A DNA stretch of 41,355 bases from a virus: positions 1 through 41,355 of IMG/VR virus record IMGVR_UViG_3300042894_000896. One strand, written 5' to 3'. The position numbers were made by a program, and so were the translations under genes. Below, one piece after another: positions 1 to 41,355 of this stretch. Every line of letters begins with the position of its first letter. Position 1 is the first letter of the stretch. The notes below the pieces were generated by a model. It searched no databases and was not told the DNA's origin. It worked only from the letters and a program-made list of their open reading frames with translations.

Positions 1-845
1 ACCTGTGCTAAAAGGTCTGCACCTTTTTTACCCATTGCTGCAGCATCTGCAGCCATTTGCATACTATCCTTGACAGCAACACCATACTTGGTATACTCTA
101 GTGCAAGTTTTTGAATATCTTTGACCATCTTTTCGGTTTCCACGTTTGTGGTTGAAAAGTCTCCATACACACGTCTTAGTCTAATTCCTGCTTCTTCAAT
201 TTCCTTGTAGGACTTCATGGCGGCAGCACCCATAATAGAAAGTGGAATAGTAAAACCAACCATCAACTGGCGACCAGCCCATTGAGTGTTTTTACCAAAG
301 TTTAGTAGGTTTGTAGAACCTTGCTTAAGTAACTGATTTAGCAGTTGCTGTCTTTGAGCAGCAATCTGTGTTTTTGTTCCAAGATTTTCCATGTCAAGAA
401 CCAGAGGTCTAACTCTAATTGCTTGCATTGCACCATTAGCGTCACGACCAAGTTTGATATATTGACTTTGTAGGTCTTTTACTCTTTCACGAGCAACCTT
501 GTTTATTGTTTCAAATTCAGATTGGAATAGTCTTCCAAATGTTTTAGTTGCTCCACCAGCATACCTAAAGTACTCTCCCATTGAGAGTTTGTTTCTTTCA
601 AGTGATGCTGTAAATTGTTCTGCAGTTGTTTTGACCTTAGTCATGTTTGCAGTAAATGCACCTGTAGAGTTTATGGAGTTTACCAGGTTTTGCTGTAGGT
701 TTCTGGCATCGGCAGCCTGGGCTGCCCCCATTTTGGACATTTGTGTGTGGAAGGCTGAGATTTGATTCTGCAGCAATCTAATGCTGTCCATTGCACTGGC
801 AGTATCAACATTAATTCTAATATTGGACTGTATATCGTCAGCCAT
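1..845 (-). CDS. Tail tape measure protein, N-terminal part (runs off the left edge)
   Basis: The reading frame stays open from an ATG at 845 to the window edge, giving about 281 residues. The start is set by AAAGAGGTG just upstream on the minus strand. The visible part is rich in Ala, Gln, Lys and Met with long helical stretches, and holds a hydrophobic segment around GRQLMVGFTIPLSIMGAAA, typical of the N-terminal region of siphophage tape measure proteins. These proteins set tail length and sit inside the tail tube. Position supports the call: it follows the tail tube gene and two tail assembly chaperone genes. The C-terminal part lies outside the window, so length and any peptidoglycan hydrolase domain cannot be judged. 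Confidence 0.9.
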   Translation of the reverse strand, partial: MADDIQSNIRINVDTASAMDSIRLLQNQISAFHTQMSKMGAAQAADARNLQQNLVNSINSTGAFTANMTKVKTTAEQFTASLERNKLSMGEYFRYAGGATKTFGRLFQSEFETINKVARERVKDLQSQYIKLGRDANGAMQAIRVRPLVLDMENLGTKTQIAAQRQQLLNQLLKQGSTNLLNFGKNTQWAGRQLMVGFTIPLSIMGAAAMKSYKEIEEAGIRLRRVYGDFSTTNVETEKMVKDIQKLALEYTKYGVAVKDSMQMAADAAAMGKKGADLLAQ

Positions 846-874
846 CCACAAACACCTCTTTAATTATTTTGTTA

Positions 875-1192
875 CTAGAGCAAACCACCGATGGCGGAAT
901 CTCCTAGTTTAATGCCAGATGCTTCTTCCACAATCTTGTAAACAGTTGGAAGGTCTAGAAGGTCTTCTAGTGCCTTCAAGTCTGTTGCGATTTCTGGCTT
1001 GTACTGCTTAAGTGCAACTTGTACACACTCCATCAACAAGTTCATAGACTTGTCATTGTCATCTGCGACCTTTGAAATCTCATCGAACTTTTTCATAAAT
1101 TCACGAAGCAATGAAATCTTCAATGGTCTAATGGTAACTGTAGTTCCATCAATAAGAGTAATAATCTTCTCTTCATTAATAGTTGTTGTCAT
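875..1192 (-). CDS. Tail assembly chaperone, short form (105 aa)
   Basis: A small, mostly helical protein directly upstream of the tape measure gene, the usual place of tail assembly chaperones, which bind the tape measure during tail assembly. About 90 residues align with the N-terminal half of the 238-residue protein encoded just before it: PLKI...REFM.KFD, then EC...A.KQ..PE, then TVYKIVEEASGIK in this copy and TMYKVVEYAGGIK in the other. It ends where the long form continues. The start is ATG at 1192 with AAGGAGGA upstream and its own extended -10 promoter. Only 29 nt separate its stop from the tape measure start. Confidence 0.8.
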   Translation of the reverse strand: MTTTINEEKIITLIDGTTVTIRPLKISLLREFMKKFDEISKVADDNDKSMNLLMECVQVALKQYKPEIATDLKALEDLLDLPTVYKIVEEASGIKLGDSAIGGLL

Positions 1193-1219
1193 TTGTCCTC
1201 CTTATAAGGTCATAGATAA

Positions 1220-1228
1220 ATTATAGCA
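1220..1228 (-). promoter_or_regulatory. Extended -10 promoter for the short tail chaperone
   Basis: Minus strand reads TGC-TATAAT, with a leader of roughly 20 nt that contains AAGGAGGA before the ATG at 1192. Confidence 0.6.
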
Positions 1229-1231
1229 TAA

Positions 1232-1948
1232 TTACTGGCTTTCGTTAAGGACTTCATAATCTAGACCATTTCCAATACCAAACCCTGCTTGCTGTGCTCT
1301 TACTCCTTGTAGGGATGTAACATCGTTAGGATTGCCATTTCCAATACCGCTTGCTTTAGCCGCTACCCTGGCTTTCATTGCCTCCCAAGGGTCTTCCTGC
1401 TTCTGTCCAGAAGCCTCGTCTAGGTCAATACCCTTTAGCGATGCTGTAAACTTTTTGTCTTGATAGTCCATCTCTCTTTTTTGTTCAAGAATAGACATTA
1501 GTTCTGCTAGACAAATAGATGACTCTAACTCTTCGTAGTTTTTCCAGATACCCAAAAGAAATGCTTCTGATTCTAGTTTATTTAAATCTAAATCTTCCCA
1601 TCCAGACTTTGAGGAACTTTCTGTTTGCTCTGGCTGTTCGACTGATTCTTCTGACTCTTCATTATCCATCTTAATACCTCCAGCATATTCTACAACTTTG
1701 TACATAGTCTTTAGGTCAAAATGGTCTTCAAATTTTTCTACTGTGTCTACTTCTGGATAAAACTGTTTCATTGCTATGGTTGCACATTCGGTTAGAATTT
1801 GTATGATTTCATCTTCATCTTTTGCTGTTTTTACTGAGTCAAACTTAGTCATAAACTCTCTCATGTACTTAATCTTTAATGGAGAAACCTCTATGTTTTT
1901 GCCATAGATTGTCTTGATGTAGGATATGTCGTATATTTTTGTAGGCAT
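1232..1948 (-). CDS. Tail assembly chaperone, long form (238 aa)
   Basis: Residues 1-95 are paralogous to the 105-residue protein downstream. Residues from about 96 form an acidic Glu/Ser/Gln-rich linker (EESEESVEQPEQTESS) and then a second helical region that includes LAELMSILEQKREMDYQDKK. This matches the layout of a G-T fusion protein (chaperone domain plus tape-measure-binding extension), but here it is one uninterrupted frame rather than a frameshift product. The ATG at 1948 lies 5 nt after a TGG-TATAAT promoter and has no Shine-Dalgarno site, so the mRNA is probably leaderless. A strong terminator separates it from the tail tube gene upstream. Confidence 0.78.
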   Translation of the reverse strand: MPTKIYDISYIKTIYGKNIEVSPLKIKYMREFMTKFDSVKTAKDEDEIIQILTECATIAMKQFYPEVDTVEKFEDHFDLKTMYKVVEYAGGIKMDNEESEESVEQPEQTESSSKSGWEDLDLNKLESEAFLLGIWKNYEELESSICLAELMSILEQKREMDYQDKKFTASLKGIDLDEASGQKQEDPWEAMKARVAAKASGIGNGNPNDVTSLQGVRAQQAGFGIGNGLDYEVLNESQ

Positions 1949-1953
1949 AGTCT

Positions 1954-1962
1954 ATTATACCA
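1954..1962 (-). promoter_or_regulatory. Extended -10 promoter, probably leaderless, for the long tail chaperone
   Basis: Minus strand TGG-TATAAT followed by 5 nt and the ATG at 1948. No ribosome binding site fits between them. Confidence 0.65.
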
Positions 1963-1968
1963 AAAGAA

Positions 1969-1994
1969 ACTGCCCCAGGAACTCCTAGGGCAGT
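1969..1994 (-). terminator. Terminator after the major tail protein
   Basis: On the minus strand ACTGCCCTAGGA pairs with TCCTGGGGCAGT (one G-T wobble) and is followed by TTCTTTT. It lies between the tail tube gene and the long chaperone promoter. Confidence 0.8.
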
Positions 1995-2023
1995 CTCAAC
2001 GATATTCAGTTGTTATTTAGTTT

Positions 2024-2746
2024 TTAGTATGTGCGGTCAATAATCTTACCGTATGCACCCTGAGCATCAGGGAGTAGACGGAATTCGACATCGAACATAG
2101 TTGCAGCGTCACGCTTTGCGGATACTGTTACGTTCTGGATTGATACTGCACGGTATGCAACATAGATACGCTCTTCATCATCTGCACTGTTGTTAGTGCT
2201 TGCACCAACAGCAATCAGTCCACGCTCTACTGGGTAGTCTCCTAGTTCACCAGATAGAATGTCTACATAGCCACTTGAAGCATTAGTTGCTGTAGTTCCA
2301 ACGCCACTTGAGTTTGACGGAGTTGTTACTCCTGTGTCCAACCAAGATGCGATTGAAGTTCCTAGAACTCCTGCAGGTGTTACTGTTGCGTTTGACTGTG
2401 TGATTGCCATAAGAAGGTTTTCCAGAGTTGCCTCTGCAAGACTTGTTCTTAGGGTAACTGTCATTGCAGACTTGAACAGACGTGCTGTATCTAGAAGTTG
2501 GTCAACCTGAACGTCTCCAAATGTTGGAGTGAATGTCAAGTCGATACCATTGCTAGTATATCCAACGTTTCTAACTACTGTTGAGTAGCGGTCTGATAGG
2601 GTAGTCTTGTAAGACTCTCCTGTAACTGTCTTAGGAAGTGTACCTACTGCAGATGTTGAATCTCCAATAGACTGTCCAGCCTTTGTTACGAATAGTGCCG
2701 CTGCACCAACTACGATATTGGTTGCGGTTCCTCTTGTATATGCCAT
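2024..2746 (-). CDS. Major tail (tube) protein, 240 aa
   Basis: Thr/Ser/Ala-rich beta-type protein beginning MAYTRGTATNIVVGAAALF and ending with VSAKRDAATMFDVEFRLLPD, a pattern typical of siphophage tail tube subunits. Position between a neck protein and the tail chaperones supports this. An in-frame ATG exists 21 nt upstream at 2767. I prefer the ATG at 2746 because AGATGGTGA, a good Shine-Dalgarno match, lies 8 nt before it, while the upstream ATG has none at the right distance. The gene has its own TGT-TATACT promoter, as expected for an abundant structural protein. Confidence 0.82.
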   Translation of the reverse strand: MAYTRGTATNIVVGAAALFVTKAGQSIGDSTSAVGTLPKTVTGESYKTTLSDRYSTVVRNVGYTSNGIDLTFTPTFGDVQVDQLLDTARLFKSAMTVTLRTSLAEATLENLLMAITQSNATVTPAGVLGTSIASWLDTGVTTPSNSSGVGTTATNASSGYVDILSGELGDYPVERGLIAVGASTNNSADDEERIYVAYRAVSIQNVTVSAKRDAATMFDVEFRLLPDAQGAYGKIIDRTY

Positions 2747-2801
2747 ATTTTTTTCACCATCTTTCATTTATGAATTAATGGGCTTGCGTTTCCTCTATAT
2801 A

Positions 2802-2810
2802 AGTATAACA
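2802..2810 (-). promoter_or_regulatory. Extended -10 promoter for the major tail protein
   Basis: Minus strand TGT-TATACT in the gap between the neck gene stop and the tail tube start, giving a leader of about 50 nt. Confidence 0.5.
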
Positions 2811-2815
2811 GGCTT

Positions 2816-3337
2816 TTAAGACTGCTGCATAATGTAGTCGTAATAAATAATTATCTTATTACCAGCATAAGTTCTGGCTGTTCCAAAACTAACGATGTCT
2901 CTGGTTTCCTGTAACTGGAATACCTTAAAATTTACAAATCTAAAGTTAGGCTCAATAGCAACTCCTTCAACTAAAATAGAACCTTTATTCTTACACCACT
3001 CATTCAGTTCTTCTGCTGTTTCGTCTTCACGGTCCATGAGTCTTAGAGTTTGTTCGGTTATCTTAACCATGTTTAGTACAGAGTTTTCTGCTGTAGCATA
3101 AAAATAATATAGTAGTTGCTCACACTTAATGTGTGGAAATGGGCTTCTACGCATTCTAATCATTCTGTCATATGTTGCCATTACCCCACTGGATGGAAAA
3201 AACTCTGTTAGGTCGTTTATTGTCGATGGAACAGATGGAAAAAATGGCATTGTTTCAAAGCCTAGGTTTTCTAGTTTTTCTTGTAGGTATGCGTTAACCC
3301 ACAATACTGGGGTATTTAAAATTGATGTTTTAGACAC
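2816..3337 (-). CDS. Neck/tail terminator-like protein (173 aa)
   Basis: Sits in the neck position, directly before the tail tube gene. The sequence has an N-terminal TPVLWVNAYLQEKLENLG helix and later strands such as EPNFRFVNFKVFQLQET. Size and order fit a tail terminator protein that caps the tail tube at the head. No diagnostic motif is visible, so this rests on synteny. The start is GTG at 3337, preceded by GCAGGTGA at good spacing. It overlaps the upstream stop by 8 nt, so translation is likely coupled. Confidence 0.6.
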   Translation of the reverse strand: MSKTSILNTPVLWVNAYLQEKLENLGFETMPFFPSVPSTINDLTEFFPSSGVMATYDRMIRMRRSPFPHIKCEQLLYYFYATAENSVLNMVKITEQTLRLMDREDETAEELNEWCKNKGSILVEGVAIEPNFRFVNFKVFQLQETRDIVSFGTARTYAGNKIIIYYDYIMQQS

Positions 3338-4010
3338 TTAAGTCACCTGCCTTCGTAATCCAATTATACCCTACTTCTACTCCTCTTGCTTTGCCTCCAG
3401 TTTTAGCAGACTTAAAGTTATCTTTGTATGCTTTTGCATTGCTTAAATATTTGGTTATACCTGTCATGTCTAGAACAGATTGTCTAAAGTATTGTTTAAA
3501 GAATAAATCAAATATTCTTTCAAAAGAACCCATTACATGGCTACCGCCTGGATTCTCTATCGTAACTTGGTTTGGTGTAAACACTTGCTCTCCATCAACA
3601 TTAAAACTAAGAACACTTGCATTCACTGGTCGAATTGTTATAGGAATCCCTCTTTCCATAATCTCTGCCTTATTATAAAAAGGAGTTGTAGAATTTTTGC
3701 TTAGGCTTCTTGATTGTGAAAACGTTCCATTAAAGGATATTCCACCATCTTTAGTTGTATAATTTATGTCAAATAGTCTTGCTTCTGGATTTCCTACCTG
3801 ATACCATTCATAAATGTGATGATATAGTTGATTGTCTACTCTGGCATTCTGGTCAACAAAGTCTTTGAATATGTCTATTGCGTTTCTAGCAATGCTTTCT
3901 GCAAGTTTACCTTTACCGAGTTCTGCTCCTATAAGAAACCCTTCCGAATACCCTAGGATATTTGAAAGGTCTTTATAGAAAATCCTATCATCAAATCTTA
4001 CTGATATCAA
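3330..4010 (-). CDS. Head-tail connector / tail completion protein (226 aa)
   Basis: Third neck gene in order after the portal-proximal connectors. Its size and helical N-terminus (KLAESIARNAIDIFKDFVDQ) resemble HK97 gp10-like tail completion proteins, but I recognise no decisive motif. The start appears to be TTG at 4010, overlapping the upstream TGA in TTGA, with AGGCGG upstream. No in-frame ATG occurs until the middle of the protein. A basic Gly/Lys-rich stretch (SAKTGGKARG) lies near the C-terminus. Confidence 0.55.
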   Translation of the reverse strand: MISVRFDDRIFYKDLSNILGYSEGFLIGAELGKGKLAESIARNAIDIFKDFVDQNARVDNQLYHHIYEWYQVGNPEARLFDINYTTKDGGISFNGTFSQSRSLSKNSTTPFYNKAEIMERGIPITIRPVNASVLSFNVDGEQVFTPNQVTIENPGGSHVMGSFERIFDLFFKQYFRQSVLDMTGITKYLSNAKAYKDNFKSAKTGGKARGVEVGYNWITKAGDLSV

Positions 4011-4450
4011 AGGTCAACCGCCTGATTCTCTGACCTTCTAATCAAAACTTTAAAATAATCCACTTTACCAAAAGGTCCTACCACTGGATTTAGTGCAGCA
4101 ATCTCAAATATTGTTGGGCTGTCTTTTCTGATTCCAGCAGACTCGTAAAGAATAGATTGACCAGAATTGTCCCTGATGTTTGTAATGATAATGTTAGTGT
4201 AAGCATAAGACTCATTTGAACTCTTAGTTAAATCGTTTCTAACTCTTCCAATAAGAAGTGTGTCTATATCAATTTTGTTTTTAGAGTTAATGTCTTCTTT
4301 TGTCCTTCTACCTGCTGGATTAAAGAAACATGCAACTGTTCTGTCTAGAACCCAAGTCTTCTTAGTATTGCCATAAGCACCTGTTTCTACAATAGGGTAA
4401 TACACATCAGCGAGAAGTGGGTAGGTAAAGTCTGTGGTTTCGCATATCAT
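4007..4450 (-). CDS. Head closure (stopper)-like protein (147 aa)
   Basis: A small beta-rich protein between the connector and the tail completion protein. The N-terminus (TDFTYPLLADVYYPIVETGAYG) and the C-terminal YFKVLIRRSE resemble head closure proteins, which seal the portal channel after packaging. The call rests mainly on gene order. Its ATG shares one base with the upstream TAA (TAATG), indicating coupled translation with the connector gene. It has no promoter of its own. Confidence 0.55.
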   Translation of the reverse strand: MICETTDFTYPLLADVYYPIVETGAYGNTKKTWVLDRTVACFFNPAGRRTKEDINSKNKIDIDTLLIGRVRNDLTKSSNESYAYTNIIITNIRDNSGQSILYESAGIRKDSPTIFEIAALNPVVGPFGKVDYFKVLIRRSENQAVDL

Positions 4451-5592
4451 TATAGTATTGCTGGCTTGAATGTGTTGCCCTTATAGTTGCTAAGAATCTT
4501 ATCAACAAGCATGTTGCCAGTGCCCTCCAAAAATTGTGGTGCGAACTTAATGTCAAATTGGTCAGTGCTATACTGAGTTACAAAACGTGTGTAGTAGTCG
4601 TTACTTCCACACTTTAACTCTTCTACTAAAATTGCTGCTGCTCTTTCTACATCTGGCGGAATAGTTTTATATCCTGCATCTAGAACAAAGGTATAGTCAT
4701 AACCTTCTGGAAAGGCTACATAGCCATCTCTTGCTCCAGCATACACGCCTAAGTCTCCAGAGGCTGCTGGAATCCTTAATGGAGTAGACTGATTTCTATT
4801 ATAGTCCCCAGTTGCCTCTACTCTTGCGATTGCAGAATTGTCTAGAAGTGTCTTATATTCGTACTCCCAAATTCTTGTCACAGTTCCTGGTGTTGTAATA
4901 TTCCCAGTTGTTGCTGAAGCAAAACTAAATGTAGTAGATGTTGGAACTGCTGTTATTGTGAAAATACCTTGATAACCTGTTGGAACAACTGTGGATATTC
5001 TTACAACATTTCCTACCTCAAAACCATGTGCAGAACTTGTTGTTAAAGTTACAGTTCCAGAAGATATGCTTGGTGTTTGGTTAGCAAGTGTTATGGCAAC
5101 ATCTTCTCCATTATAGATTAGAACGTTGTTCTCATATACTTTAAGAACTTTATTTACGTTATGCCAAATAGGAAAATAATCTCCACCCTGACCTTCTTTT
5201 ACAATAACAAGTTTGTGGTTATAGAAATCGCTTTTATCCAGATAGTTGTCCATAATAGACCTAGCGATAATTTCCAACTTTTTGTACTCTTCAATTGATG
5301 CTGCTGTAGTTCCCAGAGTATTTGGATTTACATAAGGTCTATAAACGCTAAGATTATCTTCTACAACAATCTCTCCTGTAGAGTCTGTTATTTTGACTAA
5401 AAAGTCACGGTCAAACTGGACTTTAGACCTTGGCAAAACGTAGGAAATTTGCTTTCCTGATGATGATGTTAGGGTTGTTGTTTCGGATGAGTGGTCCACC
5501 AAATCCTCTACATAGACAGAGTATGCAGTGTTAGCACTAGGCACATCCCATTTAGTTGTAATTGGATAAGGTGGAACTCTCAGGACTTCCAT
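4450..5592 (-). CDS. Head-tail connector with an inserted beta module (380 aa)
   Basis: First neck protein after the capsid genes. The C-terminal part (PPDVERAAAILVEELKCGSNDYYTRF) looks like a helical head-tail connector of the gp6/gp15 type. Such connectors are usually much shorter. The extra length includes residues about 168-240, a beta module with TTSSAHGFEVGNVVRIS and PTGYQGIFTITAV. That module is also found in the large tail fibre of this phage (18034-18243) and probably projects from the neck. The ATG follows the upstream TAA directly (TAAATG), so translation is coupled. Confidence 0.65.
   Translation of the reverse strand: MEVLRVPPYPITTKWDVPSANTAYSVYVEDLVDHSSETTTLTSSSGKQISYVLPRSKVQFDRDFLVKITDSTGEIVVEDNLSVYRPYVNPNTLGTTAASIEEYKKLEIIARSIMDNYLDKSDFYNHKLVIVKEGQGGDYFPIWHNVNKVLKVYENNVLIYNGEDVAITLANQTPSISSGTVTLTTSSAHGFEVGNVVRISTVVPTGYQGIFTITAVPTSTTFSFASATTGNITTPGTVTRIWEYEYKTLLDNSAIARVEATGDYNRNQSTPLRIPAASGDLGVYAGARDGYVAFPEGYDYTFVLDAGYKTIPPDVERAAAILVEELKCGSNDYYTRFVTQYSTDQFDIKFAPQFLEGTGNMLVDKILSNYKGNTFKPAIL
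4873..5091 (-). repeat. Inserted beta module, copy 1 (in the connector)
   Basis: Encodes about 73 residues homologous to the module at 18034-18243 in the 887-residue fibre. Shared features are QTPS, TT.SSHG or TTSSAHG, VG..V.I, PTGY.G and GTVT. It resembles the small FCCH-like beta domains often spliced into phage surface proteins; that name is from memory. Confidence 0.65.
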
Positions 5593-5988
5593 TTAGGCAA
5601 ATGCCTCCGCCACTTCTTCTGGTGTTGCTAGGCGTACGCCTCTTTGTGCTACCCAGAAGTCTACATACTTCTTTGGAACAATGTTGTAACCAATGTTAAT
5701 CTTTCCAAATCCATCTGCATACATATTGCGTGTTGAGAACAATGCAACTTTAGTTGTTGTTGACTCTACTGAAACTTCTTCTTTTACTACCTTTGCTTTT
5801 CCAGCATCTGTAGTTGTTGAACCAATTACGCCATCCTTATTGAATCCCAATGTAGGAACGTCTTTTGTTGGTTCTGGTGTTACGATAACCTTTTCCTCAA
5901 CTACTTCTGCTACTTCTTCTACAACTGTTTCTACAACTGCATCTTCAACAACAGGCTTTGGGGTAGGTGTCTTTTTTTCTTCAGCCAT
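5593..5988 (-). CDS. Small head-associated protein with an acidic N-terminus (131 aa)
   Basis: Lies between the major capsid gene and the connector gene. Residues 1-60 are a Val/Glu/Thr/Pro-rich, probably disordered tail. The last ~50 residues (VALFSTRNMYADGFGKINIG, then YNIVPKKYVDFWV and RLATPEEVAEAF) form a compact domain that I recall from many actinophages directly after the capsid gene. Its function is unknown; head decoration or neck assembly are possible. AAGGAGGA precedes the ATG at 5988, and a TGG-TATAAT promoter lies about 30 nt upstream. Confidence 0.7.
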   Translation of the reverse strand: MAEEKKTPTPKPVVEDAVVETVVEEVAEVVEEKVIVTPEPTKDVPTLGFNKDGVIGSTTTDAGKAKVVKEEVSVESTTTKVALFSTRNMYADGFGKINIGYNIVPKKYVDFWVAQRGVRLATPEEVAEAFA

Positions 5989-6015
5989 GATTAAATCCTC
6001 CTTAGATTTATTTTA

Positions 6016-6024
6016 ATTATACCA
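6016..6024 (-). promoter_or_regulatory. Extended -10 promoter for the neck genes
   Basis: Minus strand TGG-TATAAT just after the capsid terminator. It would restart transcription for the 131-residue protein and the neck operon. Confidence 0.65.
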
Positions 6025-6038
6025 GATAAAAGTAGAAA

Positions 6039-6066
6039 GGGGGTAGAGAAACTAATCCCTACCCCC
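6039..6066 (-). terminator. Terminator after the major capsid gene
   Basis: On the minus strand GGGGGTAG pairs with CTACCCCC around a 12-nt loop, followed by the T-rich TTTCTACTTTT. Confidence 0.8.
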
Positions 6067-6089
6067 AATCAGAGTTTGACATTTACAGA

Positions 6090-7235
6090 TTATGCATCTG
6101 TAGTTGTGTCTGCGAATGCAACTGCATCTAGTTCTTCCCAGGCAATACCGAAACGAACGAATACAGTGTATTCAATTGTGTCTTTCTTTGGAACGTAGAA
6201 ACGGTTCACAGTGATATCTCTCTGGAAGCCCCAAATACGGTTCTGTGGGAACGTTAGGTCAACGAATCCTGCAGGGTAGTAAGGAACTTCAAGAACAGGT
6301 ACACCTAGAACACGAGTCTGACGAGCACCACCGAAAGTCTGGTTTGCACCAGACAAGAACTCTCCACGAGAGCCTTCAGTAGAACCAATGTTAGCAATGA
6401 CTGTACCATTGTTCTTTACGATGTTCGCAAAGGTGTCTGTACCAGCATAGAACTTTAGTCCATTAGTGATAGCACGGTATCTGCGTGGCATAGCCAAGAT
6501 AAGCGATTGCATCTTGTCTACAGTCCAATCAGTAAACGATGTGTCTACTACTTCGTGTGCACTTCCAAGGTTTGAACCTGAACCAACGTTTGGCGTGGTC
6601 TTCTCCAAGTTAATGAATCCCTTCATAATACTTAGGAACGAACCTGTTGAACCGTCACCGTTAATGGCTAGGTCCTCGATGTCGTTACCGAAAGCATTAG
6701 TCATAAGACGAACCAAGTGGTCTTCCAAAGCGGCACCCTCGATGTTATCTTCGAGTGACTCTGCAGAGACCTCCCAGTCTAGACGAATCTTCTTGGTAGT
6801 TAGTTCAACCTTTGAGAAAGTTGCACCTGTGTTAGTGTATGTTGAAACACCCTGGTTTGCAGCACGAATAACACGGTCTCCCACGTTAATCTTCTCCAAT
6901 TCCATTGTGTTTGCTCTCATAGTAACTCTGCGTCCATCGTTTGCAAGTGTGGTTGCGTCCCAAACATAGTCGATAAATCGTCTTGCCTGTTCAGGGCGTA
7001 GGATACCAGTACCTGGATAGTTGTTGTTCGCAGTGCTAGATGGGTTTACACCATTTGCACCAGTCGTTACACCAAAGTTAGCGGTTGGTGAGTTGCCTAG
7101 GAAAGTTCCGTTTTCTGAGAACGCTCCTGTGCCGCTCGACACGCTGTCTGCTGTACCGAATGAACCTTCAGCGTTAGGATAGTTTGAAACTGGACTAGCA
7201 CCTGAAGGCATATTTTTGATAATTTCTTCTGACAT
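6090..7235 (-). CDS. Major capsid protein, HK97 fold (381 aa)
   Basis: The main shell protein of the head. Residues about 1-80 are a Gly/Ser/Asn-rich flexible N-terminus. The HK97-type body begins near GILRPEQARRFIDYVWDATTL, with the E-loop/N-arm region VTMRANTMELEKINVGDRVI and the spine segment LEDHLVRLMTNAFGNDIEDL followed by NGDGS. The end (YTVFVRFGIAWEELDAVAFA) is typical of the P-domain. The start is ATG at 7235, 7 nt after AGGAGGTGA. A GTG four codons upstream lies inside that Shine-Dalgarno site and is unlikely to be used. It directly follows the protease/scaffold gene. Confidence 0.92.
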   Translation of the reverse strand: MSEEIIKNMPSGASPVSNYPNAEGSFGTADSVSSGTGAFSENGTFLGNSPTANFGVTTGANGVNPSSTANNNYPGTGILRPEQARRFIDYVWDATTLANDGRRVTMRANTMELEKINVGDRVIRAANQGVSTYTNTGATFSKVELTTKKIRLDWEVSAESLEDNIEGAALEDHLVRLMTNAFGNDIEDLAINGDGSTGSFLSIMKGFINLEKTTPNVGSGSNLGSAHEVVDTSFTDWTVDKMQSLILAMPRRYRAITNGLKFYAGTDTFANIVKNNGTVIANIGSTEGSRGEFLSGANQTFGGARQTRVLGVPVLEVPYYPAGFVDLTFPQNRIWGFQRDITVNRFYVPKKDTIEYTVFVRFGIAWEELDAVAFADTTTDA

Positions 7236-7258
7236 TTTATTTTTCACCTCCTAGTGAA

Positions 7259-7747
7259 TTATTTTAGTAAATCGGATGTTGTGAGGAAACTTCCGCCCCA
7301 TACTGATTTTTCCACCAGTACTGGTTCCTGAATGACCTCACCGAGGTCACCAGACTTGCGGAAAGCGGTGTCTGCTTCAACAGCATCGATACGCTTTCCA
7401 AGATTTGTGAAATCTGACTCTGCATCTGCAACTACTGCAGATACGAAACCAAGTGATTTCTTTAGTTCAGCAACTTCAGAAACTAGTGATGCATTTGCAT
7501 CTGCTAGTGACTTAATGATTGCTGTAATGTCGCTAAAGGCTGTTGTAACTGTTGAGCCTAGTTCTGAAACTGCCTTGGCAATTTCTTCCTCTGGAACTGG
7601 GACAACTTCTTCTACAACTTCTTCTACATGTGCTGGTTCTGCTACTGGAGCGTCCTCAACAACTTCTTCTGTAGCAGGAGCGTCAACTACAACTTCTGCC
7701 TCTGGAGCGACTTCAACTGATTCAACGTTTACGTTTTCTTCGGTCAT
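7259..7747 (-). CDS. Scaffold protein from an internal in-frame start (162 aa)
   Basis: An ATG at codon 255 of the protease gene is preceded by AAAGGAGAA with 7 nt spacing (plus-strand 7755-7763), one of the best Shine-Dalgarno sites in the window. The product MTEENVNVESVEVAPEAEVV... contains the acidic linker and the helical C-terminus only. This mirrors lambda C/Nu3, where scaffold is made from a start nested in the protease gene. Direct evidence is the start signal; expression is inferred. Confidence 0.7.
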   Translation of the reverse strand: MTEENVNVESVEVAPEAEVVVDAPATEEVVEDAPVAEPAHVEEVVEEVVPVPEEEIAKAVSELGSTVTTAFSDITAIIKSLADANASLVSEVAELKKSLGFVSAVVADAESDFTNLGKRIDAVEADTAFRKSGDLGEVIQEPVLVEKSVWGGSFLTTSDLLK

Positions 7748-8509
7748 ATTATCATTCTCCTTTTTAATAATCTTAGAAGTATTAATGCCTTTAGCACTAT
7801 CAACTAAGAACTTTACCATGTCAAGTTTGTCAGCATCTGACTTCTCGACAAAACCTATGTTTTGCATTTGTGCTCCAGTGACTGGGCTTGATGCTGTTTC
7901 TTCTTCTGAGATTGTAACCAATCCAGATTCTTTGTCCCAGAAAACATTTTCTAGAACTGTCTCTGTGCTGTCTCCAACGAATGTGTCTACACCGTCAACT
8001 TTTTCAACAGACAGAATGTTTGCAAATTGGTTTGCAGGACTGTCAACTAGGGATAACTCAACCAAGTCATAGTCTTTAATAATTCTAATAGATGAATCGC
8101 TCTTCTCGTCATAGCCATCATCCCACTTATTCATCTTCCCACCAATTGAGAAGCCTGTGTATGTTCCGTCAATGACCTTTTCCCATGCATCCTGAGCACC
8201 CTTTGAAATGTATGCTGATACATAAATACCCTGATAGAATTTCTTTGTCTCTGGGTCAAAGTACTTGTCTTCTTTGAATGCTACCATTTTGCCTACCGCT
8301 TTTGGTTGGTGCATCTCACGGATATTACCACGGAATTTTGAGAAGGCTGAAAGGGATGCTTCTGGAGTAACGATGTCATTCTGCTTGTCAATGTTATCAA
8401 GCGTTGCGAAACCAGATACGATTCTTCGTTCTGCGTCTACCTTTGTGAGTGGCATTGAAATACGGACATTATCTCCGTCAATGTTAAAGTGTGCCTTCTG
8501 AATACTCAT
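7259..8509 (-). CDS. Prohead protease fused to scaffold (416 aa)
   Basis: Residues 1-170 are an HK97-type (U35 family) prohead protease. His67 in REMHQPKAVG and Ser121 in YTGFSIGGKM fit the catalytic pair, and ELSLVDSPAN (151-160) is the usual family motif. The protease cleaves scaffold and capsid during head maturation. Residues 255-416 form an acidic Val/Glu/Pro-rich segment and then coiled-coil-like helices, as expected for a scaffold. A strong internal start inside this frame probably also makes the scaffold alone. The ATG at 8509 lies 7 nt after a TATAAT, so the full-length mRNA may be leaderless. Confidence 0.88.
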   Translation of the reverse strand: MSIQKAHFNIDGDNVRISMPLTKVDAERRIVSGFATLDNIDKQNDIVTPEASLSAFSKFRGNIREMHQPKAVGKMVAFKEDKYFDPETKKFYQGIYVSAYISKGAQDAWEKVIDGTYTGFSIGGKMNKWDDGYDEKSDSSIRIIKDYDLVELSLVDSPANQFANILSVEKVDGVDTFVGDSTETVLENVFWDKESGLVTISEEETASSPVTGAQMQNIGFVEKSDADKLDMVKFLVDSAKGINTSKIIKKENDNMTEENVNVESVEVAPEAEVVVDAPATEEVVEDAPVAEPAHVEEVVEEVVPVPEEEIAKAVSELGSTVTTAFSDITAIIKSLADANASLVSEVAELKKSLGFVSAVVADAESDFTNLGKRIDAVEADTAFRKSGDLGEVIQEPVLVEKSVWGGSFLTTSDLLK

Positions 8510-8516
8510 ACTATTA

Positions 8517-8522
8517 ATTATA
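8517..8522 (-). promoter_or_regulatory. -10 promoter element just before the protease gene
   Basis: Minus strand TATAAT followed by 7 nt and the ATG at 8509. This spacing predicts a leaderless transcript, although AAAAAGGGG lies upstream for a longer transcript. Confidence 0.5.
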
Positions 8523-8531
8523 GCCCCTTTT

Positions 8532-8571
8532 TAATAAAGTGTTATACAAATGTTATTATACCACTTTATTA
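8532..8571 (-). repeat. Inverted repeat enclosing an extended -10 promoter
   Basis: TAATAAAGTG (8532-8541) and CACTTTATTA (8562-8571) are perfect 10-bp inverted repeats. Between them, at 8555-8563, the minus strand reads TGG-TATAAT. The right arm includes the portal stop codon. It could be an operator around a promoter or a weak terminator. Confidence 0.6.
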
Positions 8572-10167
8572 GGCGGAGCGTCTCCCCTCACCTTGTGCAT
8601 TTCTTCCAGCAGTTGTCGCAGTGTTGTCTGCTTGAGCCTGTTGACGCTGTGCGTCACGTTCTCTGTTACCTGCATTGTTTGCGTTAGAGTCTGCTGCCTG
8701 ACGAGCAGTTAGTTGAACCATAGAGTCGCTTTCAGAACGCTCAGGCAAATTGAGAAGTTCACGAGCCTCATTAGGAACCATAATCTGGTTCTTAACATAG
8801 TTAGTAAGAATCTGTGATTGTGCCAACTCATCAGTAAGTGTGAGTTCATTAAACTTAAATTCTAGAACATCTGTTTTTTCACGAACAATCTTGTTAAGAA
8901 TTTTTTCAAGATTACGCTGTGCTGGTCTTGCTACCTGCTCTTTAAATGTTCTATCCTGTGCAAGTGCGTCAGCAATGTTTGAAGAACTGCTACCGCCTAG
9001 TTTGGACAGTGGAACTTGGTGAGCAACAAGGATGTCATCACGGTTCTGCTCACGGTATCTTGTGAATGAACCTTCCTGAACACCAGCCTCAATAGGCTCC
9101 ATCTTAAACTCTACCTTGTTAGAGTCTGAGTCTCCTGGTAGTGGAATGTACAGGGTTCTGTGAGACTGACCCTTTAGACCAGTCTGCAAGAAACGGAATA
9201 GTTTGTCTTCTGCCTCTGGAGTTAGTTGTGCACCCTTAAGTGTTACGATGTAACGAGGAACAGCCTTGTTGTTAAAGTAGTCAATATTGTATTGTGAAGC
9301 AAGCATGTCTCCTAGAAGTGATGGCATAGCAGCCATTACATCTGGAACACCATAAAAAGTATTTAGAGGAGAGTATTCCTTGATGTGGATAATCTCATTG
9401 GGACGTGGGTCATTGGTAATGTAGTTTACATTCTTTGCCCCGAAGTTACGGAAGTAAACAACTTTGTTTGCAATAATCTGGACATAGCCATCACGAAGTC
9501 TTCGAACACGCATAGTTGATGCTGGAATGTGACCAACATAGCCAATCTCACCAGTTACAGTTCTTCCTACCTCAATGTAGCCATTGCCCATTGCGTGTAC
9601 ATCGGTAAATACCTTTTCAAGGACAGAAGTGAAAGACTCGTCTTGATTTAAACCTTCTATCCAGTCACGCAGTTGAACCTTAAGTTTTTCAATACGCTTA
9701 CGAGCACGAGCCATCTGGTCTTCTGAGGCTGCTTCTAGTTTAACGTTTGTCTTATCAGAAACAATAAAATCATAACCAAGACCAACGGTGTTTTCAACCT
9801 TGGCATCAATAGCAGCGTGGTTGGCGAATGATGTGTCGTAGTAGTTTGCAAGTTCGTATAGGTTGTATGGTGGGGTAATTACATCAAACAATGCATATGC
9901 ATTACGAAACACTACCCCAGGATTAATGGCATTTGAACGAGCACCATCGGTACCCATCTGAATTGCATTAGCAGACTCTAGATAAGCATCGTCACCCAGA
10001 GCCTTAGACATTCTAGAACTTCTACGTTTAAAGTTGGTCTGCATACCATCCAAACTTTTTAGGTCATCCCAAGATTTGACAAATGGGTCCATAGAAGCAA
10101 ACTGATTGATTGTCTCTTGAACTTCATCTAGTCTTGCAGGAGTGTTAGCGTATTCATAGTAATTCAC
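8569..10167 (-). CDS. Portal protein (532 aa)
   Basis: The dodecameric channel protein of the head vertex. The sequence matches the HK97/PBSX-like portal family: IHIKEYSPLNTFYGVPDVMAA (core), then YNIDYFNNKAVPRYIVTLKGA (clip/stem region), HQVPLSKLG, and a C-terminal crown helix with LTDELAQSQILTNYVKNQIM followed by NEARELLNLPE. The last ~40 residues are Gln/Asn/Arg-rich and probably disordered. The start is GTG at 10167, overlapping the upstream TAG by one base (TAGTG), so translation is coupled. The gene directly precedes the protease, the classical order. No large terminase gene is seen upstream in this window. Confidence 0.92.
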   Translation of the reverse strand: MNYYEYANTPARLDEVQETINQFASMDPFVKSWDDLKSLDGMQTNFKRRSSRMSKALGDDAYLESANAIQMGTDGARSNAINPGVVFRNAYALFDVITPPYNLYELANYYDTSFANHAAIDAKVENTVGLGYDFIVSDKTNVKLEAASEDQMARARKRIEKLKVQLRDWIEGLNQDESFTSVLEKVFTDVHAMGNGYIEVGRTVTGEIGYVGHIPASTMRVRRLRDGYVQIIANKVVYFRNFGAKNVNYITNDPRPNEIIHIKEYSPLNTFYGVPDVMAAMPSLLGDMLASQYNIDYFNNKAVPRYIVTLKGAQLTPEAEDKLFRFLQTGLKGQSHRTLYIPLPGDSDSNKVEFKMEPIEAGVQEGSFTRYREQNRDDILVAHQVPLSKLGGSSSSNIADALAQDRTFKEQVARPAQRNLEKILNKIVREKTDVLEFKFNELTLTDELAQSQILTNYVKNQIMVPNEARELLNLPERSESDSMVQLTARQAADSNANNAGNRERDAQRQQAQADNTATTAGRNAQGEGRRSA

Positions 10168-10562
10168 TAGTCATCACTTCCGAATTGGTCAAATGTCTTC
10201 TTTGCATCTATCAAAGCACCTAGGTCTGTTTCTGAAGGAATATATCCCTGTGTCATACGGTCTAGTTGTTCTGAGTATTCCTCATCTGATACCTTGCGAA
10301 CATTGGCAAAGAATACTGCCTGACCATCTGGCTGTCCTAGCCATGCTGCCTCATTACGAAGCAAAGCAATTCTTGATTCATCGCCCTTCATGGAGTCGAT
10401 GCTTAGGGCATTTCCTTCGTTATCGGTAAACATTTTACCAGAACGCAACTGCCAAACGTATATTCCATAGTCTGAGAAAGGCTCTTCTACGATAGAAACC
10501 TTTGTTTTACCAATTTGGTTGGGCATGACTTGACCAATATCTTTTGTAGTGTCTATATTCAT
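10167..10562 (-). CDS. Protein of unknown function upstream of the portal (131 aa)
   Basis: I do not recognise this protein. It is acidic, begins MNIDTTKDIGQVMPNQIGKT, and contains GIYVWQLRSGKMFTDNEGNAL and AAWLGQPDGQAVFFANVRKV. Small proteins of this kind are often found just before the portal gene. An alternative GTG lies two codons upstream, but the ATG at 10562 is 7 nt after an extended -10 element, so a leaderless ATG start is more likely. It is coupled to the portal gene through TAGTG. Confidence 0.7.
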   Translation of the reverse strand: MNIDTTKDIGQVMPNQIGKTKVSIVEEPFSDYGIYVWQLRSGKMFTDNEGNALSIDSMKGDESRIALLRNEAAWLGQPDGQAVFFANVRKVSDEEYSEQLDRMTQGYIPSETDLGALIDAKKTFDQFGSDD

Positions 10563-10569
10563 AACCACT

Positions 10570-10578
10570 AGTATACCA
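10570..10578 (-). promoter_or_regulatory. Extended -10 promoter, probably leaderless, for the head operon
   Basis: Minus strand TGG-TATACT with 7 nt to the ATG at 10562. This is the likely main start for the portal operon. Confidence 0.6.
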
Positions 10579-10580
10579 CA

Positions 10581-13500
10581 TTATGCAATGTTAAGTGTAA
10601 TTGTGTTTCTCTCTATGTCCATGTAACCAATATAATTGTATCTATTAAACTCTAGATTTCTAGTATTAGATGAAGTGTCTACTAATATCTTATTTGTTCC
10701 AGTGTATGTCTTAAAAATTTCTTTCATTCCGTTGTCATAAACCCTATAATAGTCTGACAGGGTATTATATTTCCAGGTTGTTAGTTCGTTCCACGCACCA
10801 TTATCTACAGTATTCCAGGACAGTGTTGTTATTTTTTGAGAGTTGTTCTCGGTATCAAGTCCATAAAAAGATATGTTATCTACCAAGATGCCTGAAGTTA
10901 TCTTTATTTTTCCAACCGATTCTGATATGTCTATTGGATTTAAGAAAGATAGACCAAGGAAGTTCCATTCGTCTAGTTCTAAAACTGGTTCTGCAACAAT
11001 TTTTCCATTCAAATAATATATTGGAATGTTAGTTGTCGAGTCTGTGTAAATTCTTCCCTTGGTGTTGGCAGCATTAATTGATTTTAGATAGAATGGAATT
11101 GTTTCGTTTTTAGAAACTATCTCAAACACTTTAACTGCTGTTGTTGGAAATTCCTCGATATCTGCCAATAAGGACATTTGGATAGAGTTAATCTTAATGT
11201 TTAGTGATGGGTTTCCCATCTCAAAGAATATTCCCCTATCTACCGCTGAGTTGTAGTCTCCACAAAACCTTATTCCAGAATGTTTTGTCAGATACAGATA
11301 GGGTGTGCTTTGTTTATAAACAAGATATGGATTTTTACTCTTGTAGTTATAGGTTCCTCCAGAATATGTGTATGGATATAGGTCTACAGAATACTTCGTC
11401 CCAATTGCATTATACTTCTCGCCAACTGGGTTCTGTGGTGTTGAGATTGTTGGAGCATACTCTAGAGTTTTTGCTGCAACCTGAAGGTGTCTAATTTGGT
11501 ATGGTTTTAGATTGCTTGCATTATCGTTTAATTCTACATGGAAGACAATTGCCCACTTATCCCAATCTAATTCTGTAATTTCTGGTCTTGGCGGATACAC
11601 AATCATACCATTTACAAACTCATATTTAGATGTTTCGTCTGGTGTGTTAGCGTCAATGACCCTATTATCGTCAGCAGAGATGGTTGATGCAAACTCTGAA
11701 ATATTCTTTATTGCTCCAGAGGATAGTCTCTGAAAAGTAATATATGAACGTAAGTCTTCGTCCGATGTATCAAAGTTTCCAGAAGAATAAGTTTTAGTTT
11801 CTGGATAGTCTATGTTTATTTGAACAAAATCTAATTCTTGAATTGGATTTCCACTAGCATCATCAATTGTTCTTGATAACTTGTTTAATGGAATATAGTC
11901 TTGCCAATATGAATTTGTTGCAATATCAAGCATTATTTTTGAATATGCGTTTATTGCACATACTGTGTATGTTGCTGTTCTAGGCAAAAGAACAGATTGA
12001 GAAGCACCAGAAGTAAGAACGCCAGAAGTAAAAAGATTAGAGATGTCTGCAAAATTTCTAGATGAACACAAGCCAACTTTGTAAATATTTCCACTAAAAG
12101 TATTGGATGTTAAGTTATCTCCACCAATATAAAGATTAAGACTATTAACATCGCTTATAAATGAAGCAACTTCTGTGTTTAGTGTTACTAATGACTTTAT
12201 ATCTATACCTACTGCAAACTTTGTATTTTGTGTAATTGACTTTGTTGTTATAGTTGACTCTGTTCCATTGTATTTTATTTTATATGAAACAGTTGTGTTT
12301 GTGAGGGATACTCTTAAGTAGTCCTCTGTAGATTCATTTAGTATTTCAAGAAGTATCTGCTCTGTGCCGCTACTCTCTAGAGACTTAAATACTCCATATA
12401 TGCCACTTGATAAATGCTCATTCTTATTAAAAGAAGATGAGTATAGATATCCTTGATTTGTTGACCAAGACCTACCTGAGTCTACAACAACTGTTCCTGG
12501 TCTTAGATTTATAAAAACATCAGAATCTCCAGAAGCAACATATGTTAAATACAAATCTTTAAGCCATAATGATGAGGTATATAAAGATGTTTGTGCTTCT
12601 GGAACTGCATATGATTTGGTAGAAAGAGTTTGTGTAGGACTTATATCAAAGTTATCAATAATTGAAGCCTGTTCCCACTTTGCCTGAAAACTTGGATAGT
12701 TATAATTATTTACATAGTTTGCAAAACCAAAGTCAGCAAGGATTGCATTTCCACCATATTTAATATTTATATCTAGTGGAACGTCTACCGCTTGGGCATA
12801 AGCCAATCTCATCTTAGACAACACGCTTGAACACTTGTATGGGTAAATTGCAATTGAATCTACTTCTAAAAATTTAACATCTGAATAAGCAAAAAATCCA
12901 ATCCAGTCTTGGTCATCAGAGGAACCATCTAACTTTGTTGGCAAGGTAAGTGTTGATGAATTTATTGGTAAGGATATAACATCATCTCCATCTATTGCCA
13001 ACACAGCATAATTTTCTGCAACTATTACTTGCAACAACATTGGTCTGTTTAGTTCTGACAAGTAGTATGATTTTACATCTTCCCCAATTTTTAAACTTAT
13101 AAATTCTTTAGTTACATACACTCCATCGGTAGATGCCAGTGGTCCAATAATTCTTTTAGGTGTTGAGTTATTACAGTTTATTCTTATCATCATTTCAAGA
13201 GTTAGTTGCTTATATCTTCCATTCTCATTTAAGAATCCAAATCCAGGAATTATGAAAGATGGTTGACCAGCGGTTGGATGTGGATAAATTATTGCAGAAT
13301 TTGCGGAGCCATAAGACAATGACATTCCAGCATTTTTAGCATACAAATTATTTCCGCTACCAATGTAATATCCACTATAACTCTGGTTTCCATATGACTT
13401 TGCCTCTATTCCAGCAGTTTGAGTTGTTGCAATATTTGATGGGATTGATATAAGTGCCTGACCAAAAGACTCTCCATTAAAAGGTTCTGAGTTTTTTCCA

Positions 13501-14003
13501 ATAGTCAATCCATTTATATAAAAGGTTGGAGTTCCAGAAGCGTAGACAAATTCAATTTTTAAATTTTTGGCTGTCGCTTGATTTGAAAATGTAAAAGAAA
13601 CTGGAACCCAGGTTAGTGTAGGATATTTGCTACCATATACGACTGTTTCTTTAAATGTTATTCCAGTATACCCAACCTTAACAGTAACATCTGAAGATGT
13701 TTGGATATAAAAACTTACAGTAAATCCTTCGGAATCGGAGGTAAATGTTGTACTTGAAGTAACAGTTGTTGGGCTAGATGTTCCATTAATTTGTGTAACG
13801 AAACTTGATGGAAATGGTGCTGTAAGATTTCTTTGAGTGTTTGTAATATTTGATACAGAACCACCTGTTGGTGTCCAAGTGCTTAGTTGCCTAAATGAGT
13901 TGCTAATTAAAGAAACATAGTCAGATGTGTCATCCAACGACCATACCGCTAACGGATGTTCGCTTAAGATTTTGTCTGCATAAAGATTCGTTGTGATAGG
14001 CAT
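10581..14003 (-). CDS. Large minor tail / structural protein with jelly-roll-like segments (1140 aa)
   Basis: A very large Ser/Thr/Asn/Tyr-rich beta protein. It begins MPITTNLYADKILSEHPLAV and continues WSLDDTSDYVSLI, an opening I recall from actinophage minor tail proteins with LamG/concanavalin-like folds. Repeated strand patterns such as LEMMIRINCNNSTPKRIIGP and FSGNIYKVGLCSSRNF are consistent with several LamG-like domains that could bind glycans or surface proteins. It probably acts at the tail tip or as a receptor-binding component. The ATG at 14003 follows a TGG-TAGAAT element by 7 nt, so it is probably leaderless. Placement before the portal rather than after the tape measure is unusual. 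Confidence 0.65.
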   Translation of the reverse strand: MPITTNLYADKILSEHPLAVWSLDDTSDYVSLISNSFRQLSTWTPTGGSVSNITNTQRNLTAPFPSSFVTQINGTSSPTTVTSSTTFTSDSEGFTVSFYIQTSSDVTVKVGYTGITFKETVVYGSKYPTLTWVPVSFTFSNQATAKNLKIEFVYASGTPTFYINGLTIGKNSEPFNGESFGQALISIPSNIATTQTAGIEAKSYGNQSYSGYYIGSGNNLYAKNAGMSLSYGSANSAIIYPHPTAGQPSFIIPGFGFLNENGRYKQLTLEMMIRINCNNSTPKRIIGPLASTDGVYVTKEFISLKIGEDVKSYYLSELNRPMLLQVIVAENYAVLAIDGDDVISLPINSSTLTLPTKLDGSSDDQDWIGFFAYSDVKFLEVDSIAIYPYKCSSVLSKMRLAYAQAVDVPLDINIKYGGNAILADFGFANYVNNYNYPSFQAKWEQASIIDNFDISPTQTLSTKSYAVPEAQTSLYTSSLWLKDLYLTYVASGDSDVFINLRPGTVVVDSGRSWSTNQGYLYSSSFNKNEHLSSGIYGVFKSLESSGTEQILLEILNESTEDYLRVSLTNTTVSYKIKYNGTESTITTKSITQNTKFAVGIDIKSLVTLNTEVASFISDVNSLNLYIGGDNLTSNTFSGNIYKVGLCSSRNFADISNLFTSGVLTSGASQSVLLPRTATYTVCAINAYSKIMLDIATNSYWQDYIPLNKLSRTIDDASGNPIQELDFVQINIDYPETKTYSSGNFDTSDEDLRSYITFQRLSSGAIKNISEFASTISADDNRVIDANTPDETSKYEFVNGMIVYPPRPEITELDWDKWAIVFHVELNDNASNLKPYQIRHLQVAAKTLEYAPTISTPQNPVGEKYNAIGTKYSVDLYPYTYSGGTYNYKSKNPYLVYKQSTPYLYLTKHSGIRFCGDYNSAVDRGIFFEMGNPSLNIKINSIQMSLLADIEEFPTTAVKVFEIVSKNETIPFYLKSINAANTKGRIYTDSTTNIPIYYLNGKIVAEPVLELDEWNFLGLSFLNPIDISESVGKIKITSGILVDNISFYGLDTENNSQKITTLSWNTVDNGAWNELTTWKYNTLSDYYRVYDNGMKEIFKTYTGTNKILVDTSSNTRNLEFNRYNYIGYMDIERNTITLNIA

Positions 14004-14010
14004 ATCTACT

Positions 14011-14019
14011 ATTCTACCA
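14011..14019 (-). promoter_or_regulatory. Extended -10 promoter, probably leaderless, for the 1140-aa protein
   Basis: Minus strand TGG-TAGAAT followed by 7 nt and the ATG at 14003. Confidence 0.55.
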
Positions 14020-14028
14020 CATAAGAAA

Positions 14029-14056
14029 ATACCCTGCCAAGTTAATGACAGGGTAT
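14029..14056 (-). terminator. Terminator after the ribonucleotide reductase gene
   Basis: On the minus strand ATACCCTGTC pairs with GGCAGGGTAT (one wobble) around an 8-nt loop, followed by TTTTC. The plus strand also has CTTTTTA after the stem, so it may work both ways. Confidence 0.8.
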
Positions 14057-14064
14057 CTTTTTAT

Positions 14065-16104
14065 TTAGTTCTTATCTGGAATTTTGATTTCACAGTAATC
14101 TGTCGTGCAGTAGGCTTCGCCTTGTGCCTCTAGATTATCTACTCCATCATAGATAGCAGAGAAATCAATCTTTGCCAATCTACCAATGTAGTAGTCATAC
14201 TCATCTTCTGTAATTTCAGAATATGGCTGTTGTGGATAAACAGTGTTACCCATTGGCAAGAAAGATACAGCCTTTAACTGTCCTTCGTACATGTTTAGAA
14301 CAGACGCAATGTGCTGTTTCTCAGTTGCTGTATCAAACGATAGCGTTACTGAAACACCATTGTCTGACCAGTACTTCTGGGCGGTAGCGGCAAGTGCTGT
14401 CTTCTCGAATAGTGTTACATCTTTTTCTGCTCGCTTCTGTCCTGAAGCAATTGGGAAGTATACTACTGAAGTATTTGCTGACACTAGGTCTGGCTCAATC
14501 TTATACCCTGCGGCTTTAAACAAGTGAAGCATTGGGTCTGTGTTTCCAAAACGGATTGCTCTTAGATAGAACTTTCCACCTGGACCCCAGTGAACACCAG
14601 GAGTAGCACCAGAAAGAATAGACACAGAACCAGATGGCTTAACTGTGGTTACACGGATTGACTCACGAACACACATCCATTCTGAATACTTCTTGTCATA
14701 ATAACGAATCTTGTTATACCCATTGTCCATCCAATCACGAGTGGTAGGTAAACCATGCTCATCAGCGAATGATGCAATGCCTGTTAGAGATGTACCGATT
14801 CTGCGGTTTCTCTGCATGATACCGTTGGTCTGTTGCCAGTGAGTAGGAAGAAGTGTAACAGTCTTTCCATACAGGTAAGCAAACTTAAGAGTACGCAAGA
14901 AGTCTTCCTTAGTCTCGTGGCGGTTTAGGTGTACTTCCACAAGGGTACATAGTTCATATGACTCTAGTGGCTGTTCTGCACACGGATTGAACCCCATTAC
15001 ACGATAGTCCTTGCCATCTGCTGGGTCTGCTAGTCTTCCGTAATTACGAGCAACATCAAGCCAAATAAATCCTGGCTCTCCATTATCAACAATGCGGTCT
15101 ACATACTTTTCATAATCCATACCCACAGTTGCTTCGATAGAGTTATTTGACATCCAAGCCCAACCTGGATTCTCTGGGTCATACGAGTTACGTTCTGGGA
15201 ACACTTCTGCATTTTTTAGGTTTAGGAAGTCTTCGTCTCCATCTACGCCAAGTGCAAGGGTAGCAGAACGTCTAACGTTACCTGAAACAACACAAGTACC
15301 AATAAGGTTGATTAAGTCAACGATAGCACGAGCATCTAAATTCTCTCCTACACGCTGTCCTAGCACATGGCTAATTCTTTCGTGTAGTTTGATTAGTGGT
15401 GCTGGTCCTGACGCTACCCCACCAAATCCCTTGATAGGTGCACCTTCTGGACGAACTTCGGAATAGTCAAACTTCTGAATGCTCTGCCCTGCACGAAGAT
15501 ATGAGTTGATTAGCAAACGAGTTGCTTCTACCCAGCCTTCACGAGTATCAGGGATTACATAAGTAACTTCTGGTTCTGATGGTGCATAGATAGCAAAGTT
15601 CTTGTCTTTTCCAAGGGTATCAAAGCCAACTCCAATACCAAGCATAAGAGCATCCATAACCCAAGCAAACAACTGACCTGGGTCATTCTTGTCTAGGTCT
15701 TTTGTGGATACCATAGCACAGTTCTGCAAAGCAGCAGAATTACGCTTTTCCATTGTGAGTGGTGTACCAAATGTCCACATACCACGACCTGGTGGTGTCC
15801 ATTTTAGGTTGAACATCCTATCAAATGCTTCTTGTGCTGACTTCTGTGCCTTGTAGTCATTCCATGGGAGTCTGTTCTCCTTTGCATGGTTTTTCTGGAC
15901 AGAGTACATACCTTCAATAACTCTGCGTACAACTTCGTACCAGCGTTCTTTGGTTCCGTCATCTTTGACTCGTGAGTAGGTACGAACAAAGGTAATCTCA
16001 CCTAGTGCGTTGCCACCTGCATCCACGAATCCAAAGGGTGATTCCAATGATTTGTACTTTTCGACAAAATCTGTTGGGAGGGTAAAAGAGAAAAATTCCG
16101 ACAT
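14065..16104 (-). CDS. nrdJ: Class II (adenosylcobalamin-dependent) ribonucleoside-triphosphate reductase, 679 aa
   Basis: Converts ribonucleotides to deoxyribonucleotides for phage DNA synthesis, using adenosylcobalamin. The sequence fits the monomeric Lactobacillus-type enzyme (about 740 residues). Cys129 in LQNCAMVS and Cys386 in YELCTLVEV fit the redox pair. Cys375 and Glu377 in FNPCAEQPLE fit the thiyl-radical cysteine and catalytic Glu, and Cys666/Cys671 in CTTDYC the C-terminal shuttle pair. VKPSGSVSILSG and TCVVSGNVRRSA are also family motifs. All key residues are present. The ATG at 16104 has AAAGGTGG upstream and a TGG-TATACT promoter. No cobalamin riboswitch is visible. The reductant is unclear; the zinc-ribbon protein just upstream is a candidate partner. 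Confidence 0.92.
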   Translation of the reverse strand: MSEFFSFTLPTDFVEKYKSLESPFGFVDAGGNALGEITFVRTYSRVKDDGTKERWYEVVRRVIEGMYSVQKNHAKENRLPWNDYKAQKSAQEAFDRMFNLKWTPPGRGMWTFGTPLTMEKRNSAALQNCAMVSTKDLDKNDPGQLFAWVMDALMLGIGVGFDTLGKDKNFAIYAPSEPEVTYVIPDTREGWVEATRLLINSYLRAGQSIQKFDYSEVRPEGAPIKGFGGVASGPAPLIKLHERISHVLGQRVGENLDARAIVDLINLIGTCVVSGNVRRSATLALGVDGDEDFLNLKNAEVFPERNSYDPENPGWAWMSNNSIEATVGMDYEKYVDRIVDNGEPGFIWLDVARNYGRLADPADGKDYRVMGFNPCAEQPLESYELCTLVEVHLNRHETKEDFLRTLKFAYLYGKTVTLLPTHWQQTNGIMQRNRRIGTSLTGIASFADEHGLPTTRDWMDNGYNKIRYYDKKYSEWMCVRESIRVTTVKPSGSVSILSGATPGVHWGPGGKFYLRAIRFGNTDPMLHLFKAAGYKIEPDLVSANTSVVYFPIASGQKRAEKDVTLFEKTALAATAQKYWSDNGVSVTLSFDTATEKQHIASVLNMYEGQLKAVSFLPMGNTVYPQQPYSEITEDEYDYYIGRLAKIDFSAIYDGVDNLEAQGEAYCTTDYCEIKIPDKN

Positions 16105-16138
16105 AGTGTTTCCACCTTTCTAAAACTGTAATAGATAA

Positions 16139-16147
16139 AGTATACCA
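16139..16147 (-). promoter_or_regulatory. Extended -10 promoter for nrdJ
   Basis: Minus strand TGG-TATACT, with a leader of about 30 nt carrying AAAGGTGG before the ATG at 16104. Confidence 0.6.
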
Positions 16148-16176
16148 CAGTTTTAAGAAATAGTAAACAGTGGGTT

Positions 16177-16419
16177 TTACCACTTACCAAGTGGACACTT
16201 AGCGGCTTCTAGCCTTGTCTTAAATTCCATAAAACAGCCACACTGCTTGCACTGGTCTAAAACTTTAATTAGTTCTGGGCAGCCTTTACAGATATCCATT
16301 CTTTCTTTTGCTTGTGTTTCGTCAATTTTTCTAGTCTTAGGATTTAAAAGGTCTAGGGCTGTAACGCCATTTTTTTCCTTGTACTGCTCCCAACGAGACT
16401 TTTTAGGCTCCGTGCTCAC
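16177..16419 (-). CDS. Small zinc-ribbon protein (80 aa)
   Basis: Cysteines are arranged as CKGCPE (about 44-47), CKQCGC (about 57-62) and KCPLGKW at the C-terminus, a compact zinc ribbon found in many phages (possibly the DUF6171 family, named from memory). Its function is unknown. It lies 72 nt upstream of nrdJ on the same strand, so a redox or assembly link with the reductase is possible but unproven. It overlaps the upstream gene by 17 nt. Confidence 0.78.
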   Translation of the reverse strand: MSTEPKKSRWEQYKEKNGVTALDLLNPKTRKIDETQAKERMDICKGCPELIKVLDQCKQCGCFMEFKTRLEAAKCPLGKW

Positions 16420-16804
16420 GATGAAAAGGCTCCAATTCTGTCATATCTGTTTCTAAAATAACGAACTCTCCATCTACAAAAAGTGCATTTGGAGACACAA
16501 CATAATATCCATAAGGGTAATCCGTCAGAACAAGGACCTGTGGATTACTTAGCAAGATGCTTCCAAAGTAGTCTGAGGTTTGTAGTTCTTCCAATACCTC
16601 GCCATCTTTTAAGAAACGAACAGTAACGCCATCGTGTTCTGGATAGTTTTTTGAAATATCTACCACTTCGTCTGCGTCAGTAAAAATAGCGGCATGTTCT
16701 ACTGAAAGCGGTAGGTCGTAAAGGCACTGAGTATCAATAACCCAGACCAAAGCAACGCCCCTAACTCCATTAGGAACAAACTGTATTAAATCATCATTAA
16801 GCAT
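16403..16804 (-). CDS. Protein of unknown function (133 aa)
   Basis: I do not recognise this protein. It is beta-rich and acidic, with GVRGVALVWVIDTQCLYDLP near the start and two short strand pairs (PQVLVLTDYPYGYYVVSPNA, then FVDGEFVILETDM). It resembles small phage tail or fibre-associated proteins only in composition. It lies between a cysteine-rich protein and the zinc-ribbon gene, which it overlaps by 17 nt. I see no promoter directly upstream, so it is probably read through from the fibre genes. Confidence 0.65.
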   Translation of the reverse strand: MLNDDLIQFVPNGVRGVALVWVIDTQCLYDLPLSVEHAAIFTDADEVVDISKNYPEHDGVTVRFLKDGEVLEELQTSDYFGSILLSNPQVLVLTDYPYGYYVVSPNALFVDGEFVILETDMTELEPFHREHGA

Positions 16805-16813
16805 ATAACAATC

Positions 16814-17011
16814 CTAACATGCGTCAAAATTCCATCCATTCGGGTCTACAGGTGAGCAAGTTGCTCCTGCACCCAATGCTGCGTCAACACAAACTCCAGT
16901 AGAAGTACAGCAAGCAAATGAAACCTGTGCACTTGTACAAAACTTTCCTGAAACTGGTGGGGCACCAGCAGACTTTAAAGAAGAAATTAGCCCTTGAGCA
17001 CAACCTGCCAT
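16814..17011 (-). CDS. Small cysteine-rich protein (65 aa)
   Basis: Seven cysteines in 65 residues (MAGCAQG, KFCTSAQ, FACCTSTGVCVD, ATCSP and the terminal DAC), with Gly/Ala/Ser-rich spacing. There is no CxxC zinc pattern, so disulfide bonds in a virion or secreted protein are plausible. Its ATG overlaps the stop codon of the 887-residue fibre gene by one base, suggesting a co-translated fibre accessory or tip protein. Function is unknown. Confidence 0.6.
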   Translation of the reverse strand: MAGCAQGLISSLKSAGAPPVSGKFCTSAQVSFACCTSTGVCVDAALGAGATCSPVDPNGWNFDAC

Positions 17012-19674
17012 TATGTTAGCCCATTTCCGCTAATAATCCAGGTTGTTGATGTAGTCTTTACCGCTGTAGCAATACCGTGGGCAGCAAGAGTTCTAGAGCC
17101 TGTGGTTCCAGCCCCTGCCAAATACATAGTGTCTGTGGTGATAGCAATAGTCATAGTTGCCCCAAGACCAGCAATAAATGTAATAGTTGTTCCTACAGGA
17201 AAACCAACCGAACCGTTTGCTGGGATAGTAACTGTTCTAGTCGCAGAAGCAAAAATGTGCTTACCAGCGTCAGCAGCAACTAACGTATATGAGCCAGTCG
17301 TTGTAGCATTTTGCGGCAACCCCATAAACCCAAAACCAGTTGTGGCAGTAGTAGTCGTAGCGTCTACTGGACCATTACGCCAAGTTGGTGAAGAAGAACC
17401 ACCAGCAGAAGCAAGAAGTTGACCAGATGCACCAGTTTGTCCTCCTAAAGAAATTGCTCCGCCAGCAACTAGTCTAAATCTTTCAGTTGCATTTTCAACA
17501 AATCTTAAATCTGGGCTTGAAGTTGTTCCGAATGAATCAATAAACCAATACGCTGCACCATCAGTTACACGAGCAAAGTTTATTTGCCCACCTTCAGAAC
17601 CTCCTCCACCTACAGTAGATATAGAAGTAAGCAGTGGGTTTGATAGGCTTCTAGTTCCATCAGCATTTACGATAGTTACAGCAGCATTCGATGTTCCACG
17701 ATAACGCAAAGCCCCTGATTCAACATATAAAACACCACCGCCAGAAGGTTGGTTCGGAACAGTTCCAATATTTTGCAAAACTAAATGCCCAATAGTAGCA
17801 TTGCTCACTATGCTGACTGCAGCAACTGAAGAAGTTGCTAGAGAACCATTTGCTCTCATTGCAGCGTTTGAGACCACGTTTGCCATCTGTAGCGTTCCTC
17901 CAGCAGTAATCCAACCCAAATTATTGTTCGAAGAATCTCTCCACTCGGATAGGTTCGCTGCTTGGCTTGCAGCAGCACGAATAACAATTGGGGTATTATT
18001 AGCAGAAGATGCTACAACTCCAAGTTGAGAGTTTTGAGTTACAGTTCCTGCACCAGTAATAACACCAGGATTAGACCCAATGTTAACTATAAGTGTTGTT
18101 CCTGTTGTTCCTGATTGAGCAGTCCAAGTTCCGTTGTAACCAGTAGGCGTTACACCAGCAATCACTACTGTCTGTCCAACCAAAATACCATGGCTAGAAC
18201 CAGTTGTTATAGTTATATTGGTTGTACCGCTTGGTGTCTGTGTTCCGATAGCGACAGTAGTTGAACCTTGGATTGGGGCAGTTGCTCCAGAATAAATTTG
18301 ACCCAAAGCATTTATACCACCCAAAACAGTTCCAGAAGAATTTTGTATCTCTATTGTATCTTCAAGTTGGTTTGCGGCTCCACGAACAATCATTCCAATA
18401 GTTGTTGCGTTTACAGTTCTTGCTTCAATCTGTGCAGTACCCTGTGTAGAGCCAGAAAAAGAGTTGCTAACAATCAAACGACCAGAGTTATCTAAACGCA
18501 TAAGTTCTGTATCAGCAGAGTTAGCCCAACGATATTGTGCGTTTACAGGTGATGCAGTTCTAGCCCTAAAAAGCATTCCCCAGTTAGAGTCTGCGTAAAT
18601 AGAGCCTGTTGTGTATGTTCCACCACTTGAAACTGTAAGGCTTGGGGCAGTAAATGAGCCATTTGAGGAAACTGATGCGAGGGTGGTGGGAGTATTATTC
18701 TGCCACTCTTGAAGATTTGCCGATTGACCTGAAGCACCACGAATAAGTGAAGCAATTGCTGTTGACGATGTTCCAATCACAGTCAGTTTTCCTAATGAGT
18801 TTGCGTCACCAGTTCCTCCACCAATATTAACATTTCCGTTAGACTCAATAATTAATCTTTTTGTTCCTCCGTTATACAACTCAATAGGTAAGGCGGAACC
18901 AGTATAAAGATAAAAAGAACCAGACTGACTAGAAACTTCATTTTTACCCATATCGAATAAGTTTCCATTTGAAGACTCAAATCTAAGGTTTACAAGATTT
19001 CCTGCACCATCAGTTGTGCTTTTTAGCCTCAAAGCATTTGTCCCAACAGTGCCAGGAACAGTAATTGTTTGCAATGCTGTAAATAGATTGGCACCTAAAT
19101 ATGCAAGACTGTTTCCCTGAATTTGTGGGGTACCTGAATATGGAATATACATTTGTGGAACATATGTACCTGTATTTGAACTATCAAAGACTAGGGTTCC
19201 TGTTGGAGTTGTTGTTGTTGAGGTTGGGTTTTTGTGAATGGTAGTTCCAGCATCGACTCCATGGGTAATATTGTAAGACATTGTGCAGTAGTTTCCATTA
19301 CCTGCTCTGAGGTAGATTGAGACTGTTCCGTTTGCTTCAGTATAAGCAAGAATTCTAGATGCTGACCTAACAGTTCCATCTAAGTAATACCTAAATGTAA
19401 AAGCATCTCTATTAGAAAAAAGAATTTTAGCATTTACTTTTTGTGCCGAACCCCAGTTGTCGTCAAGAATAGCGTCTAGAACTATGTGGTCGTAGGTTCC
19501 TGCACTTGTTGCAGGTAGGGTTGCTATCTTCCAATAAGTTATGCTTGCTGGAGCAGAAGAGACTACACTAAAGCCATACGTTGTTTTGTTAGCGTATAAG
19601 TTTCCGAGGGTAGAGATTTCGCCTACAGCGTCTAAGCCATTCTTAACTTTAAAATTATTATTGAACGTTGCCAA
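17011..19674 (-). CDS. Tail fibre / receptor-binding protein (887 aa)
   Basis: A fibre-like protein rich in Gly, Ser, Thr and Ala. Residues 1-25 (MATFNNNFKVKNGLDAVGEI) closely resemble the start of the neighbouring 715-residue fibre and probably form the attachment domain. Three related units follow at about 307-341, 425-460 and 561-595, with IRGASGQSANLQEWQN as the clearest example, typical of trimeric beta-fibre shafts. Residues 478-547 are the inserted beta module shared with the head-tail connector. The C-terminus (ATRTVTIPANGSVGFPVGTT) is a small beta domain common in phage fibres. The start lies after AAAAGGAGAG. The first codon appears to be TTG. Confidence 0.8.
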   Translation of the reverse strand: MATFNNNFKVKNGLDAVGEISTLGNLYANKTTYGFSVVSSAPASITYWKIATLPATSAGTYDHIVLDAILDDNWGSAQKVNAKILFSNRDAFTFRYYLDGTVRSASRILAYTEANGTVSIYLRAGNGNYCTMSYNITHGVDAGTTIHKNPTSTTTTPTGTLVFDSSNTGTYVPQMYIPYSGTPQIQGNSLAYLGANLFTALQTITVPGTVGTNALRLKSTTDGAGNLVNLRFESSNGNLFDMGKNEVSSQSGSFYLYTGSALPIELYNGGTKRLIIESNGNVNIGGGTGDANSLGKLTVIGTSSTAIASLIRGASGQSANLQEWQNNTPTTLASVSSNGSFTAPSLTVSSGGTYTTGSIYADSNWGMLFRARTASPVNAQYRWANSADTELMRLDNSGRLIVSNSFSGSTQGTAQIEARTVNATTIGMIVRGAANQLEDTIEIQNSSGTVLGGINALGQIYSGATAPIQGSTTVAIGTQTPSGTTNITITTGSSHGILVGQTVVIAGVTPTGYNGTWTAQSGTTGTTLIVNIGSNPGVITGAGTVTQNSQLGVVASSANNTPIVIRAAASQAANLSEWRDSSNNNLGWITAGGTLQMANVVSNAAMRANGSLATSSVAAVSIVSNATIGHLVLQNIGTVPNQPSGGGVLYVESGALRYRGTSNAAVTIVNADGTRSLSNPLLTSISTVGGGGSEGGQINFARVTDGAAYWFIDSFGTTSSPDLRFVENATERFRLVAGGAISLGGQTGASGQLLASAGGSSSPTWRNGPVDATTTTATTGFGFMGLPQNATTTGSYTLVAADAGKHIFASATRTVTIPANGSVGFPVGTTITFIAGLGATMTIAITTDTMYLAGAGTTGSRTLAAHGIATAVKTTSTTWIISGNGLT
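18034..18243 (-). repeat. Inserted beta module, copy 2 (in the fibre)
   Basis: Encodes about 70 residues (TTGSSHGILVGQTVVIAGV, PTGYNGTW, GAGTVTQ) homologous to the module inside the connector at 4873-5091. It separates two fibre repeat units. Confidence 0.65.
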
Positions 19675-19703
19675 AATTCACTCTCCTTTTGAGCATAACT
19701 ATA

Positions 19704-19712
19704 ATTATAGCA
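19704..19712 (-). promoter_or_regulatory. Extended -10 promoter for the 887-aa fibre
   Basis: Minus strand TGC-TATAAT between the terminator at 19718-19741 and the fibre start at 19674. Confidence 0.65.
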
Positions 19713-19717
19713 TAAAA

Positions 19718-19741
19718 GGGGTAGTATATTTCAACTACCCC
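19718..19741 (-). terminator. Terminator after the 715-aa fibre
   Basis: On the minus strand GGGGTAGT pairs with ACTACCCC around an 8-nt loop, followed by TTTTATG. Confidence 0.8.
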
Positions 19742-19756
19742 AATTATTTAATTAGA

Positions 19757-21904
19757 TTATACTGCTATGAGAGTTCCAGTTACCTTGACGGATGTTGTTC
19801 CTGAAGTACCTGCAACAGGTGTGACAACCATGTTTACGTTTGCCCCTGTGTATGTGAAGTCAATCTCCACTAGGTTTGCTGAAACAAAGACATCACCATA
19901 TGTTGTGATATACACATCTGTACCATTTGTTATTACTAGTACCTTGGTAATTTCAATGTTTGTTGAGTTTGTTGCCTTGATAATGAACTCTCCACCATTG
20001 TATGTTCCAGAAGCATATACTGTGCTCAGTGTAAGTGCTGTTGTTCCAGTTGTGCTACCAGAAGCATTTACGATTGCAGAGTTTCCAGTACCGAAAGTTG
20101 GTGTTCCATTAATTGCTGGGCTAGTCAAGGTTTTGTTTGTGAGAGTGTCTGATGATGAGACTGTTACAACATTTACACCCTCGATGCTAACTACACCAGC
20201 AGAAACTCTGGCAATTGTTGTATCTGTTGCATGACCAAGTTCAATGCTTCCTACACCTAACGCAGCAGATGTTGATGCTGTTATACCTGAAACTGGAAGA
20301 CCAGTTGCATTTGTTAGAGTAAGTGAGGTTGGTGTTCCGAATGCTCCGCTAAATGTTACTAGACCATTAGTACCACCAGTGTTGTTTCCAAGAGCGGTGG
20401 CAACACCAGTTCCGAATGAAGTAATTCCAGTACCACCATTAGCAACAGGAAGTGTTCCAGTTACACCAGACGTTAAAGATACATTTGTAATTGTGTTGTT
20501 TGAACCATTGATTGTTTTATTCGTTAAAGTTTCTGAAACATCTTTTAGTAATGTTCCATTTACATAGTAGGACTTAGTTGAAGCAAGGTTTAGATGCTCG
20601 GAAGATGTCCAAGCATCTGTAGCATCTACCCAGTTGAAAGTTTTTGGAGAAGTTCCATTTAGGGTAATACCTCCACCATCAGCCTGAGTGTCCAATGTGT
20701 TATCGTTTCCAAGAACAAGGTTTTTGTCATCAACTGTTATGGTTGTTGAGTTTACTGTTGTTGTTGTTCCGTCAATCTGAAGGTTTCCCTTGATAACAGT
20801 TGTTTGACCGCTTCTACCAAGTTCAACTGATGAAGCGTTTGTTCCACCAATGAAAACAGTTCCATTTGTTCCAGCACTTGTTCCTGTATCAATAATGACG
20901 TTTCCAGTAGTACCAGATGTTGTTGTAGTACCGCTTTGGATAGTTACGTTTCCAGATGCAGCAGAAGTTGCGTTACCGCTTCTAAAGATAACTGGATTTG
21001 ATGCAGAACCAGATGTTGCTGGGCTTGCGACTACTGTTCCTCCTGATGAACCGTTCAAAACTAGTCCAGTAGCACCAAGGTTTAGCGTAATTAGCCCACC
21101 GAGGGTTGCACTACCAATGTTTGTAAGAATTGCTGCAGTTCCAGTTGCTCCAGTATTAATATTTACTGTTCTTGAAGATGCTCCAGAGGCACTTGTTGCA
21201 ATATTTACAGTTCCAGTAGTTACTCCAGTTCCAAGACCAATAGTTCCAGTAGTTACGTTTCCATAAAGAGAAGGTGTTGCAGAAATTGCTGAACCATCTA
21301 TAGAGTCAATTACTGGCGATGTAAATGTTTTTACGCCAGCAAATGTTTGTGCTGCTGTAGTAACAATACCAGATGCTGTTGCAGATGCAGAAGGAATTGC
21401 TGCAAAAGAAACAGCAGACATTCCGCTACCAGTTAGAGAGCCTGTTGGTCCAGCAGTTGTTCCACCAGTGTATGCAAAGGTTGTTGGATACCAGTTTGTG
21501 TCTGTTGGTGTTACCCAAGTACCGTCACCACGAAGGAATGTTGTGTTTGATGCACCTGTGGTTGTTAACAAACCAACTGCATCAGATGAGTTTGTGATTA
21601 AAACCTTAACTGGGCTTGTTGCTGTAACGGTTGTTGTTACAGTTCCAGTGTTTGTAATATTTCCATGAGTGTGAGCCGCTGGTGCTGCATCGGTAAATGC
21701 AATAGTTTTTCTACCGCCAGAGGATGCTGTTAGATAGAAATTAGTCCCATCATATTCGAATGCACCTGATGTTGCAGTTGTAAGATTTGTTCCTGAAGTT
21801 AACAGGATAGGTGGGTAGGTTGTCGTACCTGCTGCTGGTTTTAGTTCAGCACCCTCAACGATGAGTCCGCTTTTGACTCTAAACGCTTTGTTGACTGTTG
21901 CCAT
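19757..21904 (-). CDS. Tail fibre protein (715 aa)
   Basis: Low-complexity Thr/Gly/Ser/Ala-rich fibre. The N-terminus (MATVNKAFRVKSGLIVEGAE) resembles that of the 887-residue fibre. The shaft carries common phage fibre motifs: GRKTIAFTD, FLRGDGTWVTP, LPVANGGTGITSFGTG and two TLTNKT units. The last ~100 residues (KVLVITNGTDVYITTYGDVF then VEIDFTYTGANVNMVVTP) form a beta domain also recognisable at the end of the 170-residue protein upstream. It probably acts as a trimer at the tail tip. The start is ATG at 21904 after AAGGAGATAT. Confidence 0.8.
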   Translation of the reverse strand: MATVNKAFRVKSGLIVEGAELKPAAGTTTYPPILLTSGTNLTTATSGAFEYDGTNFYLTASSGGRKTIAFTDAAPAAHTHGNITNTGTVTTTVTATSPVKVLITNSSDAVGLLTTTGASNTTFLRGDGTWVTPTDTNWYPTTFAYTGGTTAGPTGSLTGSGMSAVSFAAIPSASATASGIVTTAAQTFAGVKTFTSPVIDSIDGSAISATPSLYGNVTTGTIGLGTGVTTGTVNIATSASGASSRTVNINTGATGTAAILTNIGSATLGGLITLNLGATGLVLNGSSGGTVVASPATSGSASNPVIFRSGNATSAASGNVTIQSGTTTTSGTTGNVIIDTGTSAGTNGTVFIGGTNASSVELGRSGQTTVIKGNLQIDGTTTTVNSTTITVDDKNLVLGNDNTLDTQADGGGITLNGTSPKTFNWVDATDAWTSSEHLNLASTKSYYVNGTLLKDVSETLTNKTINGSNNTITNVSLTSGVTGTLPVANGGTGITSFGTGVATALGNNTGGTNGLVTFSGAFGTPTSLTLTNATGLPVSGITASTSAALGVGSIELGHATDTTIARVSAGVVSIEGVNVVTVSSSDTLTNKTLTSPAINGTPTFGTGNSAIVNASGSTTGTTALTLSTVYASGTYNGGEFIIKATNSTNIEITKVLVITNGTDVYITTYGDVFVSANLVEIDFTYTGANVNMVVTPVAGTSGTTSVKVTGTLIAV

Positions 21905-21919
21905 TTTAATATCTCCTTA

Positions 21920-22432
21920 TTATGCCTTTAATCCAGTTCGATAGTATCTTACTGTGATTGGCTTTACTAGTAAATTGGGGGTAACTGTAACATTTACGTT
22001 ACCTCCGCTTTGTGAGACACTAACAGTTCCAACTTCCCCATTATTGTCAATTGCTCCATATTCGCTGACAGTCACATTTGAACCATCAACCAATACGGTT
22101 AATTCTGTAGCGGCAAACTTATTTGTTCCGCCAGTTGTTTTTGCCATAGATATGACATACTTTAGACTTCTCCATTCGGATTGCACTACTGTATCAATTA
22201 TAGTGGCATTTTCAATAGAAACAAGTCCTTCATAGTTATTTCCGTATGACGCTGTAGCATCATTAGTTTCACTACCAACCAGATAATCTAAATCATTCCA
22301 ATTGCTAGTGCCATCACCAACTTTCATTTTGTTGGTATCTGTTTCAAAACCTATCTCACCAGCAAGCAGAAGAGGGTTAGCAGTAGTCCATTGACTTTCT
22401 GTACCCCTCTTTTGCTGCATAGATATTGACAT
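21920..22432 (-). CDS. Fibre/baseplate protein with an Mtd-like N-terminal domain (170 aa)
   Basis: Residues 1-52 (MQQKRGTESQWTTANPLLLA, then GEIGFETDTNKMKVGDGTSN) match the N-terminal intertwined domain of the major tropism determinant family, a common trimeric fibre base. Residues about 75-165 form a beta domain (ELTVLVDGSNVTVSEYGAI and GGNVNVTVTP) shared with the C-terminus of the 715-residue fibre. Only these two parts are present, so this looks like a short fibre or adaptor. The ATG overlaps the end of the upstream stop (TAATATG region), so it is co-transcribed. Confidence 0.75.
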   Translation of the reverse strand: MSISMQQKRGTESQWTTANPLLLAGEIGFETDTNKMKVGDGTSNWNDLDYLVGSETNDATASYGNNYEGLVSIENATIIDTVVQSEWRSLKYVISMAKTTGGTNKFAATELTVLVDGSNVTVSEYGAIDNNGEVGTVSVSQSGGNVNVTVTPNLLVKPITVRYYRTGLKA

Positions 22433-22433
22433 A

Positions 22434-22676
22434 TTACTCAGATGCCTCTTCCGACAGAGCGGTCAGTTCTTCTGAATATGTAGCGATTAGTTGCTCTAGC
22501 AGATTTAGATTGTTTGTAATCTCTGTAATAGCCTGTTCGCTTGGCTCTTCCTGTGCGTTTACAACCTTTAGGTTAAGGGTTAACTGATAAGCCTCAACTG
22601 CTAGTTGCTGAACTCGTTGTGAAACTACCGCTTTTCTCTCGTCCACGGTAAGTAATGAATTAAAATCAATAGACAT
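22434..22676 (-). CDS. Small helical protein (80 aa)
   Basis: I do not recognise this protein. It is helical and Gln/Glu/Leu-rich (VSQRVQQLAVEAYQLTLNLK and LNLLEQLIATYSEELTAL), so it is likely a coiled coil. It is the first gene of a short fibre operon and may be a fibre chaperone or adaptor; that is inference from position. The ATG at 22676 follows GAAAGGTGG at good spacing. A TTG six codons upstream overlaps that site and is unlikely. Confidence 0.65.
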   Translation of the reverse strand: MSIDFNSLLTVDERKAVVSQRVQQLAVEAYQLTLNLKVVNAQEEPSEQAITEITNNLNLLEQLIATYSEELTALSEEASE

Positions 22677-22708
22677 TGATTGACCACCTTTCAAGTGTTT
22701 GTTTTTTA

Positions 22709-22717
22709 ATTATAGCA
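22709..22717 (-). promoter_or_regulatory. Extended -10 promoter for the fibre operon
   Basis: Minus strand TGC-TATAAT upstream of 22676. It diverges from the plus-strand promoter at 22745-22753. Confidence 0.65.
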
Positions 22718-22744
22718 CAACTATTGCCTTAAGTGGTCAAATCG

Positions 22745-22753
22745 TGGTATAAT
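22745..22753 (+). promoter_or_regulatory. Extended -10 promoter for the NlpC/P60 gene
   Basis: TGG-TATAAT, with TTGCCT 18 bp upstream of the hexamer as a possible -35. Confidence 0.7.
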
Positions 22754-22762
22754 TTATATACG

Positions 22763-22785
22763 ACACCCTTCAAAAAGGTGTTTTT
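22763..22785 (+). terminator. Leader hairpin (possible attenuator) before the NlpC/P60 gene
   Basis: ACACCCTT pairs with AAGGTGT (one bulged C) around CAAA and is followed by TTTT. It lies between the promoter and AAAGGAGGA, so it could stop transcription early. Confidence 0.55.
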
Positions 22786-22803
22786 CCATTAAAGGAGGAA
22801 AAT

Positions 22804-23349
22804 ATGAATAATTCAAAAATCAAAAAATTACTCACTGTCGGAATACTAAGTTTAGTTTTGTCTGGGTATCCAACCCCTATCGCTCAGGCAGACAAAGTAC
22901 CCCAACAAATAACAAAGCAAAAAGGGTTTGACCTAAGAAGTCATCTGGTGAACCAAGCAAAAGAAAACAGAAACACAGACAAGATGAGGGAGACAGTTAT
23001 GCAGTTGATGAGACGTGTAAATAAGACTTCTTATGTATTTTCTGGCTCTACCCCATACGGATGGGACTGCTCTGGAATGGTCAGGTGGACATACAAGCAA
23101 TTTGGTCTAGAACTACCGCACTCAGCAAACAAGCAAGCACACATCGGTAAAAGAGTTTCTGTTCCAAAACTAGGAGACATTGTGGTCATGGCTTATCGTG
23201 GCTCTACAAACTTCTATCACTCTGGCATTTACATTGGCAAGAACAAGATTGTTAACGCACACTCACAGGCTAAAACTACAATTATCCAATCTTTGGCAGA
23301 ATACAAAAATAGTCAAATAAGATTTGTAAGAGTTGTAGAAACAAACTAG
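22804..23349 (+). CDS. Secreted NlpC/P60 peptidase, probable lysin (181 aa)
   Basis: Cuts peptide stems of peptidoglycan, as NlpC/P60 enzymes do. The first 29 residues are a Sec signal peptide (KIKK, then a hydrophobic core, then AQA before Asp30). The catalytic domain has Cys89 in WDCSGMVRW, His139 in FYHSGIYIG and His153 in NAHSQ, so the triad is intact. This is the only plus-strand gene inside the minus-strand structural arm. It has its own promoter, a leader hairpin and AAAGGAGGA before the ATG. It ends 3 bp from the converging stop of the next gene. A lysin exported by the host Sec system is the best reading; a host-derived wall hydrolase is the alternative. Confidence 0.85.
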   Translation: MNNSKIKKLLTVGILSLVLSGYPTPIAQADKVPQQITKQKGFDLRSHLVNQAKENRNTDKMRETVMQLMRRVNKTSYVFSGSTPYGWDCSGMVRWTYKQFGLELPHSANKQAHIGKRVSVPKLGDIVVMAYRGSTNFYHSGIYIGKNKIVNAHSQAKTTIIQSLAEYKNSQIRFVRVVETN

Positions 23350-23352
23350 TTA

Positions 23353-24216
23353 TTATTTAATTCCATAGATTGCCCAAGCAAAATCTGGAGTGTTTCCAGA
23401 TGTTGCTATAGATATAGAACCTATTGGGTCAGTTATTGAGTTGTTTGTTCCAAATCCAAATCCATTTGAATTTTGCCAAGAAAGGTGTTTTGTAGTAAGA
23501 TTGTTTCCAGGATTAATGATATCCACAAGTATTTGAGAGCCTGTAGCAACACTTGAAACAGTTGCACTATTAGCAATAAGATATCCAGTTTCTGTAAGTG
23601 TGCTTGCCTGAGTTGGTGTCGTTGCAGCAAAATTGCTATAAGACATTCTGTATGCTCCTGCTGAAATACCGTTTAACCTCAAAAGGAATCTTCCAGTTGG
23701 TGCACGAGAAATTCCAATTGCAGAAAAGACTATCTGTATTTTGCTATAGTCTGAAAAGTCACGACCAGAAACCAAGGTTACTGTAGATGGAGAAGCAGAG
23801 TTTGCAACAGTTCCAGAATGCAAAGCAATATTTCCAATCTCATCTGTATGTGCAATAGTTTTTCTTACAGAGTCAGACTTTGTGATATAAAGTCTGCTTC
23901 CATCATATTCTACTGCACCAATCTGTGGAGACGATTTTAGAGTATTAGATGATGCAAACTTTAGCGGTACAACTGAAGACGTTCCAGTTGGAAGAGTTAC
24001 TGTTCCAGTAAATGTTGGAGATGCAATATTTGATTTAAGTGCAAGACCAGTCTTAAGATAGCCTATCAAAGAATTTGAAGTAATTGCTGCATCATTTGCA
24101 GGGTCGCCAGAAATACCATAACTTAGTAATTTTAAGGCTACCTGTATATCTGCTGTTTCAGTAAGTTCTGGAACAGTTAATTGATAGGGCGTAGAGCCTC
24201 CAACGGTAGTAGTCAT
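23353..24216 (-). CDS. Tail fibre-like protein (287 aa)
   Basis: The N-terminal ~60 residues (QLTVPELTETADIQVALKLL and LIGYLKTGLALKSNIASPTF) look like a fibre attachment region. The middle repeats motifs of the other fibres (GAVEYDGSRLYITKS and RKTIAHTDEIGN compare with EYDGTNFYLTAS and RKTIAFTD). The C-terminal half is a distinct beta domain (SKIQIVFSAIG, GRFLLRLNGISAGAYRMSYS) that may bind the receptor. The ATG lies 6 nt after TGC-TATAAT with no Shine-Dalgarno site, so it is probably leaderless. Confidence 0.7.
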   Translation of the reverse strand: MTTTVGGSTPYQLTVPELTETADIQVALKLLSYGISGDPANDAAITSNSLIGYLKTGLALKSNIASPTFTGTVTLPTGTSSVVPLKFASSNTLKSSPQIGAVEYDGSRLYITKSDSVRKTIAHTDEIGNIALHSGTVANSASPSTVTLVSGRDFSDYSKIQIVFSAIGISRAPTGRFLLRLNGISAGAYRMSYSNFAATTPTQASTLTETGYLIANSATVSSVATGSQILVDIINPGNNLTTKHLSWQNSNGFGFGTNNSITDPIGSISIATSGNTPDFAWAIYGIK

Positions 24217-24222
24217 ACCCTA

Positions 24223-24231
24223 ATTATAGCA
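24223..24231 (-). promoter_or_regulatory. Extended -10 promoter, probably leaderless, for the 287-aa fibre
   Basis: Minus strand TGC-TATAAT followed by 6 nt and the ATG at 24216. Confidence 0.7.
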
Positions 24232-24235
24232 CAGC

Positions 24236-25270
24236 CTAGTCATTAAATAGTTTAAACTTGTGAGATATGTAGGAGGCTAGGTTTATCTCTTTTTTATTTA
24301 GTTTGTATGACCTAGACCATTTAAATAGTTTCATGTTGTGCTTTCCTGCTGACATTATATTGAAAGGCAAAAAGCCCCAAACACTATGAATTTTTAAAAT
24401 ACTATCTGTTTTTATTTTTATAGAATCTGCTTTTTTGCCAAAATAATAAGTCCTAAACCATTTTTCTTTTCTATAATAGTAAATAGCAAGTTGAGTATAA
24501 TTTTCTCTTGTTGGATAAATAGAGAGTGACTTTAAAAAATATAAAATACTTAGTTTTGAATTAAGTGTTCCCAAAATTGTGTATGCCAAAGAAACGTCAA
24601 TTTTTGATGAATCCTTGTTCTTTATTAATATTTTTAGCATTTTTTTTGCTTCATCAATTCTAGCAAGTTTAAGTAACTGAAGTGTTTGATAAATAGTGTA
24701 TCTAGGGTTTTTATATTCATTATAAGCATCTTCTATCATCTGGTTATACTGACTACGAGATTTTTCTATGTCGGGGTGGTGGGAAATCTCAAGCCCTTCG
24801 CAAAATTCTCTTGTTGTCTCTACTCTGTCTGGCACAATTGCTTCGTGCATCAAATACTTCCATCTAAATCCATTTCTTTTATGAATTCTATTGTTTATAA
24901 AAGTTTCATCTGGAACCTTTTCTGACTCATCTTTGTATGTTAAATTAAATCTATATTCGATTTGGTCTGCTGTCATTGTTTCAAGTCGTTCACGCCATCC
25001 ATCAGAAAGAGTTTCATCCATATCCATAGATACACAATAGTCGATATCGTCTGGTAGTAAGGCAAGAGCAGCATTACGAGCATCATCAAAACGCCAAGGT
25101 TTAATAGAGATATCAACTACTTTGATGCCCAGTTTCTTAGCAATACGCTTAGTGTTATCCGTAGAGCCTGTGTCAGCAATTAAAATATAATCTGCATCTT
25201 TAGCAGACTCGTACCAACGCTCTACATGCTTTTCTTCGTTAAGGGCAATTGTGTATACCGCAATTTTCAT
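24236..25270 (-). CDS. Family 2 glycosyltransferase (344 aa)
   Basis: Residues 1-110 are a GT-A fold: YTIALNEEKHVERWYES, the nucleotide-sugar motif IADTGSTDNT (31-40) and DMDE (83-86) as the metal-binding DxD. HHPDIEKSRSQYNQM and a helical TPR-like C-terminal half follow, as in many bacterial family 2 enzymes that start MKIAVYTIALNEEK. The last 40 residues are very basic. It sits between collagen-like and fibre genes, so it probably modifies a virion protein or the host surface. AAAGGAT precedes the ATG, with a TGC-TATAAT promoter upstream. Confidence 0.88.
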   Translation of the reverse strand: MKIAVYTIALNEEKHVERWYESAKDADYILIADTGSTDNTKRIAKKLGIKVVDISIKPWRFDDARNAALALLPDDIDYCVSMDMDETLSDGWRERLETMTADQIEYRFNLTYKDESEKVPDETFINNRIHKRNGFRWKYLMHEAIVPDRVETTREFCEGLEISHHPDIEKSRSQYNQMIEDAYNEYKNPRYTIYQTLQLLKLARIDEAKKMLKILIKNKDSSKIDVSLAYTILGTLNSKLSILYFLKSLSIYPTRENYTQLAIYYYRKEKWFRTYYFGKKADSIKIKTDSILKIHSVWGFLPFNIMSAGKHNMKLFKWSRSYKLNKKEINLASYISHKFKLFND

Positions 25271-25294
25271 ACCTAAATCCTTTGTTCGATATCT

Positions 25295-25303
25295 ATTATA
25301 GCA
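25295..25303 (-). promoter_or_regulatory. Extended -10 promoter for the glycosyltransferase
   Basis: Minus strand TGC-TATAAT with a leader of about 18 nt carrying AAAGGAT. Confidence 0.65.
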
Positions 25304-26300
<997 letters not shown>

Positions 26301-26301
<1 letters not shown>

Positions 26302-26681
26302 TATGCGTTTATGCTCACATCAGCAAGAACGGTAATTTTGCCGATAACTGGTGTCCATATTTCAGAGTTGATGGTTACTTGAAGGTCGAATGATAGTTCG
26401 GTAACTATAGTTGTTTGACCTGTCCCCCATGTCTTTGTTAAACTTGCAGGTGCAGTAATGTCAACATACCCAGTGCCAGCGGTGACTGTTAATGTATCAA
26501 AACCACCATTCTTTAAATCATACGCAGAACTTGTGAAAGTCCAAGTAGAGATATTATAAAGTGTTTCTCCGTCTGTTTCATAGAATTCAATACGGATTCG
26601 GGCGGTATCACCACGCACAACCTTCCACTGCACAAAAGCAGGGTCAGCACCAAAGTTATCAGGAATTAAGCAATCAGACAT
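26301..26681 (-). CDS. Baseplate/fibre-associated protein (126 aa)
   Basis: Begins MSDCLIPDNFGADPAFVQWK and has RGDTARIRIEFYETDGETLY, a beta-sandwich pattern like the N-terminal domain of baseplate upper proteins; identity is uncertain. It is the first gene of the collagen operon. A GTG lies five codons upstream, but the ATG at 26681 is 6 nt after a TATAAT, which suggests a leaderless start there, and the upstream GTG overlaps the -10 element. Confidence 0.65.
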
Positions 26682-26687
26682 ACAATC

Positions 26688-26693
26688 ATTATA
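26688..26693 (-). promoter_or_regulatory. -10 promoter, probably leaderless, for the collagen operon
   Basis: Minus strand TATAAT, 6 nt before the ATG at 26681. The preceding bases are GTG rather than TGN. Confidence 0.55.
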
Positions 26694-26710
26694 CACTATA
26701 AATAAAAGAA

Positions 26711-26752
26711 CCAGTGCCTGAAGTGGGTATGAGAGAGAGTATCAGACACTGG
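26711..26752 (-). terminator. Terminator after the holin-like gene
   Basis: On the minus strand CCAGTGTCTGA pairs with TCAGGCACTGG (one G-T wobble) around a 20-nt loop, followed by TTCTTTTATTT. Confidence 0.7.
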
Positions 26753-26825
26753 CTCTATGATAGATTATATCATTTGTTAGGGATTTCTGTTTTCTATTTG
26801 ACAAATCACAAAAAGTGTGATACCC

Positions 26826-26890
26826 TCTTATCTATAGAGATAAGGGCTATATATTATATATTTATATATTAGTATATATTATAGTTTATA
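26826..26890. other. A+T-only block
   Basis: After ATAGAGATAAGGGC the sequence is almost pure A/T with alternating TATATATT runs up to about 26900. It lies directly after the stop of the 97-residue membrane protein, where transcription of the two arms diverges nearby. It could melt easily (origin or promoter region) or be spacer. No gene is present. Confidence 0.4.
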
Positions 26891-26906
26891 TATATTATAT
26901 TAATAA

Positions 26907-27200
26907 TCAAAGTTCGGTGTTTTCTGATTTTTTATTTTTGTTAGTCTTGACACCTTCGTTAATAAGAACGTTATAAAGGTTGTCGATTTTATCTTCTAGT
27001 CTATGAGACTTTTCTTCTAGTCTGTTAACCTGGTCTTTCATCGATGACCCTCCGTTAGGCTTAAGTTCGGATAAATCGTTTTTTAGTTCGGTTGATAGGA
27101 CTTTAATTTCTGCGGTAACGTACCATCTGATTCCGCCAACGGTAATAGCGATGATAGATAATGCGGTTAAGATTAAACCTGCCCAATCCGATATAGTCAT
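26907..27200 (-). CDS. Small membrane protein with coiled coil, holin candidate (97 aa)
   Basis: Residues about 5-30 (WAGLILTALSIIAITVGGIR) are one transmembrane segment. It is followed by a charged coiled coil (DQVNRLEEKSHRLEDKIDNL) and a Lys-rich tail. This is the layout of small phage proteins often annotated as holins or DUF2746-like in actinophages. A role in lysis with the NlpC/P60 protein is plausible but unproven. No Shine-Dalgarno site is seen. TATAAT lies 10 nt before the ATG, so the leader is nearly absent. Confidence 0.65.
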   Translation of the reverse strand: MTISDWAGLILTALSIIAITVGGIRWYVTAEIKVLSTELKNDLSELKPNGGSSMKDQVNRLEEKSHRLEDKIDNLYNVLINEGVKTNKNKKSENTEL

Positions 27201-27210
27201 AATATAAATA

Positions 27211-27216
27211 ATTATA
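27211..27216 (-). promoter_or_regulatory. -10 element for the 97-aa membrane protein
   Basis: Minus strand TATAAT, 10 nt before the ATG at 27200. Confidence 0.5.
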
Positions 27217-27469
27217 CACTGATTTTATAGTGTTTCGAGTTTTTAAAAACGGTCGAAATAGGAAACACCAAACCACCATAATGCCATGTATGCAAAATGT
27301 CTGCAATAGGGCAAATAATGGTTTAAATGCCCCTACAGCCGATTTTGATGTCTTTTTGTATAAACTATACGGTCATATCTTCTACAGGTCATATAAGGGC
27401 TATTTGGAGATAAAACATCAGGACAGAGTTTCTGTCTACCCTCGAAAAATTTATGCTTCGCATTATTTA
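27217..27469. other. Intergenic region between the two arms
   Basis: I see no convincing gene. It contains a TTTCGA...TCGAAA inverted repeat near 27233-27260 around an A/T-rich centre, and the upstream region of the helix-turn-helix gene. Both arms are transcribed away from here. Confidence 0.4.
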
Positions 27470-27478
27470 TGCTACAAT
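27470..27478 (+). promoter_or_regulatory. Extended -10 promoter for the helix-turn-helix gene
   Basis: TGC-TACAAT, about 20 nt before AAAGAGAGAG and the ATG at 27505. Confidence 0.55.
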
Positions 27479-27504
27479 AGAGTTCTAGCGAAAGAGAGAG
27501 CGAT

Positions 27505-27687
27505 ATGGAAAATAAAATTCCTTACATTAAGCATTACGAGTCAAAAGAATACCTCGAAAAATGCATAGCAGCACAAATGACATCAAAAGAAATAGCCAAA
27601 CAAACAAGAGTGTCATACAAACTAATTAACCATTGGCTAATCGTACACGGACTACTAAAGCCTACACCAGACATTAGGCTACCTTAA
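27505..27687 (+). CDS. Small helix-turn-helix protein (60 aa)
   Basis: Residues about 22-50 (AAQMTSKEIAKQTRVSYKLI then NHWLIVHGLL) form a helix-turn-helix of the type in small phage regulators and resolvase-like C-termini. It is preceded by AAAGAGAGAG. It is the first plus-strand gene after the divergence point and the only recognisable DNA-binding regulator in the window, so it could control one of the arms, possibly through the octamer promoters. That link is inference. Confidence 0.7.
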   Translation: MENKIPYIKHYESKEYLEKCIAAQMTSKEIAKQTRVSYKLINHWLIVHGLLKPTPDIRLP

Positions 27688-27825
27688 CTTACATACCGCC
27701 AAATCTGAAAAAATTTGTATTACACAAAATCTGAATATTTTGCTAATGTGTATGATACAGGGGTGTCGTATATAAAAAATAAGATAATTAGTGAGCACAC
27801 ATCTACCCCACTATCTACGTCTAAT

Positions 27826-27873
27826 ATAGGGGCACTGCACACCTATTGAATAGGGGCACTACACACCTGTTTT
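27826..27873. repeat. Tandem 24-bp repeat
   Basis: Two adjacent units start ATAGGGGCACTGCACACCT and ATAGGGGCACTACACACCT. A partial third unit (ATAGGGCG) follows at 27874, and CTGCACACCTGTTCA recurs at 27918-27932. Confidence 0.7.
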
Positions 27874-27885
27874 ATAGGGCGTTTA

Positions 27886-27900
27886 TAACAAATTGATAAC
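27886..27900 (+). repeat. TAAC/GATAAC element
   Basis: TAACAAATTGATAAC; one of eight related 15-mers before operons of the right arm. Confidence 0.6.
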
Positions 27901-27934
27901 GTAATGCGACACACCCCCTGCACACCTGTTCAAT

Positions 27935-27955
27935 GTCGTACCCCTGTGCTATTGT
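27935..27955 (+). promoter_or_regulatory. Degenerate octamer promoter
   Basis: GTCGTACC, 7 bp, TATTGT. Same spacing as the other octamer promoters and the right position before the 36-residue gene. Confidence 0.45.
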
Positions 27956-27983
27956 ATAAGTATAGAAAGAAAGGTAAAACTAA

Positions 27984-28094
27984 ATGAAGTTTTGTGAAAT
28001 AGATAGTAATGTTGTTGAGTTTGATTGGTGTGTTGAGTGTGGTGAAGATGTTTGTGTTGGTTGCCACAACGCTTATGGTTGCCCTGACGCTTGA
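27984..28094 (+). CDS. Tiny zinc-binding protein (36 aa)
   Basis: MKFCEIDSNVVEFDWCVECG and then EDVCVGCHNAYGCPDA. It has two CxxC pairs (Cys16/19 and Cys24/27) plus Cys4, His28 and Cys33, enough for one zinc site or two. AGAAAGG lies upstream. The TGA stop touches the next octamer promoter. Function unknown; the first of a dozen similar micro zinc proteins in this arm. Confidence 0.75.
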   Translation: MKFCEIDSNVVEFDWCVECGEDVCVGCHNAYGCPDA

Positions 28095-28095
28095 T

Positions 28096-28116
28096 GTCAG
28101 TGGTACCCTGTAAAAT
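28096..28116 (+). promoter_or_regulatory. Octamer promoter
   Basis: GTCAGTGG, 7 bp, TAAAAT. Confidence 0.7.
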
Positions 28117-28149
28117 AGTAATAACAAATAAAGAATAGGAAATAAATAA

Positions 28150-28281
28150 ATGAATGAAGCAAGAAAATACACACTAGTAGAATACACATTCGCAGGTCAG
28201 CGTGTTGTGTCTGCTATCCATCACCTAGACCTAATGAAGTTCCTAATTGAGAACAAGGACGCTAGGATAATTAGAAAGTAA
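28150..28281 (+). CDS. Small protein of unknown function (43 aa)
   Basis: Begins MNEARKYTLVEYTFAGQRVV and ends DARIIRK. It has a predicted beta hairpin then a helix (LDLMKFLIENK). It resembles the 42-residue protein at 31243, which has the same order of features (EYT, a Gly turn, DV or DL before FLI, then a basic end). The start lies after AATAGGAAAT. The stop overlaps a small hairpin. Confidence 0.7.
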   Translation: MNEARKYTLVEYTFAGQRVVSAIHHLDLMKFLIENKDARIIRK

Positions 28282-28289
28282 AACTTTCT
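28273..28289 (+). terminator. Weak hairpin at the stop codon
   Basis: AGAAAGT and ACTTTCT pair around AAA; no clear T-run follows. Confidence 0.4.
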
Positions 28290-28334
28290 GGCGTGTCGGA
28301 CTTGACAAATCCTTCATGCTGTGCCCGCCAAAAA

Positions 28335-28349
28335 TAACAGATTGATAAC
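28335..28349 (+). repeat. TAAC/GATAAC element
   Basis: TAACAGATTGATAAC directly after GCCCGCC. Confidence 0.6.
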
Positions 28350-28382
28350 ATTGTATAAGATTGGCGTGTTTGTCCCCTAAAT

Positions 28383-28403
28383 GTCAGTCCCCTATGCTAG
28401 TGT
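28383..28403 (+). promoter_or_regulatory. Octamer promoter (variant)
   Basis: GTCAGTCC, 7 bp, TAGTGT. Confidence 0.5.
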
Positions 28404-28428
28404 ATAAGTATAGAAAGAAAGGAAACAA

Positions 28429-28539
28429 ATGTTCGAAGTTTGCGAGATTTGTGATGTAGTAGTAGAAAAGGTCTTCATTGAAGAAGAGCAGGAAACAGGT
28501 TGCCAAATCTGTTGGGACGCCTATGGAGAAATCCACTAG
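28429..28539 (+). CDS. Tiny zinc-binding protein (36 aa)
   Basis: MFEVCEICDVVVEKVFIEEE then QETGCQICWDAYGEIH. Two CxxC knuckles (Cys5/8 and Cys25/28) separated by a short hairpin form a minimal zinc ribbon. AAAGAAAGG precedes the ATG. It resembles the other CxxC proteins of this arm. Function unknown. Confidence 0.75.
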   Translation: MFEVCEICDVVVEKVFIEEEQETGCQICWDAYGEIH

Positions 28540-28547
28540 GCTCCAAT

Positions 28548-28568
28548 GTCAGTGGTATCCTGTAAAGT
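28548..28568 (+). promoter_or_regulatory. Octamer promoter
   Basis: GTCAGTGG, 7 bp, TAAAGT. Confidence 0.7.
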
Positions 28569-28597
28569 AATAGTATCTAAAGAATAGGAAATAATAA

Positions 28598-28834
28598 ATG
28601 TACGAAAAGTTTTGTGTTGCTTGTGGTTTTGTCTTGGAGACAGACTTAGATTTTGTGTCTATGTGTTATGGTTGTTCGGCATTCTCAACTAAGTCAATAG
28701 AGTTTTTATCTACTTGGGTACCTGCGACCTGTGGTGATGATGTATGCTTTACAGATTTTCAGGGTATGCCAAACCTAGATGGTAAGACCTGTTCACACCT
28801 AGAAGACTTTGACGCTGTATTGGATAACTACTAA
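28598..28834 (+). CDS. Zinc-binding protein (78 aa)
   Basis: Cys6/9 (FCVACG) and Cys23/26 (MCYGCS) form a small zinc ribbon, followed by an acidic C-terminal part with three more cysteines (TCGDDVCFTD and GKTCSHLED). AATAGGAAAT precedes the ATG. The stop overlaps the start of the next micropeptide (TAATG). Function unknown. Confidence 0.75.
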   Translation: MYEKFCVACGFVLETDLDFVSMCYGCSAFSTKSIEFLSTWVPATCGDDVCFTDFQGMPNLDGKTCSHLEDFDAVLDNY

Positions 28835-28893
28835 TGGAAGCGTTTCTATTCATACTAATTCTAATACCGCTAATTTATTTACTAGGAGAATAA
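28834..28893 (+). CDS. Transmembrane micropeptide (19 aa)
   Basis: MEAFLFILILIPLIYLLGE. A single hydrophobic helix coupled to the upstream gene by TAATG. Two similar 18-19-residue peptides occur at 32885 and 36308. Its last codons contain AGGAGA, which serves as ribosome binding site for the next gene, so it could instead be a by-product of that site. Confidence 0.5.
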   Translation: MEAFLFILILIPLIYLLGE

Positions 28894-28895
28894 CA

Positions 28896-29015
28896 ATGAC
28901 TACACTACCAACATACTCTCAAGCGTTCGCCTGTAAGCGTTGCTCTACTATCTCATCAGTCTTAGTTGTAAAAGGTATCATCAAAGTATTTAGTTGTAGG
29001 TGTGTCGCTACTTGA
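28896..29015 (+). CDS. Tiny zinc-binding protein (39 aa)
   Basis: MTTLPTYSQAFACKRCSTIS... with CKRC and a C-terminal CRC. The ATG at 28896 follows TAGGAGAATAAC. A longer in-frame start at 28809 would overlap two genes and has no ribosome site, so I reject it. Function unknown. Confidence 0.7.
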   Translation: MTTLPTYSQAFACKRCSTISSVLVVKGIIKVFSCRCVAT

Positions 29016-29048
29016 CACGCTTACAATTTTATGCCCGCCAAAATTTGA

Positions 29049-29063
29049 TAACGAAATGATAAC
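29049..29063 (+). repeat. TAAC/GATAAC element
   Basis: TAACGAAATGATAAC shortly after GCCCGCC. Confidence 0.6.
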
Positions 29064-29097
29064 AAATCTAAGAAACACGCCTAAATCTACCCTAAAT

Positions 29098-29118
29098 GTC
29101 AGTGGTGGGTGTTAGTGT
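29098..29118 (+). promoter_or_regulatory. Octamer promoter
   Basis: GTCAGTGG, 7 bp, TAGTGT. Confidence 0.6.
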
Positions 29119-29159
29119 ATAACTATAAGAAATAAAACTACTAATGAAAGGAGTCAGCA

Positions 29160-29351
29160 ATGACTTACTACGATAACTATGAAGATGATAAAGAATACGC
29201 TAAGGAAGTGTATTGGGATAGTAAGGGTATGGGTTACCTAAACCCTGCTCCTGCTCCTGTTGTGTATGTGAGAGATACACAGTGTTCCAAGTGTAAGCGT
29301 TGGGGTTCTGCTAAGGCAGTTGCTTACCACGAAACTAAGTGTAAGGCTTAG
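29160..29351 (+). CDS. Small protein with a zinc finger (63 aa)
   Basis: Acidic, Tyr-rich N-terminus (MTYYDNYEDDKEYAKEVYW), a short Pro/Ala linker (NPAPAPVVYV) and a C-terminal finger with CSKCKRW, His57 and Cys61 (a CCHC-type site). AAAGGAG precedes the ATG. A zinc-mediated nucleic-acid or protein contact is plausible; function unknown. Confidence 0.75.
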   Translation: MTYYDNYEDDKEYAKEVYWDSKGMGYLNPAPAPVVYVRDTQCSKCKRWGSAKAVAYHETKCKA

Positions 29352-29400
29352 GCTTTTGTAGGGCTGGCTACCCTCCAAAAAACGCCCGCCAAAATTTTTA

Positions 29401-29415
29401 TAACAAAATGGTAAC
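29401..29415 (+). repeat. TAAC/GATAAC element
   Basis: TAACAAAATGGTAAC after GCCCGCC. Confidence 0.6.
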
Positions 29416-29449
29416 AAATCCAAGAAACACCCCTAAACCTCCCACAAAT

Positions 29450-29470
29450 GTCAGTGGCACCTGTTACTAT
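29450..29470 (+). promoter_or_regulatory. Octamer promoter
   Basis: GTCAGTGG, 7 bp, TACTAT. Confidence 0.65.
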
Positions 29471-29498
29471 CATAATAGATAAAAGAAATGAGAAATAA

Positions 29499-29666
29499 AT
29501 GAGACTAAATAAAAAGGTTCAGGTAAATCCAGAGTTCCACGCTAAGACAAGGGCTTTGGTAGAAAACCTAATGAGACGAACAGAACTAACCAAGAAGTTA
29601 GATAATGAAACACTAACTACTGATGAGTTTTTAGAACTAATGGCGTTGCTTGCCAACAAAAACTAA
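29499..29666 (+). CDS. Small helical protein (55 aa)
   Basis: MRLNKKVQVNPEFHAKTRAL..., highly charged and helical, ending TDEFLELMALLANKN. The last 15 residues resemble the end of the 39-residue protein at 30063 (PSEFDELQALFVKLNK), so the two are probably paralogues. It follows AAAAGAAATGAG. Function unknown. Confidence 0.7.
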   Translation: MRLNKKVQVNPEFHAKTRALVENLMRRTELTKKLDNETLTTDEFLELMALLANKN

Positions 29667-29700
29667 ATAAATAAATAACTACTAAAAGAAATGAGAAATA

Positions 29701-29889
29701 ATGAATAATGAAATTGTAAAATGCGAATACGGAAGTTGCGAAAATGAAGCAACCACTGTAAGTTGGAAACAACCTGCTAGGTATCCTAACCCTAATGGTG
29801 TTGGTGAGATAGTTCCTAACAAAGTTCTAATCAAAACTTGTTACGCTTGTGACTTGTGGATAGATTTGCGAAGATACGGAACTGACTAA
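29701..29889 (+). CDS. Small zinc-binding protein (62 aa)
   Basis: MNNEIVKCEYGSCENEATTV has Cys8 and Cys13. A second pair, Cys47/Cys50 in KTCYACDLW, completes a zinc ribbon. The linker is Pro/Asn-rich (ARYPNPNGVGEIVPNK). AAAGAAATGAG precedes the ATG. Function unknown. Confidence 0.75.
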   Translation: MNNEIVKCEYGSCENEATTVSWKQPARYPNPNGVGEIVPNKVLIKTCYACDLWIDLRRYGTD

Positions 29890-29900
29890 GTTAGTAAAAG

Positions 29901-29926
29901 TTTTGGGTCTAATACCCCAAAATTTT
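29901..29926 (+). terminator. Terminator
   Basis: TTTTGGG pairs with CCCAAAA around an 8-nt loop and is followed by TTTT, then GGGCGGGC. Confidence 0.65.
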
Positions 29927-29943
29927 GGGCGGGCAAATTTTTA

Positions 29944-29958
29944 TAACGAAATGATAAC
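29944..29958 (+). repeat. TAAC/GATAAC element
   Basis: TAACGAAATGATAAC after GGCGGGC. Confidence 0.6.
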
Positions 29959-30013
29959 GGATTTATAAATGTTCGTAAAAACCCCCATTATTAGCGTGTT
30001 TTATGCTCTCAAT

Positions 30014-30034
30014 GTCAGTGGTATGGTATAGGCT
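30014..30034 (+). promoter_or_regulatory. Octamer promoter
   Basis: GTCAGTGG, 7 bp, TAGGCT (poor -10). Confidence 0.55.
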
Positions 30035-30062
30035 ATTAGTAAGTCAAAGAAAGGACTACCAA

Positions 30063-30182
30063 ATGACTACTTATGAGATGAAAATGAGATACAAGGAACT
30101 TATGCGTATCGCTGAAAGCGACACAATGTTGCCAAGTGAGTTTGATGAACTACAAGCGTTATTTGTAAAACTAAACAAATAA
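30063..30182 (+). CDS. Small helical protein (39 aa)
   Basis: MTTYEMKMRYKELMRIAESD followed by a short linker and PSEFDELQALFVKLNK. The C-terminus resembles the 55-residue protein at 29499. AAAGAAAGG lies upstream. Function unknown. Confidence 0.7.
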   Translation: MTTYEMKMRYKELMRIAESDTMLPSEFDELQALFVKLNK

Positions 30183-30242
30183 TCGCAAAACCAAAACTAA
30201 ATAAATAAATAATAATCTACAAAAAAAAGAAATGAGAAATAA

Positions 30243-30653
30243 ATGAAAATAAATAACTACAAAGCAAATGTTAGCGTTCTATCAGTTAGCGTTTATCGCA
30301 AACTCTATGCTGAAATGTCTAGTCAGTTGGAACGTGGAGAATTGTCATCAGCAATTCATAAACTAATTCACCCTATAACTAATGTTTATCTAAACCCTGA
30401 CTATGAAAATGATAATTTCCTAGTTGCTAAAAATGGTTATCGTTATTCTGTTGAGATGGATAATTGGGGAACAACTGAGTTCGCTAATGTAAAATCTGTT
30501 CTTGCTGAATTGCGTGAAATGGAAATTCCATCTTACCAAAGTGGAGATAGAATTTCGGAAAGTGAAACTAAGTTTCTTGGTTATCTAAAAATGTGTTGCG
30601 TGTTGCGTAGTAGAGCCTTGCTTGCTCACTCTTACAGGGTTGAGCAACGCTAA
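30243..30653 (+). CDS. Protein of unknown function (136 aa)
   Basis: I do not recognise this protein. It begins MKINNYKANVSVLSVSVYRK and has a helical segment (SVYRKLYAEMSSQLERGELS), a Tyr/Asn-rich middle and a basic C-terminal helix (MCCVLRSRALLAHSYRVEQR). It follows AAAAGAAATGAG and shares an operon with the 39-residue gene. One of the few genes over 100 codons in this arm. Confidence 0.7.
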   Translation: MKINNYKANVSVLSVSVYRKLYAEMSSQLERGELSSAIHKLIHPITNVYLNPDYENDNFLVAKNGYRYSVEMDNWGTTEFANVKSVLAELREMEIPSYQSGDRISESETKFLGYLKMCCVLRSRALLAHSYRVEQR

Positions 30654-30702
30654 AACTAATTAGCAAAAAAAATAATTGTGTTAGTAAAAATAAAATTGCT
30701 AA

Positions 30703-30717
30703 CGCAAAAATTTTGCG
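30703..30717 (+). terminator. Palindromic hairpin at the operon end
   Basis: CGCAAAA and TTTTGCG flank one A. The T-stretch is inside the stem, so terminator strength is uncertain. Confidence 0.45.
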
Positions 30718-30769
30718 GGCAAATCCGAACAGGTGTTCGAATTAAGTAAGGTGTTTTGTTTTCCCCAAT

Positions 30770-30790
30770 GTCAGTGGCTAATGGTAAGTT
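30770..30790 (+). promoter_or_regulatory. Octamer promoter, leaderless
   Basis: GTCAGTGG, 7 bp, TAAGTT, then 6 nt to the ATG at 30797 with no ribosome binding site. Confidence 0.65.
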
Positions 30791-30796
30791 ATAAAT

Positions 30797-30943
30797 ATGA
30801 AAGATAAAAACTGTTTCCTTTGCTCCGTGTGTGTCCCTGCTCACCTTGTTGTAATCTCTAATGGCAATGTGTTCCGTTCCTGTGAGAAGTGTCTAATCTC
30901 ATACCCTGCCAACCTTGTTGAAACAACTGTTCCACTAACCTAA
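30797..30943 (+). CDS. Small zinc-binding protein (48 aa)
   Basis: MKDKNCFLCSVCVPAHLVVI has Cys6, Cys9 and Cys12; Cys29/Cys32 in RSCEKCLIS complete a zinc ribbon. The ATG lies 6 nt downstream of the -10, so translation probably starts on a leaderless mRNA. Function unknown. Confidence 0.75.
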   Translation: MKDKNCFLCSVCVPAHLVVISNGNVFRSCEKCLISYPANLVETTVPLT

Positions 30944-30955
30944 AGAAAGGCACCA

Positions 30956-31069
30956 ATGCTACTATATAGTGATGACTACGAACCAGATGACTACGAGGGA
31001 GACCAAGAGTTGAACGAGTATGAAGACGATTGGTCTACAGTTGAAAGCGAATTGTTTGGCGATTGCTAA
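30956..31069 (+). CDS. Acidic protein with a shared C-terminal tag (37 aa)
   Basis: Starts MLLYSDDYEPDDYEGDQELN and ends DDWSTVESELFGDC. The last 14 residues are identical to the end of the 45-residue protein at 33404, while the rest differs apart from acidity. AAAGAAAGG precedes the ATG. The tag suggests a conserved binding peptide. Function unknown. Confidence 0.72.
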   Translation: MLLYSDDYEPDDYEGDQELNEYEDDWSTVESELFGDC

Positions 31070-31192
31070 CTTGACAAAAACCCGAAAGGGTGCCCGCACA
31101 AAATTTTCTAAAAGTCAATACGACACGCCAATAATTTTCCCATAATTAACCTAGTTAATTCTTTTAGAAATGTGCCTGAAATGCTATCAAAT

Positions 31193-31213
31193 GTCAGTGG
31201 TTGCCTATACAAT
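31193..31213 (+). promoter_or_regulatory. Octamer promoter
   Basis: GTCAGTGG, 7 bp, TACAAT. Confidence 0.7.
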
Positions 31214-31242
31214 AGAAGTAAGTTAAAAGAAAAGGAAATTAA

Positions 31243-31371
31243 ATGTCAAAACACTTCGTAATTATGGAATACACTAACGCTAATGGCGAAACTAGAAATC
31301 AGGCTATGCGTTCAGTAGATGTTGCTGAGTTTCTAATCAAATACCCAAATGCCAAGCGTGTTTGTGGCTAA
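31243..31371 (+). CDS. Small protein of unknown function (42 aa)
   Basis: MSKHFVIMEYTNANGETRNQ then AMRSVDVAEFLIKYPNAKRV. A beta hairpin followed by a helix, paralogous in layout to the 43-residue protein at 28150. AAAAGGAAAT precedes the ATG. The stop TAA overlaps the AAT just before the next octamer. Confidence 0.7.
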   Translation: MSKHFVIMEYTNANGETRNQAMRSVDVAEFLIKYPNAKRVCG

Positions 31372-31373
31372 AT

Positions 31374-31394
31374 GTCAGTGGCTCCCCTTATAAT
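31374..31394 (+). promoter_or_regulatory. Octamer promoter
   Basis: GTCAGTGG, 7 bp, TATAAT. Confidence 0.75.
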
Positions 31395-31422
31395 AGAATT
31401 ACTCAAAAAGAATAGGAAATAA

Positions 31423-31593
31423 ATGTTAGATAAAGACTTCAACACAGATGAACTAATGGCAGAACTAAAAACTAAAGATGGTTTTGCTTCACTAAATCCA
31501 ACTGCTTATGCGTTTGGACTTTGCTTTGGACAACTAAACGAAAAGCAAAAAGCAATGATTGCTAAAATTGTAAATGGTATGGAGAATAAATAA
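31423..31593 (+). CDS. Small protein of unknown function (56 aa)
   Basis: MLDKDFNTDELMAELKTKDG then FASLNPTAYAFGLCFGQLNE and a basic helix. Compact helical composition with one Cys. AATAGGAAAT precedes the ATG. It is coupled to the following membrane protein gene by TAATG. Function unknown. Confidence 0.7.
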   Translation: MLDKDFNTDELMAELKTKDGFASLNPTAYAFGLCFGQLNEKQKAMIAKIVNGMENK

Positions 31594-31799
31594 TGGTAAA
31601 AGTTGCTTTGGTAATCTCAACACTAATTCTAGGTATGTTCAGTTTCATAATCGCAGGTTCATTTACATACTTGTCAAGAATAACTAATGAAGTTTCTAAC
31701 AGCGTTCAGGCTGGACAATGGAACTTGATTGGTATTCAGTTTGTATTTGTAGCATTCGCATTAGCAATTGGATTTATAATTCATTCACGGAAAAAGTAA
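31593..31799 (+). CDS. Small membrane protein with two TM segments (68 aa)
   Basis: Hydrophobic segments at about 4-27 (ALVISTLILGMFSFIIAGSF) and 46-64 (LIGIQFVFVAFALAIGFII) flank a short polar loop, and the protein ends SRKK. By the positive-inside rule both ends probably face the cytoplasm. It could alter host membrane function or exclude other phages, or be a holin; no motif decides. Starts at TAATG. Confidence 0.7.
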   Translation: MVKVALVISTLILGMFSFIIAGSFTYLSRITNEVSNSVQAGQWNLIGIQFVFVAFALAIGFIIHSRKK

Positions 31800-31815
31800 A
31801 ACTAAATAATTTTGT

Positions 31816-31847
31816 GGTGTGTTGAAACTTGACATACCCCAAAATTT
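31816..31847 (+). terminator. Terminator
   Basis: GGTGTGT pairs with ACATACC around a 9-nt loop and is followed by CCAAAATTTTT. Confidence 0.6.
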
Positions 31848-31967
31848 TTGCCCGCCCCTGTGGATAACTCTGTGGATAACATTTATGAACAGGTTTACGA
31901 CACTCCCGAAAAACCTCCATAACATTATTGTTATAAAGGCAAAAAGTGGCGTTTCAATGTTCCAAAT

Positions 31968-31988
31968 GTCAGTGGCTAACGCTATACT
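31968..31988 (+). promoter_or_regulatory. Octamer promoter
   Basis: GTCAGTGG, 7 bp, TATACT. Confidence 0.75.
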
Positions 31989-32016
31989 AGTATTATCAAG
32001 AAAAGAAAGGGACACT

Positions 32017-32163
32017 ATGTCTAAAATGAAAGAACTATTTACTGAGCAGACCAGCATTATTTTTGATGTTGCTGAATGCGTGGAGTGTGGCGTTGAGATT
32101 GAATTTGCTACTGATGACGAGTTTGCCAAGTTAGTTAGTGAACACGCTTGTGTTCGCTACTGA
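32017..32163 (+). CDS. Small zinc-finger protein (48 aa)
   Basis: MSKMKELFTEQTSIIFDVAE then CVECGVEIEF and SEHACVRY, giving a CxxC...HxxC-like site. The ATG at 32017 follows AAAGAAAGG. A longer in-frame start at 31819 would run through the terminator and promoter region, so I reject it. Function unknown. Confidence 0.75.
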   Translation: MSKMKELFTEQTSIIFDVAECVECGVEIEFATDDEFAKLVSEHACVRY

Positions 32164-32164
32164 T

Positions 32165-32185
32165 GTCAGTGGCTAGATGTATAAT
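32165..32185 (+). promoter_or_regulatory. Octamer promoter
   Basis: GTCAGTGG, 7 bp, TATAAT. It overlaps the upstream stop region. Confidence 0.75.
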
Positions 32186-32209
32186 AAGTTTATCAAGAAA
32201 GGAAAACTA

Positions 32210-32329
32210 ATGACACATTGCTCAGACTGTATTACAGAATTACTAGAGGGTGAACTAATTATTTGCGACCCTTGCAGAATGAACAGAGTATTCAACAAAA
32301 TGTTTACTGAGATTGTTGATAACGCTTGA
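32210..32329 (+). CDS. Tiny zinc-binding protein (39 aa)
   Basis: MTHCSDCITELLEGELIICD then PCRMNRVFNKMF. Two CxxC knuckles (Cys4/7 and Cys19/22) are followed by a helix. Similar in layout to the 47-residue protein at 33678. AAGAAAGGAAA precedes the ATG. Function unknown. Confidence 0.75.
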   Translation: MTHCSDCITELLEGELIICDPCRMNRVFNKMFTEIVDNA

Positions 32330-32330
32330 T

Positions 32331-32351
32331 GTCAGTGGTTAGCCCTATAAT
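32331..32351 (+). promoter_or_regulatory. Octamer promoter
   Basis: GTCAGTGG, 7 bp, TATAAT. Confidence 0.75.
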
Positions 32352-32380
32352 AGAATTACTCAAAAGAAATGGAAAATAAA

Positions 32381-32569
32381 ATGGATAATATGGAAAAGTT
32401 CTACGAACAGCGTGAACAAGATTTTTGGACTTACTACAACAAGATAAAGTCTTATGCTGATAAGGCAGATGTAGACATTTATCAGGTTGTAAACATTAGA
32501 CAAATTTTTGATAGTGCCTACACACTAGGTTCACTTCACCAACTAAACAAAAACAAGGAGAGCAACTAA
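32381..32569 (+). CDS. Small helical protein (62 aa)
   Basis: MDNMEKFYEQREQDFWTYYN..., a charged and aromatic helical protein. Two in-frame ATGs exist. I choose 32381 because AAAGAAATGGAAA then sits at the usual distance, while the ATG at 32369 overlaps that site. It is the first gene of a four-gene operon joined by TAATG/TGATG junctions. Function unknown. Confidence 0.68.
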   Translation: MDNMEKFYEQREQDFWTYYNKIKSYADKADVDIYQVVNIRQIFDSAYTLGSLHQLNKNKESN

Positions 32570-32685
32570 TGGACACTTACAGCGTTGAAGAACAAATAAA
32601 AACTTTAGATAAAATAATTGACCACCTAAAGTTTTTTGAAAACCTAATTGTAGAAAACAAAACTAAAGAACAGGAACAAAACTAA
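32569..32685 (+). CDS. Small coiled-coil protein (38 aa)
   Basis: MDTYSVEEQIKTLDKIIDHL then KFFENLIVENKTKEQEQN; one amphipathic helix. Joined to both neighbours by TAATG, with AAGGAGAG upstream. Function unknown. Confidence 0.68.
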   Translation: MDTYSVEEQIKTLDKIIDHLKFFENLIVENKTKEQEQN

Positions 32686-32885
32686 TGGACATTAGAGAAC
32701 AGCACAGCCAAGAGGAACTAGAAGTCATGCATGACGAAATGCTAGACGAACTTTATCCACCTTACAAAATTGGATACACAGATTTTTATGCATCACAAAT
32801 TTTAGCAAATTGCGACCCAATCATGTATCAGATTTCTGTTGATGAATACATAGATTTCTTGCAAGAGCAGGAAGATGAAGAGTGA
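32685..32885 (+). CDS. Acidic protein of unknown function (66 aa)
   Basis: Starts MDIREQHSQEELEVMHDEML and ends FLQEQEDEE. Strongly acidic and helical at both ends with a Tyr-rich middle (PPYKIGYTDFYASQ). Coupled upstream by TAATG and downstream by TGATG. Function unknown. Confidence 0.7.
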   Translation: MDIREQHSQEELEVMHDEMLDELYPPYKIGYTDFYASQILANCDPIMYQISVDEYIDFLQEQEDEE

Positions 32886-32941
32886 TGACTGTTCTAACTA
32901 TTGGAGCAATCGCATTACTTTTATTTTTGATTAGTCAATAA
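32885..32941 (+). CDS. Transmembrane micropeptide (18 aa)
   Basis: MTVLTIGAIALLLFLISQ, one hydrophobic helix, coupled by TGATG to the upstream gene and last in its operon before a strong terminator. The end resembles that of the micropeptide at 36308 (LLLFFLNQ). Confidence 0.58.
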   Translation: MTVLTIGAIALLLFLISQ

Positions 32942-32946
32942 AGTTT

Positions 32947-32980
32947 GGGGTGTGTCTATTTGACATGCCCCAGATTTTTT
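32947..32980 (+). terminator. Terminator
   Basis: GGGGTGTGTC pairs with GACATGCCCC (two wobbles), followed by AGATTTTTT and then GCCCGCC. Confidence 0.85.
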
Positions 32981-33034
32981 GCCCGCCCAGCCACAGGCTG
33001 ACGCATTAAGGGGAAAGATAAAAACCTCCCCAAT

Positions 33035-33055
33035 GTCAGTGGCACCCTGTATAAT
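33035..33055 (+). promoter_or_regulatory. Octamer promoter
   Basis: GTCAGTGG, 7 bp, TATAAT. Confidence 0.75.
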
Positions 33056-33081
33056 AATACTATCAACCAGAAAGGCACTAA

Positions 33082-33348
33082 ATGAAGTTCAATGTAATCA
33101 GCGATGCAGGACACTCTTGGCTAGAAGTAGACCTAAGACAATTCCCTAACGCAATTCAGTTTGGCACAGGCTTTGGATATATAAATGGCGACACAATTTA
33201 CCTTGAAGAAGATGTTGAGATGCCACAATTCTTAGGCGACTTAGTATTCAATGGTATTCCAATGAATGAAATTCAACTTAGTGAAATTGAAGTTGAAGAT
33301 GGCTGGCACGGAAGAAACTTTGCTCGCAATGAAAACAGGTTCAACTAA
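33082..33348 (+). CDS. Protein of unknown function (88 aa)
   Basis: MKFNVISDAGHSWLEVDLRQ... has the look of a small phage protein family that opens with a beta strand and a GHSWLEV motif, followed by YLEEDVEMPQFLGDL. The C-terminal HGRNFARNENRF is basic. AGAAAGGCAC precedes the ATG. I recall similar proteins in other phages but not their function. Confidence 0.72.
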   Translation: MKFNVISDAGHSWLEVDLRQFPNAIQFGTGFGYINGDTIYLEEDVEMPQFLGDLVFNGIPMNEIQLSEIEVEDGWHGRNFARNENRFN

Positions 33349-33356
33349 AACCTAAT

Positions 33357-33377
33357 GTCAGTGGCTAACTGTATAAT
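33357..33377 (+). promoter_or_regulatory. Octamer promoter
   Basis: GTCAGTGG, 7 bp, TATAAT. Confidence 0.75.
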
Positions 33378-33403
33378 TATTTTATCAAACAAGAAAGGCA
33401 CCA

Positions 33404-33541
33404 ATGAGAGACCAACTAAGCAGAATCTATGATGACCCTAGAGAAGCCTATGTGATGAGAGTATACGAAGAAACACCAACTGAGTATGATGACGAAGATG
33501 ACTGGTCTACTGTTGAGAGTGAACTCTTCGGAGATTGCTAA
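33404..33541 (+). CDS. Acidic protein with a shared C-terminal tag (45 aa)
   Basis: MRDQLSRIYDDPREAYVMRV then an acidic stretch and the terminal DDWSTVESELFGDC, identical to the end of the 37-residue protein at 30956. AGAAAGGCACC precedes the ATG. Function unknown. Confidence 0.72.
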   Translation: MRDQLSRIYDDPREAYVMRVYEETPTEYDDEDDWSTVESELFGDC

Positions 33542-33543
33542 CA

Positions 33544-33559
33544 GCACCCTTCGGGGTGC
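33544..33559 (+). terminator. TTCG hairpin at the operon end
   Basis: GCACCC and GGGTGC form a perfect 6-bp stem closed by TTCG, right after the stop and before CCGCC. No T-run follows. Confidence 0.6.
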
Positions 33560-33633
33560 CCGCCACGACACGCCCGAAATGATTTACGATAAGAAAAATA
33601 TTCTCCCGAAAAAGGTGTGTTAATACCGTGAAT

Positions 33634-33654
33634 GTCAGTGGTAGGGGTTATAAT
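33634..33654 (+). promoter_or_regulatory. Octamer promoter
   Basis: GTCAGTGG, 7 bp, TATAAT. Confidence 0.75.
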
Positions 33655-33677
33655 AGAGGTATCAAGAAAGGAAAACT

Positions 33678-33821
33678 ATGTTATTTATCTGTGTATTTTG
33701 TGAAAATCTTTACTCATCTGAGGCTGTCATCTGCTCAGACTGTAATGACTATAAAGGTATGATGCCATTGAAAGACGCTATGGCAGAGTATGACTTTATC
33801 AAAGACCCTAACGCTGACTAA
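33678..33821 (+). CDS. Tiny zinc-binding protein (47 aa)
   Basis: MLFICVFCENLYSSEAVICS then DCNDYKGMMPLKDAM. Two CxxC knuckles (Cys5/8 and Cys19/22) with a helical C-terminus, like the 39-residue protein at 32210. AAGAAAGGAAA precedes the ATG. Function unknown. Confidence 0.75.
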   Translation: MLFICVFCENLYSSEAVICSDCNDYKGMMPLKDAMAEYDFIKDPNAD

Positions 33822-33823
33822 AT

Positions 33824-33844
33824 GTCAGTGGTAGTTGCTATAAT
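33824..33844 (+). promoter_or_regulatory. Octamer promoter
   Basis: GTCAGTGG, 7 bp, TATAAT. Confidence 0.75.
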
Positions 33845-33874
33845 AATAACATCAAGAAGAACAGGAAAATAAAA

Positions 33875-34069
33875 ATGGAAAAAAGATACTCATTCGGTGG
33901 ATTTAGTTTTGGCTCTAACGGACTATTCCAACTAAACATCTCAACAATTTCACCAGCAAGAGAAATTGGCACAACTCACACAATGGAGTTAGGTATTGAA
34001 CTAACACCAGAAGAAATCCAAGAACTAATCACAATTCTACTAACCAGAAATGTAAAGGAAGATAACTAA
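33875..34069 (+). CDS. Protein of unknown function (64 aa)
   Basis: MEKRYSFGGFSFGSNGLFQL..., a beta-rich N-terminal half followed by a helix (LTPEEIQELITILLTR). AACAGGAAAAT precedes the ATG. It is coupled to the next gene by TAATG. Function unknown. Confidence 0.7.
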   Translation: MEKRYSFGGFSFGSNGLFQLNISTISPAREIGTTHTMELGIELTPEEIQELITILLTRNVKEDN

Positions 34070-34263
34070 TGATGACACGCAAAGACTATGTTAGCACTGC
34101 TGAGATTTTAGCAAACTATCGCAGAACTTTTTATAGCGTTAGTGAAAAGTCAGCAGACGCATTTGATGAAATTGTAAATGATTTCGCAGATATGTTCGCA
34201 GAAGACAACGAGAGATTTATGCGTTCCAAGTTTATTGACGCTTGCTTAGGAGAGGATTTCTAA
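34069..34263 (+). CDS. Conserved small phage protein (64 aa)
   Basis: MMTRKDYVSTAEILANYRRT then VNDFADMFAEDNERFMRSKF and IDACLG. The pattern TRKDY...A.ILA, DFA.MFA.DN.RF and F..AC is one I recall from many actinophages and some hosts; its function is not known to me. It starts at TAATGATG, so either ATG may be used. Confidence 0.75.
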   Translation: MMTRKDYVSTAEILANYRRTFYSVSEKSADAFDEIVNDFADMFAEDNERFMRSKFIDACLGEDF

Positions 34264-34395
34264 ATGGAAATTATTTTATTGCTTGGCTATGTTCCAATCG
34301 TTGCTTATTTATTTTGGCAAAGTTATTTGATTAGTAAGATAAATAAGTTGGCTAACGAACAGCACGAAGAAATCAAAAGACTAAAACCTTTTTAG
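34264..34395 (+). CDS. Small membrane protein (43 aa)
   Basis: MEIILLLGYVPIVAYLFWQS forms one transmembrane segment, followed by a charged cytoplasmic helix (LANEQHEEIKRLKPF). Last gene of a three-gene operon, directly after the upstream stop (TAAATG) and before a strong terminator. Other operons of this arm also end in a one-TM gene. Confidence 0.65.
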   Translation: MEIILLLGYVPIVAYLFWQSYLISKINKLANEQHEEIKRLKPF

Positions 34396-34401
34396 GTTTT
34401 G

Positions 34402-34430
34402 ATTGCTACCCTTCGGGGTGGCAATTTTTT
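34402..34430 (+). terminator. Terminator
   Basis: ATTGCTACCC pairs with GGGTGGCAAT (one wobble) around TTCG and is followed by TTTTT, then CGCCCGCC. Confidence 0.88.
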
Positions 34431-34495
34431 CGCCCGCCCAGAAAGGTAACGATTGAATTAAGAAGATTAAAAAACGCTCCCCAAATCCCCACAAT

Positions 34496-34516
34496 GTCAG
34501 TGGTAGTGTGTATAAT
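34496..34516 (+). promoter_or_regulatory. Octamer promoter, leaderless
   Basis: GTCAGTGG, 7 bp, TATAAT, then 6 nt to the ATG at 34523. Confidence 0.8.
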
Positions 34517-34522
34517 AGGACT

Positions 34523-34693
34523 ATGAAGAAAAGAAAGCCACCACTAAATAAAGTAGCACAGGCTACACGCAACGCACACTCAGCAGAATTATTCAAAAGT
34601 CTAATGCTGAACAAGCACCTAATCGCTACCCCAGCAACTCGCAAGGGTAGTCGTAAAGCAAACATTCAAAAAGCAATCAAGGAGTATAACTAA
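34523..34693 (+). CDS. Small basic protein (56 aa)
   Basis: MKKRKPPLNKVAQATRNAHS and TPATRKGSRKANIQKAIKEY: very basic and probably nucleic-acid binding. The ATG at 34523 is 6 nt after the -10, so the mRNA is probably leaderless. A GTG five codons upstream overlaps the promoter and is rejected. Coupled to the next gene by TAATG. Confidence 0.72.
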   Translation: MKKRKPPLNKVAQATRNAHSAELFKSLMLNKHLIATPATRKGSRKANIQKAIKEYN

Positions 34694-34992
34694 TGGCTAA
34701 ATCAAACAGGATAGAAATCAGGGACATAACAGACCTGCCTCTAGAACAGCAACTACATCAAATCTTTATTGGTAAAGGGTTGCGTTCCACTTATGGAACT
34801 AGTCTAAATCTAATAGAGTTAGCAGAAGAAATGGTATTTGTTCTTGACTTTGTAAATGGTGGAGAGCCAGAGCAGTTAGTCGCATTGAATACCCTGCCAC
34901 AACTAACAGGTGATGACGGAGTTCCAGCGTTAGACCTAGTAAAGTATTTTGGTTTAGAAGAGTATGTTGTGGAGAGTGTTCTAAATGGATAA
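34693..34992 (+). CDS. Protein of unknown function (99 aa)
   Basis: MAKSNRIEIRDITDLPLEQQ..., acidic and helical, with SLNLIELAEEMVFVLDFVNG and ALDLVKYFGLEEYVVESVLN. I do not recognise the family. It starts at TAATG and overlaps the next gene by 8 nt. Confidence 0.7.
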   Translation: MAKSNRIEIRDITDLPLEQQLHQIFIGKGLRSTYGTSLNLIELAEEMVFVLDFVNGGEPEQLVALNTLPQLTGDDGVPALDLVKYFGLEEYVVESVLNG

Positions 34993-35098
34993 TGTATGTA
35001 ATGACTTTGCTCCAGATACCCTTGCACCTGATGAAGGGGACGGTATTGACTGGACCCTTGTATGCACAACCTGCCTACATCACAAACTAGACCACTAA
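34985..35098 (+). CDS. Tiny acidic Cys/His protein (37 aa)
   Basis: MDNVCNDFAPDTLAPDEGDG then IDWTLVCTTCLHHKLDH. Cys27/Cys30 with His32/His33 and Cys5 could bind a metal. It overlaps the previous gene by 8 nt. The stop is followed at once by the next octamer. Function unknown. Confidence 0.65.
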   Translation: MDNVCNDFAPDTLAPDEGDGIDWTLVCTTCLHHKLDH

Positions 35099-35099
35099 T

Positions 35100-35120
35100 G
35101 TCAGTGGTCCCCTGTATAAT
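35100..35120 (+). promoter_or_regulatory. Octamer promoter
   Basis: GTCAGTGG, 7 bp, TATAAT. Confidence 0.75.
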
Positions 35121-35149
35121 AAATCTATCAAACAAACAAGGAGAGATAA

Positions 35150-35245
35150 ATGGAAGACTGGAAACAGGCACTAGCAGAAATCAGCGAGCAACTTCGCAAA
35201 GACCACTTCGCAACACTAACCCCAAAGGAGAAGAAGAATGGATAA
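35150..35245 (+). CDS. Micro-protein (31 aa)
   Basis: MEDWKQALAEISEQLRKDHF then ATLTPKEKKNG, one amphipathic helix. AAGGAGAG precedes the ATG. Its end overlaps the next gene by 8 nt and carries AAAGGAG, the ribosome site for that gene. Function unknown. Confidence 0.65.
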   Translation: MEDWKQALAEISEQLRKDHFATLTPKEKKNG

Positions 35246-35360
35246 TGAAGAAGCAAAGGAACTATTTGAGCAGTATCACTCTGGAGAGATAGATGTCTTT
35301 GAACTCTGGGACGAACTTGAAACATCTAGATTTGACGGAGATGTTTTTGACTACCTATAA
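35238..35360 (+). CDS. Small acidic protein (40 aa)
   Basis: MDNEEAKELFEQYHSGEIDV then FELWDELETSRFDGDVFDYL. Acidic, helical, with alternating aromatic residues. Starts after AAAGGAGAAG inside the previous gene. Function unknown. Confidence 0.68.
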   Translation: MDNEEAKELFEQYHSGEIDVFELWDELETSRFDGDVFDYL

Positions 35361-35366
35361 ACGGTA

Positions 35367-35378
35367 GCCCTTCGGGGC
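35367..35378 (+). terminator. TTCG hairpin at the operon end
   Basis: GCCC, TTCG, GGGC, immediately followed by GGGCACC. A short stem without a T-run. Confidence 0.45.
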
Positions 35379-35439
35379 GGGCACCGAATGTAACATCTAT
35401 GTTACGATACATTAAAAACACTCCCTAAATACCGCCAAT

Positions 35440-35460
35440 GTCAGTGGTAGCCTGTATACT
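35440..35460 (+). promoter_or_regulatory. Octamer promoter
   Basis: GTCAGTGG, 7 bp, TATACT. Confidence 0.75.
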
Positions 35461-35483
35461 GGTATTATCAAGAAAGGAAGACT

Positions 35484-35597
35484 ATGATTTACATTACCCC
35501 TAGATGTGATTTAGGTTATCACGCTACCTGTAATGACAACTTTAGTGATTGTGATTGTTGCTCTTGCGATTGTCACAATGTCAGTGGTATCAAGTAA
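35484..35597 (+). CDS. Cysteine-cluster micro-protein overlapping the next promoter (37 aa)
   Basis: MIYITPRCDLGYHATCNDNF then SDCDCCSCDCHNVSGIK. Cysteines at 8, 16, 23, 25, 26, 28 and 30, with His13 and His31, form a metallothionein-like cluster. The last codons (HNVSGIK) are the next octamer promoter read in frame, and the stop TAA lies inside its -10 hexamer. AGAAAGGAAG precedes the ATG. Confidence 0.68.
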   Translation: MIYITPRCDLGYHATCNDNFSDCDCCSCDCHNVSGIK

Positions 35598-35600
35598 AAT
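35580..35600 (+). promoter_or_regulatory. Octamer promoter inside a coding end
   Basis: GTCAGTGG, 7 bp, TAAAAT; all but the final bases are coding. Confidence 0.7.
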
Positions 35601-35627
35601 AGACTTATCAAAGAAAGAGGAAACCCT

Positions 35628-36149
35628 ATGGAGCAATTACTAGACACTATTTCAGCAACAGTTTCAACAGACTGCCAATGCGAAGATTATAACGAAGAAA
35701 CAGGCGAATTTGAGCCAATGGAATACTGCTATGGCGATTGCTATGAGATGCAGAAAGAAGATGTCTTCTATGTTATTGGCGAATGGCAAATGCTAAATGA
35801 GATTGACGAAGATGACATTATTCTTATCACTGGAACTGGTATTGGTTGGCAGTCAAGAAGTGGCTACAAGGAAACAGACATTCTTGAACTACACGGAGCA
35901 TTATCTATTGACGGAGATTTCCGTATCAGTTGGACACTAGACATTCCTAGCAAGAAACTACGAGCAAGACGAGCAAGCCACGATGAGCCTATGGGTGCTA
36001 ATTTTGAGATTGACTTTATCAAAACGCTACCCTGCAACGAATGTGGAGACCCTGTAAACGCAGAGATACACGCAGAAGAGTTGGGTATGTGTATTGAATG
36101 TTCTAACGCATACTTTACTCACGCAGACGAAGAAGAAGTGGAGTTGTAA
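35628..36149 (+). CDS. Protein with a C-terminal zinc ribbon (173 aa)
   Basis: The N-terminal half is acidic with a cysteine group (TDCQCEDY and YCYGDCYEMQ). The middle is beta-rich (GIGWQSRSGYKETDILELHG and DFRISWTLDI). The end has CNECGDPVNAEIHAEELGM and CIEC, a four-cysteine ribbon. AAAGAAAGAGG precedes the ATG. It is coupled to the next gene by TAATG. I do not know its function; the size is large for this arm. Confidence 0.75.
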   Translation: MEQLLDTISATVSTDCQCEDYNEETGEFEPMEYCYGDCYEMQKEDVFYVIGEWQMLNEIDEDDIILITGTGIGWQSRSGYKETDILELHGALSIDGDFRISWTLDIPSKKLRARRASHDEPMGANFEIDFIKTLPCNECGDPVNAEIHAEELGMCIECSNAYFTHADEEEVEL

Positions 36150-36304
36150 TGGCATACATAGCATGTCAAAATGTAGAAGATGACAATGACCCTATCGCAT
36201 GTATTGATGAGAATTGGGAAGGTACTGATTTGTGTCGCTATTGTGCAGACATCATGGAACACAAAAAGGCTCTTGACTTACTAAGGGGTAGTGTGAGACA
36301 ATAG
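36149..36304 (+). CDS. Small Cys-containing protein (51 aa)
   Basis: MAYIACQNVEDDNDPIACID, then TDLCRYCADIMEHKKALDLL. Cys6, Cys18 and the Cys29/Cys32 knuckle could bind zinc; a helix follows. It starts at TAATG after the 173-residue gene. Function unknown. Confidence 0.7.
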   Translation: MAYIACQNVEDDNDPIACIDENWEGTDLCRYCADIMEHKKALDLLRGSVRQ

Positions 36305-36307
36305 GGT

Positions 36308-36367
36308 ATGGAAACTATCATAATCATAGTTGGATTAGCCTTGTTGCTATTCTTTCTAAATCAATAA
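36308..36367 (+). CDS. Transmembrane micropeptide (19 aa)
   Basis: METIIIIVGLALLLFFLNQ, a single hydrophobic helix, 3 nt after the upstream stop and last before a strong hairpin. Its end resembles the micropeptide at 32885. No clear own ribosome site, so it would depend on coupling. Confidence 0.55.
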   Translation: METIIIIVGLALLLFFLNQ

Positions 36368-36368
36368 T

Positions 36369-36395
36369 CCTGCTACCCTCGAAAGAGGGTGCAGG
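36369..36395 (+). terminator. GAAA-loop hairpin at the operon end
   Basis: CCTGC-ACCCTC pairs with GAGGGT-GCAGG (one bulged T) around GAAA; GCCCGCC follows. Very stable, no T-run. Confidence 0.7.
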
Positions 36396-36408
36396 TCCGC
36401 CCGCCACA

Positions 36409-36423
36409 TAACAGAACGATAAC
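36409..36423 (+). repeat. TAAC/GATAAC element
   Basis: TAACAGAACGATAAC after GCCCGCC. Confidence 0.6.
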
Positions 36424-36456
36424 ACATTTACGAAACACCTAAAATGTCCCCTGAAT

Positions 36457-36477
36457 GTCGGTGGTAGCCCTTATACT
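36457..36477 (+). promoter_or_regulatory. Octamer promoter (variant)
   Basis: GTCGGTGG, 7 bp, TATACT; one base differs from the octamer. Confidence 0.65.
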
Positions 36478-36506
36478 AGTATTACATCAAAAGAAAGAAG
36501 AATAAA

Positions 36507-36914
36507 TTGGAAGATAACACAACACCACTTAGAAGCAACCACCCTGTTCTATCAGCACTAAACGAGCAGGTAGAGAAACTAACAGCAGACAACAAGAACC
36601 TTTGGGAAGCATTGGGTATGATGTCTAGAAATGTTGAGACACTTGAAGATTGGTTGAAAGAAGCACTAACAATCTCAGGACAGATTGACTTTGACACAGC
36701 ACAAGAAATCGCAGAGATTTTTGGTATCTCACTAACAGAAGAAGTTGAAATGGAATTGACTTTCAAAGTGTCAGCAACCTTTACTGTTCCTGTTGGTTTT
36801 GACCACGACAAGTTAGCAGAAGATTTTGGCATCACCGAAAATCCTTTGGGAGTAGCAGAAGAATACCTAGAAAACTCTCATTGGGAATTAGATGATTGGC
36901 AAATCACATCTTAG
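36507..36914 (+). CDS. Coiled-coil protein (135 aa)
   Basis: Residues about 15-50 (SALNEQVEKLTADNKNLWEA) form a leucine-heptad coiled coil. The C-terminal half has a beta strand pair (ELTFKVSATFTVPVGF) and ends in acidic residues. The start is TTG at 36507 after AAGAAAGAAG; I see no in-frame ATG near it. Its stop codon TAG is the first part of a hairpin that leads into the first pseudoknot element. Function unknown. Confidence 0.7.
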   Translation: MEDNTTPLRSNHPVLSALNEQVEKLTADNKNLWEALGMMSRNVETLEDWLKEALTISGQIDFDTAQEIAEIFGISLTEEVEMELTFKVSATFTVPVGFDHDKLAEDFGITENPLGVAEEYLENSHWELDDWQITS

Positions 36915-36937
36915 GCAGTTCCCTTTCTTTCTGCCTA
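36912..36937 (+). ncRNA. Stop-codon hairpin with an anti-Shine-Dalgarno-like loop
   Basis: TAGGCAG (starting with the stop codon) pairs with CTGCCTA around the loop TTCCCTTTCTTT. The loop contains CCTTTCT, the same as the end of actinobacterial and Firmicutes 16S rRNA, and is complementary to the AGAAAGG ribosome sites of this arm. Confidence 0.6.
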
Positions 36938-36938
36938 A

Positions 36939-36965
36939 GCACCTGAGCAAGTGTTGAAACTGCTC
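36939..36965 (+). ncRNA. Pseudoknot element, copy a
   Basis: Stem 1 GCAC with GTGT (one G-U), loop CT, stem 2 GAGCA with TGCTC, single A, loop TGAAAC. It follows the stop-codon hairpin of the 135-residue gene. Confidence 0.75.
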
Positions 36966-36998
36966 TCGCACCAAGCGGTGAAGTTGGGTAAAGTTTTT

Positions 36999-37088
36999 AT
37001 GTTTGATAAAAGGAGAAAACATAATAGGCAGTGGCAAGTAAAGGGTATTGAGGTAATACTGCTGAATAATAACATACCTAACACCTGA
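36999..37088 (+). CDS. Possible micro-protein between pseudoknots (29 aa)
   Basis: MFDKRRKHNRQWQVKGIEVI then LLNNNIPNT. Basic start, hydrophobic middle. Its TGA lies inside pseudoknot copy b, as the other copies sit just after stops. The ribosome site is weak (GGGTAAAG), and AAAAGGAG lies inside the frame. Low confidence; may be non-coding. Confidence 0.3.
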   Translation: MFDKRRKHNRQWQVKGIEVILLNNNIPNT

Positions 37089-37107
37089 GCAAGTGTATAA
37101 ACTGCTC
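37081..37107 (+). ncRNA. Pseudoknot element, copy b
   Basis: Stem 1 ACAC with GTGT, loop CT, stem 2 GAGCA with TGCTC, single A, loop ATAAAC. Confidence 0.78.
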
Positions 37108-37178
37108 ACCAATATACTTGTGGGTACATATAGGAAACCCTCTGATGCTATAACAAAGGGCTAAGAAATTACTTTGTA

Positions 37179-37206
37179 GGGGTATAGGTCTTCGGATTTA
37201 TACCCC
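37179..37206 (+). terminator. Strong TTCG hairpin
   Basis: GGGGTATAGGTC pairs with GATTTATACCCC (two wobbles) around TTCG, giving 12 bp; GAAATTCTGCCCGCC follows. It ends the non-coding region with the pseudoknots. Confidence 0.75.
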
Positions 37207-37256
37207 GAAATTCTGCCCGCCAAAATCACAACTTGATAACACCCTTTACGATGTGC

Positions 37257-37285
37257 TTGACATTTCTCCTGAATAATGGGATAAT
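37257..37285 (+). promoter_or_regulatory. Canonical promoter
   Basis: TTGACA, 17 bp, GATAAT. There is no octamer here. Confidence 0.8.
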
Positions 37286-37315
37286 TGAGTATAACCTAAA
37301 GAAAGGAAAACCCCT

Positions 37316-37540
37316 ATGTTGTATGTTGCCCCTGACGGAAACTATGGTGAAGCAGAATACCTTGTTGTTGTAGATGACGAGAACTTTGATGAACACTTTG
37401 TTGGATACCTTGACCAATGTGCTGATTGGATAAGACCTAGTTATGCTAAATGGTTTGAAGATAATCAACACGACTTTGAGCAAGGTAGATTAGAGTGGGA
37501 GTGTCAAGTATGCGAAGTGTGGCTAAGTGATGTCAGTTAG
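37316..37540 (+). CDS. Acidic protein of unknown function (74 aa)
   Basis: MLYVAPDGNYGEAEYLVVVD then ENFDEHFVGYLDQCADWIRP and WECQVCEVWLSDVS. It is acidic and aromatic, with one CxxC-like pair near the end. AAAGAAAGGAAA precedes the ATG. The end overlaps the next gene. First gene in this arm with a canonical promoter. Confidence 0.7.
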   Translation: MLYVAPDGNYGEAEYLVVVDDENFDEHFVGYLDQCADWIRPSYAKWFEDNQHDFEQGRLEWECQVCEVWLSDVS

Positions 37541-37730
37541 TATAACTTGTAAAGAGTGTGAAACTAAGACACACAAAATCTATTGGGATGAGATGTCTGA
37601 AGAAGACATGGAGTTGTATGGAGTGTCCTATCACAAATGTAATTCTTGTTCCTTTGAGCCTTTGATTTGGAACATGGGTATTGGAGATGCAGTATGCGAA
37701 AATTGTGGTAAGTGGCAAGATGAAGACTAA
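37530..37730 (+). CDS. Double zinc-knuckle protein (66 aa)
   Basis: Cysteines at ITCKECETK, HKCNSCSFE and AVCENCGKWQ give three CxxC pairs, enough for a zinc ribbon plus an extra site. The start may be ATG at 37530 or the GTG just before it; I choose ATG. It overlaps the preceding gene by 11 nt. Function unknown. Confidence 0.72.
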   Translation: MSVSITCKECETKTHKIYWDEMSEEDMELYGVSYHKCNSCSFEPLIWNMGIGDAVCENCGKWQDED

Positions 37731-37731
37731 T

Positions 37732-37752
37732 GTCAGTGGTAGCAACTATAAT
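37732..37752 (+). promoter_or_regulatory. Octamer promoter
   Basis: GTCAGTGG, 7 bp, TATAAT. Confidence 0.75.
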
Positions 37753-37777
37753 AGTAATCTAATGAAAGAGAGAGTAA

Positions 37778-37975
37778 ATGCCTAAATACAGTTTCAATTT
37801 TTGGGAAGAACAAAAGTGGGGTATCACCTTTGAAGCAGATAACCTTGAACACGCTAAGAAGTTGTTAGCAGAAGCAGAAGAAGAGATGGGAATAGAAGAC
37901 CTACCTGAGATGGAACGCTTTTTCAAAAAGGGTCATGAGACTTGGGACATTGACACACTAATGGAAGTAGAATAA
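37778..37975 (+). CDS. Small protein of unknown function (65 aa)
   Basis: MPKYSFNFWEEQKWGITFEA then DNLEHAKKLLAEAEEEMGIE. A beta hairpin and a helix resemble small phage proteins that begin with a strand-helix unit around FEADNLEHAKKL. The ribosome site is GAAAGAGAGAG. It is coupled to the next gene by TAATG. The 78-residue protein at 40841 shares this strand-helix layout. Confidence 0.7.
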   Translation: MPKYSFNFWEEQKWGITFEADNLEHAKKLLAEAEEEMGIEDLPEMERFFKKGHETWDIDTLMEVE

Positions 37976-38157
37976 TGGAACTAGATAAAGCATACGAAAT
38001 AGTATTAGCAGACTTAGAAGAGAGAAACTCACACACAATAGGAAGACTATTGCGTTGGGACATGGAAGGAAGCCCTGATGACGAACTTATGTATCGTGCT
38101 TGGCTAGTTGCTAAGAACTTTATTGAACAGTATGAATGGGATAAGGCTAAGGCTTAG
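37975..38157 (+). CDS. Small helical protein (60 aa)
   Basis: MELDKAYEIVLADLEERNSH then TIGRLLRWDMEGSPDDELMY and KNFIEQYEWDKAKA. Helical and charged. Starts at TAATG. A TTCG hairpin and GGCGGGC follow its stop. Function unknown. Confidence 0.7.
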   Translation: MELDKAYEIVLADLEERNSHTIGRLLRWDMEGSPDDELMYRAWLVAKNFIEQYEWDKAKA

Positions 38158-38159
38158 TC

Positions 38160-38177
38160 CCTACCCTTCGGGGCGGG
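38160..38177 (+). terminator. TTCG hairpin at the operon end
   Basis: CCTACCC and GGGCGGG pair imperfectly around TTCG. Weak evidence for termination. Confidence 0.45.
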
Positions 38178-38186
38178 CAGCAAAAA

Positions 38187-38201
38187 TAACAGAATGATAA
38201 C
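38187..38201 (+). repeat. TAAC/GATAAC element
   Basis: TAACAGAATGATAAC after GGCGGGC, followed by two TTTACGAAA units. Confidence 0.6.
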
Positions 38202-38227
38202 GCTTTACGAAATGCTTTACGAAACCC

Positions 38228-38256
38228 TTGACTTATTCCCCATCTTGCCTTATACT
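38228..38256 (+). promoter_or_regulatory. Canonical promoter
   Basis: TTGACT, 17 bp, TATACT. Confidence 0.8.
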
Positions 38257-38309
38257 TGTATTATCAACAAAAGTTGAGAAACAAAAACTACAAGTAGAAA
38301 GAAGCAAAA

Positions 38310-38468
38310 ATGGAAACCACATTTTCCGTTCCAACTGTTGGCTCACAGTTCACAACTCAGCGAGCAGGTATCGTAGGTACAGTTCAGGAAGTAGTCAAGA
38401 ACTCTAACGGTTCGTACCGTATCAAGTTAGATGTCAATGGCGAAACACGCTGGACAACTGCCAAGTAG
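38310..38468 (+). CDS. Small beta protein (52 aa)
   Basis: METTFSVPTVGSQFTTQRAG then IVGTVQEVVKNSNGSYRIKL and NGETRWTTAK. Alternating strands with IVGTV and SYRIKL look like a small SH3- or OB-like barrel. GTAGAAAGAAG precedes the ATG. The stop TAG opens a hairpin (TAGTTC...GAACTA) that leads directly into pseudoknot copy c. Function unknown. Confidence 0.72.
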   Translation: METTFSVPTVGSQFTTQRAGIVGTVQEVVKNSNGSYRIKLDVNGETRWTTAK

Positions 38469-38483
38469 TTCATAACAGAACTA
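38466..38483 (+). ncRNA. Stop-codon hairpin before pseudoknot copy c
   Basis: TAGTTC, starting with the stop codon, pairs with GAACTA around ATAACA. Copies a and d have a comparable hairpin. Confidence 0.6.
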
Positions 38484-38485
38484 TA

Positions 38486-38512
38486 ACATCTGGGTAAATG
38501 TCTAAACTGCCC
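38486..38512 (+). ncRNA. Pseudoknot element, copy c
   Basis: Stem 1 ACAT with ATGT, loop CT, stem 2 GGGTA with TGCCC (one G-U), single A, loop CTAAAC. Both stems differ from copy b and stay paired. Confidence 0.8.
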
Positions 38513-38513
38513 A

Positions 38514-38542
38514 TTTACAAATCAACCCTTATCCTGTATAAT
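38514..38542 (+). promoter_or_regulatory. Canonical promoter
   Basis: TTTACA, 17 bp, TATAAT, starting 2 nt after pseudoknot copy c. Confidence 0.8.
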
Positions 38543-38585
38543 TATCTTATACACAAAACCCACAAATAGAAAGTAGTAAAACATT

Positions 38586-39023
38586 ATGGCTCGTTCCGTA
38601 TCAGTAAAAATCCCAACATCAGTAGTTATTGAGATGATTGAGAACAAGTTAGCAGAACTAACAAAAGCAGAAACAGATTATCCTAAGTTGCTTTTAGCAT
38701 ACAAGAAAGACATTGCTACATTCACAGCAGACCTACTTGACCTAATTGGCAAGAACAAAAAGTCTGTTGTTGATTACAGCGACTACGAATGGTCATCAAG
38801 CAACATTGCTATCAACAGCGATTGGCGTGGCTCTGTGTCTATTGCTATTGGCAAGGAGTTAGTTGGTAAGATTGGCAAGAAGCCAGAGAAGCCAGAAGAC
38901 CCTGACAACTATGGACACAAGAACAAGAAAACTGAGTTGGAGAAGACCCTAAAACTTCTCAAACTAACTGAGCAGGAAACAATCACATCAAGCACATACA
39001 ACTCTGTTCTTGACCTGCTATAA
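38586..39023 (+). CDS. Protein of unknown function (145 aa)
   Basis: MARSVSVKIPTSVVIEMIEN, then a helical Lys-rich region (NKLAELTKAETDYPKLLLAY), a central segment (SDYEWSSSNIAINSDWRGSV), a Pro/Glu/Lys linker and a C-terminal helix (LKLLKLTEQETITSSTYNSV). I do not recognise the family. The upstream site is GAAAGTAG, weaker than usual. Pseudoknot copy d follows the stop. Confidence 0.7.
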   Translation: MARSVSVKIPTSVVIEMIENKLAELTKAETDYPKLLLAYKKDIATFTADLLDLIGKNKKSVVDYSDYEWSSSNIAINSDWRGSVSIAIGKELVGKIGKKPEKPEDPDNYGHKNKKTELEKTLKLLKLTEQETITSSTYNSVLDLL

Positions 39024-39027
39024 ACCA

Positions 39028-39041
39028 TAGGCGTACGCCTA
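39028..39041 (+). ncRNA. Hairpin before pseudoknot copy d
   Basis: TAGGC and GCCTA pair around GTAC, 4 nt after the stop and 1 nt before the pseudoknot. It matches the outer part of the hairpin before copy a. Confidence 0.55.
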
Positions 39042-39042
39042 A

Positions 39043-39069
39043 ACACCTAAGCAAGTGTCTAAACTGCTT
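39043..39069 (+). ncRNA. Pseudoknot element, copy d
   Basis: Stem 1 ACAC with GTGT, loop CT, stem 2 AAGCA with TGCTT, single A, loop CTAAAC. The outer pair of stem 2 is A-T instead of G-C. Confidence 0.8.
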
Positions 39070-39077
39070 CCTGAATT

Positions 39078-39125
39078 GGGGTAGCGACTAGACAGGTATA
39101 AGGTGTAAACCAATCGCTAATCCCC
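39078..39125 (+). ncRNA. Possible antiterminator hairpin
   Basis: GGGGTAGCGA can pair with TCGCTA (plus CCCC after a 2-nt bulge). This uses the C-run that also forms the left arm of the terminator at 39119-39176, so the two folds exclude each other. Confidence 0.5.
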
Positions 39126-39176
39126 CTGTGAAGTCTGGATACCAATCCCGAAAGTAGCAGGGGGATTTATTTTTTG
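39119..39176 (+). terminator. Terminator with a structured loop
   Basis: AATCCCCCTG pairs perfectly with CAGGGGGATT around a 29-nt loop that has an inner GGAT/ATCC pair; TATTTTTT follows. Confidence 0.8.
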
Positions 39177-39191
39177 CCCGCCCAAAAATGG

Positions 39192-39206
39192 TAACAAAAT
39201 GATTAA
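39192..39206 (+). repeat. TAAC/GATAAC-like element
   Basis: TAACAAAATGATTAA after GCCCGCC; the last three bases deviate. Confidence 0.5.
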
Positions 39207-39232
39207 GAATGAAAAATTAGTTTACGAAACAC

Positions 39233-39261
39233 TTGACAAATCCCCTAAATCGTGAGACAAT
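39233..39261 (+). promoter_or_regulatory. Canonical promoter
   Basis: TTGACA, 17 bp, GACAAT. Confidence 0.75.
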
Positions 39262-39300
39262 TGAGTATCAAATAAATCCACTAACGAAAGGTGTGTCCCT

Positions 39301-40314
39301 ATGGCTCACGAATTAGAAATCAACGAAGCAACAGGTCAGGCAAGTTTCGCTTCACTAAGACAACCTGCTTGGCACAATCTTGGAACTGTGTTTCAGGAAG
39401 AAGTATCTACAACAGAAATGCTAGAATTAGCAAATCTACACAATTGGAATGTTCGTCTTGAAGATGTTGCTGTCCCTGCTGGTTTCACTAGCGACAGAAA
39501 CTACTCATTCGTTTCAAGAACAAATCCATTCAACGCAGAACAGACAGACATTCTTGGTGTCGTTGGTGAACGCTATGTTCCATTACAGAATGAAGACCTA
39601 TTTTCATTTGGCGATAACTTGCTAGATGGTGGTGGGCGTTGGGAAACTGCTGGTTCAATCAAGGGTGGTAGACAGGTTTTCGGTTCTATCGCATTGGAAA
39701 GAGAAACTGTCCTAGACCCTAATGGCGTTAGTGATGTTGTCAAGTCTTACCTATTGCTAAACACATCTCACGATGGCTCTATCGCAATTCAGGCTTCAAT
39801 CACTCCTGTTCGTGTTGTATGTGCTAACACTCTAAACCTTGCTCTATCTTCTCTAAAAGGTAAAAAGGGTTTGAAGCAATCATTCAAGATTAGACACACA
39901 CAAACAGCAGAAGGCAAAATCGCAGTTGCTCGTGAAGCGTTAGGTCTTGCTAATCACTACCTAGACGAGTTTGATTTGCTTGCTAAGGAAATGATTAGCA
40001 AAGAAATTACTCAGGCTAAGTTTGATGAGATTGTTCTCAAAGCGTATCCAATGCCAACTAAGGACAGCAAGGGTTCAATGAAAAAGTGGACAGATAAGAT
40101 TGACCTTATTCAATCTATCTATGTTGGCGATTACAACAACACTATCTCTGGAACTGCTTGGGGTGCTTTGAATGCTCTAACAGAACGCCTAGATTGGTAT
40201 CGCAACTCTCGTGGAACTAACAACGAAAGTATTTACGCTTCTGCTTCTGGCTTTGACCCTGTAATCAACGCTGAGAAAAACAGGCTGATGAACTTGGTCT
40301 TGGCTTCCGTATAG
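39301..40314 (+). CDS. DUF932 / phage-plasmid-like protein (337 aa)
   Basis: Matches the DUF932 family (also described as phage/plasmid-like TIGR03299) found in many phages and plasmids, function unknown. Visible family features are PAWHNLGTVF near the N-terminus, the central GERYVPLQNEDLFSFGDNLL, GRWETAGSIKGGRQVFGSI, the SITPVRVVCANTLNLAL motif and a C-terminal GTAWGALNALTERLDWYRNS. Length is typical. CGAAAGGTGTG precedes the ATG. It has a canonical promoter, and pseudoknot copy e starts 7 nt after its stop. The largest gene of the right arm in this window. Confidence 0.88.
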   Translation: MAHELEINEATGQASFASLRQPAWHNLGTVFQEEVSTTEMLELANLHNWNVRLEDVAVPAGFTSDRNYSFVSRTNPFNAEQTDILGVVGERYVPLQNEDLFSFGDNLLDGGGRWETAGSIKGGRQVFGSIALERETVLDPNGVSDVVKSYLLLNTSHDGSIAIQASITPVRVVCANTLNLALSSLKGKKGLKQSFKIRHTQTAEGKIAVAREALGLANHYLDEFDLLAKEMISKEITQAKFDEIVLKAYPMPTKDSKGSMKKWTDKIDLIQSIYVGDYNNTISGTAWGALNALTERLDWYRNSRGTNNESIYASASGFDPVINAEKNRLMNLVLASV

Positions 40315-40320
40315 CAAAAC

Positions 40321-40347
40321 AATCCTGAGCAAGATTTCAAACTGCTC
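40321..40347 (+). ncRNA. Pseudoknot element, copy e
   Basis: Stem 1 AATC with GATT, loop CT, stem 2 GAGCA with TGCTC, single A, loop TCAAAC. Stem 1 differs at several positions from copies b and d but remains paired. No hairpin precedes it. Confidence 0.78.
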
Positions 40348-40455
40348 ACCATTTCCTACTTGACAAAGTGGGAAATTTGGGCGGGCATTTTTCAACTAGT
40401 TAATCATTTATTTCGATTACGATAAGGTTACATTTCCCCTGAAACTATTGACTAT

Positions 40456-40476
40456 GTCAGTGGTGTTATGTATACT
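40456..40476 (+). promoter_or_regulatory. Octamer promoter, leaderless
   Basis: GTCAGTGG, 7 bp, TATACT, then 6 nt to the ATG at 40483. Confidence 0.8.
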
Positions 40477-40482
40477 TGACTT

Positions 40483-40791
40483 ATGAATGAAAACGAAACT
40501 ATTATCCTTACCCCTGTTTATGATGAAGACAATGCCCCTTACATCTACCCTGACGGAAATGACCTAGAGCAATACCAGCGTAGGCAGTTTTTCGTGTGGG
40601 GTATGGAAGCATTAGAGAGACAACTATGGGATAGTGCTGAACGTGGTTGGCACGATACCAGTGGTCCAGAGTTCCAGTCATACCTAAGAATGCTTAGAAG
40701 TATAAAGAGCAATCTTGAAGACAAACTATCCTATGATAATTCCAAAGTGCTCTATGACGAGATGCTTGAAAAAGCGTCTATGATGTCCTAG
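40483..40791 (+). CDS. Acidic protein of unknown function (102 aa)
   Basis: MNENETIILTPVYDEDNAPY, then DLEQYQRRQFFVWGMEALER and a helical C-terminus (LRMLRSIKSNLEDKLSYDNS). I do not recognise the family. The ATG is 6 nt after the -10 hexamer and no ribosome site is present, so the mRNA is probably leaderless. Confidence 0.72.
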   Translation: MNENETIILTPVYDEDNAPYIYPDGNDLEQYQRRQFFVWGMEALERQLWDSAERGWHDTSGPEFQSYLRMLRSIKSNLEDKLSYDNSKVLYDEMLEKASMMS

Positions 40792-40793
40792 AT

Positions 40794-40814
40794 GTCAGTG
40801 GTATCCCCTATAAT
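40794..40814 (+). promoter_or_regulatory. Octamer promoter
   Basis: GTCAGTGG, 7 bp, TATAAT, 2 nt after the upstream stop. Confidence 0.75.
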
Positions 40815-40840
40815 AAGAACCTAACAGAAAGAGAAACCCT

Positions 40841-41077
40841 ATGAAAAGATACTATGTAGAAATCCAAGTAAATTACTGTGGAGACATTGAAGCAGAAAGT
40901 CAAGAACAAGCAGAAGAAATGGCTTGGTCTGCTTACTACGGAAATGATGCCACACTACAATACGACAGCGTTGAAGACATTAGAATAGATGAGTATGATG
41001 TCTGCGATACCTGTGGTAATGATGAGCAAGAATACTGCGAATGCGAAGAAGACGAAGAAGTGGAAGAAGATAACTAA
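40841..41077 (+). CDS. Small protein with an acidic Cys-rich tail (78 aa)
   Basis: MKRYYVEIQVNYCGDIEAES then QEQAEEMAWSAYYGNDATLQ: a strand-helix-strand unit common in small phage proteins. The end has CDTCGNDEQEYCECEED, a cluster of four cysteines, and then an acidic tail. AGAAAGAGAAA precedes the ATG. It is coupled to the next gene by TAATG. Function unknown. Confidence 0.72.
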   Translation: MKRYYVEIQVNYCGDIEAESQEQAEEMAWSAYYGNDATLQYDSVEDIRIDEYDVCDTCGNDEQEYCECEEDEEVEEDN

Positions 41078-41349
41078 TGCAGAGAGATAGTTTACTTACA
41101 TACATCAACACAGAATACCGAAGTGGTGATGAGATTGTTGCCACTTGGTTTGACAAAGACCACACTGCTCAGTTCCTAGATTTCCAACCTGAGCCTGATG
41201 TGCTGACGGAAGCATGGGAAAGAATTGCTAGTGATGTTCAAGATGACCTAGACCACTTGCTAGAGTTTGGTGATTTTATTCACGATACAGCAGAAAAACT
41301 AAAAGAAGCAATCGCACAAGTAGAAAAGGAATGGAACGAAGATGCTTGA
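41077..41349 (+). CDS. Acidic helical protein (90 aa)
   Basis: MQRDSLLTYINTEYRSGDEI then VLTEAWERIASDVQDDLDHL and KLKEAIAQVEKEWNEDA. Mostly helical and acidic. It starts at TAATG after the 78-residue gene. I do not recognise the family; its position suggests the same operon continues beyond the window. Confidence 0.7.
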   Translation: MQRDSLLTYINTEYRSGDEIVATWFDKDHTAQFLDFQPEPDVLTEAWERIASDVQDDLDHLLEFGDFIHDTAEKLKEAIAQVEKEWNEDA

Positions 41350-41355
41350 AGAACA
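41342..41355 (+). CDS. Possible next gene, cut by the right edge
   Basis: ATGCTTGAAGAACA overlaps the end of the 90-residue gene, in the overlapping style of this arm. Only four codons are visible. Confidence 0.25.

Follow-up and report, generated by a model that had tools for sequence, protein, structure and literature searches.

What is a 27-nt element doing at five dispersed places in a viral genome, four of them shortly after a stop codon? The question is raised by positions 36939-40347 of IMG/VR record IMGVR_UViG_3300042894_000896 (the window is the whole 41,355-nt stretch of DNA that was analysed), where a sequence-only reading had proposed a repeated H-type pseudoknot. Conserved structured RNAs are rare in bacterial 3′ UTRs, and to our knowledge no general-purpose conserved 3′ UTR RNA has been described in phages. 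For bacterial 3′ UTRs, gene regulation by structured RNA is considered highly unusual (PMC2864571).

The five copies in the window

The copies and their surroundings are listed below in order of position.

36507-36914, + strand: gene before copy 1, 135 aa, without family match
36939-36965, + strand: pseudoknot copy 1 (GCAC CT GAGCA A GTGT TGAAAC TGCTC), 24 nt past the TAG of ORF 36507-36914; a 9-bp hairpin lies between this ORF and the copy, with the stop codon inside its 5′ strand
37081-37107, + strand: pseudoknot copy 2 (ACAC CT GAGCA A GTGT ATAAAC TGCTC), 115 nt past copy 1, no gene directly before
37257-37285, + strand: promoter-like TTGACA-17-GATAAT after copies 1 and 2; consensus match only
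38310-38468, + strand: small gene before copy 3, 52 aa, without family match
38486-38512, + strand: pseudoknot copy 3 (ACAT CT GGGTA A ATGT CTAAAC TGCCC), 17 nt past the TAG of ORF 38310-38468
38514-38542: promoter-like TTTACA-17-TATAAT, starting 2 nt after copy 3
38586-39023, + strand: gene before copy 4, 145 aa, without family match; the cluster of its relatives precedes 29 pseudoknot sites
39043-39069, + strand: pseudoknot copy 4 (ACAC CT AAGCA A GTGT CTAAAC TGCTT), 19 nt past the TAA of ORF 38586-39023; the hairpin TAGGCGTACGCCTA lies between them, and a terminator-like stem ending TTTATTTTTT stands ~50-100 nt downstream of the copy
39233-39261, + strand: promoter-like TTGACA-17-GACAAT after copy 4; consensus match only
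39301-40314, + strand: gene before copy 5, phrog_1221/TIGR03299 (DUF932 in relative L005); the cluster of its relatives precedes 50 pseudoknot sites
40321-40347, + strand: pseudoknot copy 5 (AATC CT GAGCA A GATT TCAAAC TGCTC), 6 nt past the TAG of the DUF932/TIGR03299 gene
40348-40375: strong hairpin directly after copy 5
40448-40476, + strand: promoter-like TTGACT-17-TATACT after copy 5; consensus match only

All five copies are exactly 27 nt long, lie on the + strand only and form 9 of 9 pairs, which bears out the coordinates and geometry first proposed, and the distances of copies 1, 3, 4 and 5 (24, 17, 19, and 6 nt) agree with the claim that four copies lie within about 25 nt after a stop codon. 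No other site with at least 7 of the 9 pairs in that frame occurs on either strand of the 41-kb window. Chance repeats are ruled out by 100 dinucleotide-preserving shuffles, which gave no full match and a mean of 0.03 matches with at least 8 pairs. The compensatory change claimed for the five copies holds in part: pairing is kept throughout, but some of the changes alter one strand only, as in GCAC/GTGT and in GGGTA/TGCCC with its T-G pair. A 29-codon mini-ORF between copies 1 and 2, ended by the internal TGA of copy 2, was rejected as coding; its frame is broken in L116, so this stretch looks non-coding.

A family of H-type pseudoknots

The search for further covarying copies in other phages found hundreds. 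The pseudoknot is a very widespread RNA family, found chiefly in phages and prophages, with 416 distinct sites preceded by at least 126 unrelated protein clusters, and the phages carrying it span Actinobacteria, Firmicutes, Proteobacteria, Cyanobacteria, and Patescibacteria as hosts. Its structure, covariation, strand, spacing from the stop codon, and independence of the preceding gene are all observed, as is, in some cases, a position beside processing sites. The 27-nt frame consists of a 4-bp stem 1, CU, a 5-bp stem 2, a single nucleotide, the stem 1′ strand, NNAAAC, and the stem 2′ strand. Mycobacterium phage Labelle, which grows in M. smegmatis mc2 155, carries a knot near record position 56441, 6 nt past gene 85; Roseobacter phage SIO1 and Lentibacter phage ICBM2 are further carriers. 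Matches with only 8/9 pairs in the named phages StB12, phiEcoM-GJ1, and DSS3phi2 are possible but not certain members; a match in Bacillus phage Page fails the 27-nt rule.

Covariation was tested by scans in which one stem was left unspecified. In such a scan stem 1 was fully paired at 113 of 136 sites (83%), against 8.5% when cross-paired, and 41 pair combinations were seen in stem 1 and 18 in stem 2, the strongest covariation falling on the predicted pairs. Two interleaved stems are thus supported by covariation, and the element is an H-type pseudoknot. Selection on the RNA and the 3′ UTR position, both part of the sequence-only reading, are likewise strongly supported by the hundreds of covarying relatives. 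That reading had also taken CT, A, and AAAC as fixed; loop 1 (CT) and the AAA of loop 3 are invariant across the family, but the A of loop 2 is fixed in the window alone (T is the most frequent nucleotide, then A, then C), and the last base of loop 3 is C, occasionally A. Constraint beyond pairing extends to the CU, the AAAC, a C-G closing pair, and a GCA/TGC core, and the knot is followed by a G-poor tail (positions 28-36, 3-12% G). The invariant C-U and A-A-A probably engage in loop-groove triples that would stiffen the knot.

No entry for the family was found in Rfam 15 or in the open-access papers searched. Rfam 15 gave no gathering match in the window, and at E<=10 in 36850-40460 only a chance suhB match elsewhere. 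The preQ1-I riboswitch, to which a likeness had been noted earlier without a family being assigned, is rejected, as there is no Rfam match and the knot follows the stops of unrelated genes instead of standing in the 5′ leader of queuosine genes. STAXI (PMC2864571) is also a conserved pseudoknot of bacteria and phages, sometimes near antirestriction genes, but it consists of tandem repeats with UUCG loops; no such tandem pseudoknots and no Rfam match to it were found on the window or the scanned loci. The T4/T2 gene 32 pseudoknot (PMC3014915) is likewise H-type, coaxial, and short, and lies in a phage mRNA, yet it is a gp32-bound 5′ UTR operator of one gene and not a dispersed 3′ element. The L17 downstream element (PMC2864571) shares the location in a bacterial 3′ UTR but is tied to one ribosomal protein gene, and the VIPR vrRNA tails (PMC13142463) were rejected since their context differs.

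Position relative to genes, tRNAs and ribozymes

A same-strand ORF ends upstream at 317 of the 416 sites, compared with 43 in the mirror control, and only 6 sites lie inside a same-strand ORF of at least 100 aa. The distance from stop codon to knot (n=317) cuts off abruptly below 5 nt: a single site is found at 0-4 nt, 49 at 5 nt, 40 at 6 nt and 146 at 5-9 nt, and many others at 17-80 nt. A spacing of 5-9 nt places a pseudoknot at the mRNA entrance of the ribosome (PMC5009743). In one bacterial subgroup a ~21-aa peptide ends at the UGA inside the knot, a misfit to this spacing rule. Co-directional junctions are enriched in sites and convergent gene ends are depleted (11% vs 23%), so the pseudoknot is not a general transcript-end element. 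A Shine-Dalgarno-led start follows within 60 nt at 109 sites.

Where a tRNA follows (31 cases), its start lies 3-15 nt past the knot in all but one. Four copies are directly followed by a hammerhead ribozyme (L129 twice, with 50.5 and 41.2 bits, L168, and L164), whose predicted cut lies 6-9 nt after the knot. The hammerhead was rejected as a general partner on account of these being the only four cases and of the knot being present at just 1 of 104 hammerheads when approached from their side. Of 43 type III-like viral hammerheads, 41 have a hairpin in place of the knot, whose distances from the stop and from the cut both peak at 5-6 nt (a permissive control gave 26 of 43). We view these hairpins as interchangeable with the knot by position, although they are simple, GC-rich, and devoid of the conserved knot sequence. 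In total, only ~35 of the 416 sites are followed by a tRNA or hammerhead able to make an RNA end. The DUF2800 RNA is not an obligate partner either; the knot precedes it in L138, L145, and L177, but at one of three viral loci when searched from the DUF2800 side.

Explanations for the boundary position

The best explanation, to which we give an even chance, is that the pseudoknot acts as a general-purpose 3′ boundary clamp that protects the processed ends of individual mRNAs. The knot would fold just outside a ribosome terminating on the stop codon and so would not be melted by translation. The short G-poor single strand behind it may be where the RNA is cut or ends, by RNase P at a tRNA, by the hammerhead ribozyme, and elsewhere by putative endonucleases, after which the knot would block 3′-to-5′ exoribonucleases from entering the reading frame. 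Position and spacing fit such a putative barrier against RNase R, PNPase, or RNase II, and the blocking of RNase, one of the roles suggested earlier, is still the favoured guess at the function. The xrRNAs block 5′-to-3′ Xrn1 in eukaryotes; they resemble the knot in its proposed job, a mechanically robust fold halting an exonuclease, but differ in direction, hosts, and fold. Protection of bacterial mRNA ends by 3′ structures is established (PMC3997798). A terminator-like stem downstream of copy 4 counts against the clamp, since that message may already be protected; so do the depletion at convergent gene ends, the small share of sites with a tRNA or hammerhead, the rarity of the knot at hammerheads, the permissive hairpin control, and the small-peptide subgroup that breaks the spacing rule. 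A further-reaching version falls somewhat short of an even chance: a universal, gene-independent clamp of phage mRNAs in many host phyla, set at the minimum distance that the ribosome allows and interchangeable with hairpins before hammerhead cuts, which makes monocistronic, exonuclease-resistant mRNAs from long transcripts. If the clamp reading is right, many phages would share one solution for mRNA end protection and operon partitioning, the 27 nt would serve as a tag for working mRNA ends in viruses without cultures, and the knot could be a portable part for mRNA stabilisation.

The main rival, unlikely but to be taken seriously, is a translation boundary, in which the knot, positioned where mRNA enters the terminating ribosome, would stop post-termination ribosomes from drifting or reinitiating, or would tune release, so that co-directional neighbours are expressed independently. 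The very close link between knot and stop codon, with its 5-nt limit, the Shine-Dalgarno-led starts, and the enrichment at co-directional junctions all agree with it, and the depletion at convergent ends strengthens it. It does not account for knots where nothing translatable directly follows (tRNA, hammerhead, DUF2800 RNA), for the many sites 17-80 nt from the stop, or for the knot-internal stop codons of the small-peptide group.

We regard as rather improbable that the knot is a docking site for a specific protein, be it a conserved host factor or ribonuclease, or, with the knot as a decoy, an RNA-binding toxin or defence protein. Sequence constraint in excess of pairing would suit such a role, but triple interactions predict loop conservation equally well, and a partner conserved in all five host phyla would be needed. 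The precedent known from the literature is the antitoxic RNA of type III toxin-antitoxin systems, where ToxI-type RNAs are also small H-type pseudoknots in mobile DNA; those, however, are tandem repeats beside a toxin gene (ToxN-, CptN-, or TenpN-like), a layout not seen here. The window copies are single and dispersed after unrelated genes that match no toxin family, and a type III antitoxin was rejected. The operator for a specific phage protein and the release of small RNAs, both suggested earlier, become less likely with an element found after well over 100 unrelated genes, in phages whose hosts belong to many phyla.

Less probable again is a transcription signal, in which the knot would either form the core of an intrinsic terminator or work on RNA polymerase as an antiterminator. 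Within 200 nt downstream, promoter-like sites outnumber those in shuffled sequence (80 vs 21), and a U-run directly follows a minority of knots (>=7 T in 8 at 30 of 413 sites vs 4 in a control stretch). Such strong runs make up ~7%, however, and a U-run is absent at most sites, including all five window copies. With tRNAs, ribozymes, and ribosome-binding sites lying 3-40 nt downstream, a promoter cannot fit in between, so polymerase has to transcribe through the knot; given also the convergent-end depletion, a general terminator was rejected. A stimulator of frameshifting or stop-codon readthrough is very improbable: the luteovirus BWYV pseudoknot, a minimal H-type knot of the recoding type, has the same 2-nt loop 1, one nucleotide at the junction, 6-nt A-rich loop 3 over a short stem and 27-28 nt length, and the 5-9 nt spacing also resembles recoding pseudoknots (PMC5009743), but here the stems are of 4 and 5 bp, the knot follows the stops of unrelated genes, slippery heptamers show no clear excess (9 sites vs 3-10 at control offsets), and the frame past the stop soon closes (median 16 codons).

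A DNA-level repeat or site was rejected, as the element covaries, is strand-locked to the coding direction, and is the target of type III spacers that all point to one strand. These are five spacers against the pseudoknot, all in one orientation, in a type III-A (transcript-targeting) CRISPR array adjoining csm1/cas10, csm3-5, cas1, and cas2; given the likely array direction, their crRNAs would be complementary to the RNA strand of the pseudoknot.

Five copies of one pseudoknot

The element found five times in the window is a 27-nt H-type pseudoknot (the knot), in which a 4-bp stem 1, a CT loop (L1), a 5-bp stem 2 and a single junction base are followed by stem 1′, the loop NNAAAC (L3) and stem 2′.

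Copy 1: 36939-36965, + strand
Copy 2: 37081-37107, + strand
Copy 3: 38486-38512, + strand
Copy 4: 39043-39069, + strand
Copy 5: 40321-40347, + strand

All five stem-2 and all four stem-1 pairs are present in each copy, and 100 dinucleotide-preserving shuffles of the window gave no full match, so the set of same-geometry copies reported by the sequence-only reading is real. The rest of the window holds no other site within two pairs of the pattern. The same reading placed four copies soon after stop codons, and the measured distances are 6 to 24 nt; copy 2 lies 115 nt downstream of copy 1, with no gene immediately 5′ of it. The window is an IMG/VR record of 41,355 bases, and a search with half of it found no near relative in the phage collection.

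Covariation, spread and CRISPR spacers

Covariation was assessed with one stem left unspecified in the scan to avoid bias. With stem 2 and the loops fixed, stem 1 pairs fully in 113/136 sites (8.5% when the arms are drawn from different sites), in 41 pair combinations and with all four Watson-Crick types at positions 1 to 3. With stem 1 fixed, stem 2 pairs fully in 64/102 sites (18 combinations). The proposal that both stems covary is thus upheld. In a set thinned to <80% identity, the top covarying column pairs are the predicted stem pairs and exceed all column shuffles. These covariation statistics ignore kinship (not tree-aware). The loops had also been described as fixed: with the stems fixed instead, L1 is CT in 41/42 sites and each A of the L3 AAA is kept in 41/42, but the single A does not hold, the junction base being unconstrained.

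The knot is a widespread element. A scan of viral contigs gave at least 120 matches to the core of copies 1 and 2, and bacterial genome contigs gave 84 stretches with one version, stem 1 mostly kept; the stem-1 variant TGAC/GTCA by itself accounts for 61 stretches. Under a full-pair rule, 4.24 Mb of fetched loci contain 497 sites (416 distinct; none in a mononucleotide shuffle), a count that is not a prevalence because the loci were picked by pattern. Full copies occur just 3′ of the class II ribonucleotide reductase gene in Roseobacter SIO1, Celeribacter P12053L and Lentibacter ICBM2, between the minor head and scaffold genes of Lactobacillus prophage Lj771, and in cyanophage S-RIM4 and Mycobacterium phage Labelle. 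Rfam searches returned no family matching the knot and nothing at the five copies, in line with the earlier failure to assign one, and we found no description of it in the literature searched. The fold type is already known; the family and its gene-independent post-stop position are new, as far as the literature was searched.

An Ignavibacteria genome carries five knots, all in the same orientation within spacers of a single CRISPR array; elsewhere that genome has no further match to the core used in the search.

G001:C1:1029054-1038750 (loci L192 and L205): type III-A array, ~141 repeats, five different spacers with the knot

Next to the array is a type III-A operon (Cas10/Csm1, Csm3, Csm4, Csm5, Cas1, Cas2, Card1-like), a CRISPR type that attacks transcripts. 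The cas operon runs on the minus strand with the array downstream of it, and the repeat ends ATTGAGAC in operon direction; if the array is indeed read that way, its crRNAs would pair with the knot strand. The spacers give separate evidence on which strand is transcribed.

As a side observation, an ORF for a ~21-aa peptide (MKRFxxPRxAHCxxGCxxxS) in bacterial chromosomes of several phyla takes its UGA stop from the knot's own CTGA (L125, L131, L135, L137, L142, L173, L180, L182, L184, L187, L189, L190, L206); three of the peptides had no NCBIfam match.

Position after stop codons and possible function

Knot sites show a same-strand ORF bias of 317 against 43, and just 6 of them fall inside a same-strand ORF. 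The stop-to-knot distance is 0 to 4 nt in 1 site, 5 nt in 49 and 6 nt in 40, with 146/317 at 5 to 9 nt. The ribosome's helicase site is at about +11. Frameshifting work shows that a structure spaced by 5 to 9 nt sits where the mRNA enters the ribosome (PMC5009743). Five nucleotides after the stop is therefore the nearest position at which a knot is not melted by the terminating ribosome. The upstream genes are highly diverse and fall into 126 clusters, among them ribonucleotide reductase, helicases, portal, minor head proteins, ArdA, ArdC, RIIB, SSB and DUF932, and the 9 nt 3′ of the knot are G-poor. Of the gene ends that carry the knot 11% are convergent, against 23% of other ends with a gap of at least 50 nt, and promoter-like sites 3′ of it are commoner than in shuffles: the knot marks the borders between genes or units that run in the same direction.

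We favour, at about an even chance, a 3′ clamp that protects processed messages from 3′-to-5′ exoribonucleases. In 31 cases the knot has a tRNA gene within 200 nt, and in 30 of these the tRNA begins 3 to 15 nt 3′ of the knot; at such junctions RNase P would generate the mRNA 3′ end. In locus L129 a knot plus a type III hammerhead (Rfam 50.5 and 41.2 bits) closes each of two successive genes; L168 and L164 show the same arrangement with weaker matches and an intact core, and the predicted cut is 6 to 9 nt 3′ of the knot. Counted from the hammerheads, 1/104 viral ones has a knot. Just upstream of type III-like viral hammerheads (L468-L587) a hairpin is found in 41/43, by a permissive test that is also positive in 26/43 control stretches; the better evidence is therefore the spacing, with peaks 5 to 6 nt from the stop and 5 to 6 nt from the cut. 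The Rfam DUF2800 RNA has a knot 1 to 2 nt upstream in three bacterial loci (L138, L145, L177), and might itself mark a processing site. By eye, L161 has the same arrangement.

A translation boundary would also suit the close spacing to the stop and the preference for co-directional junctions, and we consider it rather unlikely. We give less weight to protein docking, transcription signals or recoding.

Surroundings of the window copies

The clamp fits the window less well, in that a terminator-like stem comes after copy 4, hairpins precede copies 1, 3 and 4, and no processing site is evident. Other features were noted nearby.

36990-37075, between copies 1 and 2: conserved, probably non-coding stretch, kept in L012, L067 and L070 and diverged in L116; possibly a small RNA flanked by two knots
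39118-39175: terminator-like stem CCCCCTGTGAAG...AGTAGCAGGGGG, its internal loop resembling a loop-E motif and partly recurring in L040, L070 and L081
28094-40839: ~20 copies of ATGTCAGTGG, each with a TATAAT-like box after it, at starts of small genes; they probably represent a promoter class specific to the phage
~29034, 29385, 29927, 31092, 31849, 32980, 37214, 38172, 39177 and 40378: GCCCGCC/GGCGGGC motif, both orientations, between transcription units and often followed by ATAACNAAATGATAAC
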